From an uncultured Gemmatimonadota bacterium (GTDB lineage: Bacteria > Gemmatimonadota > Gemmatimonadetes > Gemmatimonadales > Gemmatimonadaceae), in assembly GCA_903882745.1 (NCBI GenBank), contig CAIRYG010000002.1, forward strand, positions 124,001 through 188,000: a stretch of DNA of 64,000 nt, in the 5' to 3' direction. Both the position numbers and the translations under genes were made by a program. This document shows positions 1 through 64,000 of this stretch, piece after piece; the first letter of the stretch is position 1; each line of letters opens with the position of its first letter. The notes under the pieces were generated by a model. It was given only the letters and a program-made list of their open reading frames with translations. It did no database searches and had not been told where the DNA came from.

Positions 1-1421
1 TGGGGGTGGTGTTGCAGTGCAACAACTACGAAGTGATCGACCTTGGCGTCATGGTCCCGTGCTCGAAGATTCTGCAGGTCGCCCGCGACGAGAAGGTCGA
101 CATCATCGGTCTCTCGGGGCTCATCACGCCGTCGCTCGAGGAAATGTCGTTCGTGGCCGCCGAGATGGAGCGTGAAGGATTCACCATCCCGTTGATGATT
201 GGTGGCGCGACCACGAGCAAGGTGCACACCGCCGTCCGCGTGGAGCCAAACTACAAGAGCGGGCCCGTGATTCACGTGCTGGATGCGTCGCGTGCCGTCG
301 GCGTCGCCAGCAATCTGCTCTCCGACAGCCTGCGCGACAGTTTCGTACAGGAAACGCGCGAGGAGTACGCTGATGTGCGCGTGCGCCGTGCAGAACGTCA
401 GAAGGACATCAAGCGTCAGACGTTAGAGGCAGCCCGCGCGGCAAAGTCGACGCCCGTGTGGACGCCGGCACCGATCCCAAAGATCCAAGGGCTACACACT
501 ATCGACGACCGCGAACTCCCACTCGGCGAACTGGTGCCACGCATCGACTGGACCCCGTTCTTTCAGACGTGGGAACTCGCCGGCCACTATCCGGCGATCC
601 TCGAGGATCCGGTCGTCGGGGAGAGTGCGCGGAATGTGTTCGCCGATGCGCAGACGATGCTCCGCAAGATCGTGGACGAGCGCTGGTTGCAGGCACGCGC
701 CGTGATTGGCTTCTTCCCTGCCAACTCCGATGGCGCCGAGGACATTCATCTCTGGCCCGTGGGCACCAATGCCACAGCCGGCGGAACGCCCCACACCGCG
801 CCGCACGCTACGCTGCACACCCTCCGGCAGCAGATGGTCAAGGCGGACGGCCGTGAGAATCACGCATTGGCCGACTTCGTGGCGCCGATTGCAAGCGGCA
901 TCACTGACTGGATGGGACTCTTTGCCGTGACCACCGGCATCGGTCTTGATGCCAAGGTGGCGGAGTTTGAGGCCGCGCACGACGACTACAGCTCGATCAT
1001 GGTCAAGGCGCTCGCGGATCGGCTTGCCGAAGCTGCCGCGGAGCGACTCCACGAGCGTGTACGGCGGGAGTATTGGGGGTACGCCCCGGACGAGCAGCTC
1101 GACAACAGCGCGCTCATTCACGAGGAGTATCAGGGCATCCGCCCCGCCCCGGGATACCCCGCCTGCCCAGATCACACGGAGAAGGGGACCCTGTTCCGGG
1201 TCCTCGAGGCCACCGAGCGCACCGGAATCCGCATCACCGAGAGTTTTGCCATGGTGCCGACGGCTGCCGTCAGTGGTTACTACTTCTGGCGCCCCGAGGC
1301 CCAGTACTTTGGGGTGGGAAAAATTGAGCGCGACCAGGTGGAGTCGTACGCCCGCCGGAAGGGAGTTTCGCAAACTGAAGCCGAGCGGTGGCTAGCGCCG
1401 AACCTCAACTACGAACGATAA
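1..1421 (+). CDS. metH: Methionine synthase (B12-dependent), C-terminal part
   Basis: Transfers a methyl group from methyltetrahydrofolate through cobalamin to homocysteine. Only the C-terminal 472 or so residues are in the window; the reading frame is open to the left edge and the visible part begins just after where the DxHxxG cobalamin-ligand motif should lie (first residues GVVLQCNNYEV). The remainder of the B12-binding Rossmann domain runs to about residue 110 (GLSGLITPS, PLMIGGATTS), followed by the SAM-binding reactivation domain with VIGFFPANSDG and the SAM motif RPAPGYPACPDH near visible residue 379. The substrate domains lie outside the window. The family assignment is secure. The next gene starts 6 bp downstream. 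Confidence 0.95.
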   Translation, partial: GVVLQCNNYEVIDLGVMVPCSKILQVARDEKVDIIGLSGLITPSLEEMSFVAAEMEREGFTIPLMIGGATTSKVHTAVRVEPNYKSGPVIHVLDASRAVGVASNLLSDSLRDSFVQETREEYADVRVRRAERQKDIKRQTLEAARAAKSTPVWTPAPIPKIQGLHTIDDRELPLGELVPRIDWTPFFQTWELAGHYPAILEDPVVGESARNVFADAQTMLRKIVDERWLQARAVIGFFPANSDGAEDIHLWPVGTNATAGGTPHTAPHATLHTLRQQMVKADGRENHALADFVAPIASGITDWMGLFAVTTGIGLDAKVAEFEAAHDDYSSIMVKALADRLAEAAAERLHERVRREYWGYAPDEQLDNSALIHEEYQGIRPAPGYPACPDHTEKGTLFRVLEATERTGIRITESFAMVPTAAVSGYYFWRPEAQYFGVGKIERDQVESYARRKGVSQTEAERWLAPNLNYER

Positions 1422-1427
1422 TTAGGG

Positions 1428-2609
1428 ATGACTAATCCCTCCGCCGTGTCCCCAAACGCCCGTCGCGTCCTCGTCATCGATGATGAACTCGCTGTACTAC
1501 GGGTGGTGGGGTTACTGCTGGAGCGAAACGGGTTCTCAGTTGACACGGCATCGAGTGCTCCGGAAGGACTCGAACTCCTGAAGACGCGGCGGTACCACGT
1601 GGTGCTGTCGGACATCATCATGCCCGAACTCTCCGGTGTGGAGTTCCTGCGTGAGATGCGCCGCTACGACATGGATGTCCCCGTCATTTTGATGACCGCG
1701 GGTCCGACGCTCGATTCCGCGCTCGACGCGATCGCCTACGGTGCACAGCAGTATCTGCTGAAGCCGGTGGAGCCAGATGCCTTAGTGCAATCGGTGGGAC
1801 GTGCGGCTGCGCTCGGTGAGCTGGCCCGTCTCAAGCGCAGTGCGTTGGCCTCCGCCGCCAAGACGGGCATCGAACCGATGCCGTTCGGCGATCGCGCCAC
1901 GCTCGAAGTCATTCTCAAGCGTGCGTTTGACAGCATCACGGTGGTGTTCCAGCCGATCGTGTCGGTGAAGAACCGGACGGTCCTCGGCTACGAAGCATTT
2001 ATGCGCTGCGACGAGGGGCTCTTTGCCAACTATGCGCAGCTCCTGGCAGCCTCCGAACGCATTGGTTGGCGGACGACGCTCGCGCGGACCTTGTTCCACC
2101 GCATCGGGGAGTCGATTGGCGACCTCCCGGAGCAGGCACTGCTGTTCGTGAACATGCACCCGCTCGACGCACAGGAAGGGCTGATCCTTGGCCCCGAAGC
2201 GCCACTGGAGCCCATTGCCGGCTCGGTGGTACTCGACGTGAGTGAACGGTGCCCGTCCGACCATCTTTGGGCGCTCGCGCGCGAAGCCGAGCTCATCCGT
2301 GGCGCTGGGTACCGGATTGCCATCGATGACCTGGGAACAGGGCCGTCCGGCCTCGCGGCGTTCACACGCCTGTCCCCTGCGTTCGCCAAACTCGATCGCT
2401 CCCTGTTCATCGGACTCGATCGCGATCCGGCCTGCGCGCAGGTGGTGCGCGCCATGACAGCACTGTGCAAGGAGCTCAACACCCCGCTGATCGCTGAAGG
2501 CGTCGAAACGGTGGGTGAGCGCGATGCGCTCGCGGCCATCGGGATCGACCTCATGCAGGGTAATATCTTTAGTAAGCCGGCCAAGGGTTTCAACGCTCCG
2601 AGTTTCTAA
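1428..2609 (+). CDS. Response regulator with REC and EAL domains
   Basis: 393 aa, cytoplasmic. The receiver domain (about 12-125) has the acidic pair at D18/D19, the phosphoacceptor in LSDIIMPELSG (D62), T90 and K112. The EAL domain (about 155-390), the c-di-GMP phosphodiesterase family, reads YEAF instead of EAL (E189 kept) and retains the NMHP Asn, IDDLGTG (D300, D301), KLD (K321), AEGVET and the MQGNIF segment. The usual ELTE glutamate is replaced in LDVSE, where D270 takes the first Glu position, so catalytic activity is likely but not certain. It sits 6 bp after metH. No cognate histidine kinase is adjacent, so the input partner is unknown. Confidence 0.9.
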   Translation: MTNPSAVSPNARRVLVIDDELAVLRVVGLLLERNGFSVDTASSAPEGLELLKTRRYHVVLSDIIMPELSGVEFLREMRRYDMDVPVILMTAGPTLDSALDAIAYGAQQYLLKPVEPDALVQSVGRAAALGELARLKRSALASAAKTGIEPMPFGDRATLEVILKRAFDSITVVFQPIVSVKNRTVLGYEAFMRCDEGLFANYAQLLAASERIGWRTTLARTLFHRIGESIGDLPEQALLFVNMHPLDAQEGLILGPEAPLEPIAGSVVLDVSERCPSDHLWALAREAELIRGAGYRIAIDDLGTGPSGLAAFTRLSPAFAKLDRSLFIGLDRDPACAQVVRAMTALCKELNTPLIAEGVETVGERDALAAIGIDLMQGNIFSKPAKGFNAPSF

Positions 2610-2670
2610 CAGCGGAGTCCTCGGCGGGCCTCTCTCATTCTCTGCCATCGCTTTCCGCAGACCGGGCCCC

Positions 2671-3828
2671 ATGAACGATACAGCAGCACGACCACTGAGC
2701 ATCCTCACCGAAGAAGAGTCCGCCTTCCGTGAGGCCGTCGCCGCCTTTGCCGAAGGAGAGGTTCGTCCCCGCGTTGCGGCCATGGAAGCGGCTGCCAAGC
2801 TCGACCCCGATCTGATTCCCAAGTACTTCGAGATGGGACTCATGGGCATTCAGGTCCCCGAGGAGTTTGGCGGGGCGGGCGGATCGTTGATGATGACGAC
2901 GATCGCCGTCGAGGAAATCAGCAAGGTGGACGCAGCCGCGGCCATCATGGTGGATGTCCAGAATACGCTCGTGCTCTACCCCATGCTGCGCTACGCGAAT
3001 GCTGCGCAGAAAGCCCGTTTTCTGCCGCGCCTCTGCACCGACACCGTCGGCGCCTACGCGTTGAGCGAAGCCGGTTCCGGCTCCGACGCCTTTGGACTCG
3101 CGACGCGTGCCGAGAAGGTCGAGGGCGGCTGGTCGCTCACCGGGCGCAAGCTCTGGATTACGAACGGGGCTGAGGCGGACCTCTTCGTGGTGTTCGCCAA
3201 CGCGGACCCCTCGAAAGGCTACAAGGGGATCACCGCATTTATTGTCGAGCGTTCTATGCCCGGCTTCGCGGTGGGCAAGAAAGAAGACAAGCTCGGCATC
3301 CGCGCCTCCAGCACCTGCGAGTTGATTCTCGACGGTGTGTGTGTCCCCGACGAGAACGTGCTCGGCTCAGTGGGCTCCGGGTACAAGATCGCGATCGAGA
3401 CGTTGAACGAAGGGCGCATTGGGATCGGCGCGCAGATGATCGGCAACGCACAGGGCGCGCTCACGGCGGCCGTCGGCTACGTGAAGGAACGCCGACAGTT
3501 CGGGAAGGCGCTCGCCGAGTTCCAGGGGATTCAGTTCCAAATGGCGCAGGTGGCCACAGAACTCGAAGCGGCGCGACTCATGGTGTACAACGCCACGCGC
3601 TTGAAGGACGCCGGCTACGACATCGCACGCGAAGGCGCGATGGCAAAGTTGTATGCGTCGCAGGTGTGCGAGCGGGTGACCTCGCTCGCGGTCGAGCTGT
3701 TCGGCGGCGCCGGCTACACCAAGGACTACCCCGTCGAGAAGTTTTATCGCGACGCCAAGATTGGCGCGATCTACGAGGGCACGTCCAACATGCAGCTGCA
3801 CACGATCGCGAAGGCGCTACTCAAATAG
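2671..3828 (+). CDS. Acyl-CoA dehydrogenase
   Basis: 385 aa from the ATG at 2671; the frame is open further upstream but that part does not resemble the family. FAD-dependent alpha,beta-dehydrogenation of an acyl-CoA in fatty-acid or branched-chain catabolism. Seen: the N-terminal helical domain, YALSEAGSGSDA (FAD/substrate segment), WITNGAEAD, the RRQFGKAL motif and the catalytic base in GAIYEGTSNMQL (E369), which is the position of the short-chain (butyryl/isobutyryl) subfamily rather than isovaleryl-CoA dehydrogenase. Length is typical. No electron-transfer flavoprotein genes are nearby, so the substrate cannot be fixed from context. Confidence 0.93.
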   Translation: MNDTAARPLSILTEEESAFREAVAAFAEGEVRPRVAAMEAAAKLDPDLIPKYFEMGLMGIQVPEEFGGAGGSLMMTTIAVEEISKVDAAAAIMVDVQNTLVLYPMLRYANAAQKARFLPRLCTDTVGAYALSEAGSGSDAFGLATRAEKVEGGWSLTGRKLWITNGAEADLFVVFANADPSKGYKGITAFIVERSMPGFAVGKKEDKLGIRASSTCELILDGVCVPDENVLGSVGSGYKIAIETLNEGRIGIGAQMIGNAQGALTAAVGYVKERRQFGKALAEFQGIQFQMAQVATELEAARLMVYNATRLKDAGYDIAREGAMAKLYASQVCERVTSLAVELFGGAGYTKDYPVEKFYRDAKIGAIYEGTSNMQLHTIAKALLK

Positions 3829-3868
3829 CGCCACGCGGCACCCTCACCCTGATGTGGAGGCTCCTCGA

Positions 3869-4375
3869 GTGAAGCGTCTCGTCGCTGTGTCCGTGTTGTG
3901 TGTGGTGGCGTGTAGTGGGAGCGATACGCCCACAAAAGACACGGTGGTGATGTCTATGCCGAGCGCACAGCGCACGGAGCCTGAGGACATCGCGATCACG
4001 ACCACGGATGGCTCGATGACAATGGCGGTGCGCGGCGACTCGCTGCGTTTGCGTCTGTCGGATGCCACACGCGAGAAGGTGCGCGCGGAACTCGACACCT
4101 CCAAGGTGGAGGGGAACGGATTTGGTGCGCGGATCTCCAAGGCGCTCAAGAGTAAGGTCTCGGCGGGCATCGGTGTGGAGATGGCTATCCCCCTCTCGAC
4201 AATCAAGGACGCGCGTCTCAACGGGAGCCGCCTGGTGATTGAGTCGACGCAGACCGGCAAGGAACTCTTCGATGGCACGCAGGCTGGCGGCAAGCCACTC
4301 GGCGACGCGTTCTCGAGCGAGGATGCGAAGCGGCTGATCGACTTTCTGCAGACGAAGATCGCCGCAAAGAAATAG
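3869..4375 (+). CDS. Putative lipoprotein, unknown function
   Basis: 168 aa from a GTG at 3869. The N-terminus MKRLVAVSVLCVVAC is a lipoprotein signal with lipobox VVAC (Cys15). The mature part is rich in charged residues and contains two predicted beta-hairpin stretches (MTMAVRGDSLRLRLSD and GVEMAIPLSTIKDARL); there is no enzyme motif. It follows the acyl-CoA dehydrogenase by 40 bp and ends 70 bp before a strong bidirectional hairpin. I do not recognise the family; the lipoprotein localisation is the only supported statement. Confidence 0.7.
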   Translation: MKRLVAVSVLCVVACSGSDTPTKDTVVMSMPSAQRTEPEDIAITTTDGSMTMAVRGDSLRLRLSDATREKVRAELDTSKVEGNGFGARISKALKSKVSAGIGVEMAIPLSTIKDARLNGSRLVIESTQTGKELFDGTQAGGKPLGDAFSSEDAKRLIDFLQTKIAAKK

Positions 4376-4448
4376 CCGGGGCTTCGCGGGGGAACGCTCC
4401 TCTGTTCGAACGTCCGCGCAGGAATCGCGTCCGGTGGTGCGACAAACG

Positions 4449-4485
4449 ACAGTGGGCGGCCAACTCGGCCGCCCACTGTTTTCTC
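4449..4485. terminator. Bidirectional rho-independent terminator
   Basis: Perfect 13-bp inverted repeat (4449-4461 with 4467-4479, core GTGGGCGGCC, loop AACTC) followed by a T-rich tract on the + strand. It lies between two convergent genes, the lipoprotein gene ending at 4375 and the M14 peptidase gene ending at 4498, so it probably stops transcription from both sides. Confidence 0.8.
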
Positions 4486-4497
4486 GTTGCGTCTTTA

Positions 4498-7368
4498 TTA
4501 CGGGACGATGCGGGCCGCCGGTGGCGGTCCGGTGATCGCGTTGAACAGCATCTTGAATGTGGCGGCCGGTTGTGCGCGGAAGGTGATCTCCGGGCCGAAC
4601 ATGTAGATGGTGCCCTGTCCGTAGGTGCCTTCGGCCATGGCCACGCCCTGGTCGAGATAGTTCTGGCCCCACGCCCAACCGCTCTTGAGCGGGCTCGCGG
4701 AATCGAACCACGCCACCGGCTTCAGCCCCTTCGCGGCGGCATCAGGTCCGAGGCGGAACACGGGGCTGTTGTCGTAGAACACCGGGCCGTGCGCATCCTG
4801 ACCGCGCGCCGACGACATCGTCGTGTCGTACGCGACTTCAAGGATCGAGCCCGGCACGTAGAACTTGTCGCTCGGCAGCGCGGTGCCGGCGGTACCCGTC
4901 GGCGTGCGCTCCACGAGATGACTCGTGATCGGGAATCCAAACTGCTGCCCGATGTTGATCGACGACGGTCCGATTGCCACGATGCGGCCACCAGCCTGCA
5001 CGAACTCCTTGAGCTTCGGAATCGTGGTCGCGCTGACATTCCCCTGCATCGACGCAAACTCCGCCGGGAGTTCAGCCGCGGCACCGCCGCGTCCGCCACC
5101 CCCGCCACCACCACCGCCGCCACGTCCACCGCGAGCACCGGCGACTGCCGCCGGAATCGAGTTTTCGGGGAAGATGATCACGTCGAACTTCGCACGCAGC
5201 CCGCCCGCGTCGAGTTCCTGCGGATACACGACCTTGTACGGAATCTCATACTGTTCGAGCAGCCAACGAATGTGACCGCTCGGCATCGATCCGCCGTACC
5301 GATCCCACAGGGCCACGCGTGCGGCGGGGGTCTTGTCGGCGCTCGACGACAAGTCAGAGGCCGCCGGGAAGAACTCCACCCCGACGTCCTTGGACGAGGC
5401 GTTCACCACGGCCGTCGACTTGGCGTTGGCTGGCACATACCACGAACCAGCGGAGAAGCTCTTGCCACCCGAGCTCACTGCGCGGTTCAGGCGGTACACA
5501 TCCGCACCGGCGGCCCACAGGCGGGCGACGACGTGGAATGCATCATTCTGCTTGCCCGACATCACCCAGCCAGCCGAGCTCGCCGCGACGGTCTTGGCGT
5601 CCGGTGTGATGCGGTCGGTGAGCGGATCGAGGCGCTTGAAGGGGCCATCGAAACCGTCGAGGTAGCGATCGAACTTCACGCCCATCTGGATTGAGAGCGT
5701 CCAGCCGGCGTTGTCGTACGGACGCGACGGCGGGGCACCCGGATAGGCAAAGTCGTTCGGGTGATCCTGCGGTTCAAACATGTCGAGCACGTGCGCACGG
5801 AAGGCCTGGTTGCTCTTCACGATGTACGAGCCGGCACCATACTGCTTGCTGCCGACGCTGAAGGGCGCCGTGGCACGGTGCACAATCACACCAGCCTTCT
5901 GCATCGCGACCAAGAACTTCTGCGCGGTGAGGAAGTCGGGCTGATCCACCGGAATCACGTAGCCACGCGGCACGCGCAGGTCCTTGCGACGGAAGTTCTC
6001 TTCGTACGCTTCCTTCGACGCGCCGCCGCCACGCCCGAAGTCGGCATTGGCCATGGCATCCGCCACTGGGGCGCCCCGACCACCGCGGCCGCCAGCGCCA
6101 CCGCCGATCTTGGCTTCGGCGTCGGCGAGGATCTTCGGCGTGACAATCCAATCGTCCTTGCCACCGCGCTCAATCATGTCGTGGCCCATGCGCCAGATAT
6201 TGAACAGCACGGTCTCACGGTAGCGCGAGGCGTAGTCGAGGATCGCCTTGTTAGCGGTCACCGAGTAGTCGATCGACTGCTTGAAATGCCATTCCTGGAA
6301 CGGCTCGAGCACATACGGCTGGTCGGCGAAGCGCAGCATGCGCGTCGGGACGAACGGAATGGTCATCGGCGTCGGATTGCCGATGGTCTCCGTCAGAATG
6401 CCGATCATGTTGTGGAAGTAGGCCATGGTGCGAAGGCCGCCGTTCCACCAGGTCGAGTACGACGACAGCGAGCGGTCGACGACACCCGGCTTGTGCTCCA
6501 TTTCCATACGCGCGTGGATCGCGGCGCCGACCACGTCGATGCCCGTGATGATCGACTCGTGGAAGTTGTAGTTCGCCGGATCACGGAACGGCGGGGAGAA
6601 CATCACCGCGCCAGCGGGGCCGGTCTGGTGGTGGTTGTACATGATCTGCGGGAACCAGGTCAGGTACATCCACTTGTTCATGTTGGTGGATTCGTTCTGG
6701 TTCGCGATGTAGAAGTCGCGATTGTCGTCGTGCCCGATGTACTTCTGGTAGAGGCGCGGGATGTTCATGTTGCGCTTCTTCGGGTCGGCTTCCTGCATGT
6801 ACCAGTTGGCCACAAGCTCCATGCCGTCCGGATTCGCATGCACGAACACGATCACGACGTCGTTCAGGATGCGCAGCGTCTCCTCATCGGTGCCGGAGAG
6901 CATCTGGTAGTTGGTCTCGATCAGCTGATTGGCGCCGAGGACTTCGGTCGCATGCAATCCGCCGTCAATCCAGACCACCGCCTTTCCTTCCTTGGCGAAC
7001 GCCTTGGCCTCAGCTTCGCCGATTTCCGCGTAGGCGAGCTTCTTGGAGATCTCGCGGAGCCGGGTGAGCTTCTTGATGTTCTCCGGGCTCGACACGATCA
7101 TCGACAACTGCGGGCGTCCTTCAGCGGACATCCCCATCGTGTCGAGTTTCGCGCGCGGCGATTCCTTGGCAATCTTCTGCCAATAGCCCATGAACTGGGC
7201 GTAGTTCGGCAACCAGTAATCGTCGCCGATGTTGTGCCCAAAGTATTCCTTAGGCGAGGTAATCTTGCCCTGAGCCGAAACGCTGGCTGGGGTCGCGAAG
7301 AGCGCGGCGACTGCCAGGGCGATGGCCGAGACGCCGGCGAGCCGGCGTCGAATGGCGGAGGAACGCAT
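4498..7368 (-). CDS. Exported M14-family zinc carboxypeptidase, large
   Basis: 956 aa from the ATG at 7368, with a GGAG ribosome-binding site 6 nt upstream and a signal peptide ending about VSA-QG (residue 33). M14 motifs: zinc ligands HATE (H139, E142) and a distal His in MYNHHQTG, the substrate-carboxylate Asn-Arg pair in DDNRDFY, and the catalytic glutamate in GILTETIG (E327). After the catalytic domain come about 550 residues, including a Gly/Arg-rich linker (encoded around 5080-5140) set in a Rossmann-like segment (FDVIIFPENSIP, GRIVAIGPSS) like a glutamine-amidotransferase fold. Likely periplasmic or secreted peptide degradation. Divergent from the M24B gene. Confidence 0.92.
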   Translation of the reverse strand: MRSSAIRRRLAGVSAIALAVAALFATPASVSAQGKITSPKEYFGHNIGDDYWLPNYAQFMGYWQKIAKESPRAKLDTMGMSAEGRPQLSMIVSSPENIKKLTRLREISKKLAYAEIGEAEAKAFAKEGKAVVWIDGGLHATEVLGANQLIETNYQMLSGTDEETLRILNDVVIVFVHANPDGMELVANWYMQEADPKKRNMNIPRLYQKYIGHDDNRDFYIANQNESTNMNKWMYLTWFPQIMYNHHQTGPAGAVMFSPPFRDPANYNFHESIITGIDVVGAAIHARMEMEHKPGVVDRSLSSYSTWWNGGLRTMAYFHNMIGILTETIGNPTPMTIPFVPTRMLRFADQPYVLEPFQEWHFKQSIDYSVTANKAILDYASRYRETVLFNIWRMGHDMIERGGKDDWIVTPKILADAEAKIGGGAGGRGGRGAPVADAMANADFGRGGGASKEAYEENFRRKDLRVPRGYVIPVDQPDFLTAQKFLVAMQKAGVIVHRATAPFSVGSKQYGAGSYIVKSNQAFRAHVLDMFEPQDHPNDFAYPGAPPSRPYDNAGWTLSIQMGVKFDRYLDGFDGPFKRLDPLTDRITPDAKTVAASSAGWVMSGKQNDAFHVVARLWAAGADVYRLNRAVSSGGKSFSAGSWYVPANAKSTAVVNASSKDVGVEFFPAASDLSSSADKTPAARVALWDRYGGSMPSGHIRWLLEQYEIPYKVVYPQELDAGGLRAKFDVIIFPENSIPAAVAGARGGRGGGGGGGGGGRGGAAAELPAEFASMQGNVSATTIPKLKEFVQAGGRIVAIGPSSINIGQQFGFPITSHLVERTPTGTAGTALPSDKFYVPGSILEVAYDTTMSSARGQDAHGPVFYDNSPVFRLGPDAAAKGLKPVAWFDSASPLKSGWAWGQNYLDQGVAMAEGTYGQGTIYMFGPEITFRAQPAATFKMLFNAITGPPPAARIVP

Positions 7369-7575
7369 GCGAAGCTCCGTGGAACGCGTGCGGTGGGGGT
7401 CCGCGGCGGGCCGCGGACAGGGATGAAGTGATACGGCGGCGCGAGAGTGAGCGTTGACCTCCGGCCGTGAGTAGATTCTGGGGCAAGACACCCGCTGAGG
7501 GAAGGGGTATTCACTTCCCGGGGTACGATTTTGCACCGCCGTCTGCACTTTCCCTTTTCCGTTCGCGAGGCCTCT

Positions 7576-9099
7576 GTGACATTCGCCCGTTCTGTTCGCG
7601 CCGCCGTGCGCCTGTTGCTCCTGGTTAGCATGATCAGCGGCGCCTTGGCGACCGTAGCTGGCGCACAGGTGACGCAGGCCGAGTATGCGGCCCGCCGCGC
7701 CGCCTTGGCCAAATCGCTGACCGGCGACGGGGTGATCCTCGTGCTGGGCAACCGCGAGCCAAAAGAGAACTTCCAGAACTTTTGGCAGTCCGAGCACTTC
7801 AACTACCTCACGGGCTTTCTGGAGCCCGAAGCGGCGATGGTGATGGTCAAGAAGGGGGACACGGTGGAGCAGTTCCTCTTCGTCGAACCGCGGGACCCCG
7901 CGCAAGAGGTCTGGACCGGCGCCCGCTTGGGGGTCGAGGGGGTGAAGCCCAAGACCGGAATGACGGGCCGTGCGGCGTCCGCACTGCGCGCCACCCTAGA
8001 CTCGCTGCTCGCGCAGGGCGGCAATCTGTTCACCGTGGGCGACCTGTCCCGCGGCGGTGGCGCTGACGTCCCAGGGAGCACCGCCATCCGAACCGCCGAC
8101 GACCAGTTCGTCGACCAACTCAAGCTCGCGCACCGCAACGTCACCGTCAGCGACGCCGGCAATCAGGTAAACCGCCTGCGTGGCGCCAAGTCGGCCGCAG
8201 AGCTCGCGCTTATCCGGACGGCGGCGCAGGTGAGCGCCAAGGCCCATGTGCAGGCCATGCACGCGATTGCCCCAAATCTTGCCGAGTTCGAAATCCAAGC
8301 GCTGGCCGAGTACACCTTCCGCCGGAACGGCGCGGACGGCCCCAGCTACGGGTCCATTGTGGGGTCAGGGCCCAACTCGACGACGCTCCATTACAACAAG
8401 GACGACCGCTTCATGAAGGCGGGCGAGATGGTCAACATGGACATGGCCGCCTACTACGGTGGCTACTCCGCCGACATCACCCGTACCGTCCCCGTGAACG
8501 GCACCTTTACGCCGGCCCAGAAGGACATTTATCAAATCGTGCTCGATGCACAGATGGCCGCCGAGCGGCAGGTGAAGGCGGGAACACGTTTTACGACACT
8601 CAACGACTCCGCCACGGCCGTACTACGGAACGGCCTGACCAAAGTCGGGTTGATCGAGTCGCCGAACGCCACCTACGACTGTGGTAACGGCCGTTCCTGC
8701 TCGCAGTTGAGCCTGTACTACATGCACGGACTGGGGCACCCGATCGGACTCGATGTCCACGACGTGGATGTCGGGTTTGGCTCGACGGCACCGCTCGCGG
8801 TTGGCAGCGCGTTCACGATTGAGCCCGGCATCTACGTGCGCGAGAACCTCCTCTCGATCATTCCGGACACCCCGAAAAACGCCGAACTGCGCGTGAAAGT
8901 CGCGGCAGGGCTCAAGAAGTACGCGAACATTGGCGTCCGCGTCGAGGACGACTATATCGTGACCGCGACTGGCTTTGAGCGCCCGACGAGCGAAGCCCCG
9001 CGCACGATCGCCGACATCGAGAAGGAAATGGCCAAGAAGGGGCCCATTCCCGCACGCGACGCGGCGACGGTCGAGGCCTACAAGAAGATTCGTCCGTAA
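7576..9099 (+). CDS. Exported M24B metallopeptidase (Xaa-Pro aminopeptidase type)
   Basis: 507 aa from the GTG at 7576, chosen because GAGG lies 5 nt upstream and it begins a clean signal peptide (MTFARSVRAAVRLLLLVS, cleavage near AGA-Q); a TTG at 7531 would only add a charged extension. Aminopeptidase P N-terminal domain (YLTGFLEPEAAMVM) then the pita-bread fold with five metal ligands: D in NMDMAAYY, D in YSADITRT, H in HGLGHPIG, E in TIEPGIYV and E in RVEDDYIVT. Removes N-terminal residues before proline. Being exported is unlike E. coli PepP. Its 3' end converges on the M61 gene 5 bp away. Confidence 0.92.
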   Translation: MTFARSVRAAVRLLLLVSMISGALATVAGAQVTQAEYAARRAALAKSLTGDGVILVLGNREPKENFQNFWQSEHFNYLTGFLEPEAAMVMVKKGDTVEQFLFVEPRDPAQEVWTGARLGVEGVKPKTGMTGRAASALRATLDSLLAQGGNLFTVGDLSRGGGADVPGSTAIRTADDQFVDQLKLAHRNVTVSDAGNQVNRLRGAKSAAELALIRTAAQVSAKAHVQAMHAIAPNLAEFEIQALAEYTFRRNGADGPSYGSIVGSGPNSTTLHYNKDDRFMKAGEMVNMDMAAYYGGYSADITRTVPVNGTFTPAQKDIYQIVLDAQMAAERQVKAGTRFTTLNDSATAVLRNGLTKVGLIESPNATYDCGNGRSCSQLSLYYMHGLGHPIGLDVHDVDVGFGSTAPLAVGSAFTIEPGIYVRENLLSIIPDTPKNAELRVKVAAGLKKYANIGVRVEDDYIVTATGFERPTSEAPRTIADIEKEMAKKGPIPARDAATVEAYKKIRP

Positions 9100-9104
9100 C
9101 CGGC

Positions 9105-10943
9105 TCAGCGCCGGTTGGTGTCTCGGCCGGTTTCCCCTCTGAGGATTCCCTGTCGCACGCGCTGCGCCTTGGCTGAGGCCTTGGGGTCGGGCTCAATGCG
9201 CCGCTCGATCAGCACCGAAATACGGACCGGAACCTGAACCACAAGGCGCTTGCCGTCGCGCAGGAGTTCGACCGAGACTTTGGCGCCCTCGCGGGCGCTG
9301 TACTTCTGGCGCCAGCGCTGCCAGGTCGGATCGCCGGTCGAGACGCCATCGACCGCCGTGATAAGATCGTTCGCTTTGACACCCCCAGCGGCGGCCGCGC
9401 CGTTGGGGTCCACCATTCCGACCCGCACACCGAGTGAGTCGGTGGAGAGCGACACGCCAAAGCGCGCCTCGCGGGTGGAATCTGCCCTGATGCGCCAACC
9501 GGCTTTCGCGAGCCAGCTTTCTATGGGGTAGCTGTCGCGTCCGTCGACATACCGATTGGCAAAATCCGTGAACTTGAGCCCCTTGGCGGCGCGACTCACG
9601 GCCCCCCACCACTCCTCGGGCGTGAAGCCGCGTCCCTGACGAAAGTCATTCGCGTACAGCTCACGGAACACGTCGTCCAGCGAGCCCGCGTTGTCGGTGG
9701 CGTCACGAATCAGAATGTCCAGCGCGAGCCCCGCGAGCGATCCCTTGTCGTAGTAGATGTCGCTCGTACCATCGGTCATATGCAGCCAGGTCTGCAACGA
9801 GGCGTCTTCCAGCGCGACAGGAACCGTCGCTTCCAGATGCTCAAGCTTCTTCTGCGTGGCACCCAAAAAATCGGGCTCCTTCCACACGCCACCGCGAAGT
9901 AGCGAAAGATCCGCGTAATAGTCAGTGATGCCTTCGCTGACCCAGAGCCAGGGCGTCGGCTGCGCCGCCTCATAGCGGTATGGCCACAGATCGATGGGAC
10001 GCAACCGTTTCACATTGAACGCATGAAAAATCTCGTGCGCATACACCGACGGCACGAAGTCCTCATCGAGCGCCTCGGCCTCGACAAGGGCGACATTCGA
10101 GTTCTCGTGCTCTAACGCACTCATCCCGCCGAACCCTTTCTCGGCGATTTGCATGATCTCGTAGCGACGCCACGGGGTATCACCGAAGACCTGTGTTTGC
10201 TTGGGAATCACGCGTTTCATTTGGTCGAGCAGCTTGGCACGCTGGCCCACCGTGGTGCTCCCCTCCGGATACGCCGAGAGGCGGAACCAGACGCCAGCGA
10301 CGAGCGCGCTGTCGACGTCAAAACGGCCAATGAAGAACGGATGGTCGACTAACTCGTGGTACGTTGGCGCGGTGAAGGTGCGAGCCCCGGTGGCAGGGAG
10401 TCCGGTGACCACGCGCCAGGCGGGCTCGGTGGTCACCGTGACTTGCGAGGGAAACTCGAGCGGCCGTCCCTCAGGGTAGAGAAAGGCCGCGGTCCCGTTC
10501 ACGAGGGCGAACTCGTCGCGGGCCCAGTTGCCGGCATTGTCGAGCGTGTCAGCCTTGAGTCGGTACTGGAGCTTCACTTCACCCGGCGCGTCCGAGTAAA
10601 TGCGCCAGGTGTCAGGGTCGCTCTTGTCCCACCGCAACTCCTTCCCCTTGGCCGTCGCGTGAAAGTCAGAGAGGAAGCGCGCCCAGTTGTTGACCTCGTA
10701 CGACCCCGGAGTCCACACCGGCATGGAGAGCACCACGGGATCGCGTCCGCTCACGGCGAATGTCATCCCCACCTCGACCGAGCGCTCTACCCCAAGGCCA
10801 GCGGTGAAGTTCAGGGTGTACCGCACATCGGTGATGGGCGCAGACCGAAGCGCGACGGGTCGCCCCTGCGCGCCGAGCGGCAGCGCAATCGCGAGGAAGC
10901 ACAGGGAGCGGAGGGAGCAGCGGGAGCGGACCGAACGGATCAC
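9105..10943 (-). CDS. Exported M61-family aminopeptidase with PDZ domain
   Basis: 612 aa from a GTG with GAGG 6 nt upstream. Signal peptide ends about LGA-QG (residue 26). M61 N-terminal beta domain (VWTPGSYEVNNWARF is the family signature), zinc motif HEIFH (303-307) and downstream ligand in VSEGITDYYADL (E337), then a C-terminal PDZ domain (about 500-580; GVRVGMVDPNGAAAAGG). Glycyl-aminopeptidase-like activity on exported peptides is the family expectation. The last genes on each strand here converge within 5 bp; an imperfect GC hairpin (9098-9116) overlaps the M24B stop. Confidence 0.92.
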   Translation of the reverse strand: MIRSVRSRCSLRSLCFLAIALPLGAQGRPVALRSAPITDVRYTLNFTAGLGVERSVEVGMTFAVSGRDPVVLSMPVWTPGSYEVNNWARFLSDFHATAKGKELRWDKSDPDTWRIYSDAPGEVKLQYRLKADTLDNAGNWARDEFALVNGTAAFLYPEGRPLEFPSQVTVTTEPAWRVVTGLPATGARTFTAPTYHELVDHPFFIGRFDVDSALVAGVWFRLSAYPEGSTTVGQRAKLLDQMKRVIPKQTQVFGDTPWRRYEIMQIAEKGFGGMSALEHENSNVALVEAEALDEDFVPSVYAHEIFHAFNVKRLRPIDLWPYRYEAAQPTPWLWVSEGITDYYADLSLLRGGVWKEPDFLGATQKKLEHLEATVPVALEDASLQTWLHMTDGTSDIYYDKGSLAGLALDILIRDATDNAGSLDDVFRELYANDFRQGRGFTPEEWWGAVSRAAKGLKFTDFANRYVDGRDSYPIESWLAKAGWRIRADSTREARFGVSLSTDSLGVRVGMVDPNGAAAAGGVKANDLITAVDGVSTGDPTWQRWRQKYSAREGAKVSVELLRDGKRLVVQVPVRISVLIERRIEPDPKASAKAQRVRQGILRGETGRDTNRR

Positions 10944-11082
10944 CGGGGGCCTCGTCGGACGTCGGAAGATGAATCAGAACTTGGGGACTATAGCACGGGC
11001 GGCGACCGGCGCACCCCTTGGCTGGAAAGGAATCCCCGACAGGCGGTTGCTGACAAGCCCTGCGCGCCCGCACATTCCGAGT

Positions 11083-13215
11083 ATGTCGACTTCCCATGAA
11101 CCGTACGTGTCCGCCGACCGCAGCCTCACCGAGCTCACCATTGGCTCCGTCGTGCTCGGCTGCGTCCTCGGGCTGATCTTCGCCGCCTCGAGCGTCTACC
11201 TCGCGCTGAAGGTTGGCCTCACCGTCAGCGCCTCGATCCCGATTGCAGTGCTGTCGATCACGATTTTCCGATCGATCAACAAGGCGCTCGGAAACACCGA
11301 ATCGCAAATCCTCCGCAACAACCTCGTGCAGACGGTTGGCTCCGCGGGTGAGTCGATTGCGGCCGGCGTGGTCTTCACGCTCCCTGCGCTCCTCCTGCTC
11401 GGATACACACTCCCGTGGACCAAGGTCGCGGCCATCGCGCTCGTGGGTGGACTGCTCGGGATCCTGCTGATGATCCCGCTGCGCCGCTCACTGATTGTGA
11501 AAGAGCATGACGTGCTCAAGTACCCCGAAGGCACGGCATGCGCCGAAGTGCTGATTGTCGGCGAGGAGCGCGGGGTACAAGCCAAGACCGTTTTCCTAGG
11601 CTTCGGGCTTGGTGCGTTGTACAAATTTCTGAACATCGGCGTGCAGCTCTGGCAGGAGGTCCCAGCGAAGATTCTCTCGCGGATGCTCCCGAATGGCAAG
11701 AGTGAGCTGATTGGCGAGATCCGTGCCGAGGTGAGCCCAGAGCTGACCGGCGTGGGATATATCATCGGGGCACGCGTCGGTGGGTATCTCTTTGCGGGCG
11801 GCATGCTTTCGTTCTTCGTGCTGATTCCGGCGATCAAATTATTTGGTGCTGGTCTGACCTCGCCGATCTTTCCGGCGACGATGCTGATCAGCAACATGAC
11901 GCCGATGCAGGTGCGCTCGAACTACGTGTTCTATATCGGCGCAGGCGCCGTGACGGCGGCGGGGCTCATTTCGCTCTTCCGCGCGCTCCCGATGATTGCC
12001 CAGGCCATGATCGCCGGCTTCAGTGATGTGCGCGGCGTGGCCAGTGGCGCGCTGAAACGCACGGAACAGGAAGTCTCGATGACGTGGGTGGTCGGTGGCG
12101 TGATTGCGTGTGGCGTGGCGATGGTCACACTCCCGCAGATCGGGATCAACGTGCCGGGCGCGATTCTCGCGATTGTTTTTGCCTTTCTGTTTGTTTCGGT
12201 GTCGAGCCGCATTTGCGGACAGATTGGCGCCTCCTCCAACCCGATTTCGGGGATGACGGTGGCGGCGGTCCTGCTCACCTCGCTCATTTTCTTTGCGGTC
12301 GGTTGGACGGGGATCGAGCACCGCGTGCTCGCGCTCTCCATTGGTGGCGTGGTATGCGTGGCAGCTGCCGTCGGCGCGGCCACGTCGCAGGATCTCAAGA
12401 CCGGGTACCTGGTGGGTGCCACACCTCGCTCGCAGCAGATCGGCTTGCTGTTCGGCGTCACGACCTCCGCCATCATGATCGGCGGTATGATCTCGTTCCT
12501 GAACAACGCGCGCACCACGATCGTCGCGCGCGACTACCCCGGTGTGCAGGTCGCAGCGTTCGACGCCGAGCCGATGACGCTCGACGGCACCAGCTACAAG
12601 GTGGGACGCCTCTTCGAGCGCACCGGTGATGCGCCGGCCGGACGGTATCTCGTCGACAACGCCGGCGCGATCAAGTTCCTCGTGGACCCCGGCATTGGGG
12701 GGCGCGAAGAGACGGACTACAAGGGCAATAAAGTCACCAAGTTCGACTCCCCCAAAGCGCAGATTATGGCGCTCGTGGTCGACGGCATCCTGACGCAGAA
12801 ACTTCCGTGGGGACTCATTCTGATTGGCGCCTTCATCGCGATTGTGATGGAGTTGCTTGGCCTCCCTTCACTGGCGGTGGCGGTCGGCACCTACCTCCCG
12901 ATCTCGACCTCGGCGACCATTTTCATGGGCGGCATCATCCGATGGGCGGTTGAGCGGAAGCCTGCCGCCGGAATGGATACCGGCGATTCAGGCCCTGGCG
13001 TGCTCTTTTCCTCTGGATTGATCGCGGGTGGCGCTATCCTGGGAGTGGCGCTTGCCGCGCTCCAAGCGGCGAAGCTCGACCACCTGATTACGGCGACCTC
13101 CCTGCTTGGCGAGTCGCTCAACGTGTTCACCGAAAACCCGCTCGTCGCGGTCGCCGCGTATGTACTCTTCCTAGCGGTCCCACTCTACAAAATGGGACGC
13201 AAGACCGCGGCCTAA
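11083..13215 (+). CDS. OPT-family oligopeptide transporter
   Basis: 710 aa from the ATG at 11083. Integral membrane protein with about 14-16 hydrophobic segments. OPT hallmarks: VYLALKVGLTVSASIP near the N-terminus, NNLVQTVGSAGESIAAG, KYPEGTACAEVL and SSNPISGM in the second half. A hydrophilic loop (encoded around 12530-12760) with TSYKVGRLFER precedes the final membrane segments. Proton-coupled import of short peptides, or of metal-chelates in YSL-like members, is the family role. Placed among peptidases, peptide import is the better guess. Divergent from the M61 gene with 139 bp between. Confidence 0.92.
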   Translation: MSTSHEPYVSADRSLTELTIGSVVLGCVLGLIFAASSVYLALKVGLTVSASIPIAVLSITIFRSINKALGNTESQILRNNLVQTVGSAGESIAAGVVFTLPALLLLGYTLPWTKVAAIALVGGLLGILLMIPLRRSLIVKEHDVLKYPEGTACAEVLIVGEERGVQAKTVFLGFGLGALYKFLNIGVQLWQEVPAKILSRMLPNGKSELIGEIRAEVSPELTGVGYIIGARVGGYLFAGGMLSFFVLIPAIKLFGAGLTSPIFPATMLISNMTPMQVRSNYVFYIGAGAVTAAGLISLFRALPMIAQAMIAGFSDVRGVASGALKRTEQEVSMTWVVGGVIACGVAMVTLPQIGINVPGAILAIVFAFLFVSVSSRICGQIGASSNPISGMTVAAVLLTSLIFFAVGWTGIEHRVLALSIGGVVCVAAAVGAATSQDLKTGYLVGATPRSQQIGLLFGVTTSAIMIGGMISFLNNARTTIVARDYPGVQVAAFDAEPMTLDGTSYKVGRLFERTGDAPAGRYLVDNAGAIKFLVDPGIGGREETDYKGNKVTKFDSPKAQIMALVVDGILTQKLPWGLILIGAFIAIVMELLGLPSLAVAVGTYLPISTSATIFMGGIIRWAVERKPAAGMDTGDSGPGVLFSSGLIAGGAILGVALAALQAAKLDHLITATSLLGESLNVFTENPLVAVAAYVLFLAVPLYKMGRKTAA

Positions 13216-13255
13216 CGACCGTGCGCCTCGCGCCCTTCTCCTTCTCTCGAATCTC

Positions 13256-14959
13256 ATGCGTCGACTGATTCCGTTTCTCGCGCTCGCTGCCGCGCACCTC
13301 GCGTCGCCATGTCACGCCGCGCTTCGCGCGCAGGCGAACACGACGCCGTCTCCCGCCGACCTGATTGTCACCAACGCCCGCGTCTACACCGTGGACGAGG
13401 CGCACCCACTGGCCGAGGCATTCGCCGTGCGCGGGGGACGCGTTGCCTTTGTGGGTGACGCCCGAGGCGCGATGGCGCTCCGCGGCCCGCAAACACGTGT
13501 CGTGGACCTTGGCGGCAAGACGGTAATCCCCGGCATGGTTGATGCGCACGGACACGTCTCGGGATTGGGCACCGCACTCGCGGTGGTCGACCTCACCGGC
13601 GCGTCGAGTTACGACGAGATTATTGGGCGCGTGGTAGCAAAATCCAAGAGCGTCGCTGCCGGCACGTGGATCACCGGCCGTGGCTGGGATCAAAATCGCT
13701 GGGGCAACACGGCCTTCCCAACCCACGACAAACTGACCGCCGCGCTGCCGAACAATCCGGTCGCGCTCACGCGTGTCGATGGTCACGCCCTGCTCGCGAA
13801 TAAGAAGGCGATGGACGCCGCCGGCCTGTCTGCGGCGACCAAGGACCCGAGCGGCGGGCACATTGAGCGCGCGGCAGATGGTGCGCCAAGTGGCGTGTTC
13901 GTCGACAACGCGCAGGCGCTCGTGCAGCGCGTGGTTCCGAACCCCACGCGGGAGGAACAGAAAAAGCAAATCCAGTCCGCGATCGCCGAAGCACAAAAGT
14001 GGGGCCTCACGGGCGTGCACGATGCCGGCGAAGGGCAGGACGTGCTCGACATCTTCGAAGAACTCGGCAAGGCCGGTCAGCTCAACTTCCGTCTCTACGC
14101 GATGATCAGTGGCGGCCGAGACGAATCGACGCTGCTCGACAAGTGGTTCGCGCGCGGCCCGCAGAGCGGCCTCTACGGCGGCATGCTCTGGGTTCGGAGC
14201 ATCAAGCTGTACGCCGACGGCGCACTCGGCTCGCGCGGCGCGGCACTCCTTGATCCGTACACGGACGATGCCAAGAACAGCGGCCTCATTCTCACCCCTC
14301 CGGACTACATCAAGGCGGTGGCGGTGAAGGCGCTGAAAACTGGATTTCAGGTGAACACGCACGCGATCGGTGATCGTGGCAATCGCGTGGTACTCGATTT
14401 GTACGAAGCCGCACTCAAGGAAGTCCCGACCGCAGATCATCGGTTCCGCGTCGAGCATGCACAGATCGTCGATCACGCGGACATCCCGCGCTTTGTGACG
14501 CTTGGCGTGATCCCGTCAATGCAGGCGAGCCACCAGACCAGCGATATGTACTGGGCCGGCACACGACTCGGCGTTGCCCGGCTGAATGGTGCGTATGCGT
14601 GGCGTTCGTTTATCGACGCTGGGGTCATTGTGCCGAACGGCTCTGATTTTCCCGTGGAGCAAGTGAATCCGCTCATCTCGTTCCATGCGGCCTTCACACG
14701 TCAGGACGCCGACAACTGGCCGCCCGCCGGCTGGTATCCCGACCAGCGCATGACCCGCGCCGAAGCACTCAAGTCCATTACGCTGTGGCCGGCGTTCGCA
14801 GCATTTCAGGAGAAGGAGATGGGGTCGCTGACGATCGGCAAGTACGCGGACTTCGTGGTGCTCGATCAGGATCTGATGCGCGTGGCACCGGAGTTGATCC
14901 TCAAGACGCGCGTCCTCTCCACCTGGGTCGGCGGCAAGACCGTCTACGAGGCCAAGTAA
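13256..14959 (+). CDS. Exported amidohydrolase (YtcJ-like, Amidohydro_3)
   Basis: 567 aa with a signal peptide (cleavage about CHA-AL, residue 21). Metal-dependent hydrolase of the amidohydrolase superfamily: the HxH motif in VDAHGH (H98, H100), DGALGSRGAALL, QVNTHAIGDRGN (metal His), RVEHAQIV and NGSDFPVE (catalytic Asp). C-terminal sheet KYADFVVLDQDLMRV. YtcJ-like members act on amide or N-formyl bonds; the exact substrate cannot be read. The stop overlaps the next start (TAATG), so the downstream membrane protein is probably co-translated. Confidence 0.88.
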   Translation: MRRLIPFLALAAAHLASPCHAALRAQANTTPSPADLIVTNARVYTVDEAHPLAEAFAVRGGRVAFVGDARGAMALRGPQTRVVDLGGKTVIPGMVDAHGHVSGLGTALAVVDLTGASSYDEIIGRVVAKSKSVAAGTWITGRGWDQNRWGNTAFPTHDKLTAALPNNPVALTRVDGHALLANKKAMDAAGLSAATKDPSGGHIERAADGAPSGVFVDNAQALVQRVVPNPTREEQKKQIQSAIAEAQKWGLTGVHDAGEGQDVLDIFEELGKAGQLNFRLYAMISGGRDESTLLDKWFARGPQSGLYGGMLWVRSIKLYADGALGSRGAALLDPYTDDAKNSGLILTPPDYIKAVAVKALKTGFQVNTHAIGDRGNRVVLDLYEAALKEVPTADHRFRVEHAQIVDHADIPRFVTLGVIPSMQASHQTSDMYWAGTRLGVARLNGAYAWRSFIDAGVIVPNGSDFPVEQVNPLISFHAAFTRQDADNWPPAGWYPDQRMTRAEALKSITLWPAFAAFQEKEMGSLTIGKYADFVVLDQDLMRVAPELILKTRVLSTWVGGKTVYEAK

Positions 14960-15345
14960 TGGCCTCGGCGTCCCCGCGGTCGCTCGCAGCGATTCGCATG
15001 GCCATGACTTCGGGCATCATCGCCTTTGCGACCGCGGTCTGGTACATGCGACATTCGTTGAACGCACCGACCCCGCCGAGCGACCCGCTGATCCTGCGGC
15101 GTATGGCACTTGGCGCGGCGGTGCTCTCCGTGCTCGGACTCGTGGCGTTGCGGCGGTCACTCGCGAACGCCCCGGTCGAGCGGCGTAACGCTATGAGCGT
15201 TATTGCGTGGGCCATTGGCGAGTTCGGGGCGATTGCCGGCGTGTCCGTGTATTTCATCACTGGAATCGAGGCCGTGGCAGCCCCTGGAATGCTGGCCTAC
15301 ATCGTGGCACTCCTGATGTTTCCCATTCGTCGACAGGCTGCGTAG
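14959..15345 (+). CDS. Small four-helix membrane protein, unknown function
   Basis: 128 aa; its ATG overlaps the stop of the amidohydrolase gene by one base. Four hydrophobic segments are visible (about 15-27, 48-63, 77-99 and 103-120: SGIIAFATAVWY, MALGAAVLSVLGLVAL, MSVIAWAIGEFGAIAGVSVY, APGMLAYIVALLMF). No catalytic or binding motif. Its own stop shares a base with the start of the BtuF-like gene (TAGTG), so the three genes form a tight translational chain. Function unknown. Confidence 0.75.
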   Translation: MASASPRSLAAIRMAMTSGIIAFATAVWYMRHSLNAPTPPSDPLILRRMALGAAVLSVLGLVALRRSLANAPVERRNAMSVIAWAIGEFGAIAGVSVYFITGIEAVAAPGMLAYIVALLMFPIRRQAA

Positions 15346-16250
15346 TGCGCGTCATCTCGCTGCTCCCTGCGGCCACCGAGATGGTCGCTGCCCTCGGCGC
15401 GACTGAGCTGCTCGTCGGCATTTCGCACGAATGTGATCACCCGACGATTATTGGCTCCCGCGCACGCGTCACGTCGAGCGCCGTTGATTCTGCAGCGGCG
15501 CCTGAGACGATCGACGCGCAAGTCCGTGCCCTACACGACGCGGGCGCAAGCCTCTACACGCTCGACGAAACCCTGATTCGCGCGCTTCGGCCCGACGTCA
15601 TTATCACGCAGGCGCTGTGCGATGTGTGCGCGGTGTCGGAGACTGATGTGCGCGCCCTCGCGTCGCGTCTCGATCCGGTGCCCGTGATTGTCACGATTTC
15701 CGCCACAACCCTCGACGGTGTCTTTGACGACATCTCGCGGGTGGCGGCAGCGCTCGACCGCGCAGACGAAGCGGAAGAACTCATCGCCGGCTTCCGCGCA
15801 CGCATGCGGACCGTGCACGAAACGCTGAAAGCCGCACACGCGCCGCGCCCACGGGTGGCCTTCCTTGAGTGGACGGCACCGGTATTCCCGGGCGGCCATT
15901 GGGTCCCCGAAATGATCAAACGTGCGGGCGGTATTGATGTGCTCGCGCAGGCGGGGATGCATGCGAGCGCCATCGAGATTGCACAGGTCGCCGAGGCGAA
16001 CGCTGACGTCGTGATCGTCGCCCCGTGTGGGTACGACGTCGTCCGCGCGAGTACCGAGGCTACCGCGCTACTCATGGCGCCCGGCTGGGAGTTCCTCACG
16101 GGAGCGGCGGTGTGGTCGCTCGACGCGAACGCCTTTTCGAGTCGCCCGGGGCCGCGACTAGTGGACGGGATCGAGATTCTTGCTCGAATCTTCAATCCCG
16201 GGTGCTTCACCCCTCTCGACGGCAGTCACGCGCGGCGCATCACCGCGTAA
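15345..16250 (+). CDS. BtuF-like cobalamin-binding protein, no signal peptide
   Basis: 301 aa from a GTG overlapping the preceding stop. Two-lobed periplasmic-binding-protein fold of the BtuF/FhuD type: RVISLLPAATEMVAALGA, HECDHP, PDVIITQALCDVCAVS, and second-lobe PRVAFLEWTAPVFPGGHWVPEM. Unlike classical BtuF it begins directly with the first beta strand and has no signal peptide, so it should stay in the cytoplasm unless the start is wrong; I see no in-frame signal upstream. No BtuC/BtuD genes are adjacent. Members of this leaderless branch are annotated as cobalamin-binding; ligand not proven. Confidence 0.8.
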   Translation: MRVISLLPAATEMVAALGATELLVGISHECDHPTIIGSRARVTSSAVDSAAAPETIDAQVRALHDAGASLYTLDETLIRALRPDVIITQALCDVCAVSETDVRALASRLDPVPVIVTISATTLDGVFDDISRVAAALDRADEAEELIAGFRARMRTVHETLKAAHAPRPRVAFLEWTAPVFPGGHWVPEMIKRAGGIDVLAQAGMHASAIEIAQVAEANADVVIVAPCGYDVVRASTEATALLMAPGWEFLTGAAVWSLDANAFSSRPGPRLVDGIEILARIFNPGCFTPLDGSHARRITA

Positions 16251-16286
16251 CTCGTTCAGATCGCGGGCGACGGCTCGCGGGCGCTC

Positions 16287-16306
16287 GCGGGGGCGACTTC
16301 CCCCGC
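16287..16306 (+). terminator. Possible terminator hairpin after the BtuF-like gene
   Basis: Seven-bp perfect stem (GCGGGGG with CCCCCGC, loop CGACTT) 36 bp after the BtuF-like stop. There is only a weak pyrimidine tract after it, so it may be a terminator or simply a GC-rich hairpin. Confidence 0.35.
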
Positions 16307-16389
16307 TCAGCTTCTGGCACTACGATGCGACAGGCGGCGCGACGTCCGCGCCCATCGTGGTTCCTTCTTTCCATCAGCCCCCGTTCCAG

Positions 16390-17457
16390 ATGCTGACGCC
16401 GTCATCCGTCGCCTTTCTCAAGCGCCTCCTCGATACCCCGGGCCCGTCTGGCTACGAAGCAGCAACCGCCAAGGTCTGGCGCGAGGAAGCGGGCGCCTTC
16501 GCGACCGTGTCGTGTGACGTCCATGGCAACAGCATGGCCGAAGTGTCCGGCACAGGCGGCCCCACCATCATGCTCGCAGGTCACATCGACGAAATCGGCG
16601 TGATTATCACGTACATCGACGACGACGGATTTCTCTACATCGGCCCAATCGGTGGCTGGGATCCGCAGGTCCTTGTGGCACAGCGTATCCGTTTCGCGGG
16701 TAAGTCGGGTGACGTGATCGGCGTCGTGGGCAAAAAGCCAATTCACCTGATGAAGGTCGAGGATCGCGAGAAAGCGTCGAAGTTCAACGACTTATGGGTC
16801 GACATCGGCTGCACGACGCGCGCGCAAGCTGAAGCGGTGGTCTCGATCGGCGATGCCGGTGTGATTGACCAGAAAACGCTCGACTTCCCGAACGATCGCA
16901 TTGTGTCGCGGTCCATCGACGATCGCATTGGCGCCTTCATTGTGCTCGAGGCACTGCGACGCTATGCCGCGGACCCGGGTGAAGCACGCGTGGTCGCCGT
17001 CGCGACCACACAGGAAGAAATTGGCTACCGCGGGGGCGGCGCACTCGTTGGCGCGGAGCGCGTGAATCCCGCTCTGGCGATCGTCGTAGACGTCACCTTC
17101 GCCACCGACCACCCTACCGTCGAGAAGAAAGAACTGGGCGAGCACAAGATTGGCGGAGGCCCGGTGCTCACGCGCGGCTCCATTTTGTCGCCGGTTGCGT
17201 TCCGCATTATCCGCGACACCGCGGAGTCCATGAAAATCCCGTACAGCCTGCACGCGGTGGGCCGCGACACCAGCACGGACGCCGACGGTATCCATCTCGC
17301 ACGCCAAGGTGTAGCGACGGCGCTCGTGTCTGTGCCGAACCGCTACATGCACTCGCCGAACGAGATGGTGAGCCTGCTGGATCTCGATCGCACAGCCACG
17401 CTCCTTGCCGCGGCCTGCAAGGCTGTGACGTCGGCCACCGACTTCACCAACCGCTAG
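16390..17457 (+). CDS. M42-family metallo-aminopeptidase
   Basis: 355 aa from the ATG at 16390, cytoplasmic (no signal). Glutamyl/deblocking aminopeptidase type that forms tetrahedral dodecamers. Motifs: DTPGPSGYE, zinc His in AGHIDEIG (H65), bridging Asp in SRSIDDRIGAF, catalytic/metal glutamates in TTQEEIGYRGG, Asp in VVDVTFATD, and the last zinc His in NRYMHSPNEMV. Length is typical. Followed 3 bp later by the M28 peptidase gene, so the two are probably co-transcribed and act on peptides in different compartments. Confidence 0.93.
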   Translation: MLTPSSVAFLKRLLDTPGPSGYEAATAKVWREEAGAFATVSCDVHGNSMAEVSGTGGPTIMLAGHIDEIGVIITYIDDDGFLYIGPIGGWDPQVLVAQRIRFAGKSGDVIGVVGKKPIHLMKVEDREKASKFNDLWVDIGCTTRAQAEAVVSIGDAGVIDQKTLDFPNDRIVSRSIDDRIGAFIVLEALRRYAADPGEARVVAVATTQEEIGYRGGGALVGAERVNPALAIVVDVTFATDHPTVEKKELGEHKIGGGPVLTRGSILSPVAFRIIRDTAESMKIPYSLHAVGRDTSTDADGIHLARQGVATALVSVPNRYMHSPNEMVSLLDLDRTATLLAAACKAVTSATDFTNR

Positions 17458-17460
17458 CCC

Positions 17461-18756
17461 ATGACCCGCCGCACCCTGTTCCCTGCGCTCCTCCTGACCC
17501 TCGGTGCCTGCGCGAGCGGCGCCCCGAATGGCGCCACCAATGGCGCCACGCGCCGAGTCGCTGCCGCGCCGTCCTTCAGTGCGGGAAACGACGCCGCGAT
17601 GATCGCGCGCGATATCGGCTATCTCGCGGATCCGCGCCTCGAAGGGCGAGGCACCGGCACCGCTGGCAACGATTCTGCCGCGGCTTACCTAGTGCGGCGC
17701 TACGCCGAGCTCGGACTCACGGGCACGCTACAAAAGTTTGTCGCCAAGGAGCCCGTGCGCGGCGGAGAGCCGCGCGCGCTCCCCACACAAAATGTCTACA
17801 GCGTCGTCCCCGGCCGCGATGCGTCGCTCCGCGCGGAGTATGTGATCATTGGCGCCCACTTCGATCACTTGGGACGCAGCTCCACCGGCGCCCTCGACCC
17901 GGAAGCCGGTAACATCATTCACCCCGGCGCCGACGACAACGCCAGCGGTACCGCCGCGGTGCTCGCACTCGCCGCGCGCTTCAAGCGCTCGCCTGCCAAG
18001 CGCACCGTGCTCTTCGTGAACTTCACCGGCGAAGAACTCGGCCTCCTGGGTTCGGCGTACTTTGCCGACCACGCCCCGGTGCCGATCTCGAGCGTGCAGG
18101 CCATGGTCAACTTCGACATGATCGGCCGACTGCGGAACGACAAGCTGATCGTGTACGGTGTGGCAACCGCCACCGAAATGCCCGACATCCTCGCGAAAGC
18201 CAACACGGGTGGACTCAAGCTCAACGCCGTGGGCGACGGCTTCGGCCCGTCCGACCACGCGTCGTTCTACGCCAAGGACATGCCGGTGTTGCACATGTTC
18301 ACCGATCTCCACGATCAATACCATCGCGCCTCGGACGTCGCGTCCACCATCGACGCGGCGGGGGAGGTGCGGGTGGTCGAGTTCGCCGAACGCGTCGTGC
18401 GCGATCTCGCCGACCGCCCCGCACGCCTCACCTTCACGAAAGCGCCTACAACCTCCACCCCGCGTGCCGCGGAGCGTACGGGCAGTGGCGTCTACCTCGG
18501 CTCGATCCCCGACATGGGCTCCGCCGATGTCGTCGGGATGAAGATTACCGGAGTACGCGCCGGGAGCCCCGCCGATCTCGGCGGGCTCAAAACCAACGAT
18601 GTCATTGTCGAGTTTGACGGCACCGTGGTGAAAGACATCTACAGCTACACCGACGCACTCAACGCCCACAAACCCGGCGACCTGGTCAAGATTGTGGTGT
18701 TGCGTGGTACCGAGCGCACCACGCTCACGGTGACGCTCGGCAAGCGCGGCGGCTGA
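17461..18756 (+). CDS. M28-family peptidase lipoprotein with PDZ domain
   Basis: 431 aa. Lipobox LGAC (Cys17) anchors it in an envelope membrane. M28 di-zinc ligands: H in IGAHFDHLG, D in PGADDNASG, E-E in FTGEELGLLGS, D in NFDMIGRL and H in DLHDQYHRASD. Central protease-associated insert. C-terminal PDZ domain (about 340-425; ITGVRAGSPADLGGLKTNDV). Aminopeptidase activity on periplasmic peptides is expected. Lies 3 bp after the M42 gene and 10 bp before the deacetylase gene. Confidence 0.92.
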   Translation: MTRRTLFPALLLTLGACASGAPNGATNGATRRVAAAPSFSAGNDAAMIARDIGYLADPRLEGRGTGTAGNDSAAAYLVRRYAELGLTGTLQKFVAKEPVRGGEPRALPTQNVYSVVPGRDASLRAEYVIIGAHFDHLGRSSTGALDPEAGNIIHPGADDNASGTAAVLALAARFKRSPAKRTVLFVNFTGEELGLLGSAYFADHAPVPISSVQAMVNFDMIGRLRNDKLIVYGVATATEMPDILAKANTGGLKLNAVGDGFGPSDHASFYAKDMPVLHMFTDLHDQYHRASDVASTIDAAGEVRVVEFAERVVRDLADRPARLTFTKAPTTSTPRAAERTGSGVYLGSIPDMGSADVVGMKITGVRAGSPADLGGLKTNDVIVEFDGTVVKDIYSYTDALNAHKPGDLVKIVVLRGTERTTLTVTLGKRGG

Positions 18757-18766
18757 CGGACCGTTC

Positions 18767-19669
18767 GTGCCGCTGCACACCTGGACGAGCGCCCGCTACG
18801 CGATTCCGCTTCCTGACGGCCATCGGTTCCCGATCTCCAAGTACGCGCAGCTCCGCGACCAGGTGATTGCCGATGGCCTCGTCCCCGCCGACCATCTCCA
18901 CGAACCGGAGCGGGCCACGCACGACGAACTTTCGCGCGTCCACGACGCCGCGTACGTGGACGCCGTCCTGCAGGGCACACTCACCCCTGCTGCCCAGCGC
19001 ACCGTGGGCTTCCCGTGGTCCCCCGCGCTCGCTGAGCGCTCGTTGCGCGCCGTGGGGGGAACCATCGCTGCCGCGCGCGCGGCGGTCACCAACGGTCTAG
19101 CCATGAACCTCGCCGGTGGCACCCACCACGCATTTCCGTCGCACGGCGAAGGATTCTGCGTCTTCAACGACGTGGCAGTGGCCATTCGCGCGCTTCAACA
19201 TGACGGCCTGATTGCACGCGCGGCGGTCGTGGATCTTGATGTGCATCAAGGCAACGGCACGCACGCCATCTTTGCCGGCGATCCGTCGGTCTTCACCTTT
19301 TCGATGCATGGCGGGCGGAACTATCCGTTCCGCAAAGTCGCCGGCACGCTCGACGTGGAGCTCGACGACGGCACCGGCGATGCGATCTACCTCGATCTCC
19401 TGCGCACGTACCTGCCGCGCGTGCTCTCTGCATCGCGCCCCGACTTAGTGTGCTTCTTGGCTGGCGCTGATCCCCATGAGGGGGACACGCTCGGTCGCCT
19501 CACACTCAGCTTCGACGGCCTCAAGGCCCGGGACTATTTCGTGCTCGAGTCGTGCCGCGCGATCGGTGTTCCGGTGGTCATCACCGTCGCCGGGGGGTAC
19601 GGGCGCGACGTCAACGACACGGTCCGCGTGCACCTCAACACGGTGGGGATCGCGGCGTCATTCGTTTAG
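18767..19669 (+). CDS. Histone-deacetylase-superfamily amidohydrolase
   Basis: 300 aa from a GTG; cytoplasmic. Zn-dependent deacetylase fold of the arginase/HDAC type, close to bacterial acetoin-utilisation (AcuC)-like and acetylpolyamine amidohydrolase proteins. Seen: HDAAYVDAV, the His dyad GGTHHAF (H120, H121), zinc ligands in DLDVHQGNGTH (D158, H160) and AGADPHEGD (D235), and the transition-state Tyr in GGYGRD (Y278). Physiological substrate unknown; acetyl-lysine or acetylpolyamine are the family options. Sits in a run of closely spaced + strand genes. Confidence 0.9.
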   Translation: MPLHTWTSARYAIPLPDGHRFPISKYAQLRDQVIADGLVPADHLHEPERATHDELSRVHDAAYVDAVLQGTLTPAAQRTVGFPWSPALAERSLRAVGGTIAAARAAVTNGLAMNLAGGTHHAFPSHGEGFCVFNDVAVAIRALQHDGLIARAAVVDLDVHQGNGTHAIFAGDPSVFTFSMHGGRNYPFRKVAGTLDVELDDGTGDAIYLDLLRTYLPRVLSASRPDLVCFLAGADPHEGDTLGRLTLSFDGLKARDYFVLESCRAIGVPVVITVAGGYGRDVNDTVRVHLNTVGIAASFV

Positions 19670-19680
19670 TCTTCTCCGGA

Positions 19681-20577
19681 ATGGCCCCGCTCTCGATTCC
19701 CACCCCGCGTACCGACGGCTTTACGACCACCACCGCGAACCCCCTCTATTGGGCGCGATGGGGAGCCGAGGGCGTCGATCCCGTGGTCGTCCTGCACGGC
19801 GGCCCGGGTGCGTCGCACGACTACCTGCTCCCGCAGCTCCTCGACGTTGCCGCAACACATGACTGCCTGTTCTACGACCAGCGCGGCGGCGGTCGGAGCA
19901 AAACCGATGACCGCACCCCGATCACGTGGGAGGTGCAGGTTGCCGATCTCGCCCGAGTCCTCGACGAACAGGGTGAACGCGCCCCAACCATCGTCGGCTA
20001 CTCGTGGGGGGCACTCCTCGCGATGCTCTACACCATCGAGGCCGCCGCGGGCCGGGCCGGACCACTCCCCACGCGCCTCGTACTGCTCGACCCAGCCCCG
20101 ATTTCACGTGCCTGGCGCGGTGAGTTTGAGCGGGAGTTTTCCGCCAGGCAGAACGGCTCCGCGGTCACCGCGCTCCGCGCCGAACTCGCCGCCTCGGGGC
20201 TGCGCGAGGCGAATCCCGACGCGTATCGCCAGCGCACCTTCGAACTGAGCGTCGCCGGCTATTTCTCCGATCCTCGCCGAGCCACCGACCTCACCCCATT
20301 CCGCGTCACCGGGCGCGTCCAGCAGTCGATCTGGGAAAGCCTCGGCGACTTCGACCTGACCCCCGCCCTCCGCGAACTCCGCGCCCTCCAGATCCCCACC
20401 CTCATCGTGCACGGCCGGCAGGATCCGATCCCCCTGGCCTCCTCCGAAGCCGCCGCCGAGGCCATGGGCGCCACCCTCGTGACGCTGGAGGACTGCGGCC
20501 ACGTGCCGTATGTTGAACAGCAGGAACAACTGATGGCGGCGGTCCGAGCCCACCTCGACCGACGCACCGAATCGTGA
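19681..20577 (+). CDS. S33 alpha/beta hydrolase, prolyl-aminopeptidase type
   Basis: 298 aa from the ATG at 19681, cytoplasmic. Alpha/beta-hydrolase with oxyanion motif HGGPG (39-43), DQRGGGRS, nucleophile elbow GYSWGA (S108), acid Asp in HGRQDPI and catalytic His in EDCGHVPYVE. HGGPG plus DQRGxGRS is characteristic of the prolyl iminopeptidase family, which removes N-terminal proline, complementing the Xaa-Pro peptidase encoded at 7576. Other S33 substrates cannot be excluded. Confidence 0.85.
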   Translation: MAPLSIPTPRTDGFTTTTANPLYWARWGAEGVDPVVVLHGGPGASHDYLLPQLLDVAATHDCLFYDQRGGGRSKTDDRTPITWEVQVADLARVLDEQGERAPTIVGYSWGALLAMLYTIEAAAGRAGPLPTRLVLLDPAPISRAWRGEFEREFSARQNGSAVTALRAELAASGLREANPDAYRQRTFELSVAGYFSDPRRATDLTPFRVTGRVQQSIWESLGDFDLTPALRELRALQIPTLIVHGRQDPIPLASSEAAAEAMGATLVTLEDCGHVPYVEQQEQLMAAVRAHLDRRTES

Positions 20578-20589
20578 AACCCGTGGACC

Positions 20590-21039
20590 GTGGCTGACGA
20601 TCCTACCTTTCCGCACGTAGCAACTCTCGACGAGGACGGCCGTCTCTTTCAGGTGACGGTCCGTGTTGGCTTCGACGGGATTGAGCACGTCGGTCGCCTC
20701 TGGTTCACCGAGGTCGGCAGCTCCGAACGCGGACTCCCAGATCGCGCCGCAATCCCGGGACGCACGCGCGACGATGTGGTCAGCGCCGCCAAAGCGCTGC
20801 TCCCCGATGATTTGGCCAAGCGGCATCGCCGCGCCATCGCCGAGAAGCGGCGTTTCAATGGGCTGCGCCGCGTGACGGATGAGATTGTGACGAAAATTCG
20901 CTACATGAATCAGGTCCGCGTCTCGGTTACGGCGGGGATGCTGGATGCTGACGGTGCCGCGCAAGAAATCGAGCTCACGCTCAAACAACTGCACACCCTC
21001 GTCGACCAGCTGGCCCCCTACGCCGGCGTGGAAGACTAG
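20590..21039 (+). CDS. Hypothetical protein
   Basis: 149 aa from a GTG, cytoplasmic, soluble. Visible: an N-terminal beta-rich half (RLFQVTVRVGFDGIEHVGRL), then a charged helical section (DDLAKRHRRAIAEKRRFNGLRR) and a C-terminal helix (EIELTLKQLHTLVDQL). No catalytic motif and no family I recognise. It lies between the S33 peptidase and nth, one base before the nth ATG, so it is likely in their operon. Confidence 0.7.
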   Translation: MADDPTFPHVATLDEDGRLFQVTVRVGFDGIEHVGRLWFTEVGSSERGLPDRAAIPGRTRDDVVSAAKALLPDDLAKRHRRAIAEKRRFNGLRRVTDEIVTKIRYMNQVRVSVTAGMLDADGAAQEIELTLKQLHTLVDQLAPYAGVED

Positions 21040-21040
21040 A

Positions 21041-21721
21041 ATGCCGGTGGCCAAGAAACGCGCGCCGGCCAAACCGCGGCTGCGCGGCGCAGCGCTCGCG
21101 CTCCATGCCGCAGAGATCGGCACGCGACTCGCGGCTCTGTACCCCGACGCGCACTGCGAGCTTGACTACCAGACGCCGCTCCAGCTGCTCGCGGCGACCA
21201 TCCTCAGCGCCCAGTGCACCGACAAGCGGGTCAACATGGTCACCCCCGCCCTCTTCGAACGGTTCCCCACCGCGCGCGCCCTCGCCGACGCGCCGCTGCT
21301 GGAAATTGAAGAGCTGGTGCGAACCACCGGGTTTTACCGCAACAAAGCCAAGAACATCCAGGGCATGGCACGCGCTCTGGTCGCGCATCACGGCGGCGAA
21401 GTTCCTACCACCATGGAGGAACTCGTCGTCCTGCCGGGGGTCGGACGAAAGACGGCCAACGTCGTCCTCGGAAACGTCTTCGGCATCAACGCAGGGGTCG
21501 TCGTGGACACTCACGTCGCCCGACTCAGCACCCGTTTCGGCCTCACCCGCGAGACCGACCCGGTAAAGATCGAGCAGGCGCTTATCCCACTATTTCCGCG
21601 AGAACAATGGACGATTTTGTCCCACTGGATGATCTGGCACGGACGCCGCGTGTGCGACGCGCGGAAGCCCCGCTGCTCCGAATGCACACTCCGCGACATC
21701 TGCCCGTCGGCGGCCGCATGA
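21041..21721 (+). CDS. nth: Endonuclease III
   Basis: 226 aa. Base-excision-repair DNA glycosylase/AP lyase acting on oxidised pyrimidines. Helix-hairpin-helix LPGVGRKTANVVLG with catalytic Lys137, catalytic Asp156 in VVDTHVARL, and a C-terminal 4Fe-4S loop C-x6-C-x2-C-x5-C (C205, C212, C215, C221). LSAQCTDKRVN is also diagnostic. Stop overlaps the next start (ATGA), so translation is coupled to the lipoprotein downstream. Confidence 0.97.
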   Translation: MPVAKKRAPAKPRLRGAALALHAAEIGTRLAALYPDAHCELDYQTPLQLLAATILSAQCTDKRVNMVTPALFERFPTARALADAPLLEIEELVRTTGFYRNKAKNIQGMARALVAHHGGEVPTTMEELVVLPGVGRKTANVVLGNVFGINAGVVVDTHVARLSTRFGLTRETDPVKIEQALIPLFPREQWTILSHWMIWHGRRVCDARKPRCSECTLRDICPSAAA

Positions 21722-22185
21722 CGCGTCGCCTCCTCCTGAGCGCGGTACTTCTCGGCGCGGCCTGTTCGCCGCCCCCCAAACCGGAGCCTGCGCCGGCGCC
21801 GGTTCCCGCGACGTCCGTGGTGCCCACGGGCAGTGACCTCTGCTATCTGACGGTCGCCGAGGCGCTCAAGAAGCCGGATATTCCGGCCGAGAAGATCGCC
21901 GAGCCGATCGAAATGAAACCGCCGGCATTCAAGGCCCCGTATCCCAAGGGCGTGTTTCAGGGGAAGGGGAACTGGATGCAGATCCGCATTCACGTCTTGG
22001 TTGACACCCTCGGCAAGGCGGACATGACCACCTTTGTGGTGGATTCCACCTCCCATCCGTGGTTCGCCACCCAGGTCAAGGCTGCGGTCGGGAAATGGAC
22101 CTTCCGACCAGCCGAGAAGAGCGGGTGCAAGATCCCCCGGAACTACCAGCTCGGCATCACAATGGGAACGAAGACCGCCAAGTAG
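21718..22185 (+). CDS. TonB-C-terminal-like lipoprotein
   Basis: 155 aa from the ATG at 21718 that overlaps the nth stop. Lipoprotein signal MTRRLLLSAVLLGAAC (Cys16), then a Pro-rich spacer (PPPKPEPAPAPVP). The C-terminal half (MQIRIHVLVDTLGKADMT... FRPAE) has the alternating pattern of the TonB C-terminal domain: strand, helix carrying HPWFATQVKAAVGKW, strand. Lipid-anchored TonB-C proteins lack the N-terminal helix that contacts ExbB/ExbD, so it is probably not a canonical energy transducer. Role unknown. Confidence 0.72.
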   Translation: MTRRLLLSAVLLGAACSPPPKPEPAPAPVPATSVVPTGSDLCYLTVAEALKKPDIPAEKIAEPIEMKPPAFKAPYPKGVFQGKGNWMQIRIHVLVDTLGKADMTTFVVDSTSHPWFATQVKAAVGKWTFRPAEKSGCKIPRNYQLGITMGTKTAK

Positions 22186-22214
22186 TGCCAACCGAACCAC
22201 TTTCACATTAGAAT
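22185..22214 (+). promoter_or_regulatory. Candidate sigma-70 promoter giving leaderless ppi mRNA
   Basis: A -10-like TAGAAT (22209-22214) lies 18 nt after GTGCCA (22185-22190, four of six matches to TTGACA). The predicted start of transcription coincides with the ATG at 22221, and no Shine-Dalgarno sequence is visible there, which fits a leaderless transcript. Confidence 0.45.
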
Positions 22215-22220
22215 TGAACC

Positions 22221-22676
22221 ATGTCAAAGACTGCCACGTTCGAAACCAATCTGGGCACCATCGTCGCTGAGCTCTATGAGACCGACGCGCCCCTGACCGT
22301 TGCCAACTTCGAGAAGCTCGCCAACAGCGGCTACTACGATGGGCTCAAGTTCCACCGCGTGATCGCCGACTTTGTTGTGCAGGGCGGCTGCCCGAACACC
22401 GGCACGTCGCCCAAGGGCCCGCCGGGCACCGGTGGTCCGGGATGGACCATCAAGTGCGAGACCGCCGGGAATCCGCGCACGCACGAAGTGGGTGCACTCT
22501 CCATGGCGCATGCCGGAAAGGACACCGGCGGAAGCCAGTTCTTTATGGTGCTGAGCGAAGACAACACCCGTCATTTGAACGGGGTGCATACGGTCTTCGG
22601 CAAAATCAACACTGGGCTCGACGTCATGAAGAAGATCAAGCAGAACGACTCCATGACCACCGTTCGGGTCGCGTAA
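22221..22676 (+). CDS. Peptidyl-prolyl cis-trans isomerase, cyclophilin type
   Basis: 151 aa, cytoplasmic (no signal peptide). Cyclophilin fold with the active-site segments [13 protein letters not shown], the loop [14 protein letters not shown] and [10 protein letters not shown], plus [11 protein letters not shown]. Short, like PpiB. The conserved Arg-Phe/Met/His set is present. Catalyses X-Pro isomerisation in folding. Apparently has its own promoter just upstream. Confidence 0.95.
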
Positions 22677-22715
22677 GCAGACCCGCTCTTTCGCCATCGA
22701 CTTCGAGGTTCCACG

Positions 22716-22874
22716 ATGTCCGGACACCACCACGCGTCTGACAAAAGCTCGGCCTTCACCGGTTTGATTGTCGGTGTCGTTGCGATTGCCGTCATTCTCT
22801 TCGCGACCGTCAAGCTGACGAACGACCACTACGCCAGCGAGAAAGCCGAGGCAACGGCCGGTGCGTCCAAGTAG
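22716..22874 (+). CDS. 52-residue single-pass membrane protein, His-rich N-terminus
   Basis: ATG at 22716 to TAG at 22872-22874; 52 aa. The N-terminus MSGHHHASDKSS carries three consecutive His, followed by one hydrophobic helix (residues 13-34, FTGLIVGVVAIAVILFATVKL) and a charged tail ending AGASK. It lies on the + strand 39 bp after ppi and 30 bp before the P1B ATPase. Codon use is ordinary for the region, and the frame, spacing and clean helix support a real gene. Function unknown; a metal-handling or oxidase-assembly role is conjecture from the neighbours. Confidence 0.6.
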   Translation: MSGHHHASDKSSAFTGLIVGVVAIAVILFATVKLTNDHYASEKAEATAGASK

Positions 22875-22904
22875 TCGGTTCCTTGGACGGAGTGGCGGGG
22901 GGAC

Positions 22905-24806
22905 ATGACCTCCGCTGACACCGTCACTGCGCGCCCTCCGGCCTCTGGCCGGGGGGCGCGCTTGCTTTCCTTCCTTGCGCAACCCGCCGCACGGTTACCG
23001 CTTGCCGCGTTCACGGCGCTCGTTGCCGGTGGACTCCTGCGGTTTGCGTCCGAAGACTCGGCGGTGATGCTCTGGTCGGTGATGCTCTTGGTCACGGGGC
23101 TGCCGGTGGCCGTTCAAACGATTCGCGGATTGCTCCGTGGCGAGTTCGCCGCGGATGTTGTCGCGATGCTCGCCATCCTCACTGCCATCGCGCTGCGCCA
23201 ACCGGTGGCGGGGTTGGTGATTGTGTTGATGCAAACCGGTGGCGAACTCCTCGACGACTACGCCGAGGGGCGCGCCTCCGACGCCGTTCGTGCCCTCGAG
23301 GAAGCCGCCCCCCGCATCGCGCACCGCCAGCACGAGAGCGGCGCTGACGATATCGCAGTCAACGCGATTATCGTCGGTGACCTGCTGTTGGTACGACCCG
23401 GGGAAATGATCCCCTGCGACGGACTGGTCACGCGCGGTGCCTCGCACCTCGATGTTGCCCGCCTGACGGGTGAACCGTCGCCGGAGCGCGTACAGGAAGG
23501 GAGCATCGTGCGCTCCGGCGCGGTGAACCAAGAGAGCGCGCTGCTCATACGCGCCACCGCCGTCTCCGACGAGAGCCTGTACGCGCAAATCGTGCGCCTG
23601 GTCCGCACCGCGCAGAGTGAGAAATCGCCAATCCAGCGCGTGGCCGACCGCTACGCGCTCTGGTTCACGCCGGTCACCCTAGCGGCATGCGCGATTGCGT
23701 ATCTCGTATCGCACGACCCCACGCGCGTACTCGCCGTGCTGGTCGTCGCCACACCGTGCCCGCTCCTCCTCGCCACCCCGGTGGCCATCATTGGCGGCGT
23801 GAACCGCGCCGCGCGACGTCAGATCATTGTGCGGACAGGGGCAGCGCTCGAGCAGATCGGACAGGTGGACGCCGCGGTGTTTGACAAGACAGGAACGCTC
23901 ACCATCGGGTATCCGCAGGTGGCGGAGGTGATTCCGGTTGCACCATTCGACGCCGACTCCGCCTTGGCACTCGCTGCTGCTGTCGAACATTTCTCCGGGC
24001 ACCTGCTGGCGCGCAGCACAGTGAATGCCGCGATTGCCAAGCAGCTCGAGATTCCGAGCGCACACAGCGCGATAGAGACCGCTGGGCGCGGCGTCAGCGC
24101 GACCGTGGGAACGCGGCAGGTCGCCATTGGATCGCTCTCGTTCGTTGCCGCACAGCAACCCACGGCGGTCGCGGGCCTCTCGCGGGTGCACGAACAGACC
24201 ACCGGGCTCCGCGCCTGCATGGCGGTTGACGGTGTCGCCGCTGCCGTCATCACCTACGCCGACCTCGCCCGTGACGGCCTCCCCGCGTTCTTCGCCGAAC
24301 TCCGCGCCCTTGGCGTTTCACGGATCCTGCTCCTCAGCGGCGACCATGAGGCGAACGTCGCCGAGATTGCGCGACGCTTTGGTATCACCGAGGCGCGCGG
24401 CGACCTCTTGCCGGCAGGCAAGGTGGAGGTCGTCAAGGAACTGCTCGCGCAGGGGCATCGTGTGCTGATGACGGGCGATGGCACCAACGATGCCCCCGCC
24501 CTCAGCGCGGCAACGGTTGGGATCGCCCTCGCGGCACACGGCGGTGGGATCAGCGCCGAAGCCGCCGATATCGTGCTGTTGGCCGACGACGTCACGCGCG
24601 TGACCGAAGCCATCCGCATCGGGCGGCACGCCACGCACATCGCCAAACAGAGTATCGCCTGGGGGCTGGGCCTGTCCGCGCTTGCTATGGTCGTCGCGGC
24701 GTTCGGCTACATCCCCCCTACCGTCGGTGCGCTGCTCCAAGAGCTCATCGATGTGGCGGTGATTGTGAACGCGCTCCGCGCGAGCAGCGCTCCCGGAAGC
24801 TCGTAA
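22905..24806 (+). CDS. P1B-type heavy-metal-transporting ATPase, atypical
   Basis: 633 aa, integral membrane. P-type ATPase with actuator motif LTGEPSP, phosphorylation site FDKTGTLT, and hinge GDGTNDAPALSAA. The membrane metal motif is TPCPLLLATPVA (TPC rather than CPC), and the N-domain reads SGHLLARS where P1B enzymes usually have SEHPLA, so the ATP-contacting HP is HL. No N-terminal HMA domain or CxxC is present; only six or so membrane helices. It belongs to a minor P1B branch, so the metal is not predictable by the CPC rule. Upstream of the cbb3 operon, but separated by 188 bp. Confidence 0.85.
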   Translation: MTSADTVTARPPASGRGARLLSFLAQPAARLPLAAFTALVAGGLLRFASEDSAVMLWSVMLLVTGLPVAVQTIRGLLRGEFAADVVAMLAILTAIALRQPVAGLVIVLMQTGGELLDDYAEGRASDAVRALEEAAPRIAHRQHESGADDIAVNAIIVGDLLLVRPGEMIPCDGLVTRGASHLDVARLTGEPSPERVQEGSIVRSGAVNQESALLIRATAVSDESLYAQIVRLVRTAQSEKSPIQRVADRYALWFTPVTLAACAIAYLVSHDPTRVLAVLVVATPCPLLLATPVAIIGGVNRAARRQIIVRTGAALEQIGQVDAAVFDKTGTLTIGYPQVAEVIPVAPFDADSALALAAAVEHFSGHLLARSTVNAAIAKQLEIPSAHSAIETAGRGVSATVGTRQVAIGSLSFVAAQQPTAVAGLSRVHEQTTGLRACMAVDGVAAAVITYADLARDGLPAFFAELRALGVSRILLLSGDHEANVAEIARRFGITEARGDLLPAGKVEVVKELLAQGHRVLMTGDGTNDAPALSAATVGIALAAHGGGISAEAADIVLLADDVTRVTEAIRIGRHATHIAKQSIAWGLGLSALAMVVAAFGYIPPTVGALLQELIDVAVIVNALRASSAPGSS

Positions 24807-24994
24807 GGGAAGGCCCCACCCCTCGCGTGTCAGCGAATCCCCTACGCTGAGGCGGGGCGGTTGCTGATTGTCGTGTTTCCCTCGCAACGGTTCCTTGAAA
24901 GGCACGCCATCGGGCGCGACGCGCCCCGAGTGGCGGAGGCCTGCGCGGACCCCCCGTGCAGGATTTGGACGGCCTTTGCGTGGAGCCGCAACAC

Positions 24995-27178
24995 ATGGAA
25001 GCGCGCCTCGACTCCTTTTCGTATGACGACGCGATCGTACGAAAATTTCTGTTCGCTACGCTGCTGTGGGGAGTGGTCGGCATGTTGGTGGGGTTGCTCA
25101 TTGCCCTGCAACTCGCCAACCCTGCGTTCAACCTTGGTCAGTACCTGTCGTTTGGACGCTTGCGACCCTTGCACACGAACGCAGTGATTTTCGCGTTCGC
25201 GGGAAACGCCGTGTTCACCGGCATCTACTACTCCACGCAGCGACTGCTCAAAGCTCGGATGTTCTCCGATGCCTTGAGCCGTTTCCATTTCTGGGGCTGG
25301 CAAGCGATCATCGTTGCCGCAGCCATCACCCTGCCACTCGGCTACACGCAGGCCAAAGAGTATGCCGAACTCGAATGGCCGATCGATATCGCGATCGCCG
25401 TGGTCTGGGTCGTGTTTGCAATCAACTTCTTCGGAACCATCGCCAAGCGGCGTGAGCGCCACCTCTACGTGGCGATCTGGTTCTACATCGCGAGCATCAT
25501 CACGGTCGCGGTGCTGCACATCTTTAACAACCTCAGCATCCCGGCGGGCCCGCTCAAGAGCTATTCGATTTACGCGGGCGTGCAGGATGCATTTATGCAG
25601 TGGTGGTATGGGCATAACGCCGTCGCCTTCTTCTTGACGACGCCGTTCCTTGGCTTGATGTACTACTTCATGCCCAAGGCCGCCGAACGGCCGGTCTTTT
25701 CGTACAAGCTCTCGATCCTGCACTTCTGGACGCTGGTCTTCCTCTACATCTGGGCCGGCCCGCACCATCTGCACTACACCGCCCTCCCCGATTGGGCGAG
25801 CACCTTGGGCATGCTGTTCTCGGTCATGCTCATTGCACCGAGCTGGGGCGGCATGATCAACGGGCTGCTCACCCTGCGCGGTGCCTGGCAAAAGGTCGTC
25901 GACGAACCTGTGCTCAAGTTCTTTGTGCTCGCCGTGACTGCCTACGGGATGAGCACCTTTGAAGGCCCGATGCTCTCCATCAAGTCGGTCAACTCACTCG
26001 CGCACTACACCGACTGGATTATTGCCCACGTGCACACGGGCGCACTGGGCTGGAACGGCTTCATGACGGCGGGCATGATCTACTGGCTCGCGCCGCGCCT
26101 CTTCCAGACGAGTCTGTACAGTAAGAAGCTCGCCGAGTGGCACTTCTGGGTCGCCACCTTGGGCATTCTGCTCTACGTGACGTCGATTTACAGCGCCGGC
26201 ATCACGCAGGGGCTGATGTGGCGTGCGTTCGATGAGACAGGGCGCCTCCAATTCCCGGACTTCATCGAGACGACCATGCGCCTGATGCCCATGTACTGGG
26301 TGCGTGTGGCTGGCGGGACGCTCTACCTGAGCGGCATGATCGTGTTTGTCTACAACATCGTGATGACGTGGGCAGGCCGTCCCAAAACATACGACGTCTT
26401 TGTCGTACAGGCCGCACCGCTGGGAACGTATGTGCCACCGCAGGCAGCGCCGGTGGTCGGCGGTGCATGGGCGCGCTTCACAGGGCTCCTCTGGCATCGC
26501 ACCTGGGAGCGTCTGCCGCTGACCTTCAGCGTGCTGGTCGCCGTCGCGGTGATTGTCGCGTCGCTCTTCGAGATCCTGCCGACGTTCCTGATCAAGAGCA
26601 ATGTCCCCACCATCGCGAGCGTCAAGCCTTACACGCCGCTCGAGTTAGTGGGTCGCGACCTATACATCCGCGAAGGCTGCTTCAACTGCCACTCGCAGAT
26701 GATTCGCCCCTTCCGTCACGAGACGGAGCGCTACGGCGAGTACTCCAAGCCCGGCGAGTCGATCTACGATCATCCGTTCCTCTGGGGATCGCGCCGCATC
26801 GGCCCGGATCTCGCGCGTGAGGGCGGCAAGTATCCCGCACTCTGGCATGTGCGCCATATGCAGGACCCGCGTTCGATCACGGCCAAGTCGATTATGCCGC
26901 CGTATCCACACCTCCTCACGCAGGATCTCGATTTCGCCACCATCCAAAAGCGCGTCGATGTCATGGCGATGCTCGGCGTTCCCTACGGCGACGCGATCAA
27001 CAAGGCCGAGTCGATGGCGCACGCACAGGCAGATCTGATTGCCGCTGATATCGAAAAGGCTGGTGGACCGGCGGGACTCAAGGACAAGGAGATCACCGCG
27101 CTTGTGGCGTATCTCGAACGACTCGGCGTGGACATCCGAGCGGTCAAGCCCGTCACGACGCCGCCCGGAGGCAACTGA
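24995..27178 (+). CDS. ccoNO: cbb3 cytochrome c oxidase, fused subunits I and II (CcoNO)
   Basis: 727 aa from the ATG at 24995 (GGAG 9 nt upstream); a GTG at 24956 is an alternative. CcoN half: heme b His60 (LHTNAV), CuB His207 (WYGHNAV) with His257/His258 (YIWAGPHHLH), cross-link Tyr251, and heme ligands in AHVHTG (H345, H347). About 12 helices. After a membrane anchor, the CcoO half (about 545-727) has the heme-c motif CFNCH (C562, C565, H566) and a Met in SIMPPYP. Reduces oxygen to water at high affinity and pumps protons. The fusion of CcoN to CcoO is unlike the proteobacterial operon. Confidence 0.96.
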   Translation: MEARLDSFSYDDAIVRKFLFATLLWGVVGMLVGLLIALQLANPAFNLGQYLSFGRLRPLHTNAVIFAFAGNAVFTGIYYSTQRLLKARMFSDALSRFHFWGWQAIIVAAAITLPLGYTQAKEYAELEWPIDIAIAVVWVVFAINFFGTIAKRRERHLYVAIWFYIASIITVAVLHIFNNLSIPAGPLKSYSIYAGVQDAFMQWWYGHNAVAFFLTTPFLGLMYYFMPKAAERPVFSYKLSILHFWTLVFLYIWAGPHHLHYTALPDWASTLGMLFSVMLIAPSWGGMINGLLTLRGAWQKVVDEPVLKFFVLAVTAYGMSTFEGPMLSIKSVNSLAHYTDWIIAHVHTGALGWNGFMTAGMIYWLAPRLFQTSLYSKKLAEWHFWVATLGILLYVTSIYSAGITQGLMWRAFDETGRLQFPDFIETTMRLMPMYWVRVAGGTLYLSGMIVFVYNIVMTWAGRPKTYDVFVVQAAPLGTYVPPQAAPVVGGAWARFTGLLWHRTWERLPLTFSVLVAVAVIVASLFEILPTFLIKSNVPTIASVKPYTPLELVGRDLYIREGCFNCHSQMIRPFRHETERYGEYSKPGESIYDHPFLWGSRRIGPDLAREGGKYPALWHVRHMQDPRSITAKSIMPPYPHLLTQDLDFATIQKRVDVMAMLGVPYGDAINKAESMAHAQADLIAADIEKAGGPAGLKDKEITALVAYLERLGVDIRAVKPVTTPPGGN

Positions 27179-27180
27179 CC

Positions 27181-27405
27181 GTGAAATCACTCGCCGACGC
27201 CGTCGGAGCATCGGGGCTTTCGGGCTACGCGATTGTTGCCCTCGTCCTCTTTGTCTTTGCCTTCGTGTTGATCTTGATCCCGTTGATGGCTCCGTCGCGC
27301 GACGCTGAGTACGAGGCGGACGGACGGATGCCACTCGACGATCTCACGCCCATTCCCGGACGCACGCCGGCCCCGCCGACACCGCGCCCGCAACAGCACG
27401 CCTGA
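27181..27405 (+). CDS. ccoQ: CcoQ-like small cbb3 oxidase subunit
   Basis: 74 aa from a GTG 2 bp after the ccoNO stop. One hydrophobic helix (about 15-38, YAIVALVLFVFAFVLILIPLM) followed by an acidic, then Pro-rich cytoplasmic tail (PIPGRTPAPPTPRP). Position between ccoNO and ccoP and the single-helix layout match CcoQ, which stabilises the oxidase. Sequence similarity in this family is low, so the call rests on context. Confidence 0.78.
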   Translation: MKSLADAVGASGLSGYAIVALVLFVFAFVLILIPLMAPSRDAEYEADGRMPLDDLTPIPGRTPAPPTPRPQQHA

Positions 27406-27415
27406 GGCCCATCAC

Positions 27416-27988
27416 ATGACCAGAGCTGGCGACGATCGCCCGATGATGGATCACGAGTACGACGGCATCCAGGAGTACGACAATCCGATGCCGCGCTGGT
27501 GGCTCCTGCTTTTTGCTGTCACGATTGTGTTCGTGCCGGTGTACTACCTGTTGCCCAGCGACATCGGCAACATCACGAAGGCCGACATGTACACCCAAGA
27601 GATCGCCGCGTTCAATGCGGCGCATCCCGAGGCCCCAAAGATGACCGCCGAACAGGTGGGCGTATTCGTGGGAAAAGCCGACGCCATTGCCGACGGCAAA
27701 GTGGTGTTCATGGCCAACTGTGTCGCCTGCCATCGTGCGGATGGTGGCGGCCAGATCGGCCCGAATCTCACCGACGATTTCTGGATCCACGGCGCGACGC
27801 CGCTGGCGATTCACACCACGATTACGGAAGGGGTACTCGCCAAGGGAATGCCGCCCTGGGGCAAGATGCTCAAGCCCGAGCAGATCAACAGCGTGATGGC
27901 CTACGTCATTTCGCTCCACGGCTCACACCCGACGAATCCCAAAGAACCGCAGGGGATCCTCGCGACGGCAGAAGCCGCCAAGCCGTGA
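27416..27988 (+). CDS. ccoP: CcoP-like membrane c-type cytochrome, monoheme
   Basis: 190 aa. N-terminal acidic segment (MMDHEYDGIQEYDNPMPRWW, matching the CcoP N-terminal signature), one membrane helix (about 28-45), then a soluble periplasmic cytochrome c domain with CVACH (C102, C105, H106) and the sixth-ligand region KGMPPWG. Proteobacterial CcoP has two heme-c domains and about 300 residues; this one has one, and is correspondingly shorter. Overlaps the ccoG start (GTGA). Confidence 0.9.
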   Translation: MTRAGDDRPMMDHEYDGIQEYDNPMPRWWLLLFAVTIVFVPVYYLLPSDIGNITKADMYTQEIAAFNAAHPEAPKMTAEQVGVFVGKADAIADGKVVFMANCVACHRADGGGQIGPNLTDDFWIHGATPLAIHTTITEGVLAKGMPPWGKMLKPEQINSVMAYVISLHGSHPTNPKEPQGILATAEAAKP

Positions 27989-29406
27989 CCGCTCCCGTAG
28001 CCTCCGGTCGAGTACTCGCGACGCTGAACTCGGACGGATCCCGCCGGTGGATCCGTCCGAAGCCGTCGTATGGCGCGCACTGGCGGCAACGACGGGCGGT
28101 GGCCTACGCACTCATTGCGCTGTACCTCGGCATCCCACATCTCCGCCTGAACGGCATGCCGTTGATGTTGCTCGACCTGCCCCGGCGTGAATTCACCCTG
28201 TTCGGCACCACATTTCTGCCGACCGATACGCTGCTGCTGATGCTACTCGGCGTCAGCATTTTGCTTTTCATTTTTCTCCTGACCGCGCTCTTCGGACGTG
28301 TCTGGTGCGGGTGGGGATGCCCGCAGACCGTGTGGATGGAGTTTGTCTTCCGTCCGCTCGAGCGCCTCCTCGAAGGGGGCTGGGCTGGCTCACGGCAGCT
28401 GGACGCACAGGGGAATCATTTCCACGTGGGGCGGATCATCAAGTACGCGCTCTACGCCGTGCTCGCCGCCGTGCTCGCGAACACCTTCATCGCCTACTTC
28501 GTGGGGACCGCCCAGCTCGCGCACTGGATGCGGCAATCGCCATACGATCACCCGACGCCGTTCGTCGTGATGGCCGTGACCACGCTGCTCGTCTTCCTCG
28601 ACTTCACTTGGTTTCGCGAGCAGACCTGCCTCGTGGCCTGCCCGTACGGCCGCTGGCAGTCCGTGCTCCTCGACAAGTCCTCGCTGATCGTTGCCTACGA
28701 CCCGACGCGCGGTGAACCACGCGGCAAACCCAAGGATGCAACCGCCAACGCGCACACCGGCGACTGCGTGGACTGCAACGCCTGTGTGCTGACATGTCCG
28801 ACCGGCATCGACATCCGCGATGGGCTCCAAATGGAGTGCATTCACTGCACGCAGTGTGCCGACGCATGCAACACCGTGATGACCCGCCTCGACCGGCCGA
28901 CGGGACTCGTGCGCTACACGTCGCGCGAAATCCTCACCGGACAGGCGCGACACATCGTTCGGCCGCGCACGATTATCTACCCACTCGCATTCCTGCTCTT
29001 CTTCGGCGCCTTTCTCTACGCACTCACGCATCGCCCCACCGCCGACGTCACACTGCTTGGCGAAGTTGGCGAAACACCGTTCACTCGCAATGCGGACGGA
29101 ACCGTCACCGACCAGCTCCGCGTGAAGATCGCGAACCGTTCGGGACGCCCACACCAGTACACGGTCACCATCTCCGGCGATCCTGGGGTCAAGGTCATCG
29201 CACCGGAACTTCCGCTCACGGTCATCAATGGGCAGAACGCCACCATCAGCTTGTTCTTGATTTCGTCCGCCTCCCTCTTCACGCACGGAGAGCGGCTCAT
29301 CACGGTAGTCGTCGACGACGGCGAGCATCTGCGGTTCGAGCGCACCTGGCGCTTAGTCGGCCCGTCTGAACGCGAACACGCGCGCGAGAAGGAGAAGACC
29401 TCATGA
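27985..29406 (+). CDS. ccoG: CcoG (RdxA/FixG) cbb3 oxidase accessory ferredoxin
   Basis: 473 aa from a GTG overlapping the ccoP stop. Membrane-bound polyferredoxin: five hydrophobic segments, WCGWGCPQTVWMEF near the third, CLVACPYGRWQS, then two 4Fe-4S motifs C-x2-C-x2-C-x3-C-P (CVDCNACVLTCP) and CIHCTQCADAC, and a C-terminal immunoglobulin-like domain (about 350-465; NRSGRPHQYTVTISG). CcoG reduces Cu(II) to Cu(I) for cbb3 assembly in proteobacteria. The stop overlaps the ccoH ATG. Confidence 0.95.
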   Translation: MTAPVASGRVLATLNSDGSRRWIRPKPSYGAHWRQRRAVAYALIALYLGIPHLRLNGMPLMLLDLPRREFTLFGTTFLPTDTLLLMLLGVSILLFIFLLTALFGRVWCGWGCPQTVWMEFVFRPLERLLEGGWAGSRQLDAQGNHFHVGRIIKYALYAVLAAVLANTFIAYFVGTAQLAHWMRQSPYDHPTPFVVMAVTTLLVFLDFTWFREQTCLVACPYGRWQSVLLDKSSLIVAYDPTRGEPRGKPKDATANAHTGDCVDCNACVLTCPTGIDIRDGLQMECIHCTQCADACNTVMTRLDRPTGLVRYTSREILTGQARHIVRPRTIIYPLAFLLFFGAFLYALTHRPTADVTLLGEVGETPFTRNADGTVTDQLRVKIANRSGRPHQYTVTISGDPGVKVIAPELPLTVINGQNATISLFLISSASLFTHGERLITVVVDDGEHLRFERTWRLVGPSEREHAREKEKTS

Positions 29407-29900
29407 AGAAAGGATGGTACTGGCCGTGGTTCATTGGCATCCTCCTCGGCGCAACAGCGGGTGGTCAGGGCGTGATGCTCTACGCCGCCACACACGACAG
29501 CACCTTCTCCCTTGAACCGGATTACTACAAGAAGGCCGTTGCGTTCGACACGGTGATCAAACAAGAACGCGAGAATATCACCTTGGGATGGACCGCGCGC
29601 GCCACCATCGGCCCGCTGGTCGACGGCACCCGAGACGTCGCGATCGTCCTCACAGACAGCAGCGCGCAGCGCATTACCGACGCGCATGTCCGCGTGACCG
29701 CGATCCATAATCTCGACGGCGACCTCCACGTCTCCCAAGCACTGATCGTTCGCGACGATGGTCGCTTCACCGCCCGGATGCCGCTCCGTCGCGCAGGGCT
29801 CTGGGAGCTCCGCGTCGACGCGATGCGCGGACACGAGCGGTTTACACCGAGCGTGCGCGTCGACGTCAGCACTGCAGCACCGAGCGCCGTCACGAAGTGA
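29403..29900 (+). CDS. ccoH: CcoH (FixH)-family cbb3 assembly protein
   Basis: 165 aa. One N-terminal membrane helix (about 5-28, WYWPWFIGILLGATAGG) and a periplasmic domain with the family hallmark Y-Y-K (LEPDYYKKAVAFD). The conserved Tyr-Tyr-Lys and tryptophans near the N-terminus are the usual FixH pattern. Starts 1 codon inside the ccoG stop (ATGA) and overlaps the next GTG, so it is translationally coupled on both sides. Required for cbb3 assembly in other bacteria. Confidence 0.88.
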   Translation: MKKGWYWPWFIGILLGATAGGQGVMLYAATHDSTFSLEPDYYKKAVAFDTVIKQERENITLGWTARATIGPLVDGTRDVAIVLTDSSAQRITDAHVRVTAIHNLDGDLHVSQALIVRDDGRFTARMPLRRAGLWELRVDAMRGHERFTPSVRVDVSTAAPSAVTK

Positions 29901-30607
29901 TCCCACTGTTCGGGTCGGTCTTCGCCGCCGCCTTCCTCGGCAGCGCGCACTGCGCCGCAATGTGCGGCGGGATCGCCGGCTTCGCGGCCGGACCCACGGG
30001 TGGCGCGCGCGCCGTTGTGGCCTACAACGGAGCGCGCGGATTCATGTACCTCATACTCGGGGCGCTCGCCGGCGCCGCCGGGGCTGGGTTTGACGCCGCC
30101 GGCTCCCTCGTGGGACTCCAGCGCCCCGCCGCGATTGTCGCCGGCACCCTCATGGTCCTCTGGGGCACCGCCACCGCGCTCACCGCGATGGGTGTCCACA
30201 TTGCGGCACATACCATGCCCCCGGTCGCCACGCGGTTCCTCGCGCGTGTCACCCGCGCATTGCGCGAGCGCTCCCCCATGGTGCGCGCCGCCACACTCGG
30301 CGCGCTCACGCCGCTCTTACCCTGCGGCTGGCTCTACGCTTTTGTCGCCACCGCTGCCGCAACGGCCACGCCAGCAACTGGGATGCTCGTGATGGCCGCC
30401 TTCTGGGCCGGAACCCTCCCCGCAATGGCGGCGCTCGGCGCCGGACTCCAACGCGCACTCGGACCGCTCGCTCGTCGTCTCCCCGCGATCACCGCAACAG
30501 CAATGGTGGTGATCGGCGTGCTCACCATCTCGGGAAAATTCCAGCACGCGGTACACACCGCACCCACCACGCACACCACGCCGGTCACGCGCCATGACGG
30601 CCACTAA
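29897..30607 (+). CDS. SafE/UreH-2-domain membrane protein
   Basis: 236 aa from a GTG overlapping the ccoH stop. Six hydrophobic segments. N-terminus GSVFAAAFLGSAHCAAMCGG carries the HCAAMCGG signature of the sulfite exporter TauE/SafE or UreH-2 family often found beside cbb3 genes, and LTPLLPCGWLYAFVAT is the matching second half-repeat. The His-Cys and Cys-Gly residues in the first helix suggest metal or thiol handling; a role in copper delivery to the oxidase is inference. Its last 14 bp overlap ccoI. Confidence 0.85.
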   Translation: MIPLFGSVFAAAFLGSAHCAAMCGGIAGFAAGPTGGARAVVAYNGARGFMYLILGALAGAAGAGFDAAGSLVGLQRPAAIVAGTLMVLWGTATALTAMGVHIAAHTMPPVATRFLARVTRALRERSPMVRAATLGALTPLLPCGWLYAFVATAAATATPATGMLVMAAFWAGTLPAMAALGAGLQRALGPLARRLPAITATAMVVIGVLTISGKFQHAVHTAPTTHTTPVTRHDGH

Positions 30608-33032
30608 GCCTGAGCGCATCGTCACCGTGCAGGGGGCGCACTGCACGCACTGCACGCATTGCACCCTCCCCGTACCCGCCGGCCTGGTCGTTGATGGTGC
30701 CGACCACCAATTCTGTTGCGCCGCCTGCCGCACCGCCTTCGCGATTATCAACGAACACGGCCTCGACGACTACTACGCCTTCGCCGAACGTCGCGATCGC
30801 CCCGTCACGTCAAGCGGACGCGGCTACGAGGAGTTCGATCACGAGGCCTTCCGCGCGCTCTATGTGCGCGAGGGTGCCGACGGACTCGCCGAATGCGACC
30901 TCTACCTCGACGGCGTGCACTGCGCCTCGTGCGTCTGGCTGGTAGAAAAGGTGCCGCTCGCCATTCCCGGGGTCGTCTCGGCGGAACTCGACATTGGGCG
31001 TGCACGGTGTCGCGTGCGCTGGGATCGGACCCGCACGCCGCTCTCCGCCATCGCCCGCTTTCTCGACACACTCGGCTACGTCGCCCACCCGTTCCGTGGC
31101 GCGCGCGCCGATGACCTCCGTCGCCGCGAGGATCGCGCCGCGCTCGTGAACATCGGCATTGCTGGCGCGATTGCCGGCAACGTCATGATGATCGCGCTCG
31201 CGATCTACGCCGGTTGGTTCGGCGGCATCGACCCCGAGTTCGAACGCTATTTCCGCTGGTGGAGCTTCTTGCTCACCACACCCGCGATGATCTGGCCGGG
31301 ACGCGTCTTCTTCAAGAGCGCCTGGGGCGCACTCCGGCAGCGCGCGTTACACATGGACGTGCCCATCGCCGTCGCGATCGGCGCCGGCTATCTGCGCGGC
31401 GCGGTGAACACCGTCACCGACACCGGCCCCGTCTATTTCGACGGCGTCGCCACCCTCATCTTTCTGCTCCTCGTCGGGCGATTTCTCCAGCAGCGCGCAC
31501 AACGCGCCGCGGCGGACTCGGCCGAACTCCTCTTCTCGCTCGCCCCGAACACCGCGCGCGTGGTCGGCGACGACGGTGTCATTCGTGAAGTCCCCACCGA
31601 AGCCGTCCTGCCGGGCGCTGTGCTCGACGTCCGCGCCGGAGACACCTTGGCCGCCGACGGTGTCATTACCACCGGCCGCTCGGCCATTGATCTCTCACTC
31701 CTGACCGGCGAGTCGCGGCCGGTGCGTGTCGCCGAGGGGACGGAAGTGTTTGGCGGCACGGTGAACATCAGCGCACCGCTCCGCGTGGAGGTCACACGCT
31801 CCGGTGAATCGAGTCGCATCGGCCGACTCCTCAAGGATGTCGAGGACAGCGCGCGTCGCCGCGCCCCCGTCGTCAAGATGGCCGATCGCATGGCCGGCGC
31901 GTTCATCGCGGTCGTGCTCGCGGCGGCGGCGGCCACCTACTGGACGTGGATGCTGCGCGATCCGTCGCGCGCCATCGACAACGCCATCGCCATGTTGGTC
32001 GTCACCTGCCCCTGCGCGCTCGCACTCGCGACGCCTATGGCGATCACCGTGGCCATCGGGCGTGCCGCGCGTCGTGGCATCTTGATCAAAGGCGGCGACG
32101 CACTCGAGTGCCTCGCCACTCCCGGACTGCTGCTGCTCGACAAGACCGGCACCCTCACCACGGGCCGACTCGAACTCGAACAGTGGGACGGCGATTCCTC
32201 GCTGCGCCCGCTGGTGGCGGCACTCGAACAGCATTCGCGGCATCCCGTTGCCGCGGCCGTGCTCCGCGCCATGCACGACGAGCTCCCGCGCCCTGATGAC
32301 GTCCACGAAACTCTCGGTGGCGGCATCCGCGGACGGGTGCGTGGGCACGACGTGTTGGTCGGAAAGCCGGCGTGGGTGCTCGAGCACAGCGTGGGCGTGC
32401 TGGAGACCTTTCCCCCGATCGACGCAGCACTCACCCCGGTGCTCGTGTCCGTGGACGGCATCGTCGTGGCCCGCATGGGCTTCGGTGATCCCATTCGCCC
32501 GGAGGCCGCCCAGGCGGTGCGCGCGCTGCGTGCGCGTGGCTGGCATCTTGGGATTCTCTCGGGCGACGACCCGCGCGTGGTAGCCGCGGTGGGCCGCACG
32601 CTGGGCATTGCCGCGCAGGACTGTCGCGGTGGCGCCTCACCCGAGGACAAACGCGTGGCGGTGGAGCAGGCGCTGTTGGAGGGCCCCGTCGTGATGGTCG
32701 GCGACGGCGTCAACGACGCGGCGGCCATCGCCTCGGCGACCGTGGGTATTGGGGTGCGCGGCGGCGCCGAGGCGTGCCTGGCCGCGTCCGATGTGTTCCT
32801 CGCGCGCGGCGGGATCGGGACGTTGTTGGAGCTCGAAACCGGCTCGCGCCGCACACTCGGGCTGATTCGACTCGCCATCGGCTTTTCACTGTTCTACAAC
32901 GCAGTGGGCGCCATTTTAGCCTTTACCGGGATCATGGACCCGCTCATCGCGGCCATCGTGATGCCGGCCAGTTCGCTGAGTGTCGTAATCGCCGCGTGGC
33001 ATGGCCGCACCTTTTCGGAGCCGACGTTATGA
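30594..33032 (+). CDS. ccoI: CcoI (FixI) copper-transporting P1B ATPase
   Basis: 812 aa. N-terminal Zn-ribbon-like cytoplasmic module (CTHCTHCTLP and CCAAC, about 17-50), then an HMA domain with GVHCASC (about 100-170). Eight helices with metal motif TCPCALALATP (CPC), actuator LTGESRP, phosphorylation site LDKTGTLT, HP motif SRHPVAAAV and hinge GDGVNDAAAIASA. Supplies copper for cbb3 CuB. The CxxCxxC start is encoded by a 9-nt tandem repeat (30642-30665), an expansion of the usual CxxC. Translation of ccoS begins inside its stop. Confidence 0.94.
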   Translation: MTATKPERIVTVQGAHCTHCTHCTLPVPAGLVVDGADHQFCCAACRTAFAIINEHGLDDYYAFAERRDRPVTSSGRGYEEFDHEAFRALYVREGADGLAECDLYLDGVHCASCVWLVEKVPLAIPGVVSAELDIGRARCRVRWDRTRTPLSAIARFLDTLGYVAHPFRGARADDLRRREDRAALVNIGIAGAIAGNVMMIALAIYAGWFGGIDPEFERYFRWWSFLLTTPAMIWPGRVFFKSAWGALRQRALHMDVPIAVAIGAGYLRGAVNTVTDTGPVYFDGVATLIFLLLVGRFLQQRAQRAAADSAELLFSLAPNTARVVGDDGVIREVPTEAVLPGAVLDVRAGDTLAADGVITTGRSAIDLSLLTGESRPVRVAEGTEVFGGTVNISAPLRVEVTRSGESSRIGRLLKDVEDSARRRAPVVKMADRMAGAFIAVVLAAAAATYWTWMLRDPSRAIDNAIAMLVVTCPCALALATPMAITVAIGRAARRGILIKGGDALECLATPGLLLLDKTGTLTTGRLELEQWDGDSSLRPLVAALEQHSRHPVAAAVLRAMHDELPRPDDVHETLGGGIRGRVRGHDVLVGKPAWVLEHSVGVLETFPPIDAALTPVLVSVDGIVVARMGFGDPIRPEAAQAVRALRARGWHLGILSGDDPRVVAAVGRTLGIAAQDCRGGASPEDKRVAVEQALLEGPVVMVGDGVNDAAAIASATVGIGVRGGAEACLAASDVFLARGGIGTLLELETGSRRTLGLIRLAIGFSLFYNAVGAILAFTGIMDPLIAAIVMPASSLSVVIAAWHGRTFSEPTL

Positions 33033-33220
33033 GTGTGCTCTATGTGCTGGTCCCCGTGGCACTCGCGCTCGCGGCGTGCGCGGTGTTCGCCTATACCTGG
33101 TCATCGCGCACCGGTCAGTTCGACGATCTGACGACTCCCGCGCTGCGCGCCCTTCTTGACGAGGCGCCCCACCGCCCCGCCTCCGAGCCTTCGGCGCCGG
33201 TTCGGCGCGAGGCGGAGTAG
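33029..33220 (+). CDS. ccoS: CcoS cbb3 oxidase assembly protein
   Basis: 63 aa; ATG overlaps the ccoI stop (ATGA). One membrane helix (about 2-22, VLYVLVPVALALAACAVFAYTW) followed by the CcoS signature TGQFDDLTTPALRAL and a Pro/charged tail. CcoS is needed for heme and copper insertion into the catalytic subunit. Last gene of the oxidase operon, ahead of the hairpin at 33315. Confidence 0.92.
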   Translation: MSVLYVLVPVALALAACAVFAYTWSSRTGQFDDLTTPALRALLDEAPHRPASEPSAPVRREAE

Positions 33221-33223
33221 CAG

Positions 33224-33251
33224 CTGCTCAGTAGCAACTGCTCAGTAGCAA
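33224..33251. repeat. Perfect 14-bp tandem duplication
   Basis: CTGCTCAGTAGCAA occurs twice back to back (33224-33237, 33238-33251) just after the ccoS stop; a third, degenerate AGCAACC... follows. Probably replication slippage; no gene in this 149-bp gap. Confidence 0.8.
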
Positions 33252-33286
33252 CCGCGGGGTAGCAGCCGTTGCCCCGCCGGTTGACT

Positions 33287-33364
33287 TTACTGACTATCTG
33301 GTTAGTTATTAGGAGGCGGCCACGGCCGCCCTTTCTTTTCCCTATTACTGACTGAACGTTCAGT
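33287..33364. promoter_or_regulatory. Candidate TetR operators upstream of tetR
   Basis: A perfect 14-bp palindrome ACTGAACGTTCAGT at 33351-33364 ends 5 bp before the tetR ATG, with no Shine-Dalgarno visible there. The half-site TTACTGACT recurs at 33287-33295 and 33345-33353, and the distal copy is followed by an imperfect inverted repeat (ACTGAC to GTTAGT, 33289-33306). A TTGACT at 33281 could be a -35. Suggests autoregulation of tetR and the efflux operon. Confidence 0.6.
33315..33340 (+). terminator. Likely terminator of the cbb3 operon
   Basis: Hairpin GGCGGC-CACG-GCCGCC (33315-33330, small loop) followed by CTTTCTTTTC, about 95 bp after ccoS and before tetR. The T-tract is interrupted by C, so strength is moderate. 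Confidence 0.55.
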
Positions 33365-33369
33365 AACCT

Positions 33370-34035
33370 ATGACCGAAGCAGCGCTTTCGCTCGATCACG
33401 CAAAGTTCCGGCGACAACCCGAGGTGCGTCCAGGACAAATCCTCGACGCAGCCGTCAAGGTCTTCACTGACCGCGGCATCGCTGCTGCAAAACTCGAGGA
33501 AATCGCCACACTCGCGGGCGTGAGCAAAGGCACCATCTACCTCTACTTCCACAGCAAGGAAGAGCTCTTCCGCGAAGTCGTCCGCCAAAAAGTCGTGCCG
33601 CTCCTCGCCCTCGCCGACGAAGGCGTCACCGCAGAATCCGCAACAGCGGCACTCCGTGCCTCGCTCGAGCATCACTGGACCTACATGGATCGCGACGACG
33701 CCGAAGGCTGGGTCAGACTCGCGCTCCTGGAACTCCACAAGTTCCCCGACCTCGCACAGTTCTATCGCGACGAAGTCGTCAACCGCTCCAACGCGGTCCT
33801 TTTCGGCATCATCGAACGGGGGATCGCCGCCGGCGAGTTCCGCCCAATCGACGCCGATGCCGCCGTGATGATGATCAAAGGGATCCTCCTCACGCACGTC
33901 ATCTGGTGCGGCGCACACTCGCCGAACCCTGCGATGCGCGCGAAACCGCGCGATCAGATCCTGCACGACATCACGGATTTCGTCCTCCACGCACTGCGCC
34001 CGGTCACACCGGTCGCGGCAACCGTATTCGAATGA
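33370..34035 (+). CDS. TetR-family transcriptional regulator
   Basis: 221 aa. N-terminal helix-turn-helix (about 20-68): ILDAAVKVFTDRGIAA, LEEIATLAGVSKGTIYLYF is the TetR consensus recognition helix, followed by the HSKEELF. C-terminal ligand-binding all-helical domain. First gene of an efflux operon, overlapping tolC by ATGA. Probably represses itself and the efflux genes through the palindromes upstream, and is released by a transported or stress-related ligand that cannot be identified. Confidence 0.93.
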   Translation: MTEAALSLDHAKFRRQPEVRPGQILDAAVKVFTDRGIAAAKLEEIATLAGVSKGTIYLYFHSKEELFREVVRQKVVPLLALADEGVTAESATAALRASLEHHWTYMDRDDAEGWVRLALLELHKFPDLAQFYRDEVVNRSNAVLFGIIERGIAAGEFRPIDADAAVMMIKGILLTHVIWCGAHSPNPAMRAKPRDQILHDITDFVLHALRPVTPVAATVFE

Positions 34036-35387
34036 ACACGACACGCTCAACCCCGCGCGGGCTCCTCGCCCTCGGCCTGCTCACGATATCCGCGATGCAA
34101 CTCCTCGCGCAGACGCCCGTCACGCTCACGCTCGGCGGCGCCGCACGCATGGCCGCGCAAGGCAATGCAGCGCCGATCGCCGCCAAGGAGCGGGTGGCGC
34201 AGGCCGACGCCCGCGTTCGCCAACGGCTCGCAGATTTTCTGCCCAACTTCTCCGTTGGGTTCAGCGACGTAGAGCGCAACTTCAACTCCGCCAGCATGGG
34301 GATCAGCTTCCGCGACGCCACCACGGGCAAGTTCCTCTTCGATCCAAATGGACAAGTGCTCGGACCGGTCCGCGCGTGGGACCTGCGAGGCACCCTGACC
34401 CAGAAGATCTACGACTTCGGATCCTTCGCGCGACTTCGCGCCGCACGGGCCTCCGTGTCCGCGGCCACCGCCGACGTTAGTGTCGCCTCGCAGCAGGCGG
34501 CCGCCATGGCCGCAGGCGCCTACGTGCGCGCCTCCCGCGCCGACGCGCAGTTGGGCGCCCGGATCGCGGACTCGACCCTCGCCGCAGAGCTGCTCGGGAT
34601 CGCCCGCGACCAGCTCACGGCCGGCGTTGGCATCGCGCTCGACGTCACGCGGGCCCAGTCGCAGTTGGCAACCGCGCGCGCGCAGCTGATCTCCGCCCGC
34701 AACGAACGAAATCGGGCGCGCCTCGAACTGAATCGCGCGCTCGGCGTCCCCGCTGCGCAGATGGTAGTGCTGGCCGACTCACTCGCCACGCTCTCCACGA
34801 GCGTCCCAGTCCCCGCCGAGCAGAGCGCGATCGACGTCGCGATGCGCGGCCGCGCCGAGCTGCGCTCCGCCGATGAAGCGACGCGTTCCGCCGAGCGGCA
34901 GATCGATGCCCTCCGCGCCGAACGTCTCCCCTCGCTCGGCCTGTTTGCCGATCAGGGCTCCAACGGCAAAGCACTCGAGCACATGATCCCCACCTATACC
35001 TGGGGCATCTCCCTCTCGGTGCCGGTCTTCGACGGCTTCCGCCGCGATGGACGTATCGACGAACAAGGCGCGGTGATCCGCGAGCTCGGCGTGCGTCGCA
35101 AGGACATCGCCGATCAGGCCGCGACCGATGTACGCGGCGCCCTGCTTGATCTGGCGTCCGCGCGCGAACAGCTCGCCGCGCAAGAAGAACGGCTCGCGCT
35201 CGCCAATCAAGAACTCGCGCAGGCGCGCGATCGCTTTACCGCCGGTGTTTCGGGGAACGCCGATGTGATTTCTGCATCGCTCACGCTGAATGCCGCACGC
35301 ACGCAACTGGTTGATGCTCGCGCCGCCTACTTGGGCGCACGCCTCGCGCTCGCGCGGGCGCAGGGCAATGTGACCGAACTTCCGTAA
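34032..35387 (+). CDS. TolC-family outer-membrane efflux protein
   Basis: 451 aa with a signal peptide (cleavage about LLA-QT, residue 26). Two outer membrane factor repeats rich in Ala/Arg/Gln helices; SLSVPVFDGFRRDGRI in the second repeat and KIYDFGSFARLRAARA in the first are family segments. Forms the outer-membrane trimer channel of a tripartite pump. ATG overlaps the tetR stop, and the adaptor emrA follows 26 bp later. Confidence 0.92.
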   Translation: MNTTRSTPRGLLALGLLTISAMQLLAQTPVTLTLGGAARMAAQGNAAPIAAKERVAQADARVRQRLADFLPNFSVGFSDVERNFNSASMGISFRDATTGKFLFDPNGQVLGPVRAWDLRGTLTQKIYDFGSFARLRAARASVSAATADVSVASQQAAAMAAGAYVRASRADAQLGARIADSTLAAELLGIARDQLTAGVGIALDVTRAQSQLATARAQLISARNERNRARLELNRALGVPAAQMVVLADSLATLSTSVPVPAEQSAIDVAMRGRAELRSADEATRSAERQIDALRAERLPSLGLFADQGSNGKALEHMIPTYTWGISLSVPVFDGFRRDGRIDEQGAVIRELGVRRKDIADQAATDVRGALLDLASAREQLAAQEERLALANQELAQARDRFTAGVSGNADVISASLTLNAARTQLVDARAAYLGARLALARAQGNVTELP

Positions 35388-35413
35388 CCGACTTCCTACC
35401 TGAGACGATACCG

Positions 35414-36496
35414 ATGGCTTCGAACGTGACTCCCAACACCACCGCATCCGCCGCGCCGCAGAAGCGTGGCAAGATGCTCCCGATTCTTGGAACGCTCACC
35501 CTGCTCGGCTGCGTGTGGGCCGGGAAGACCTGGTGGTACAACCAGTCGCACCAGACCACCGACAACGCGCAGGTGGATGGCTCCATCGTCCCCGTGCTCG
35601 CGAAGGTTGGCGGCTACGTGAAGGCCGTGCGCATTGCCGAAAACCAGCCGGTGAAGCTTGGCCAGGAGCTGGTGCAGATTGACGACGCCGAGTACGCCGT
35701 GCGCGTGCAGCAGGCGGAGGCGGAACTGAGTGCCGCCGCGTACGTGGCGGGCGCCGGTGGCGTCGATGGACAGGCGGAGGCGCAGATTCGCGGCGCCGCG
35801 AGCCAGGGCCAAGTGGTACAGGCACAGATCCTCGCCGCGCGGGCCGCACAGGCAAAGGCCGCGGCGGATCTCGCGCGCATGAAGGAGCTCGTGGGCAAGC
35901 AGATCGTGTCGCGCCAGCAGCTCGACGCGGCGCAGGCTGCGTATGATCAGGCCAGTGCGCAGCTCACGGCCACGGAGCGTCAGGCTACCTCCGCGGCCGC
36001 CCAGCTCTCGAACGCAGAGATCGGGTCGAAGTTCGCGCTCGCGCGCTACACCGGGGCGCAGGCCACGTTGAACAATGCGCGGTTGCAGCTCTCGTACACG
36101 AAGGTCGAGGCGCCGGTCACCGGCACCGTGAGCCGCAAGCAGGTGGAGATCGGCCAGCTGGTGCAGGCGGGACAGCCGCTGCTGACGCTCGTGTCGGACA
36201 GCGCCGTCTGGATTACCGCGAACTTCAAGGAAACGCAGCTCGCGTTGTTGAAGGTCGGCCAGGTGGTGGATGTTGAGGTTGATTCGTATCCAGGGTGCAC
36301 GGCGTCAGGAAAGATTGAGAGTCTGAGCGCTGCGACGGGCGCCAAGTTCGCCCTGCTGCCGCCCGACAACTCGACCGGGAACTTCACGAAGGTGGTGCAG
36401 CGCGTGCCGGTGCGAATTGCCATCACCGCAGGGTGTGGCGCGGACCGTCCGCTGCGTCCGGGCATGAGCGTGACTGCCTCCGTCGTGACCAAGTAG
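35414..36496 (+). CDS. EmrA/HlyD-family membrane fusion protein
   Basis: 360 aa. One N-terminal membrane helix (about 22-42) then the periplasmic adaptor: first biotinyl-lipoyl strand TTDNAQVDGSIVPVLAKVGGYV (EmrA signature TDDAYVxG analogue), an alpha-hairpin rich in Ala/Gln (about 80-190), second lipoyl half SYTKVEAPVTGTVSRK, and a beta-barrel. Joins the MFS exporter encoded next to the TolC channel encoded before. Typical length. Confidence 0.93.
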   Translation: MASNVTPNTTASAAPQKRGKMLPILGTLTLLGCVWAGKTWWYNQSHQTTDNAQVDGSIVPVLAKVGGYVKAVRIAENQPVKLGQELVQIDDAEYAVRVQQAEAELSAAAYVAGAGGVDGQAEAQIRGAASQGQVVQAQILAARAAQAKAAADLARMKELVGKQIVSRQQLDAAQAAYDQASAQLTATERQATSAAAQLSNAEIGSKFALARYTGAQATLNNARLQLSYTKVEAPVTGTVSRKQVEIGQLVQAGQPLLTLVSDSAVWITANFKETQLALLKVGQVVDVEVDSYPGCTASGKIESLSAATGAKFALLPPDNSTGNFTKVVQRVPVRIAITAGCGADRPLRPGMSVTASVVTK

Positions 36497-36500
36497 TCCG

Positions 36501-38096
36501 ATGGCCACCGCAGTCCATCCCGCCATCGGCGCGTCCGCTCCAGCCGCGGACGTCGTCGAGGACAAATACAAGTACAAGTATCTCATCGCGATCGCGGTGA
36601 CGATGGCAGCGATGCTCGAGCTGATCGACACGAGCATCGTCAACGTTGCCATTCCGCACATGATGGGAAATCTGGGCGCGACCCTCGACGAGATTTCGTG
36701 GGTCTCGACCGGCTATATCATCGCGAACGTCATCATCATTCCGATGTCGGGCTGGCTCGCGGCCTACTTCGGCCGACGGCGCTATCTGACGGGATCAATC
36801 ATGATCTTCGTCGCCTCGTCCTTCTTCTGCGGGGCCGCACACACCCTCTTCGGACTCGTCTTCTGGCGCGTCGTCCAGGGACTCGGCGGCGGCGCACTGC
36901 TCTCCACCGCACAATCCACACTCTGGGAAGCCTTTCCGCCCAAGGAAGTCGGCATCGGTCAAGCGATGTTCGGCGTGGGCGTCATGGTTGGCCCGACGCT
37001 CGGCCCCACCCTCGGCGGCTACATCGTCGACAACTTTGACTGGCCCTGGATTTTTTACATCAATCTCCCGCTTGGCTTGATCGCGGGACTGATGGTGTGG
37101 AGCTACGTCCGCAACTCCGAGTTGCATCAGAAGGCGACCTCGGTGGATTGGCTCGGCATCGGCTTGCTGACGACCGGCGTCGGCGCGTTGCAGTGGATGC
37201 TTGAGCGCGGCGAGCGCTACGACTGGTTCGAGTCGCGTTTTGTCACCGTCCTTGGTGTCACGGCACTCGTGTCGTTCGTGTGGCTCATCTACCACGAGCT
37301 CACGACCGAGGAGCCGGTGATCAACTTCCGTGTGCTCCATAGTCGGCAGCTGGCCACCGGCGTGGCGATGGCGTCCTTGCTTGGGTTTGCCCTCTTCGGC
37401 TCGGTGTTCGTCCTGCCGGTGTTCCTGCAGGGACTCCATGGATTCACCGCCAATCAAACGGGGCTAGTCATTCTCCCCGGTGCGATTTCATCAGCCATCA
37501 CCATGGCGGTGCTTGGCCGGTTCGCGAGTCGATTCGACGCCCGCCCGCTGATCATCATCGGGGTGCTCGGCTTTCTCTGGTGCATGTGGCGCCTGTCGTT
37601 GCTCTCCTACGACAGCGGCGCGGACGACCTCTTCTGGCCGTTGGTGGCCCGCGGTGTGTCACTCGGTCTCATTTTCATTCCGCTCACCGGCGCGTCGATG
37701 GCGGAGCTCGAGCCGTGGCAAATCCCCCAGGGGACCGGCATGTTCAACCTCATGCGCCAGCTCGGTGGCTCCATGGGGATCGCGATCGTTGCCACGCTCT
37801 TGTCGCGGTTCACGGCACAATCCAAGTCGGTCCTCACCGAGCATGTTGGCATGATCGACCCCAACGTGCTCGCCCGGGTGGACGGGATCAGTCGGGCCAT
37901 GGTGGCACGCGGCATGAACCCCGCGAGCGCGCACGCCATGGCGCTGCGGATGATCGATCGCTCGGTCGGCGCACAGGCCAGTGTGCTCGCATTTTCGAAG
38001 ATCTACATCCTGAGCGGCGTCACGCTGTGCTGCGCGATTCCCCTGATGCTTTTCTGGAAGCACGGCAAGGGACGCGCCGCGGTTCAAGCGCATTAG
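36501..38096 (+). CDS. DHA2-family MFS multidrug exporter (EmrB type)
   Basis: 531 aa with about 14 membrane helices. DHA2 family motifs: LIDTSIVNVAIPHMMGNL in helix 1, motif A variant GWLAAYFGRRRYL, and motif C-like GVGVMVGPTLGPTLGGYI in helix 5. EmrB/QacA exporters of lipophilic drugs work with EmrA. Proton-driven. Gene order tetR-tolC-emrA-emrB is complete here. Ends before a small gene encoding a Spy-like protein. Confidence 0.94.
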   Translation: MATAVHPAIGASAPAADVVEDKYKYKYLIAIAVTMAAMLELIDTSIVNVAIPHMMGNLGATLDEISWVSTGYIIANVIIIPMSGWLAAYFGRRRYLTGSIMIFVASSFFCGAAHTLFGLVFWRVVQGLGGGALLSTAQSTLWEAFPPKEVGIGQAMFGVGVMVGPTLGPTLGGYIVDNFDWPWIFYINLPLGLIAGLMVWSYVRNSELHQKATSVDWLGIGLLTTGVGALQWMLERGERYDWFESRFVTVLGVTALVSFVWLIYHELTTEEPVINFRVLHSRQLATGVAMASLLGFALFGSVFVLPVFLQGLHGFTANQTGLVILPGAISSAITMAVLGRFASRFDARPLIIIGVLGFLWCMWRLSLLSYDSGADDLFWPLVARGVSLGLIFIPLTGASMAELEPWQIPQGTGMFNLMRQLGGSMGIAIVATLLSRFTAQSKSVLTEHVGMIDPNVLARVDGISRAMVARGMNPASAHAMALRMIDRSVGAQASVLAFSKIYILSGVTLCCAIPLMLFWKHGKGRAAVQAH

Positions 38097-38108
38097 CGCT
38101 GGTTTGCG

Positions 38109-38114
38109 TACAAT
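38109..38114 (+). promoter_or_regulatory. Candidate -10 element before the Spy-like gene
   Basis: TACAAT, 5 of 6 matches to TATAAT, with start of transcription about 55 nt before the ATG at 38177, which has a GGAGG site 10 nt upstream. No convincing -35 at 16-19 nt, so this is a weak call. Confidence 0.3.
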
Positions 38115-38176
38115 ACAGTGAGGCGGACGCAGGCAGGGGCCGCCCGGAACGATGACCCCACCGGAGGATGTGACCG

Positions 38177-38761
38177 ATGAAACTCAGACTCTATGTAGCA
38201 CTGGCCCTGATGGCGATGGTCCCCACCTTGGCGACCGCGCAGAAGGGCGGGAAAAGCAGCGGCGGCGGCGATGAAGGCGGCGGTGGTGGTGCACCGGGCG
38301 GTGGCGCGTCCTTCAAGGCCCCGACACGCGGCGACTTGGAAGACATGAATCCGGCCTCGTTCCTGATCGACAAGAAAAAGAAGTTGCAGCTCACCGACGA
38401 ACAGGTTGCGGCCGTCAAGGTGGTCGAGGAACAGATCAAGGAACGCTATAAGGTCAGCCTTGCTGCCTACGATTCGCTGCGTCGCGGCTCGCGCTCCGTG
38501 AGTGCCTCGGTGGGAAGCTCACGGTCGAAGCAGAAGTTCGCGACCGACGCTCCATCGCCGGCCGAGCAGGCCTCGATGCAGGTCGCAATGCGCGGGATTC
38601 AGCAGGCGCTCATGGGAATCCGCAATCAGCGGACGGCCGATGTCGACGCAGCGTTGGCGGCGATCACCGATCCGGCCGTCAAGGCCAAAGCCATTGCCCT
38701 GCTCAAGGATCAGGAAGAGGACTTCATGCGCCTGATGCCGGGCGGCGATCGCGACCGGTAG
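38177..38761 (+). CDS. Exported Gly-rich, Spy/CpxP-like helical protein
   Basis: 194 aa; signal peptide cleaved about ATA-QK (residue 21), SD GGAGG. After a Gly-rich linker (GGGDEGGGGGAPGGGASF, 29-46) comes a helical domain with an LTxEQ-type motif (LQLTDEQVAAVKVVEEQIKE), a typical Spy/CpxP feature. A second helical part (AEQASMQVAMRGIQQALMG) and a terminal DRDR tail. Spy/CpxP proteins are periplasmic chaperones or metal-sensing envelope-stress proteins; similarity here is motif-level only. Follows emrB by 80 bp. Confidence 0.6.
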   Translation: MKLRLYVALALMAMVPTLATAQKGGKSSGGGDEGGGGGAPGGGASFKAPTRGDLEDMNPASFLIDKKKKLQLTDEQVAAVKVVEEQIKERYKVSLAAYDSLRRGSRSVSASVGSSRSKQKFATDAPSPAEQASMQVAMRGIQQALMGIRNQRTADVDAALAAITDPAVKAKAIALLKDQEEDFMRLMPGGDRDR

Positions 38762-38830
38762 TTCTCGCCCCCACATTGGGTGGGGATTTGGGAACATCGC
38801 GCTCCTGCTCTTGCTTAGATTCCGTAGGAC

Positions 38831-38866
38831 GCGCGCCCAGCCGAGCCGGCTGGGCGCGCCTTGCTT
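38831..38866 (+). terminator. Rho-independent terminator
   Basis: Perfect 12-bp GC stem (38831-38842 with 38848-38859, loop GAGCC) followed by CTTGCTTTC, 70 bp after the Spy-like gene. Good candidate for the end of the efflux operon. Confidence 0.7.
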
Positions 38867-38903
38867 TCGGACCTTTACACTGGCCGCGTTCCGGCCTCCT
38901 GTC

Positions 38904-39506
38904 ATGACCGACGCCACCCTGCCCTCCCGATCCGACGCGCTCGCCCTGATGGAGTCCTGGACCCCCAGCGACTCGCTGCGCAAGCACATGCTCTCCGTCG
39001 AGGGCGCGATGCGCGCCTACGCCGCCCATTTCGGCGAGGATATTGAGCGCTGGGGACTGGCGGGGCTCATGCACGACTTCGACTACGAGCGGTACCCGAA
39101 CGATGCCCATGCGGCAGATGCTGAGCACCCTTCGGAAGGTGTTCGGGTGCTGCGCGGCCTCGGGTACCCGGAGGACGTGCTCCAGGCCATTCTCGGCCAC
39201 GCCCATTACACCGGGGTCGCCCGCGAGACGCGCATGGCCAAGGCCCTGTTCGCGGTGGACGAGTTGTGCGGGATGGTCACCGCCTGCGCCTTGGTCCGGC
39301 CAAGTCGGAGTGTGAACGACCTTGAGGTCTCGAGTGTCAAGAAGAAGATGAAAGACAAGGCCTTTGCGCGCGGCGTGAACCGTGAGGACGTCACCCAGGG
39401 CGCCGCTGAGCTCGGAGTGGAGCTCGACGCGCACATCACCTTCGTGATTGCGGCCATGCGGGAACGGGCCGCGGTTTTGGGGCTTTCCGGGACGCCAGCG
39501 GCGTGA
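38904..39506 (+). CDS. HD-superfamily phosphohydrolase-like protein
   Basis: 200 aa from the ATG at 38904. HD domain (about 25-110) with metal motif GLMHDFDYERYP, HPSEGVRVLRGLGYP and LGHAHYTGV; the distal VDELCG is conserved in the same family (COG2316-like). Cytoplasmic, probably a phosphohydrolase with unknown substrate (nucleotide or phosphate ester). Separate from the surrounding efflux operons: its own orientation is the same but the terminator hairpin lies directly before it. Confidence 0.83.
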   Translation: MTDATLPSRSDALALMESWTPSDSLRKHMLSVEGAMRAYAAHFGEDIERWGLAGLMHDFDYERYPNDAHAADAEHPSEGVRVLRGLGYPEDVLQAILGHAHYTGVARETRMAKALFAVDELCGMVTACALVRPSRSVNDLEVSSVKKKMKDKAFARGVNREDVTQGAAELGVELDAHITFVIAAMRERAAVLGLSGTPAA

Positions 39507-39647
39507 CCCTCCCCACCCACCGCGCTCCAACGGTCAGCCTCGCGCCCGCGTATTTGGAGGGTGAGACTTGAGGCAAGCGCGACTGTCGCGCCCCTCCCGA
39601 TCGGGTCGATCGGGGGACGGCGTTCACACTCGACCGGCAGCTGGTCC

Positions 39648-40193
39648 GTGACGGACCGTCCACCGGACGAGCGAGATCTCGTACTCTCCGCGCAGCGCGG
39701 CGAGCGAGAGGCGTTCTCGCAACTGGTTCGCACGCATCAACGGCGCGCCTATGCCGTGGCGCGAGCGATTGTAGTCAATCATGAAGACGCCGAGGATGCA
39801 GTGCAGGAAGCCTTCCTGCACGCCTACAAAGCGCTCGATCGATTTCTGCCGGATCAGGCCTTCGGTGCGTGGTTGCACCGGATCGTGGCCAACGCCGCAC
39901 TGGACATTACGCGTAGACGGAAGGTACGAGATGCCGACGAGCTCCCGGAGACGGTCGCCTCGCCATTTCGGGACCCCGCCGAAGGGAATGAACTGCGCCA
40001 GCGCCTGCAGGACGCGTTGGCCAAGCTGCCCGAGCGGCAGCGGTCGGTGATTGTGTTACATGACGTCGAAGGATTCAAGCATTCTGAAATTGGCCAGCTG
40101 CTCGGGATTCCCGAGGGAACAGCGAGATCGGATCTGCATTACGCGCGGTCGCAGTTACGTGGCATTCTGGGACCTGTACGGAGGGATTTATGA
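39648..40193 (+). CDS. ECF-type sigma factor (sigma-70 family)
   Basis: 181 aa from the GTG at 39648; a GTG at 39561 has GGAGG directly against it and would add a 29-residue extension. Sigma region 2 (about 25-90: NHEDAEDAVQEAFLHAYKALDRF and the -10 recognition WLHRIVANAALD) and region 4 (about 118-175: LPERQRSVIVLHDVEGFKHSEIGQLL) with a helix-turn-helix. Directs transcription of a small regulon, probably including this operon, whose next gene overlaps by ATGA and may encode its anti-sigma. Confidence 0.92.
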   Translation: MTDRPPDERDLVLSAQRGEREAFSQLVRTHQRRAYAVARAIVVNHEDAEDAVQEAFLHAYKALDRFLPDQAFGAWLHRIVANAALDITRRRKVRDADELPETVASPFRDPAEGNELRQRLQDALAKLPERQRSVIVLHDVEGFKHSEIGQLLGIPEGTARSDLHYARSQLRGILGPVRRDL

Positions 40194-40561
40194 CAGAGGA
40201 CTTTCGCGGACCGTCGCTCCTGCGCGACGACGAACTGACCACGACGCTGCGCGAGATCTACGCGGCGCCGGTGGAATCCGCGTATTGGAGCGGATTGGAG
40301 GCGCGCATCATGTCGCGCGTGTCCACCAACGATATCGGGGAGGCGTGGTACGTCGTCCCCGAGAAGTGGTTGCGCATCGGCCTCGTGGCGGCAGGGTTCG
40401 CCGTGCTCGTGGCGGGGAGCTTGCTCATGCGGAATCAGACGCAGTACGCTCGGGCGGAGTATGAGACCATTATCGATCCGTCGACGATTGACGCCCCAAC
40501 TCTCGCGGCGCGCGAGCGGATGGCCGAACAGGCCACCATTCGCGCGTTGACGGGTCGCTAG
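40190..40561 (+). CDS. Putative anti-sigma factor, single-pass membrane protein
   Basis: 123 aa, ATG overlapping the sigma-gene stop. Cytoplasmic N-terminal part (about 1-60), one membrane helix (about 64-84, IGLVAAGFAVLVAGSLLM) and a periplasmic tail. Position directly after an ECF sigma gene and one-helix topology suggest the cognate anti-sigma. It has no HxxxCxxC zinc motif, so it is not of the ZAS type. Function inferred from context only. Confidence 0.65.
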   Translation: MTEDFRGPSLLRDDELTTTLREIYAAPVESAYWSGLEARIMSRVSTNDIGEAWYVVPEKWLRIGLVAAGFAVLVAGSLLMRNQTQYARAEYETIIDPSTIDAPTLAARERMAEQATIRALTGR

Positions 40562-40571
40562 GAGACGTGCA

Positions 40572-40946
40572 ATGAGCCGGTCCAAGAGCATGGCCCTCGC
40601 GATGTACCTCCTCGCCGCCCTCGCGGGTGCCGCGGTTGGCGTGGCCGTGGACCGTATTGTGTTCCGCGAGAATGCGCGCTGGTTCGATCAGAAAGCCATG
40701 CGGCAACGCACGTTCGATCAGTTGCACCTCACCCCCGGGCAGCGCGACTCCGCCAACCGGATCTTTGACGACCGCAACCATGCGCAGGATTCGATCCTCG
40801 CACCGGTGCGGCCGCTCCTGGATTCGGCCAGCACGACTGCCCGCGCACGACTCACCCAACTGCTCACTCCCGAGCAGAAGGCGATTTACGACCAAATGCA
40901 GCGCGAGCGCCAACAGCGTGATGCGCAGCGCACGGAGAAGAAATGA
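40572..40946 (+). CDS. Spy-like, membrane-anchored periplasmic protein
   Basis: 124 aa with GGAG 7 nt upstream of the ATG. Uncleaved or signal-like N-terminal helix (about 8-28) then a helical charged domain containing two LTxxQ motifs: LHLTPGQRDSANRI and LLTPEQKAIYDQM, as in Spy/CpxP/ZraP heavy-metal-resistance proteins. Last residues overlap the next ATG. Probably a periplasmic sensor or chaperone of the sigma regulon. Confidence 0.65.
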   Translation: MSRSKSMALAMYLLAALAGAAVGVAVDRIVFRENARWFDQKAMRQRTFDQLHLTPGQRDSANRIFDDRNHAQDSILAPVRPLLDSASTTARARLTQLLTPEQKAIYDQMQRERQQRDAQRTEKK

Positions 40947-42289
40947 CGTTCGGCACCATCCGCCAAGCCATGGGAACGTTCGCCACGGGTGCGCTTGCCC
41001 TTGGCATCGTGGCCCTCGCCCCGTCGCTCGCCCGTGCTCAGGGCAACGCCGGCGCGCGCCCCATCTCGCTCGAGGAAGCGGTTCGCCTCGCCCAGCAGAA
41101 CTCGCCGCTGACGGTCCAGGCTCGTAACGCGAATCGCACCAGCGAATCGGCGGTGCGCGCGTCGTTGGCCCAGTTTCTCCCGACCGCGGCGTTCTCGTAC
41201 TCCGGCAACCAAGCGGGTGGCACGCAGTTCGTGCAGGGAACACCGGTGCCCACCACGGGACTCCCGTGGAGCTACAGCCGGTCGCTGTCGTCGAACTTCA
41301 CCCTCTACGATGGTGGCCAGCGCAACTACAACCTGCGCGCAGCCCAAGCCAACCTTGAGAGCGCTGGCGCGAACGAAGTGGCCCAGCGCTACAGTGTGGC
41401 CCTCACCGTCAAGACGCAGTACTTCAACGTGCTGGCCGCCAACGAGCAGCTCGCCGCGTCGAAGCAGCTCTTGGAGCAGGCACTGCTGCAGTTGACCGTC
41501 GCCTCGGCCAAGATGAAGGCCGGCGTCGCCACGCTCGCTGACTCGCTTACCTCCGCGATCGCGGTTGGGAACGCCAAGCTGTCGATCCTCACCGCCGAGA
41601 ACTCGCTGCGGAACGCCAACGCTGCGCTGACGCGGCTGGTTGCGTCGCCGGTGATGGTCACCGCAACCCTCGCCGATACGATGGACACCGGCAAGGTTGA
41701 GCTCGACGAAGCACAGCTCCTCTCCATGGTCTCCGATGGCCCGTCGGTGCGTCAGTCGACGCAGGCACTCGAGGCCGCGCGCGCGCAGCACAAGGCGGCC
41801 ACCACGCCGTACATGCCGACGCTCGCCTTGAACGCGTCCTACGGACAGAACCCCAAGGCGTCGCAGAACTTCAATTTCGGTGGTGGCCCGACGGCGACCT
41901 CGACGCGCTTTGGGCTGTCGTTGAACTACACGATTTTCAATAACTACACGCGCGAGCAGTCGCTGTTGGTCGCGCGGGTGAACGCCGAGAACGCCGAGGC
42001 GAATCTCCGCGACGCCAAGGCGCTCGTCGTACAGAACCTCACCACGTTCCTGAGCAACTACCGCACGGCGCAGTCGACCATCGAGCTGCAGCTGCTGACC
42101 ATTCAGTCGGCGCGGGAAGCACTCCGCGTGGTGCAGCAACGCTACAACCTGGGCACCTCGAGCCTCCTCGAAGTCTTGCAGGCCGAGACGACGCTCGACA
42201 ACGCCCGGGCGCAGCTCATCAACGCTCGCGTCAATGCGCGCATCGCGAAGGCCAACATCGAAGCGCTGATCGGGCGCGACCTGAAGTAA
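40943..42289 (+). CDS. TolC-family outer-membrane efflux protein
   Basis: 448 aa, signal peptide cleaved about ARA-QG (residue 33). Outer membrane factor with two repeats: SLEEAVRLAQQNSPLTVQARN and the C-terminal repeat GTSSLLEVLQAETTLDNARAQL are typical. Beta-barrel strands around QAGGTQFVQG. Second TolC in the window; the first is at 34032. Start overlaps the previous gene, and a TAATG links it to the next. Confidence 0.93.
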   Translation: MTFGTIRQAMGTFATGALALGIVALAPSLARAQGNAGARPISLEEAVRLAQQNSPLTVQARNANRTSESAVRASLAQFLPTAAFSYSGNQAGGTQFVQGTPVPTTGLPWSYSRSLSSNFTLYDGGQRNYNLRAAQANLESAGANEVAQRYSVALTVKTQYFNVLAANEQLAASKQLLEQALLQLTVASAKMKAGVATLADSLTSAIAVGNAKLSILTAENSLRNANAALTRLVASPVMVTATLADTMDTGKVELDEAQLLSMVSDGPSVRQSTQALEAARAQHKAATTPYMPTLALNASYGQNPKASQNFNFGGGPTATSTRFGLSLNYTIFNNYTREQSLLVARVNAENAEANLRDAKALVVQNLTTFLSNYRTAQSTIELQLLTIQSAREALRVVQQRYNLGTSSLLEVLQAETTLDNARAQLINARVNARIAKANIEALIGRDLK

Positions 42290-42336
42290 TGACCATGACA
42301 CTCACCCCGACGTTCCTTTCAAAGCCGGAGTCCGCC

Positions 42337-44091
42337 GTGAACCGCACGTTCCTGATGCTCACCCTCGTCGCCCTCACGGCCTGTGCCAAGGCCGAGACCA
42401 AGGTTGCGACGATCCCCACGGCGACCATTCAGCGTCGCGACATTGTCGTGAACGCCGAGGCGACCGGCATCATTGAGCCAATCAACGTCATCGAGGTCAA
42501 GTCGAAGACGGCCTCGGGCCAAGTCACGAAGATGTCGATCGAAATCGGCACCTTCGTCAAGCCCGGCGACCTGATTGTGCAAATCGACACCACCGACCTG
42601 CACACGCAGTTCGAGCAGTCGAAAGCGGACTTTACCGCCGCCAGCTCGAACTTCGAAGTGGCCAAGGCACAGCTCACGCGTCAGCAGCAGCTGTTCAAGG
42701 AGCGCATCATTACCCAGTCGGAACTGGAAACAGCACAGACTGCGTTTGCAAATGCGCAGGCAACGCAGCTCCGCAACCAGGGGACGCGTGACCTGAACGC
42801 CCAGCGCCTCACGGATGCGACGGTCCGTGCCTCGATCACCGGCACCATCATCACCAAGCCGGTCTCGCTCGGCCAAGTGATTCAGGCCGGCGGTGGCTCG
42901 GTAAGCGGTGGCTCTGTGATTGCGACGATGGCCGACCTCACCAAGGTTCGGGCCCGCGCGCTCGTGAACGAAACCGACATCGGCGCCGTGGCCGCAGGAC
43001 AGCCCGCAACGGTGACGGTCGACGCCTTCCCGGATCGTGTCTTCCGCGGCATCGTCGAGAAGATTGAGCCCTCGGCGACCGTTCAGCAGAACGTGACGAT
43101 GTTCCCCGTACTGATTTCGCTCGATAACAGCGAAGGGCTGCTGCGCCCCGGCATGAACGGCGAAGTCGCCGTGCTGACCGACGAGCGCCTTGGCGTGATT
43201 GCCGTTCCGAACGATGCGATCCGTTCGCCGCGTGAAGCGGCGGTCGCCGCTGGCCTGCTCGGCCTGAACCCGGACTCGGTGCGCGCGAAGCTGCGTGGCC
43301 CCGGCGGTGGGAATGGCGGCGGTCGTGGCGGTAACGGTGGTGGACGTGGCGGTAGTGGTGGTGGTGCCATGGGTGGTGGTATCGGTGGCGGCGGTGGGCG
43401 TGGCGACGCGCAGGTCAGCAAGGGTGAGCTCGACCTCCTCGCCATCCAGGGTGGTGGGCAGGATCGTCAGGGTGGCGGCTTCAGCCGTGGTCCGCAGGTC
43501 GAAGTGACTGATGCCGACTGTAAGGCCATTGATGCCGCCATGAAGAAGAAGCCGGCGGTCGCCAAGAAGCTCGACGACCTCCGCACCAAGATGAGCGATC
43601 CGAGCGCCGACCGTACCGCACTGCGTGATCAGATGACCGGGCTGTACAAGGACCTGGGCGTCGACATGATGAAGAGCGGCGCCTGCCGTCGTAAAGCCGG
43701 CGGCAATGGTGGTGGCGGCCAGGGTGGTGGTGGCCAGGGCGGTGGTGGACGCGGCGGCCGAACCGGTGGCGGCGCTGTGCCGGGCGCCGGTGCGATGGCC
43801 AGCGGCCGTCAGCGTCAGCGTACGGGGCTCGTCTTCATCCAGAAGGGCGCCACGTGGGAGCCAAAGTCGGTCCGCCTCGGCGTCGCGAACTATGACTACA
43901 CCGAAGTGATCGACGGGCTCGCCGAAGGCGACAAGGTTGCAATGCTCAGCGTCGCGGCGCTGCAGGCCAAGCGTCAGGAGCAGAACGACCGCATGAAGTC
44001 CATGACCGGTAGCCCGTTGGGTGGTGGAGCCGCTGCGAGTGGCGGTGGTGGTCGCGGTGGTCCTGGCGGTGGCGGCGGTCGAGGCAACTAG
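42337..44091 (+). CDS. Membrane fusion (adaptor) lipoprotein with Gly-rich, Cys-bearing insertion
   Basis: 584 aa from the GTG at 42337 (GGAG 6 nt upstream, lipobox LTAC at residues 13-16, MNRTFLMLTLVALTAC); ATG at 42289 (coupled TAATG) is an alternative. MacA-type order: lipoyl half EATGIIEPINVIEVKSKT, alpha-hairpin (about 70-145), second lipoyl half RASITGTIITKPVSLG, beta-barrel, then PNDAIRSPREA. About 200 residues are inserted here: Gly-rich tract (encoded 43291-43420), a charged helical segment with Cys (43510-43690, DADCKAI to SGACRRK), a second Gly-rich tract (to 43780); the family sequence resumes at TGLVFIQKGATWEP. Partner of the permease that follows. Confidence 0.88.
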   Translation: MNRTFLMLTLVALTACAKAETKVATIPTATIQRRDIVVNAEATGIIEPINVIEVKSKTASGQVTKMSIEIGTFVKPGDLIVQIDTTDLHTQFEQSKADFTAASSNFEVAKAQLTRQQQLFKERIITQSELETAQTAFANAQATQLRNQGTRDLNAQRLTDATVRASITGTIITKPVSLGQVIQAGGGSVSGGSVIATMADLTKVRARALVNETDIGAVAAGQPATVTVDAFPDRVFRGIVEKIEPSATVQQNVTMFPVLISLDNSEGLLRPGMNGEVAVLTDERLGVIAVPNDAIRSPREAAVAAGLLGLNPDSVRAKLRGPGGGNGGGRGGNGGGRGGSGGGAMGGGIGGGGGRGDAQVSKGELDLLAIQGGGQDRQGGGFSRGPQVEVTDADCKAIDAAMKKKPAVAKKLDDLRTKMSDPSADRTALRDQMTGLYKDLGVDMMKSGACRRKAGGNGGGGQGGGGQGGGGRGGRTGGGAVPGAGAMASGRQRQRTGLVFIQKGATWEPKSVRLGVANYDYTEVIDGLAEGDKVAMLSVAALQAKRQEQNDRMKSMTGSPLGGGAAASGGGGRGGPGGGGGRGN

Positions 44092-44093
44092 CC

Positions 44094-45314
44094 ATGCTCA
44101 TTGGCGAAACGATTCGCGTCGCACTGGGCGCCCTCCGCGCGAACAAGCTCCGCTCGATGCTCACGATGCTCGGTATCGTGATCGGCGTGTCGGCAGTGAT
44201 CGCGGTGGTTGCGCTCGGGCGCGGTGCCCAGAAGCAGGTGAACGATCGCATTGCTGCGCTCGGCACCACCCTGCTGACCGTCAACCCGGGCCAAGGGATG
44301 ACGGGTGGCGTGCGCACGGGCGGCGGCGGCGCCAAGCTGACGATCGACGACGCCACGGCGCTCGTCGATCGTGGCGAGAAGATTGCGGCCGTCCAACCCG
44401 AGATCAACGGGAACCTGCAGGTGCAGTTCCTCAACAAGAACACCAACACCTCGATCGTTGGCACCACGTCCAACTATCCTGAGGTTCGCAAGTACGAGAT
44501 TGAAACGGGACGCTTCTTTACCAAAACCGAAGACCAGACACGCCAGCGTGTGGCCGTGCTTGGTCCGACCGTTGTGGAGAACCTTGGCCTGCAGAGCAAC
44601 GACGCCATCGTTGGGGAACAGATTCGCATCCGCGGTATCCAGTTCACCGTCGTCGGAGTCTTCAAGTCCAAGGGCCAGGCGAGCGCCTTCTCGAATCCCG
44701 ACGACCAGATTCTGCTCCCGGTCCAGACGGCGCGGTTCCGCGTCCTCGGCACCAACCGCGTGCGCTCGATCAGTGTGCTCGCGCCGTCAGAGGCAGAGAT
44801 TCCCGAGACCATGGGCGACATCCAGAAGATTCTGCGCCGCGAACACAAGCTGCGCGCCGGCAAGGATGACGATTTCCAGATCCGCAATCAGTCGGACTTC
44901 CTGAACACGCTCGGCGAAACAACGGCCGTGTTCAGCCTCCTGCTCGCGGGCATCGCCGCCGTATCGCTGGTGGTCGGCGGCATCGGCATCATGAACATCA
45001 TGCTGGTGTCGGTCACCGAGCGTACCCGCGAAATTGGCGTTCGTAAGGCGCTCGGTGCGACCAAGATGAACATTCTGTTCCAGTTCCTCATTGAGGCCGT
45101 CGTGCTCTGCCTACTGGGCGGCATGATCGGCATCATGGTGGGCGCGGGCGGCGCTATGGCGTTCAGCAAGTTCTTCGGCTGGAGCACCGAAGTCGGACTC
45201 TCGAGCGTCATCGTGGCCTTTGGGTTCTCGGCGTTTGTGGGTGTGGTGTTCGGGGTCTACCCCGCGCGCCGCGCCGCTGGACTCGATCCGATTGTGGCGC
45301 TGCGCTACGAGTAG
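44094..45314 (+). CDS. MacB-type ABC transporter permease (FtsX/MacB_PCD)
   Basis: 406 aa. N-terminal helix (about 25-45, SMLTMLGIVIGVSAVIAVVAL), periplasmic MacB core domain (about 55-270), then three helices in an FtsX domain (LLLAGIAAVSLVVGGIGIMNIMLVSVTERTREIG, ALGATKMNILFQFLIEA, and the last at about 375-395). MacB normally has an ATPase domain at its N-terminus or an ATPase gene beside it; none is here, and the downstream gene is TonB on the opposite strand, so the ATPase must come from elsewhere if the pump is complete. It follows the adaptor gene by 2 bp. Confidence 0.9.
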   Translation: MLIGETIRVALGALRANKLRSMLTMLGIVIGVSAVIAVVALGRGAQKQVNDRIAALGTTLLTVNPGQGMTGGVRTGGGGAKLTIDDATALVDRGEKIAAVQPEINGNLQVQFLNKNTNTSIVGTTSNYPEVRKYEIETGRFFTKTEDQTRQRVAVLGPTVVENLGLQSNDAIVGEQIRIRGIQFTVVGVFKSKGQASAFSNPDDQILLPVQTARFRVLGTNRVRSISVLAPSEAEIPETMGDIQKILRREHKLRAGKDDDFQIRNQSDFLNTLGETTAVFSLLLAGIAAVSLVVGGIGIMNIMLVSVTERTREIGVRKALGATKMNILFQFLIEAVVLCLLGGMIGIMVGAGGAMAFSKFFGWSTEVGLSSVIVAFGFSAFVGVVFGVYPARRAAGLDPIVALRYE

Positions 45315-45333
45315 AGCGCGCTGGCAGAAAAGC

Positions 45334-45374
45334 AAAAAGCGCCGCGGGAGATTCACTCTCCCGCGGCGCTTTTT
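45334..45374. terminator. Strong bidirectional rho-independent terminator
   Basis: Perfect 17-bp inverted repeat (45334-45350 and 45358-45374, loop ATTCACT) with an A-run on the left and T-run on the right, ideal for both strands. Separates the sigma/efflux operon from the convergent tonB-like gene. Confidence 0.92.
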
Positions 45375-45389
45375 CTTGTGCAGCGATCG

Positions 45390-46130
45390 TTACGAGGCGG
45401 GGTCGTCGGTGCGCGGTTTCTTGCTTGGCGCAGCAGTGGACGGCGCCACCTTCGTTTCGAACTTGAACAGTTGCTCCGAGAGTTGGCGCACCGGCGTCGT
45501 TCCGATGCGCGCGGGCCGGAAGTGCATGCGTGGCATCACGGCGGTGACCGCCTTTGCAAAGTCGTCGTGCGTGGCGTCGATCACGCGAACGGTGTTCATC
45601 TCAATGCGTCCGGTCGAATCGACGACAAACCGCAGGGCAGCGTAGCCTTCGATGCCCTTTGCGAGCAGCGTCGCGGGATACTCTGGGGCGGCTGACTCGG
45701 GGTCGCGGACCGCGGCACTATCGACTTCCACCACGGTGAACGCGTCGGTGGACCGCGACGGAGTGGCTGGCGGCGCCTCAGTGGTCTCGTCCGCCGTGTT
45801 CTGCCCTGGGGCGCCCGTGCCGACGAGCCCGTTGTCGGAGACGGAGCGCGTGCGGCCGTCCAAGATTCCGGCCGCCGTTGAACCGCCGGCGGATGTCGCA
45901 AAGCGCAGTCGATCGGAATAGGGGGCTGCCTTGCGCGCTGGCGGAATCAGATAGCGCACCGACTCGGTGAGCAGCTCGACGTCTCGCGCGGAGGGGCTGC
46001 TGTCAAAGAGGAAGTGCGCGCCAGAGGCCGACCCCAAGAGCAACAGCGCGTGTGTCGCCACGCTCAGGGTCGTCGACAGCAGGGGGCGCGGCGCACGGAC
46101 TCCGCGCGATTCGAGCAGCACTTCAAACAT
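45390..46130 (-). CDS. TonB-family energy transducer
   Basis: 246 aa from the ATG at 46130 (an upstream ATG at 46223 adds 31 residues that lack the family pattern). N-terminal MFEVLLESRGVRAPRP, one membrane helix (about 20-38, LLSTTLSVATHALLLLGSAS), a variable spacer, and a TonB C-terminal domain (about 150-235: PEYPATLLAKGIEGYAALRF... MHFRPARIG). Transduces energy to outer-membrane receptors; no ExbB/ExbD or receptor gene is next to it. Divergent from the padR gene, converging on the terminator at 45334. Confidence 0.83.
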   Translation of the reverse strand: MFEVLLESRGVRAPRPLLSTTLSVATHALLLLGSASGAHFLFDSSPSARDVELLTESVRYLIPPARKAAPYSDRLRFATSAGGSTAAGILDGRTRSVSDNGLVGTGAPGQNTADETTEAPPATPSRSTDAFTVVEVDSAAVRDPESAAPEYPATLLAKGIEGYAALRFVVDSTGRIEMNTVRVIDATHDDFAKAVTAVMPRMHFRPARIGTTPVRQLSEQLFKFETKVAPSTAAPSKKPRTDDPAS

Positions 46131-46236
46131 TCGACCGCGATGGCCTGAGGCTGAGTGGGGCAGTACCGTAGGACCAGGGGTGCCTTCGAAATATTGACGG
46201 CCTCTCACGGCGTCGCCACTCACATCCAGCTCCCGA

Positions 46237-46272
46237 TTGACTTACGATATATCGTGATATAACGTACGATAT
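46237..46272 (+). promoter_or_regulatory. Promoter with PadR-type palindromic operators
   Basis: TTGACT (46237-46242) and TATAAC (46258-46263), spacing 15 nt (short). Overlapping these are ACGATATATCGT (46244-46255, perfect 12-bp palindrome) and ATATCGT-N10-ACGATAT (46249-46272). The region is strikingly A/T-rich within a GC-rich genome. Lies directly before the padR start, so autorepression is likely. Confidence 0.65.
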
Positions 46273-46291
46273 GTCTTTGAGGAGCGTTCTT

Positions 46292-46888
46292 ATGTGGAAT
46301 CGGATGTGTGGACCCCGCGAACGCCAAGGGGCGGGACGCGGCTGGGACTGGAAAGGTGATGTCGGGTCTGGCCCATTCTGGTTCGGCTTTGGGCCGCGCC
46401 GAGGTGGGCCGCGAGGCGGGAGGATGTTTGAGCAGGGGGATCTCAAGTTTGTCATCTTGCAGCTGTTGGCCGAGAAGCCGCGGCATGGCTACGAGATTAT
46501 CAAAGATCTCGAGGAACGGTCGGGCGGACGCTATTCGCCAAGCCCCGGCACCGTGTATCCGACCCTGACCTTGCTCGAGGACATGGGGTACGCCTCAGTC
46601 GCACCGGAGGAGAGCGGCAAGAAGGTCTATGCCATCACCGACGCGGGGCGCGCGTATCTCGCCGAAAACCGGAGCACCGTTGACGAGGTGCTGGAGCGCC
46701 TGGGGCAACTTGGGGCGTCGATCTTTGGTGAACAGATGCGCCCGGCACACGAGGCGATGGCCGCCCTTGGTCGGAGTTATGTGCACCTGACCATGCATCG
46801 GGCCGCCGATGCGGCGATGGTCGAGGAGGCGGTTGCCATTCTGCGTCGGACGGCCGGGGACCTCGAGGCATTAGTGGCTCAAAAGTAG
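46292..46888 (+). CDS. PadR-family transcriptional regulator
   Basis: 198 aa from the ATG at 46292, preferred because TTGAGGAG lies 7 nt upstream; an ATG at 46271 would give 7 more residues and would sit in the operator. N-terminal Gly/Arg/Trp-rich, probably disordered segment (about 1-45), then PadR winged helix (about 48-125: GDLKFVILQLLAEKPRHGYEII, SPGTVYPTLTLLEDMGY, TDAGRAYL) and a C-terminal helical dimer domain. Members regulate efflux and stress genes. A bidirectional role for the tonB-like gene is possible, since both share the intergenic region. Confidence 0.92.
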   Translation: MWNRMCGPRERQGAGRGWDWKGDVGSGPFWFGFGPRRGGPRGGRMFEQGDLKFVILQLLAEKPRHGYEIIKDLEERSGGRYSPSPGTVYPTLTLLEDMGYASVAPEESGKKVYAITDAGRAYLAENRSTVDEVLERLGQLGASIFGEQMRPAHEAMAALGRSYVHLTMHRAADAAMVEEAVAILRRTAGDLEALVAQK

Positions 46889-46950
46889 CCCCCCCTCAAA
46901 GCAGCCCCCCCCCAAGGTTGGACTCTGTTGGGGCCGGCACTACATTTCCC

Positions 46951-46983
46951 AAACGGGTCGCGGATTGTCCGCGACCCGTTTTC
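46951..46983 (+). terminator. Hairpin and T-tract between padR and kup
   Basis: Perfect 13-bp stem AAACGGGTCGCGG with its complement (46951-46963, 46969-46981, loop ATTGT), followed by TTTC. It ends 9 bp before the kup ATG (46991). Probably the padR terminator. The closeness to the kup start means it would also cover the kup 5' region on any read-through mRNA. No riboswitch class recognised. Confidence 0.6.
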
Positions 46984-46990
46984 GCACCCC

Positions 46991-48988
46991 ATGTCGTCCG
47001 AAGAACCTCCCTCAGTACACGAAACCGCGCAGCATGGCACGCCATCGACTGGCGTGACCGCGATGCGTCCGATTCCGCGCCAGCGCGATCACGTCGAGTC
47101 GAATCCGACGGGCCGCCGGTTGGCAGTCCTCACCCTGACCGCGCTCGGCGTTGTCTACGGCGACATCGGCACGAGCCCGCTCTATGCCTTCCGCGAGTGC
47201 TTCAAGCCCGAGTACGGCCTGACGCCATCGGCGGAGAATGTCTACGGCGTCTTGTCGATGATTGTGTGGGCGCTGATGCTGGTGGTGAGTCTCAAGTACA
47301 TCGTCTTCGTGATGCGCGCCGACAATCGTGGGGAGGGCGGAATCTTCGCCATGCTCGCGCTGATTATCGGCAAAGACACCGCGCGCAAACAGCGTCGGTT
47401 TCTGCTGATTGTCCTCGGCCTCTTTGGTGCCGCCCTGCTCTACGGCGACGGCGTGATTACCCCGGCAATCTCCGTGCTCGGCGCCATGGAAGGGCTGGAG
47501 ATTGTGTCACCGAATTTTGAGAGTGTCATTATCCCGGTCACCATTGTGGTGATCTTCGGGCTGTTTTTTATGCAACGCTATGGAACCGCAAAAGTGGGTG
47601 CGTTTTTCGGTCCACTGATGTTGATCTGGTTCACTGTGATTGCGGCGACCGGCCTGCACGAGGTCATGCGTTCGCCCGCCATTCTGGCGGCGGTCAACCC
47701 GATGTACGCCATCACGTTCATTATGCACAAGGGATGGGCCGCGTTCGTCCTGCTCGGTGCCGTGGTGCTGGCCGTGACGGGAGCCGAAGCGCTGTACGCG
47801 GACATGGGGCATTTTGGCAAGAAGCCGATTCGACTGGCCTGGTTCTGGTTCGTCTTCCCGTGCTTGTTGCTGAATTACTTTGGGCAGGGCGCGCTCGTGA
47901 TGCGCGTGCCGACGGCGGTTGAGAATCCATTCTACCTGCTGGCGCCGCGCGCGATGCTGTACCCGCTCATTGCGATTGCGACGGTGGCCGCGATTATCGC
48001 GAGTCAGGCCCTGATCTCAGGCGCATTCTCCCTGACACAGCAGTGCATCCAGCTCGGGTACAGCCCGCGCATGAAGATCGTGCACACGTCCAAGCAGGAA
48101 GCCGGGCAGATTTTCATTCCCGAAATCAACAACGCGTTGATGGTCAGCTGCGTGCTGGTGGTGCTCGGCTTCAAGAACTCGAGTGCGCTGGGTGCGGCGT
48201 ATGGGATCGCCGTCACTGGGACCATGGCGATCACCACCCTGCTCTTCTTCGTGATTGCGGCGGCGCGCTGGAACTGGCCGCTATGGCAGGCGGTGTCGCT
48301 CACGGTGGCGTTCCTCGTGCTGGACCTGGCGTTCCTGGGTGCAAACGCGCTCAAGATTGGCCACGGAGGATGGGTGCCGCTCGCCATCGCAATCACCCTC
48401 TTCGTGCTGATGACAACTTGGAAGCGTGGCCGAGCGATCCTGCGCGAGCGGTTGCAGGACATCACCATGCCGCTGGACTCGTTCCTCAAGAGCGTCGCGA
48501 CCTCAAATATCCTGCGCGTGTCCGGTACGTCAGTGTTCATGACGTCCGAGTCGGGCGGTGCGCCGGTGGTGCTCCTGCATCATCTCAAGCACAACAAGGT
48601 GCTGCACAAGCAGGTGATTCTCCTCTCGATTGTCACGGAGGAGGTCCCGGAAGTGAGCAATGATGAGCGCGTGGAGTTCGAAATGCTCGATTCCGGGTTC
48701 GTGCGGGCAGTGGCACGCTACGGATTCATGGAATCGCCGGACGTGAAGGAAGTGATGGAGCTCCTGCGTCGGCAGGGGGTGAAAACTCGGACGCTCGACA
48801 CGAGCTATTACCTCGGGCGCGAGCTCCTTCTCCCGCGCGATTTCGCCTGGAAAGCTGGGGGCTTGACCATGAACGTCTGGCGCAAGCGCCTCTTTGCGAT
48901 CATGTCGAAGAACGCACGAAGTGCGGCGGAGTTCTTCCAGTTGCCGCCGAACCGGGTGGTGGAGCTTGGGACGCAAATCGAGTTCTAG
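46991..48988 (+). CDS. kup: KUP-family potassium transporter
   Basis: 665 aa from the ATG at 46991. KUP signature GVVYGDIGTSPLYAFREC in the first helix, about 12 membrane helices, and a C-terminal cytoplasmic domain (about 450-665). Proton-coupled K+ uptake. The gene has a tail ending PPNRVVELGTQIEF, matching the family C-terminus. The distance to the next gene is about 45 bp, and no K+ regulatory gene is adjacent except the K+-channel-like gene at 54719. Confidence 0.96.
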   Translation: MSSEEPPSVHETAQHGTPSTGVTAMRPIPRQRDHVESNPTGRRLAVLTLTALGVVYGDIGTSPLYAFRECFKPEYGLTPSAENVYGVLSMIVWALMLVVSLKYIVFVMRADNRGEGGIFAMLALIIGKDTARKQRRFLLIVLGLFGAALLYGDGVITPAISVLGAMEGLEIVSPNFESVIIPVTIVVIFGLFFMQRYGTAKVGAFFGPLMLIWFTVIAATGLHEVMRSPAILAAVNPMYAITFIMHKGWAAFVLLGAVVLAVTGAEALYADMGHFGKKPIRLAWFWFVFPCLLLNYFGQGALVMRVPTAVENPFYLLAPRAMLYPLIAIATVAAIIASQALISGAFSLTQQCIQLGYSPRMKIVHTSKQEAGQIFIPEINNALMVSCVLVVLGFKNSSALGAAYGIAVTGTMAITTLLFFVIAAARWNWPLWQAVSLTVAFLVLDLAFLGANALKIGHGGWVPLAIAITLFVLMTTWKRGRAILRERLQDITMPLDSFLKSVATSNILRVSGTSVFMTSESGGAPVVLLHHLKHNKVLHKQVILLSIVTEEVPEVSNDERVEFEMLDSGFVRAVARYGFMESPDVKEVMELLRRQGVKTRTLDTSYYLGRELLLPRDFAWKAGGLTMNVWRKRLFAIMSKNARSAAEFFQLPPNRVVELGTQIEF

Positions 48989-49033
48989 GGGCGCCGGGCA
49001 CCCGCGCACCGTTCATTGCGCCATATTCCAGTC

Positions 49034-50161
49034 ATGAGTGCCACCCAGAAATCGGCGGACCTGCACGCCTTCGAGCATCATTGGCAGGACGAGGCGGATG
49101 CCGCCTTCTTGTACCGACTCCTCGCGACGCTAGAGCCAGATACGTCGAAGGCCGACGTCTATCGCCGACTCGCCGACGTGGAGGACCGCCATGTCACGAT
49201 CTGGGCGGACCTCATCAGCAAGAACGGCGGCACGGTACGCGCCTTCCGACCCACCGGCCGTACCCGACTGCTCGCCTTCCTCGGGCGCCGCTTTGGCCCG
49301 GGCTTCCTGCTCCCGATGTTGCTGAGCGAGGAAGGGCGCGAGGTCAAAGTTTACCTCGACATGCATCGCTCCACGCCGAAGGGCGCGGCCGGTGGCGACG
49401 AGGCGTTGCTGCTCGCGCGCGAGTCCAAGGAACATGCGGCGGAGATCGCGCACCTCGCAGGGAAGAACGCGGAGCCCTGGCACCAGACCGAATCGGGCGG
49501 ACTCCTGCGAAATGTCGTGTACGGCTTCAACGACGGACTCACCGCGAACTTCGGCCTCGCCGCCGGCGTGATCGGCGCGACGGTTGCGGCGCAGCATCAC
49601 GCGGTGATTGTCGCCGGCGTCGCGGGAATTGTCGCGAACTCGCTGTCTATGGGGTCCAGTGGCTACTTGGCAGCCAAGAGCCAGCACGAGGTGTATCTCA
49701 ACGAGATCGCGATGGAGAAGGACGAGATTGCGCTCATGCCGGAAGTGGAGCGCGATGAACTCGCCCTGATCTACGAGATGAAGGGGATGCACAAGGAGCA
49801 GGCGCACGCCCTCGCCACCGAGGTGATGGCGGATCCTGAGCGCATGCTCGTCGAACAGGTGCAAGAAGAGCTCAAGATCAGCGGCGACCCGGGCTCGCCG
49901 ATGCGCGAGGCGTGGATCACGGGTGTGGCCACGGCGATCGGATCCTTTATCCCCGTGGCTCCCTTCATTTTCCTCGACGGCGCCTCAGCCATTTGGCTGA
50001 GCTTTGCCCTCGCGATGGGGAGTCACTTCCTCGTGGGCGCCATGCGGAGCGTGTTCACGGGACGCGGTGTGATTCGCTCCGGCATGGATATGTTCGTCGT
50101 CGGACTCGGCGTTGCCGCCGTTGGCTATTACGTGGGGGAGTGGATCTCGAAGGCGCTGTAA
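49034..50161 (+). CDS. MbfA-like membrane protein: ferritin-like domain plus VIT1/CCC1
   Basis: 375 aa from the ATG at 49034. N-terminal ferritin/rubrerythrin-like helical domain (about 8-145) with likely iron ligands in FEHHWQDEADAAF, ADVEDRHVTIW (ExxH) and ARESKEHAAEIAH, followed by a VIT1/CCC1 membrane domain (about 160-372): NDGLTANFGLAAGV, GSSGYLAAKSQHEVY and EITI-like MPEVERDELA. Resembles MbfA, a membrane-bound ferritin that exports iron or manganese. Fusion is a known architecture; iron as substrate is inference. Confidence 0.88.
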   Translation: MSATQKSADLHAFEHHWQDEADAAFLYRLLATLEPDTSKADVYRRLADVEDRHVTIWADLISKNGGTVRAFRPTGRTRLLAFLGRRFGPGFLLPMLLSEEGREVKVYLDMHRSTPKGAAGGDEALLLARESKEHAAEIAHLAGKNAEPWHQTESGGLLRNVVYGFNDGLTANFGLAAGVIGATVAAQHHAVIVAGVAGIVANSLSMGSSGYLAAKSQHEVYLNEIAMEKDEIALMPEVERDELALIYEMKGMHKEQAHALATEVMADPERMLVEQVQEELKISGDPGSPMREAWITGVATAIGSFIPVAPFIFLDGASAIWLSFALAMGSHFLVGAMRSVFTGRGVIRSGMDMFVVGLGVAAVGYYVGEWISKAL

Positions 50162-50175
50162 GAATTCCCGTCGTA

Positions 50176-52680
50176 TCAGAGCACGATACTGAGCAGACGC
50201 CCAGGAACGAACACAATCTTCTTGGGCGTTCCCGTTACGAACTTCGCAATCGCTGGATCTGCCATCGCGGCCGCGTGTACGTCGTCCTGCGTGGCGGTCT
50301 TGGCTACGACCACGGTGCCGCGCGTCTTGCCGCCAATTTGCACGGCAATCGTGACCGTCTCGCCGCCGAGCATCGACGGATCGAAGGTGGGCCAGCCGGA
50401 GTCGAACACACTCGTGTCGTGCCCGAGCACGGACCAGAGCTCTTCGGCAATGTGCGGCGCAAAGGACGCCACGAGCTGCACGACGGGGAGCACTTCGTCG
50501 CGATGCGGCCGACGCTCGCCACGCCGGAGCACGTTCATGTATTCCATCATCGCGGCAATCGCCGTGTTGTACGAGAGCTTCGACACATCTTCGCCGACCT
50601 TCTTGATGGTCGCGTGAAGCGCGCGCATGACCTCGACATCCGGCGCGCCCTCGGTCGCGGCCGCGTGCACCGACTTCCAGAGGCGGTCGAGTAAGCGCTT
50701 CACGCCACTGATGCCGGCGTCGCGGAAATCGCCGCCCTCCTCGAACGGTCCGAGGAACATCAGGTAGGTGCGGAACGTATCCGCACCCCACGCTTCGATA
50801 TACTCGTCGGGGTTCACGATATTCCCCTTCGACTTGGACATCTTTGCGCCGTCGCGGATAATCATTCCGTGCGCACGGAACTTCGTGAACGGCTCTTCAA
50901 AGTCCAGATGCCCCGCGTCCTTCATGACCATCGTGAGGAAGCGCGAGTAGAGCAAATGCAGCACCGCGTGCTCGTTGCCGCCAATGTAGGAATTGACCGG
51001 CAGCCACTTCTTGGTGGTCTCGCGGTCAAACGGCACATCGTCACGGCCAACGCTCGGATAGCGCAGGAAGTACCAGCCGCTGTCGAGGAAGGTGTCGGAG
51101 ACATCGGTTTCGCGCCGCGCTTGCTTGCCGCACGTCGGGCAGGGAACGTGGAACCACTCGGCGTGACGCGCGAGCGGCGAGATCCCGGAGTCGTCCGGCT
51201 TGAAGTCGGGGATGTTCGGCAGCAACACGGGCAGCTGCGACTCAGGGACCGGTACGGTTCCGCAATCGTCGCAGTAGATGATCGGGATTGGCGGCCCCCA
51301 ATACCGCTGCCGCGAAATGCACCAGTCGTGTAAGCGATAGTTCACAACCGCCTTGCCGGCGAACTTCGCCTCCAGCCAGGCGGTCACCTGCCGCTTGGCT
51401 TCGGCAACGGGATAGTCGTTGAACTGCTGACTGTTGACGAGACGCGCCTCGGCGTCATCCGTGTACGCTTCCGGAAGCGGCGTGTGGCCGTCCTGGTCCT
51501 TCCCCGCGACCACGCGCACGATGGGGAGATCAAAGACCTGGGCGAACTCAAAGTCACGCTCATCGTGCCCTGGCACGGCCATGATGGCGCCGGTGCCGTA
51601 CTCCATGAGTACGTAGTCCGCGGTCCAGATTGGGATCAGCGCCCCAGTGGCTGGGTTTGCCGCGAATGCACCGGTGAACACACCGGTCTTGGTCTTGGTC
51701 GTTTTGCGGGTGATGAGATCCTGCTTGGACGCCTGCTGCCGGTACGCCGCGACGGCGTCGCGCTGCTCCTCGCTCGTGATGACATCGAGCAACGGGTGTT
51801 CCGGTGAGAGCACGAGGTACGTGGCACCGAAGATGGTGTCAGGGCGGGTGGTGAAGACCGTAATGTTCTGCACCGCCATCGACTCAGACGTCTCGTGCAC
51901 CGCCGCACTCCCCGCGCCTTCCAGCGGGTTCACGACGCGGAACGTGAGCTCCGCCCCTTCGGATTTTCCGATCCAGGTGCGCTGCGCCGTGCGCGTGGTG
52001 TTCGACCAGTCGAGCCCTTCGATGTTGTTGAGCAGGCGCTCGGCGTAGTCGGTGATGCGGAAGAACCACTGCTCGAGGAATCGCTGTTCCACTTCGGCGC
52101 CGCAGCGCTCGCACTTGCCGCCTTCGACTTGCTCGTTGGCGAGCACCGTCTTGTCGTTGGGGCACCAGTTGACCGCCGCCTTCTTCTTGAAGGCGAGCCC
52201 CTGCTTGTAGAGTTGCAGGAAGACCCACTGCGTCCACTTGTAGTACGACGGATCCGTGGTGTCGACCGTACGATCCCAGTCCACCATGATACCGGCGCGC
52301 TGTACCTGACGGGTGAAGTTCGCGACGTTGCGCGGAATCATTTCGGTGGGATGCACGCCGACTTTCAGCGCGTAATTCTCCGAGTGAATCCCGAAGGCGT
52401 CGAACCCGAACGGCTCGAACACGTCAAACCCCTGCAACCGCTGGAAGCGCGCGTAGATGTCGTTTCCCGTGAAGGCAAAGAGGTTGCCCACATGGAGCCC
52501 CTCGGCCGACGGATAGGGAAACATCAGCAGCGCATAGTACGGCTTCGTGGCGTCGGCTATCTTCGCACGGTTGGTGCCGCGCTGCTGCCAGCGGTCACGC
52601 CAGGTGCGCTCGACGACAGCCGGGTCGTAACCGGCCGGTTCGTCGTTGGGGACGTCCGAAGTCGCGGGGTGGTCAGTCAT
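50176..52680 (-). CDS. leuS: Leucyl-tRNA synthetase
   Basis: 834 aa from the ATG at 52680; an upstream in-frame extension to 52821 looks unlike the family. Class I synthetase. HIGH-equivalent HVGN in PSAEGLHVGNLFAF, the zinc-binding module with CPNDKT and CERCGAE, CP1 editing domain (about 230-420), DWCISRQRYWG, and AKMSKSKGN (KMSKS). C-terminal anticodon-binding domain and terminal MADPAIAKFVTGTPKK. Charges tRNA-Leu. The 3' end converges on the MbfA gene 14 bp away. Confidence 0.97.
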   Translation of the reverse strand: MTDHPATSDVPNDEPAGYDPAVVERTWRDRWQQRGTNRAKIADATKPYYALLMFPYPSAEGLHVGNLFAFTGNDIYARFQRLQGFDVFEPFGFDAFGIHSENYALKVGVHPTEMIPRNVANFTRQVQRAGIMVDWDRTVDTTDPSYYKWTQWVFLQLYKQGLAFKKKAAVNWCPNDKTVLANEQVEGGKCERCGAEVEQRFLEQWFFRITDYAERLLNNIEGLDWSNTTRTAQRTWIGKSEGAELTFRVVNPLEGAGSAAVHETSESMAVQNITVFTTRPDTIFGATYLVLSPEHPLLDVITSEEQRDAVAAYRQQASKQDLITRKTTKTKTGVFTGAFAANPATGALIPIWTADYVLMEYGTGAIMAVPGHDERDFEFAQVFDLPIVRVVAGKDQDGHTPLPEAYTDDAEARLVNSQQFNDYPVAEAKRQVTAWLEAKFAGKAVVNYRLHDWCISRQRYWGPPIPIIYCDDCGTVPVPESQLPVLLPNIPDFKPDDSGISPLARHAEWFHVPCPTCGKQARRETDVSDTFLDSGWYFLRYPSVGRDDVPFDRETTKKWLPVNSYIGGNEHAVLHLLYSRFLTMVMKDAGHLDFEEPFTKFRAHGMIIRDGAKMSKSKGNIVNPDEYIEAWGADTFRTYLMFLGPFEEGGDFRDAGISGVKRLLDRLWKSVHAAATEGAPDVEVMRALHATIKKVGEDVSKLSYNTAIAAMMEYMNVLRRGERRPHRDEVLPVVQLVASFAPHIAEELWSVLGHDTSVFDSGWPTFDPSMLGGETVTIAVQIGGKTRGTVVVAKTATQDDVHAAAMADPAIAKFVTGTPKKIVFVPGRLLSIVL

Positions 52681-52878
52681 GTTCGTAGGGGGGTGGGCGG
52701 CAGGAATCCTTGCCGTGAAATCTAGCCCGTTGGCCCTCTCCCCTGCACCTGTGACCAAGGGGCGGACGGAACGTTGCTCGTGCGCTAGCGGTCTTACTGG
52801 TGTAACCCGTCGACCGCGCACTCCGACCCTCAGACGTCGGCCCGCGATTACCTTGCCAGTTCAACCCCGTCGCCGCCG

Positions 52879-54747
52879 ATGGCCCAGACCAACGAGTTCG
52901 ACCGCCAGATTCTCGAGGCTTTCGGCGCCCAGTACGAACTGGAGCGCGAGCTGTCGGGCGGCGGTATGAGCCGAGTGTTTCTGGCCACCGAGCGAGCGCT
53001 GAACCGACAGGTGGTGATCAAGGTCCTCCCGCCTGAACTCGCCGCGGGGGTCAATCGCGAGCGATTCCGGCGCGAGATCCAGCTCGCGGCCCAGCTGCAG
53101 CATCCGCATATCGTCCCGCTGTATGCGGCGGGCGAGTTTGGCGAGTTGCTGTACTACACGATGCCCTTTATCGAGGGGGAGTCGCTCAAGCACGCGCTCC
53201 ATGGGGAGCGTCCGCTGCGATTCACGCCGCGCGAAGTCGTGCGCATTCTACACGACGTGGTCGATGCCCTGGCCTACGCGCACGCACGCGGGGTGGTGCA
53301 TCGGGACATCAAACCCGGCAACGTGCTCCGGAGCGGCTCACATGCCGTGGTCACAGACTTTGGCGTGGCAAAGGCCATCTCCGCGTCCATGCCCGCCGTG
53401 GGTATGACCGCGAGTGGGATGGCGATTGGCACGCCGGCCTACATGGCACCTGAGCAGCTCGCCGGCGACCCTGCGGCGGACCAGCGGGTCGACATTTACG
53501 CAGTGGGACTGCTCGCGTACGAGCTCCTGACAGGCGCAGCGCCGTTCGACGGTGCGTCGCCCGCGGAGACGATGGCGGCTCAGCTCACGAAGGCACCGCC
53601 GCCCATTGAGCAGGTGCGGACCGACGTCCCGCCCGTCCTGCGCGCCCTCATCATGCGCTGCTTAGCCAAGGATCCTGCGGAGCGCCCGCAACAGGCCACC
53701 GAGGTCCTCGCGGAACTCGCCGACATGGCGCTCCCGACGGGGGACTACTCACCGGAGCAGGGCCGCACGAGCCGTCGTGCCTTGGCACTGGCTGCGGTTG
53801 TCGCAATCACCGCGGGTGCCGTGGCGCTGTTCGTCATGGCGCGTGGGCGGACCAGTGCCTCGGCGACTCTCGCGACGCCTGTCGCGGCCGACAGCTCGCG
53901 GGTGATTGCCGAGAGTGCAGCAGTCACGGCGCTGACCCGCGCCGACTCACTCGCGATCACGGCGGCGATTGAAGCGAAATTTTCAGAGCGCGCATCGGCA
54001 ATGATGACCCCGCAGGCACGGGCGATTCCAGACGCGAAGGTCATGGCGACGCTTGCTGACTCGCTGCGCGCGGAGATTCAAAAGGCCGTACTCGACTCTC
54101 TGCGCACGAACACCCGTGGAACGCGCGGTGGGAGTGACCGTCAGGATTTTCGGAGCCGCAACGGTGGCGCTGGGCGCGGGGTGAGTACGGCGGGCGATTC
54201 CGCGCGCGCCGCGATCGCGACCGCCTTCACCGATCGGTCGGTGCTCGCCATGCAACAGGTGACGGGCGCCCAGTGGGCGGCACGAGCGGCCGCCATGGGC
54301 CCAGCGCGCCGTGTCGTGGTGGCGGATCCTGCGCCTGATCCGCGGAGCCCCGCGCTCGCCGATTCCGGCGCGGTCATTATGAACCGAATGCGCCGAGCGT
54401 TGAGCAACGCCCGCGGTCGCTTTGCGGTGATCGCCGCCGACTCGACGAAAGCCGTGTTGGCAAAAACGCGTAATCCGCGAAGCGTCGCGGAGTCGCTCAA
54501 CGCCGACATGATTGTGTCGGTGCGGCCAACGGTGGCTCCAGGCGACAGCGTGCGCTGGACGATGACGCTGCGCGACCTGACCGCAACCAGTGGGTTCGTG
54601 GAGCGGTCAACGGCCATCACGTTGCCGACGACCATCACCAGCGTGCGCCTGGATTCGCTGATTCGGGTCTCGCTGCGCTGGCTCGATCAAATGGATCGGT
54701 CGCCGCGCCGCGTGGCGGTCACGAAGCCAGAGTCGCCTTCTCCCTGA
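52879..54747 (+). CDS. Membrane serine/threonine protein kinase with exported C-terminal domain
   Basis: 622 aa. PknB-type catalytic domain (about 18-275): glycine loop LSGGGMSRVF, VIKVLPPE (ATP Lys), catalytic loop HRDIKPGNV, TDFGVAKA and GTPAYMAPEQ (activation segment), so all key residues are present. One membrane helix (about 297-318), then a periplasmic part of about 300 residues containing Ser/Ala-rich stretches and a late domain (about 470-620: PARRVVVADPAPD... ADMIVSVRPTVAPGD) that resembles FlgO/TolB-N-like sensor domains. Signal unknown. Its 3' end overlaps the channel gene by 29 bp on the opposite strand. Confidence 0.92.
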   Translation: MAQTNEFDRQILEAFGAQYELERELSGGGMSRVFLATERALNRQVVIKVLPPELAAGVNRERFRREIQLAAQLQHPHIVPLYAAGEFGELLYYTMPFIEGESLKHALHGERPLRFTPREVVRILHDVVDALAYAHARGVVHRDIKPGNVLRSGSHAVVTDFGVAKAISASMPAVGMTASGMAIGTPAYMAPEQLAGDPAADQRVDIYAVGLLAYELLTGAAPFDGASPAETMAAQLTKAPPPIEQVRTDVPPVLRALIMRCLAKDPAERPQQATEVLAELADMALPTGDYSPEQGRTSRRALALAAVVAITAGAVALFVMARGRTSASATLATPVAADSSRVIAESAAVTALTRADSLAITAAIEAKFSERASAMMTPQARAIPDAKVMATLADSLRAEIQKAVLDSLRTNTRGTRGGSDRQDFRSRNGGAGRGVSTAGDSARAAIATAFTDRSVLAMQQVTGAQWAARAAAMGPARRVVVADPAPDPRSPALADSGAVIMNRMRRALSNARGRFAVIAADSTKAVLAKTRNPRSVAESLNADMIVSVRPTVAPGDSVRWTMTLRDLTATSGFVERSTAITLPTTITSVRLDSLIRVSLRWLDQMDRSPRRVAVTKPESPSP

Positions 54748-55765
54748 GTGTGGCGACTCCCGCGGGGTCGCCCATCAGGATCAGCTGACACCCCGCACGA
54801 ACTATGGTGTTGTCGGCGGGATTGAAGAGATACTCGCCGGTGGCCGTCCGCATCGCCAGCAGGAGCATGCTCGCGCCCGCGTCGTGGAGGTGCAGCGCGG
54901 CAATGGGCTGGTCCGCGAGCGCGCTTCCGTCGCTGACCGGGACTTCCTCGATGCGAAGGTTCCGGTTGGTATCGCGCAGCATCGTGTCGAGGAACGTCAC
55001 GACCGTCGGACGGATGAGTTCACTCACGAGGCGCATGCCGCCAATCTGCGCGGGCGACACCACGCCATCGGCTCCCGCCTGCTTCAATCGCGCCGACGCT
55101 TTGTCGGTGGAGACGCGGGCGATCACGCGGACGTTTGGATTCAGCTGCCGAGCGAGCACCGTGGTCACCAGCGCATTCTTGTCGTCGTCCGTGCACACGA
55201 CCAGCCCCGCGGCACGCTGGATGCCGGCGCGAATCAGCGTTTCGTCGTCGGAGCAGTCGCCGTGGAGCGCGGGAATGCTGGGCAACTCCGTCTCCAGTGC
55301 AGCGATGTGCGCGTGGTTTTGCTCAATGGTCACGCACTCTCGCTGTGTGCGTACGAGCTCGCGCAGCACGGTGGAGCCGGTCTGCCCCGCACCGCACACG
55401 ATGAAGTGCCCCGTCATGGCATCAATCCGCTTCTGCATGCGACGTCTCCGGAATCCCTGCGTCAGATCGCCTTCCACGATGAAGGCTGTGATCATCGAGA
55501 GTGTGTAGACCGCGGCGGTTGCTCCAAAGAGCAGGATCGCCATGGTGAAAAACTGGGCGCCCACGGAGTCGGTAGGCACCACCTCTTTGAGTCCGGTGGT
55601 CGTGAGCATGATGACCGACATGTACAACGCGTCGAGCCATCCGTGCTTGTCGCCACCAATAATCCGGTAGCCCACCACCGCGACCACGAACACCGACACG
55701 AGCGCCAGCGCCGCCGTGATGACGCGGCGCTGGAGCCCCTGGAATTCATGCTCGCTGACGCTCAC
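54719..55765 (-). CDS. K+-channel-like protein with TrkA-N (RCK) domain
   Basis: 348 aa. Two-helix channel core: TM1 (about 15-36), pore loop SVIMLTTTGLKEV, TM2 (about 73-98), then RCK domains: TrkA-N with GHFIVCGAGQTGSTVL (Rossmann, about 118-235) and a TrkA-C domain (about 255-345). The filter reads TTTGLKEV instead of the TVGYG of classical channels, so ion selectivity is not certain. Overlaps the kinase gene by 29 bp tail to tail; this is the only real overlap of opposite-strand genes here. Confidence 0.85.
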   Translation of the reverse strand: MSVSEHEFQGLQRRVITAALALVSVFVVAVVGYRIIGGDKHGWLDALYMSVIMLTTTGLKEVVPTDSVGAQFFTMAILLFGATAAVYTLSMITAFIVEGDLTQGFRRRRMQKRIDAMTGHFIVCGAGQTGSTVLRELVRTQRECVTIEQNHAHIAALETELPSIPALHGDCSDDETLIRAGIQRAAGLVVCTDDDKNALVTTVLARQLNPNVRVIARVSTDKASARLKQAGADGVVSPAQIGGMRLVSELIRPTVVTFLDTMLRDTNRNLRIEEVPVSDGSALADQPIAALHLHDAGASMLLLAMRTATGEYLFNPADNTIVRAGCQLILMGDPAGVATLREKATLAS

Positions 55766-55766
55766 G

Positions 55767-56942
55767 CTAGCTCCGCGGCTTCGGCCGCTCCGACGCCTTG
55801 AAGAGATACGCCGACTTGATCAGTCGTGGCCCCTTCTCGTCGCACGTCGCAAACGAACTCCCCTCGTACGCGCAGGCACCAGCCACGCGACCGTCCTTGG
55901 TCACCGCATAGAAGTCGAGATCGAAGTACGGGCGCCCCTTGTCGTCAAGCAGACGCTTCTCGCTCATCGCAATCACCCGCTGCATCACGAGCATCAGCGC
56001 CTCTTCCGGCGTCTTCCCTTGCCGCATGAACTCCACGGCCAAGAATGCGCCGCACACCATGATGTTGCTCTCGCCACGACCGGTGCTTCCCGCCGCGCCG
56101 ACGGTGTTGTCGCAATACTGCCCGGCCCCGATAATCGGCGAGTCGCCGATACGCCCCGGAATCTTCCACGCCATCCCGCTCGTCGTCGTGACGCTGGCGA
56201 TATCCCCGCTCGCCGTCACGGCGTCCATGTTGATCGTGCCGTGCGTCCAGTTGAGCGCTGCGTTCTCATCAAAGCCGCCCTTCTCTGGCTGGCTTTTGAG
56301 GTTTCCGCGATCGGCGTTCCACTTGAGCCACGCGGCGCGCTTGTCGGCGTTGGTCCAGCCGCCGGTCGGCTTGCTCGCTTTCCAACGCAACCAATCCTGC
56401 TTGGACTTCTCGGTGAGCAGATCCTGCTCCTTGAACCCCATAGCGAGCGCAAAACGCTTGGCGTCGGCTCCGACAAGCATCAGGTGGTCCGTGTAGTCCA
56501 TCACCGCCTTGGCCACGAGACTCGGCGTGGCAATCCCCTCGAGCCCCGCCACCGACCCAGCGCGCTTGGTGGGGCCGTGCATGCAGCTGGAATCGAGCTG
56601 TACCACCCCTTCCTCGTTGGGCAACCCGCCCAGTCCAACGGATTGATCCGTGGGGTCAAGTTCCTGGGTATTCACGCCGGCAATCACGGCGTCGAGCGGA
56701 TCGCCGCCTGCCATGATTTTGTCGTAGGCGATCTTCACGCCAGCCGGACGATCGGTGTGGAATCCGTTGGCCGAGCCAACGATCACGGGGCGGGCGCGAA
56801 AGTTCGACGTCGGGACCGCGCGTCGGGCGCGCTCGCGCTCGTCGAGCCACTCCGAGGCGCTAATCTCGCGGGGGAGGAAGCCAAGGGCGGCCAGGGCGGC
56901 CGACTTCTCAAGGAAATCGCGGCGGGAGTTGGACACGGGCAA
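55767..56942 (-). CDS. Tat-exported N4-(beta-N-acetylglucosaminyl)-L-asparaginase family protein
   Basis: 391 aa. Tat signal SRRDFLEK at residues 6-13 with a short hydrophobic region. Ntn-hydrolase of the glycosylasparaginase type: self-cleavage site HGTINMD with Thr236 as nucleophile after autoproteolysis; the surrounding IASVTTTSG and RIGDSPIIGAG match the family, as does the N-terminal GSANGFHTDRPAG. Cleaves the Asn-GlcNAc link of glycoproteins, or isoaspartyl peptides. Just 1 bp from the channel gene start, so possibly one transcript; a -10-like TACAAT lies 30 nt upstream on the minus strand (56977-56972). Confidence 0.9.
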   Translation of the reverse strand: MPVSNSRRDFLEKSAALAALGFLPREISASEWLDERERARRAVPTSNFRARPVIVGSANGFHTDRPAGVKIAYDKIMAGGDPLDAVIAGVNTQELDPTDQSVGLGGLPNEEGVVQLDSSCMHGPTKRAGSVAGLEGIATPSLVAKAVMDYTDHLMLVGADAKRFALAMGFKEQDLLTEKSKQDWLRWKASKPTGGWTNADKRAAWLKWNADRGNLKSQPEKGGFDENAALNWTHGTINMDAVTASGDIASVTTTSGMAWKIPGRIGDSPIIGAGQYCDNTVGAAGSTGRGESNIMVCGAFLAVEFMRQGKTPEEALMLVMQRVIAMSEKRLLDDKGRPYFDLDFYAVTKDGRVAGACAYEGSSFATCDEKGPRLIKSAYLFKASERPKPRS

Positions 56943-57032
56943 GGCTCCGAAGCGGGTGTGGGTACTCCGCTATTGTAGCGCGTAATCAGCGGCCCGGACA
57001 GGTGAGGAGCCCAACACGGGATTCCCCACGGA

Positions 57033-57770
57033 CTACAAATCGCGGTAGAACGTCTGCACGCGAACCCCAAGCCAGTCACCCAAGGCCCGATCGATACTCC
57101 GTTCCACCGCCGGATGGTCGAGATCTGCAGGGTGCAGCGCGAGTCGCATCACCGGGGCGCTCCGCTGCAACTTCCACCGGAGTCGCTCCTGGAGCACCGA
57201 TCCGTACGAGCGAAATGCGCCGCGCGCGCTCCAACGCACCACTGGCGAGGCGAGGGCGGTTTTGGTGGTGTGCACGAACACGGTGCCGTCGTCCTCGCTC
57301 ACGGCGAGTCCCGCCTTCCGGCAAGCCACGTGCGTATCCATCTTGGCGAGCCACGCCGGCGGAACGAACCCGATGGGCTGCAGCCCCATCGCGCGGAGTC
57401 GCGCGACACCGCGCGTGATCTTGGCCGATGCCGCTTCGAAATCGAGAGTCAGGAACTCCCCCTCCTGGTTCGTGCGGCCCAGCGCCCGGAGCTCATCACG
57501 CCAGCCGCGAGGGGCGCCCACTTCGTCGTGCCGTTCGCCGTGCAAAAAGATTTCTGCACCCTCGGTCGCCCGTTCACGCACCCAGGCGCCAAAAATGGGG
57601 TCGCCTTCGATCGGAGAGCCCCCGTGCCAGTCGGGAACGACGAGCAACCCAGGGACAACGCCCCGCGCACGACACATGCGCCACAGGGTCTCCACGCGCG
57701 GCTGCAGCGCTGGCGTCACGTCATGGATCGTAATAAGCAACTGCCTGTTGCCCGTGGTCACCGTACCCAC
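57033..57770 (-). CDS. DUF2334 polysaccharide-deacetylase-like protein
   Basis: 245 aa. Contains the first metal/active-site motif of polysaccharide deacetylases LITIHDVTPALQPRVETLW, and VVPDWHGG, EIFLHGERHD (metal His pair in HxxxH-like arrangement) and PPAWLAKMDTH; the pattern fits the DUF2334 family. No signal peptide. Possible amide or acetyl hydrolase of cell-surface glycans. It starts inside the end of the GT4 gene (13 bp overlap), so both are likely one operon with linked roles in glycan metabolism. Confidence 0.75.
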   Translation of the reverse strand: MGTVTTGNRQLLITIHDVTPALQPRVETLWRMCRARGVVPGLLVVPDWHGGSPIEGDPIFGAWVRERATEGAEIFLHGERHDEVGAPRGWRDELRALGRTNQEGEFLTLDFEAASAKITRGVARLRAMGLQPIGFVPPAWLAKMDTHVACRKAGLAVSEDDGTVFVHTTKTALASPVVRWSARGAFRSYGSVLQERLRWKLQRSAPVMRLALHPADLDHPAVERSIDRALGDWLGVRVQTFYRDL

Positions 57771-59065
57771 CGCCCGTCCCGACGCTCTTCCTGATGGTCG
57801 CGCTTCACTTGCTCATACACGGCGAAGATGCGATCAAACACGGTGTCCCACGAGTGGTCGGCCTCCGCATACGCGCGCCCCTTGGCCCCGAGACTCGCCA
57901 GGTCAGACTGGAGGAGGCGGATCGCCACCTCTTGGAATGACGCGACACTCCCCGCCTCGAAAATCCCCCCCGCCCCACCGGCCTCGACCTGCTCGCCAAT
58001 GCCCCCGCGGTTCGCCGCGATCACCGCGGTGCCCGACGCCTGGGCTTCAAGCGGGGCCAAGCCAAAGGTCTCGTTCGAGCTCGGCGCCACAAATAGATCG
58101 AGCGCGGCCAGCAGATCGGCGAGTTGCTCGCGGTTGCTCTGGTAGGGGAGAAACCGCACCCATTCGGCGCCGTCAGCCAACGCCTCAAGTTGCGCCTGCA
58201 TTGGCCCTGCGCCAATCAGCGCGAGGATTGCTCCCGTGCGCCGGTACACCTCGGGCCAGGCGCGGATGGCGAGATCGATTTCCTTTTCCTGTGCGAACCG
58301 GCCGACGAAACCCGCGACGGGGCCGTCCGGCAGACCGAGCCGAGCGCGCACCACCTCACGGCGGGCGCGGCGCGACGGATGAAAGTGGTGGAGATCCACG
58401 CCGAGTGGAATGTGCGCCACCCGGTCGATGCCCGCGGCACGGAGATCGTCGGCCACGAAGCGTGAGCAGACGATGGACATGGCCACCTGCTGGTCGATCT
58501 GCCGTGCGTATCGCCATCCCAGGTCCCACAGGGCCCGCCGGAAGGCGTCCGCCCGCTCGGGAAAGGGAGCGAGAACGCGGGGAAAGTTGCTGTGCCAGAA
58601 AGCGACGAGCGGGATATCCAGTCCACGCGTGGCGAGCTTGGCAATCCAGGGAACGAACCCCGGACTCCCGATCTCCACGACGTCGGGACGCTCGTGACAC
58701 ATGATGCGACGGTTGCTGCGCGTCGCCAGCATGAAGCGGTATGGCGCCTGCTTGGGGACCTTCGGTCCTTGCAACCGGTAGCTTCGAACCCCGTCGCTCT
58801 GCGCGACGTGGTCGCGGGGCGACGGCAGGACCACCACCTGCCGCAGATCGGGGCGCGCTTCCACATAGACCGACTTCTGGCGCAGGTAGGTACGAATGCC
58901 GCCCGTGGTATCGCCATAAAACTCGGTGATATCCAACACCGAGAGGCGCGCCGCCGGGCGCACAATCGGCGGTAACGCCAGTCGCGACAAGTCGACGGTG
59001 GAGTCCTTGAGCGCCGTATCGGAGAGATAGACGCGTTCGGCCACGGATTCCGGCAACTCCGTCAC
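57758..59065 (-). CDS. GT4-family glycosyltransferase
   Basis: 435 aa. Two Rossmann-like lobes. N-lobe SVLDITEFYGDTTGGIRTYLR (glycine-rich donor-side loop) and C-lobe GFVGRFAQEKEIDLAI, IGAGPMQAQLEAL, and the GT-B acidic motif PSSNETFGLAPLEAQASG (E-x7-E). HIPLGVDLHHFHP is characteristic. Retaining GT-B fold, nucleotide-sugar donor; acceptor unknown. Cytoplasmic. An unusual N-terminal extension of about 35 residues precedes the family start. Followed by the DUF2334 gene. Confidence 0.9.
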   Translation of the reverse strand: MTELPESVAERVYLSDTALKDSTVDLSRLALPPIVRPAARLSVLDITEFYGDTTGGIRTYLRQKSVYVEARPDLRQVVVLPSPRDHVAQSDGVRSYRLQGPKVPKQAPYRFMLATRSNRRIMCHERPDVVEIGSPGFVPWIAKLATRGLDIPLVAFWHSNFPRVLAPFPERADAFRRALWDLGWRYARQIDQQVAMSIVCSRFVADDLRAAGIDRVAHIPLGVDLHHFHPSRRARREVVRARLGLPDGPVAGFVGRFAQEKEIDLAIRAWPEVYRRTGAILALIGAGPMQAQLEALADGAEWVRFLPYQSNREQLADLLAALDLFVAPSSNETFGLAPLEAQASGTAVIAANRGGIGEQVEAGGAGGIFEAGSVASFQEVAIRLLQSDLASLGAKGRAYAEADHSWDTVFDRIFAVYEQVKRDHQEERRDGRWVR

Positions 59066-59205
59066 GTGCGGGGCTCACTTGGCTGCATACGGAAGGCTAC
59101 TCGCTCCGGGCGTCCTTTCGCTACCCGCGCCGCGGAACACTCGGTAGCTTTTTTGTATGAACAGCGCACTGTGGAGTAACCTCCTGACCGCGAGCGGAGC
59201 ATAAC

Positions 59206-59664
59206 GTGCCCGCTGTGAAGCTCGATGGAGCCGGCACGCAGAAGATGAAAACGCTCGACGACTGCCTGATGGCGCTCTCGGGGCTGCATGCGCTGGTGGA
59301 GCGGATGGCGAGCGACGTCAAGAATCAGCGGCCGATTGGCATGGCGCCACAGCAAGTCAAACGACTGGCGGTACCGTTGCAAGGGCAGCTCAAGGGACAG
59401 TTCGGCATGATTGCCGACGTCGTGACGTCGATGATTCTTGTGGTGGGGCGCGGCGGGAGCGATGCCACCAAGATCCGCGCGTTGCGCGAGCATGTGGGGC
59501 AACTGCGCACCGCGTTGGAGATTGCGCAGAATCGCGTCAAGGACAAGCACGCGATCAAGGACGACGTCACCGACGCACCGGCGGATCTGTTGCCGGACGA
59601 AGCCGTGGCGTCGAGTGAGACAGGCGGCGCCAACCCAGAGGCGGAGCCGCCAGAGAAGCGGTAG
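59206..59664 (+). CDS. Hypothetical helical cytoplasmic protein
   Basis: 152 aa from a GTG with GGAG 6 nt upstream. No signal peptide. About three amphipathic helices (LDDCLMALSGLHALVERMAS; MAPQQVKRLAVPLQGQLKGQFG; KIRALREHVGQLRTALEIAQN) and an acidic Pro-rich tail. No motif recognised. Divergent from the GT4 gene and followed 39 bp later by the S9 peptidase; may share a promoter with it. Confidence 0.68.
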   Translation: MPAVKLDGAGTQKMKTLDDCLMALSGLHALVERMASDVKNQRPIGMAPQQVKRLAVPLQGQLKGQFGMIADVVTSMILVVGRGGSDATKIRALREHVGQLRTALEIAQNRVKDKHAIKDDVTDAPADLLPDEAVASSETGGANPEAEPPEKR

Positions 59665-59703
59665 CTTAGAGGCGGGTTCCCCTCCTCTTTTCAGGCTCCC
59701 GCC

Positions 59704-62700
59704 ATGTCCCGTCATCGCTCCGCGACGCTGATTGCCGCCCTCGCGTTCGTCCCGTTCCTCGCGCCGCTTGCTGCGCTCGCCGCGCAAACCGCCGCGCAAA
59801 CCGCTCCACAGACCACCGCGCAGTATCGCTCCCCCGCCGGTGTCGACTATCGCTCGCAAGCCGATCCTGCGGGCACGGTAGCTGCCGCGGCCAAAGCGCT
59901 CGCCACGGACCCGCGAAACATCGACCGCATCGTGGCACTCGGCACCGCGCAGGCAGGCGTGCGCCAGATGCGCGAGGCAATCGCGACCTTCACCACAGGG
60001 CTCGCCACGCATCCGGACAACGCCCTGCTGCTGCGCTGGCGCGGGCATCGGTATCTGTCGGTCCGCGAGTTCGCCAAGGGGAGGGCCGATCTCACGCGCG
60101 GCATCGCGCGCGACAGCTCCATCTACGGACTCTGGTATCACCTCGGGGTGATCCGGTTTGCGGAGGGGGACTTCGACGCCGCGGCAGACGCCTTCACGCA
60201 CGCGCTTCCCAAGGCACCCGACGCTGGCGAGCTCGCGGGTTCCACCGACTGGCTCTGGATGTCACTCTCGCGCGCCGGCAAGACCGCGGCGGCGAAGGCG
60301 ATGCTCGACCGCCATCCCGACTCGCTCAGAGTGGACAACGCGTACGCCGCGCGGCTGCGGATGTACCGCGGACTCACCGATCCCGAGAAGGTGTTCACCG
60401 CTGCCGACACCGCCGATGTGCAGGTCGCGACGCTCGCGTTCGGCATTGGGAACTGGTATCTGGTGAAGGGCGATACCGTGCGTGCGCGGCAGTATTTCGA
60501 GCGTTCGGTGGCGAGCGGTGGCTGGGCCGGCTTCGGATTCATCGTGTCGGAAATCGAACTGCGCCGCACCGCCGGCGCGCCCGCGCTCAAGCCGGGCGAG
60601 AAGCCGCTCGTGACGCCGAAGGACTTCGGCAAGTGGGAGTCACTTGGCGCGGCGCGACTCTCGCCGAATGGCGCGTGGGTTGCCGTAGCCATCACCCGCG
60701 GCAACGAGGACAACGTGCTGCGCATTCGTGGTGGCGCCCGCGATACGACGATCGTCGTGCCGTACGGTTCTGCGCCGAGCTTTAGCCCCGATTCGCGCTG
60801 GGTGAGCTACCTCGTTGGTGTGTCGCCAAAGGAGCGCGATCGCCTGACGAAAGACAAGAAGCCCGTGCACACGGCGATCGTCGTGCGTGACCTCGTGAGC
60901 GGCGAGACCGCGACCCTCAGCGATGTGGCGAGTTTCTCGTTGAGCGGCGACGGGCGCTTCATTGCCATGACCCGATACGCCAGCGAGGGAAAACGCGTGC
61001 AAGATGTCGTCGTGCAGGAACTGGCGACCGGCACGCGCCTCGTCTTCTCGAGCGTCGCCGAGCAGGCGTGGGCGGATGCGCGCGCGCTGCTTGCGTTCAC
61101 CATCACCGTCGATGGTGGAACTGGCAACAGCGTGCAGCTGTTCGACGGCAGCACCAGCACGGTGCGCGTGCTGGAGTCGTCGGCCTCGATCTACCGCGGG
61201 CTTGCCTGGCGGCCAAAGTCCACCGATCTCGCCGTGCTGCGGACCAGAGTGGATAAAGAGTTCTCCGACACCGCGCACGCGGTGCTTGCGTGGCGGAGCG
61301 TCACATCGGCGAGCACAACACTGCGCGCACTCGACGCCGACGCGAGCGCGATTCCCCGCGGTCTCCGTGTGGCCGATTACCGACGTCCCACCTGGAGCAA
61401 GGACGGAGCCGCCCTGTACCTCGGCCTCCGCGCGCGTGATGTGATTGCCGACCAGCCCAAGAAGAGCGAGGAGAAAATCTCCGACGTGGAGATCTGGCAT
61501 ACCAACGACGTCCATGTGATTCCCGAGCAGCGGTCGTCGGAAGCGCGGGATCTGCGCGCCACGATGCTCGCGAGCTGGCACCTGAACGACGGCACGATGG
61601 TGCGCATCGGCAGCGACCCCGCAGAGACGGTCACGGTGCTCGACGGGGACCGCGTGGCCACAGAGATCGACCGCAAGCCGTATCCATTTGGCCAAAAGTT
61701 CGGTCGCCGCGACGAGGACATCTGGACTGTCGATCTCGCGACCGGCGCTCGGAAACGCGTGCTGGAGAAGGTGCGCCACTACTTCGGCGGCAACCCCACG
61801 GGCACGCACCTCTCGTGGTTCGACGGGCGCGATTACTGGGTCGTGAATGTCGCGACCGGCGCGCGCACAAATCTCACGGCAACACTCACCGCGAAATCGA
61901 CGACGCAGGCTGTGGATTTCGTCGACCGCGAGGATGATCATCCGACCGATGTGTTGCCGGCGATTGGCCAGCCCACCTGGACCAAAGACGGATCTCGCCT
62001 GCTGGTGAACAGCGCCTACGACGTGTGGTCGCTCGCGCTCGACGGCTCAGGTGGTGTGCGCCTCACCAACGGGTCAGCGGAACAGCTCCAGCATCGCGTC
62101 GTGATGTTGGGCGGCGGAACTGGCGGAGGAGCCGGTGGTGGATTCGGCGCCGCCACGGGTGAGCGCGGCGTGGATCTCTCCAAGCCGCTGTACCTCGCAC
62201 TCTATGGTGCCAAAAGCAAGAAGAGCGGATACGCGCGCCTCATGCCGTCGGGTGAGGTGCAACGCTTGCTCCTCGCCGATCAGTCGGTGGGCGGACTCGC
62301 CAAAGCCGACAGTGCCGACCGGTACTCGTTCACGCGACAGAGCTTCGCCGATTCGCCGTCGCTGTACACGGCCGGAGCCGACTTGTCGAATGTCATGGCG
62401 ATGGCGACCACCAACAGCTTCCAGAAGGACTACGCGTGGGGCAAGGCCGAGCTGATGGACTTCACGAGCACCATCGGGAAGCCGTTGCAGGCCATTCTGT
62501 ATTACCCCGCGAACTACGACCCGAAAAAGAAGTACCCGATGATCGTGTACACGTACGAGTTGCTCACGCAGGGGCTCCACCGCTACATCACGCCGCGCGA
62601 GAACGACTACTACAACGCCAACGTCTTCACGCAGAACGGATACTTTGTGCTGATGCCGGACATCGTGTTCCGGCCGCGCGAACCAGGCGTGTCGGTGCTG

Positions 62701-63294
62701 TATTCCGTGGAAGCGGCGGTGAAAAAAGTCATCGCCCGCGGGTTGGTCGACCCAGCGCGCATCGGACACACCGGACATTCGCAGGGCGGCTACGAAGCGT
62801 ATTACCTGGCGACCCACAGCACCCTGTTTGCCACGGCCGTCGCCGGCGCTGGCATTAGCGACATGATCAGCTTTGCCGGCCAGATGCACTGGAGCTCGGT
62901 CCCCGAGTTCGATCATTGGGAGACCGGGCAGTTCCGTATGGAGGTCGCCCCGTGGGAGGACATGGCCGCGATGGTCAAGAACTCGCCACTCGACAAAATC
63001 CACGTGATGCCCGCCAAGTCACTGCTGCTCGAAATCGGCGGCGACGATCCCACCGTCGACATGCGCCAGGGCGTAGAGTTCTACAACTACGCGCGCCGCG
63101 CCGGCAAAGAGGTGGTGATGCTGCTCTACCCCGGCGAAGGGCACGGGCTCGGCAAGAAAGAGAACGCCGTCGACTACGAGCGGCGCATCCTCCAGTGGTT
63201 CGGGCACTACCTGAAGGGAGAGCCGGCCGCAAAGTGGATCACCGATGGGCAGAGCTGGCAAGAACGGAAGAAGCTCCTGGACGCCAACAAGTAA
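59704..63294 (+). CDS. Exported S9-family prolyl oligopeptidase with N-terminal TPR domain
   Basis: 1196 aa. Signal peptide (about 1-27), then TPR-like helical repeats (about 55-200, including NIDRIVALGTAQAGVRQMREAIATF and GLWYHLGVIRFAEGDFDAAADAF), a WD40-like beta-propeller region (about 310-830), and a C-terminal alpha/beta hydrolase. Catalytic triad: S1026 in TGHSQGGYEAY, D1114/D1115 in IGGDDPT, and H1147 in PGEGHGLG. Typical S9C oligopeptidases lack the TPR part. Cleaves short peptides in the periplasm. Longest gene in the window. Confidence 0.92.
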   Translation: MSRHRSATLIAALAFVPFLAPLAALAAQTAAQTAPQTTAQYRSPAGVDYRSQADPAGTVAAAAKALATDPRNIDRIVALGTAQAGVRQMREAIATFTTGLATHPDNALLLRWRGHRYLSVREFAKGRADLTRGIARDSSIYGLWYHLGVIRFAEGDFDAAADAFTHALPKAPDAGELAGSTDWLWMSLSRAGKTAAAKAMLDRHPDSLRVDNAYAARLRMYRGLTDPEKVFTAADTADVQVATLAFGIGNWYLVKGDTVRARQYFERSVASGGWAGFGFIVSEIELRRTAGAPALKPGEKPLVTPKDFGKWESLGAARLSPNGAWVAVAITRGNEDNVLRIRGGARDTTIVVPYGSAPSFSPDSRWVSYLVGVSPKERDRLTKDKKPVHTAIVVRDLVSGETATLSDVASFSLSGDGRFIAMTRYASEGKRVQDVVVQELATGTRLVFSSVAEQAWADARALLAFTITVDGGTGNSVQLFDGSTSTVRVLESSASIYRGLAWRPKSTDLAVLRTRVDKEFSDTAHAVLAWRSVTSASTTLRALDADASAIPRGLRVADYRRPTWSKDGAALYLGLRARDVIADQPKKSEEKISDVEIWHTNDVHVIPEQRSSEARDLRATMLASWHLNDGTMVRIGSDPAETVTVLDGDRVATEIDRKPYPFGQKFGRRDEDIWTVDLATGARKRVLEKVRHYFGGNPTGTHLSWFDGRDYWVVNVATGARTNLTATLTAKSTTQAVDFVDREDDHPTDVLPAIGQPTWTKDGSRLLVNSAYDVWSLALDGSGGVRLTNGSAEQLQHRVVMLGGGTGGGAGGGFGAATGERGVDLSKPLYLALYGAKSKKSGYARLMPSGEVQRLLLADQSVGGLAKADSADRYSFTRQSFADSPSLYTAGADLSNVMAMATTNSFQKDYAWGKAELMDFTSTIGKPLQAILYYPANYDPKKKYPMIVYTYELLTQGLHRYITPRENDYYNANVFTQNGYFVLMPDIVFRPREPGVSVLYSVEAAVKKVIARGLVDPARIGHTGHSQGGYEAYYLATHSTLFATAVAGAGISDMISFAGQMHWSSVPEFDHWETGQFRMEVAPWEDMAAMVKNSPLDKIHVMPAKSLLLEIGGDDPTVDMRQGVEFYNYARRAGKEVVMLLYPGEGHGLGKKENAVDYERRILQWFGHYLKGEPAAKWITDGQSWQERKKLLDANK

Positions 63295-63308
63295 ACTTTG
63301 AGGTTCCG

Positions 63309-63635
63309 GTGAAACTGCCTCGCACGAGCATCGACGACAATAAAACCGCCGCCGGCCCCACCTTTCGCGGCCGGCCCGTGGACTATGTGATCGATGTGCG
63401 CTCCAAGCTCGAGTTCTGGCTCGGACACCTCGACGGCGCGATCTGCATCCCCGTGGGCGGTATGGGACCCGCGCTCGCTGGACGGCCGGAGATCGCCAAG
63501 GAGAGCCGGATTCTCGTCTACTGCGCGAGCGGCGCCCGCTCGGCATCCGCGGCCGGTGAGCTCAAGGCCCTCGGCTTTCGCAACGTGGTCGACGGGGGCG
63601 GCATCGGCGCCGCAAAGGCGGAGTTCCGCAGCTAA
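63309..63635 (+). CDS. Rhodanese-domain protein
   Basis: 108 aa from a GTG at 63309 (GAGG 6 nt before). Single rhodanese domain with DVRSKLEFWLGHLDGAICIP and the catalytic loop VYCASGARSAS (Cys72 persulfide), then ELKALGFRNVVDGGG. The substrate loop after Cys is consistent with sulfurtransferase or dehydrogenase-type loops. No signal peptide. It is 14 bp after the S9 peptidase gene. Confidence 0.88.
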   Translation: MKLPRTSIDDNKTAAGPTFRGRPVDYVIDVRSKLEFWLGHLDGAICIPVGGMGPALAGRPEIAKESRILVYCASGARSASAAGELKALGFRNVVDGGGIGAAKAEFRS

Positions 63636-63665
63636 CGGCCGCTCGCCGCACCCATATCGCCAATC

Positions 63666-63704
63666 GCCTCGGGTTGCAGTAGCTTCTCTGCTTCACCCCG
63701 AGGC
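63666..63704 (+). terminator. Hairpin between the rhodanese and the M1 gene
   Basis: Arms GCCTCGGG (63666-63673) and CCCGAGGC (63697-63704) separated by 23 nt, followed by TTCTT directly before the ATG at 63710. A weak terminator or a leader structure; loop is large. Confidence 0.35.
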
Positions 63705-63709
63705 TTCTT

Positions 63710-64000
63710 ATGACCGTCCGCACACCTCTCCTGCTGGCGCTCTTCGCCAGCAGCGCCGTCGTCGCCCCGCTCTCGGCACAGAGCAGCAGCAAGCTGCCCG
63801 AGCGCGCCGTGCGCCGCGACATCCCGCTCACCAACATCATTCGCAAGGCGTTCGCTGCCGGTACGCGCGACTCCACGGGACGCCCGGGAAAGAACTACGC
63901 GCAACTCCGCACCGACTACACGATCAACGCCAAGCTCGATCCGGCGACCTCACGCATCACCGGGCGCGAGTCGATCGTGATCAGCAACAATACCGCCGAT
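63710..64000 (+). CDS. Exported M1-like metallopeptidase, N-terminal fragment
   Basis: 97 codons in the window, open to the right edge. ATG at 63710. Signal peptide (about 1-23, ending LSA-QS), then a beta-rich start (RTDYTINAKLDPATSRITGRESIVISNN) that matches the N-terminal domain of M1 aminopeptidases, where TGxESIxxxN begins the saddle domain. The catalytic HExxH part is outside the window, so activity cannot be confirmed. One more member of the local peptidase set. Confidence 0.72.
   Translation, partial: MTVRTPLLLALFASSAVVAPLSAQSSSKLPERAVRRDIPLTNIIRKAFAAGTRDSTGRPGKNYAQLRTDYTINAKLDPATSRITGRESIVISNNTAD

Follow-up and report, generated by a model that had tools for sequence, protein, structure and literature searches.

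A conserved Cys-pair helical mini-domain inserted in a MacA-type periplasmic adaptor of Gemmatimonadaceae

Results

A MacB-type pump operon with an unusual adaptor

The window analyzed here is a 64,000-nucleotide stretch of DNA from an uncultured member of the Gemmatimonadaceae (GenBank assembly GCA_903882745.1, contig CAIRYG010000002.1, positions 124,001 to 188,000). It carries an operon that encodes, in order, an HD domain, an ECF sigma factor, a putative anti-sigma factor, a Spy/CnrX-like periplasmic protein, a TolC-type channel, a MacA-type adaptor and a MacB-type permease (Table 1). Nearly all of 33 relatives have the same arrangement, leaving aside loci that are cut by contig ends.

Table 1. 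Genes of the pump operon and features of its adaptor, in window positions
Feature	Position	Strand	Evidence
ECF sigma factor	39561..40193	+	Sigma70_r2 3.9e-18, Sigma70_r4_2 1.9e-17
Putative anti-sigma factor, 123 aa	40190..40561	+	Behind ECF sigma gene; one TM-like stretch at residue 61; no Pfam match
Membrane-anchored Spy/CnrX-like periplasmic protein, 124 aa	40572..40946	+	LTXXQ 2.8e-4, just under curated cut-off
TolC-type outer membrane channel	40943..42289	+	Pfam OEP 9.3e-56; neighbor kept in nearly all loci
MacA-type periplasmic adaptor	42337..44091	+	584 aa from GTG; TIGR01730, NF008606 and HlyD_D23 matches
Helical base of insertion, SPREAAVAAGLLGLNPDSVRAKL	43228..43293	+	Model helices 275-284 and 289-296; motif in f1, f2 and f4 adaptors
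Whole insertion, 194 residues, membrane-proximal domain	43240..43821	+	Without counterpart in MacA 4dk0; composition
Gly-rich linker 1, 68 aa, 50% Gly, predicted disordered	43291..43494	+	pLDDT ~30-36
Short motif within linker 1, SKGELDLLAIQ	43417..43449	+	Read by eye from relatives
Cys-pair helical mini-domain, 69 aa, four predicted helices	43495..43701	+	Profile search, alignments, AlphaFold2, dN/dS
First invariant Cys, Cys395 codon (start of helix 1)	43519..43521	+	C in 55/55 distinct copies covering the column
Second invariant Cys, Cys450 codon (helix 4)	43684..43686	+	C in 55/55 distinct copies covering the column
Gly-rich linker 2, 42 aa, 52% Gly, predicted disordered	43696..43821	+	pLDDT ~31-48
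Gly-rich C-terminal tail of adaptor, 27 aa, 59% Gly	44008..44088	+	Composition
MacB-type permease, 406 aa, periplasmic core and FtsX	44094..45314	+	MacB_PCD 8.6e-49, FtsX 1.1e-18

The start codon of the adaptor gene is ambiguous. An ATG at 42289, 16 codons further upstream, would yield a protein of 600 amino acids, and a signal peptide begins directly after the GTG at 42337, from which residues are counted here. The adaptor belongs to the RND_mfp superfamily, scoring 173.3 bits against TIGR01730 (5.9e-51) where the cut-off is 94.9, and it also matches Pfam HlyD_D23 (9.8e-20). However, its match to the MacA equivalog NF008606 (E 1.4e-23) reaches only 83.7 bits against a cut-off of 342, which places it outside MacA proper. 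The predicted structure resembles MacA of Escherichia coli (9qgy_G, Z 22.6) and of Aggregatibacter actinomycetemcomitans (4dk0, Z 21.0), with these values spanning approximately 308-319 residues of the model.

By secondary structure and by its match to MacA structures, the adaptor model contains all of the hairpin, lipoyl, barrel and membrane-proximal domains known from the MacAB-TolC adaptor (5nik, 9qgy, 4dk0), and its gene likewise adjoins those for a MacB-type permease and a TolC protein. It departs from the known system in three respects: it has a 194-residue insertion in the membrane-proximal domain, the permease beside it lacks an ATPase domain, and it carries a lipobox where E. coli MacA has a transmembrane helix. 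The lipobox-like sequence LTAC, which includes Cys16, indicates that the adaptor is probably a lipoprotein. Cys16, Cys395 and Cys450 are its only cysteines.

A permease operon lacking an ATPase gene

The permease, which is the presumed partner of the adaptor, matches the MacB model NF007826 only at its C-terminal part (256-646) and has no nucleotide-binding domain. MacB membership calls for such a domain, whether as part of the permease itself or from a separate gene of the operon, and neither was found here. No gene for an ATPase with an ABC signature was found in the window, in the loci of the 33 relatives, or in the fetched family members whose adaptors lack the mini-domain. A sister family (f2) has the same gene order plus an ABC ATPase gene between those for TolC and the adaptor.

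The retained coupling region of the permease, ERTREIGVRKALGAT, makes it likely that the permease borrows in trans an ATPase encoded elsewhere. In the same genome, the ATPase closest to that of the sister family (73% identity) lies on another contig (C11:401218-401904, genome G000), within its own TolC-adaptor-ATPase-permease-permease operon, and it is the nearest candidate for this role. A second single-unit MacB-type permease (L156; G000:C10:386138-387343) is 59% identical to the one in the window and has neither an adaptor nor an ATPase gene beside it.

An apparent CnrYXH-like regulatory unit

CnrX is a member of the Spy superfamily. The Spy/CnrX-like protein of the operon has one N-terminal hydrophobic segment, and PDB profile searches with it match Spy (0.0041) and CpxP (0.1). 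Genes for an ECF sigma factor and a Spy-like protein also precede the pump in four sister-family loci, one of which has an anti-sigma match.

In the CnrYXH system of Cupriavidus, an ECF sigma factor is released by a periplasmic sensor that is bound to the membrane (PMC7689651). Positions 39561-40946 look like a similar unit, judging by gene order: an ECF sigma factor, a putative anti-sigma factor and a membrane-anchored Spy/CnrX-like protein are followed by a tripartite pump. However, the pump regulated by CnrYXH is of the RND type, whereas the pump in the window has a MacB-type ABC permease, and its regulation is read from the arrangement of the genes. A second Spy-like candidate (38177-38761), with a Gly-rich start and an LTXXQ match that is not significant (E 0.82), stands behind a TolC-HlyD-EmrB-type cluster (33906-38096).

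Anatomy of the insertion

The original prediction held that the adaptor family sequence is broken by about 200 residues in the membrane-proximal region. The open frame bears this out: after PNDAIRSPREA come two Gly-rich tracts enclosing a segment that runs from DADCKAI to SGACRRK, and the family sequence resumes at TGLVFIQKGATWEP. The insertion occupies residues 302-495 and is 31% Gly. Alignment to MacA of known structure (4dk0/4dk1, 1e-23 overall) runs to the equivalent of PNDAIRSPREAAV and restarts, without an intervening insertion, at the equivalent of TGLVFIQKG, which supports the membrane-proximal location. The last aligned strand of the adaptor before the insertion ends in PNDAIRSPREA.

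The helical base of the insertion includes LLGLNPDSV, which is common to sister families of the phylum in the form ...VLGLDP..V. The insertion site differs from group to group within the phylum, and relatives have linkers of different lengths. Linker 1 carries a short motif that recurs in relatives as SNGEVDLLPQG, SRGELAFPLQG and SRAELDPMLLQG, following the pattern S-x-G/A-E-L/V-D-L-L..QG. This is a possible linear binding motif.

A predicted four-helix fold between disordered linkers

The original prediction had called for modeling of the adaptor together with the permease. In an AlphaFold2 model of the full-length protein built on 30 orthologues, the helical segment is predicted to be a folded four-helix domain (pLDDT ~85-92) between two disordered linkers that score 30-35. 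The helices span segment positions 6-18, 20-33, 40-54 and 58-68 (model residues 369-381, 383-396, 403-417 and 421-435). When the mini-domain is folded alone, four helices are again obtained with a mean pLDDT of 84.8. Because the pLDDT of the linkers is low, the placement of the mini-domain relative to the remainder of the adaptor is tentative in the model.

In the predicted layout, helices 1 and 2 run outward to a tip loop at positions 34-39 and helices 3 and 4 run back. Within the 69-residue segment, the two cysteines are at positions 9 and 64, so that their midpoint (36.5) falls inside the tip loop and the pair is symmetric about the tip. If the hairpin is antiparallel, the two cysteines would face each other at its base.

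Pfam, PDB profile, Foldseek and structural comparisons turned up no relative of the mini-domain with a known function. The PDB sequence profile search yielded no match, and structure comparison gave no Z of at least 5 to any known structure. Foldseek returned no significant known fold (best E 1.4), a result that does not prove the fold to be new. A weak resemblance to 60KD_IMP/YidC in Pfam and profile searches (E 0.02-0.04) was taken as chance, and YidC (3wo6) scores Z 3.9 in structure comparison, the same level as unrelated helical proteins.

Conservation and purifying selection

When the mini-domain alone (a 68-aa segment) was used as a query against a sample of 148 genomes of its own family, and a near-identical genome was set aside, orthologues were found at the same site of the adaptor with E values down to 1e-25. 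Profile searching extended the matches to 5.9e-37 and identified the mini-domain in 69 of the 395 genomes that represented the phylum. Every one of these belongs to the Gemmatimonadaceae, and together they cover 20 of the 138 genera sampled in the phylum. The genome under study holds one copy. A scan of genome contigs with one peptide pattern, which has limited sensitivity, uncovered 33 loci. Their titles refer to Gemmatimonadetes, Gemmatimonadota, Gemmatimonadaceae or Gemmatimonas, with the exception of one titled only ‘bacterium’. Among the matches listed for plasmid-borne relatives, coverage extends over approximately residues 4-318, the first half of the protein, and these are therefore uninformative on the insertion.

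Both cysteines are present in all distinct copies that cover their columns (51 in a single match and four split by a long tip loop). Val4 and Tyr51 are also invariant in these 55 copies, and Asp6, Pro20, Met33, Gly55, Asp57 and Ala63 are nearly so. An alignment of 31 sequences has eight invariant columns, both cysteines among them. Pairwise dN/dS values for the mini-domain range from 0 to 0.33 and are near those of the adaptor core in most pairs. The linkers are constrained as well, with values of 0.02-0.34 for linker 1 and 0.13-0.59 for linker 2, the least constrained part.

The original prediction was to be abandoned if the insertion were absent from all relatives or were low-complexity sequence lacking conserved residues. 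Instead, there are orthologues, invariant residues and purifying dN/dS values. Because it is kept with both cysteines across much of the Gemmatimonadaceae, the mini-domain is real and under purifying selection. It is not low-complexity sequence.

History within the phylum

A tree of 67 rows was built on the neighboring permease. Adaptors with the Cys pair occupy nearly all branches of their own family in this tree, including deep ones, while adaptors with only a Gly-rich linker fall into about seven separate groups. This count was made after the labels of two loci were corrected by hand: in one (L098) the adaptor is split into two open reading frames with the mini-domain in the second, and in the other (L116) the two cysteines lie in a frame run-on beyond the Gly tail. 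On the simplest reading of the tree, the mini-domain is probably ancestral in Gemmatimonadaceae and was lost about seven times, each loss leaving a Gly-rich linker.

In one clade (G014, G042, G064 and L105; loci L127, L128, L129 and L105), the tip loop has itself acquired a Gly-rich stretch of about 36-76 residues. The cysteines are 91-131 residues apart there rather than the usual 54-56, and both are retained.

Adaptors of the sister family carry at the same site a helical segment that lacks cysteines, TLPEGVTAEQVRxxFxKxxSG..LTPAEQ. Kinship between this segment and the mini-domain found no support (hhalign probability 2.8%), although the two have their site and the VLGLDP helix in common. An adaptor from another family in the class (L143) has a short segment at the same site with two cysteines 26 apart, ADCAALRERIRTGGFESLSEAERARLRECRG.

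Nature of the Cys pair

The two cysteines had been proposed to form a disulfide or to bind metal, and the former is favored by our findings. The cysteines always occur together, including in copies with a longer tip, they are symmetric about the tip, the protein is periplasmic, and the genome encodes DsbA-like and VKOR proteins in adjoining genes (C14:148653-149569). From these observations we infer that the pair likely forms a disulfide and so staples the helical hairpin at its base. Metal binding is not favored. The conserved potential ligands in the mini-domain sequence are the two cysteines, Met33, Asp6, Asp39 and Asp57; with only two cysteines and no conserved His, a metal site appears less likely.

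Discussion

The adaptor described here is a real, conserved and lineage-specific variant of the known MacA-type adaptors, and we infer its function from comparison with better-characterized pumps. In the E. coli pump, MacA is a hexamer placed on a dimer of MacB, and its membrane-proximal ring touches the periplasmic domain of MacB, leaving an accessible cavity between them (PMC5985334). The membrane-proximal domains of adaptors have been proposed to present cargo, and the adaptor SilB has an extra metallochaperone domain (PMC4446572). SilB and CusB heavy-metal adaptors offer a parallel for an adaptor equipped with an additional small periplasmic domain (PMC4446572). However, the extra domain of SilB is a C-terminal beta-barrel, whereas the domain in the window is all-helical, carries a Cys pair and lies inside the membrane-proximal domain.

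Our leading explanation, to which we assign somewhat less than an even chance, is that the mini-domain serves as a tethered capture module for a client or partner. A folded domain of about 60 residues would be attached to the membrane-proximal domain by a pair of flexible Gly-rich tethers, with the base of its helical hairpin stapled by the putative disulfide. MacA-type adaptors function as hexamers on a dimer of MacB, so the number of mini-domains around the periplasmic entrance of the permease could reach six in an assembled pump. Each could bind a pump client or a periplasmic partner and hold the bound molecule near the entrance cavity. The capture module fits best with the position and anatomy of the insertion, namely a membrane-proximal site and a folded unit with a flexible tether on either side. 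Client binding is a guess, as no domain of known function is recognizably related. The mini-domain is evidently not essential to pumping, given that it was lost about seven times in the family while the pump stayed.

Alternatively, the mini-domain might act as a structural clamp that folds back on the permease core or on a neighboring adaptor and stabilizes the assembly, perhaps offsetting the missing operon ATPase. Its location agrees with such a role, since the same domain of the E. coli adaptor touches MacB, as does the fact that loss of the operon ATPase and presence of the mini-domain both map to Gemmatimonadaceae. However, a clamp is difficult to reconcile with two long linkers that are predicted to be disordered, and lineages that lost the mini-domain retain the permease and TolC, making this explanation unlikely. 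A further alternative, in which the insertion is a neutral spacer at a Gly-tolerant site and its helical part a relic, would account for the variability of the site across the phylum, the differing linker lengths and the repeated losses. This proposal is very improbable and is largely refuted by the signs of selection, including dN/dS values near those of the core, the invariant residues and the retention of both cysteines in all 55 distinct copies.

The charged helices had also been likened to those of Spy-like proteins encoded nearby, and the mini-domain could in principle be a Spy/CpxP/ZraP/CnrX-type domain that was fused into the adaptor and binds misfolded protein or metal. It shares with this superfamily a small, charged and all-helical periplasmic character, and its predicted fold may resemble theirs weakly: ZraP (3lay, E 1.4-3.0) and CnrX (2y39 and others, E 3.9-6.5) appear repeatedly near the head of the Foldseek list, at values that are not significant, and Spy (6owx) scores Z 3.4 over 55 residues and ZraP Z 3.1, among many unrelated helical proteins. 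Moreover, its V[TS]DA[DQ] start resembles LTxxQ, and the gene two places upstream of the adaptor gene codes for a Spy/CnrX-like protein. However, sequence kinship with Spy found no support, in that Pfam LTXXQ (PF07813) matched none of 22 mini-domain members up to E 1, hhalign assigned a probability of 1% to a relationship with the operon's own Spy-like family, and the PDB sequence search was empty. An invariant Cys pair is also atypical for Spy. We consider a fused Spy-type domain improbable, and the initial impression may stem from short charged helices that begin with T-x-x-Q/D. A thiol redox switch, in which the Cys pair senses periplasmic oxidation and alters pump activity, is quite improbable as well. 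The invariance of the pair, the genes for DsbA-like and VKOR proteins and the ECF sigma gene within the operon are compatible with a switch, but structural disulfides are conserved likewise, and the mini-domain has no CxxC motif, its cysteines being spaced 55 apart.

If the capture module is combined with the other features of the locus, a broader but speculative scheme can be drawn, although it is unlikely to hold in full. An adaptor ring bearing up to six tethered and stapled domains would catch clients of envelope stress, such as damaged lipoproteins, peptides or amphiphiles, and pass them on to the MacB-type permease. The permease would draw on an ATPase from another operon, and the pump would be controlled by an ECF sigma factor together with a CnrX-like sensor.

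How MacB-type pumps gather their periplasmic clients is unsettled, and the membrane-proximal domain of the adaptor is suspected of presenting cargo. An extra domain at this site that is maintained by selection, probably ancestral in the family and then lost several times provides a clean natural experiment for judging the contribution of such a module. Likewise, a conserved operon lacking an ATPase gene raises the question of whether MacB-type permeases can share an ATPase that is encoded elsewhere.
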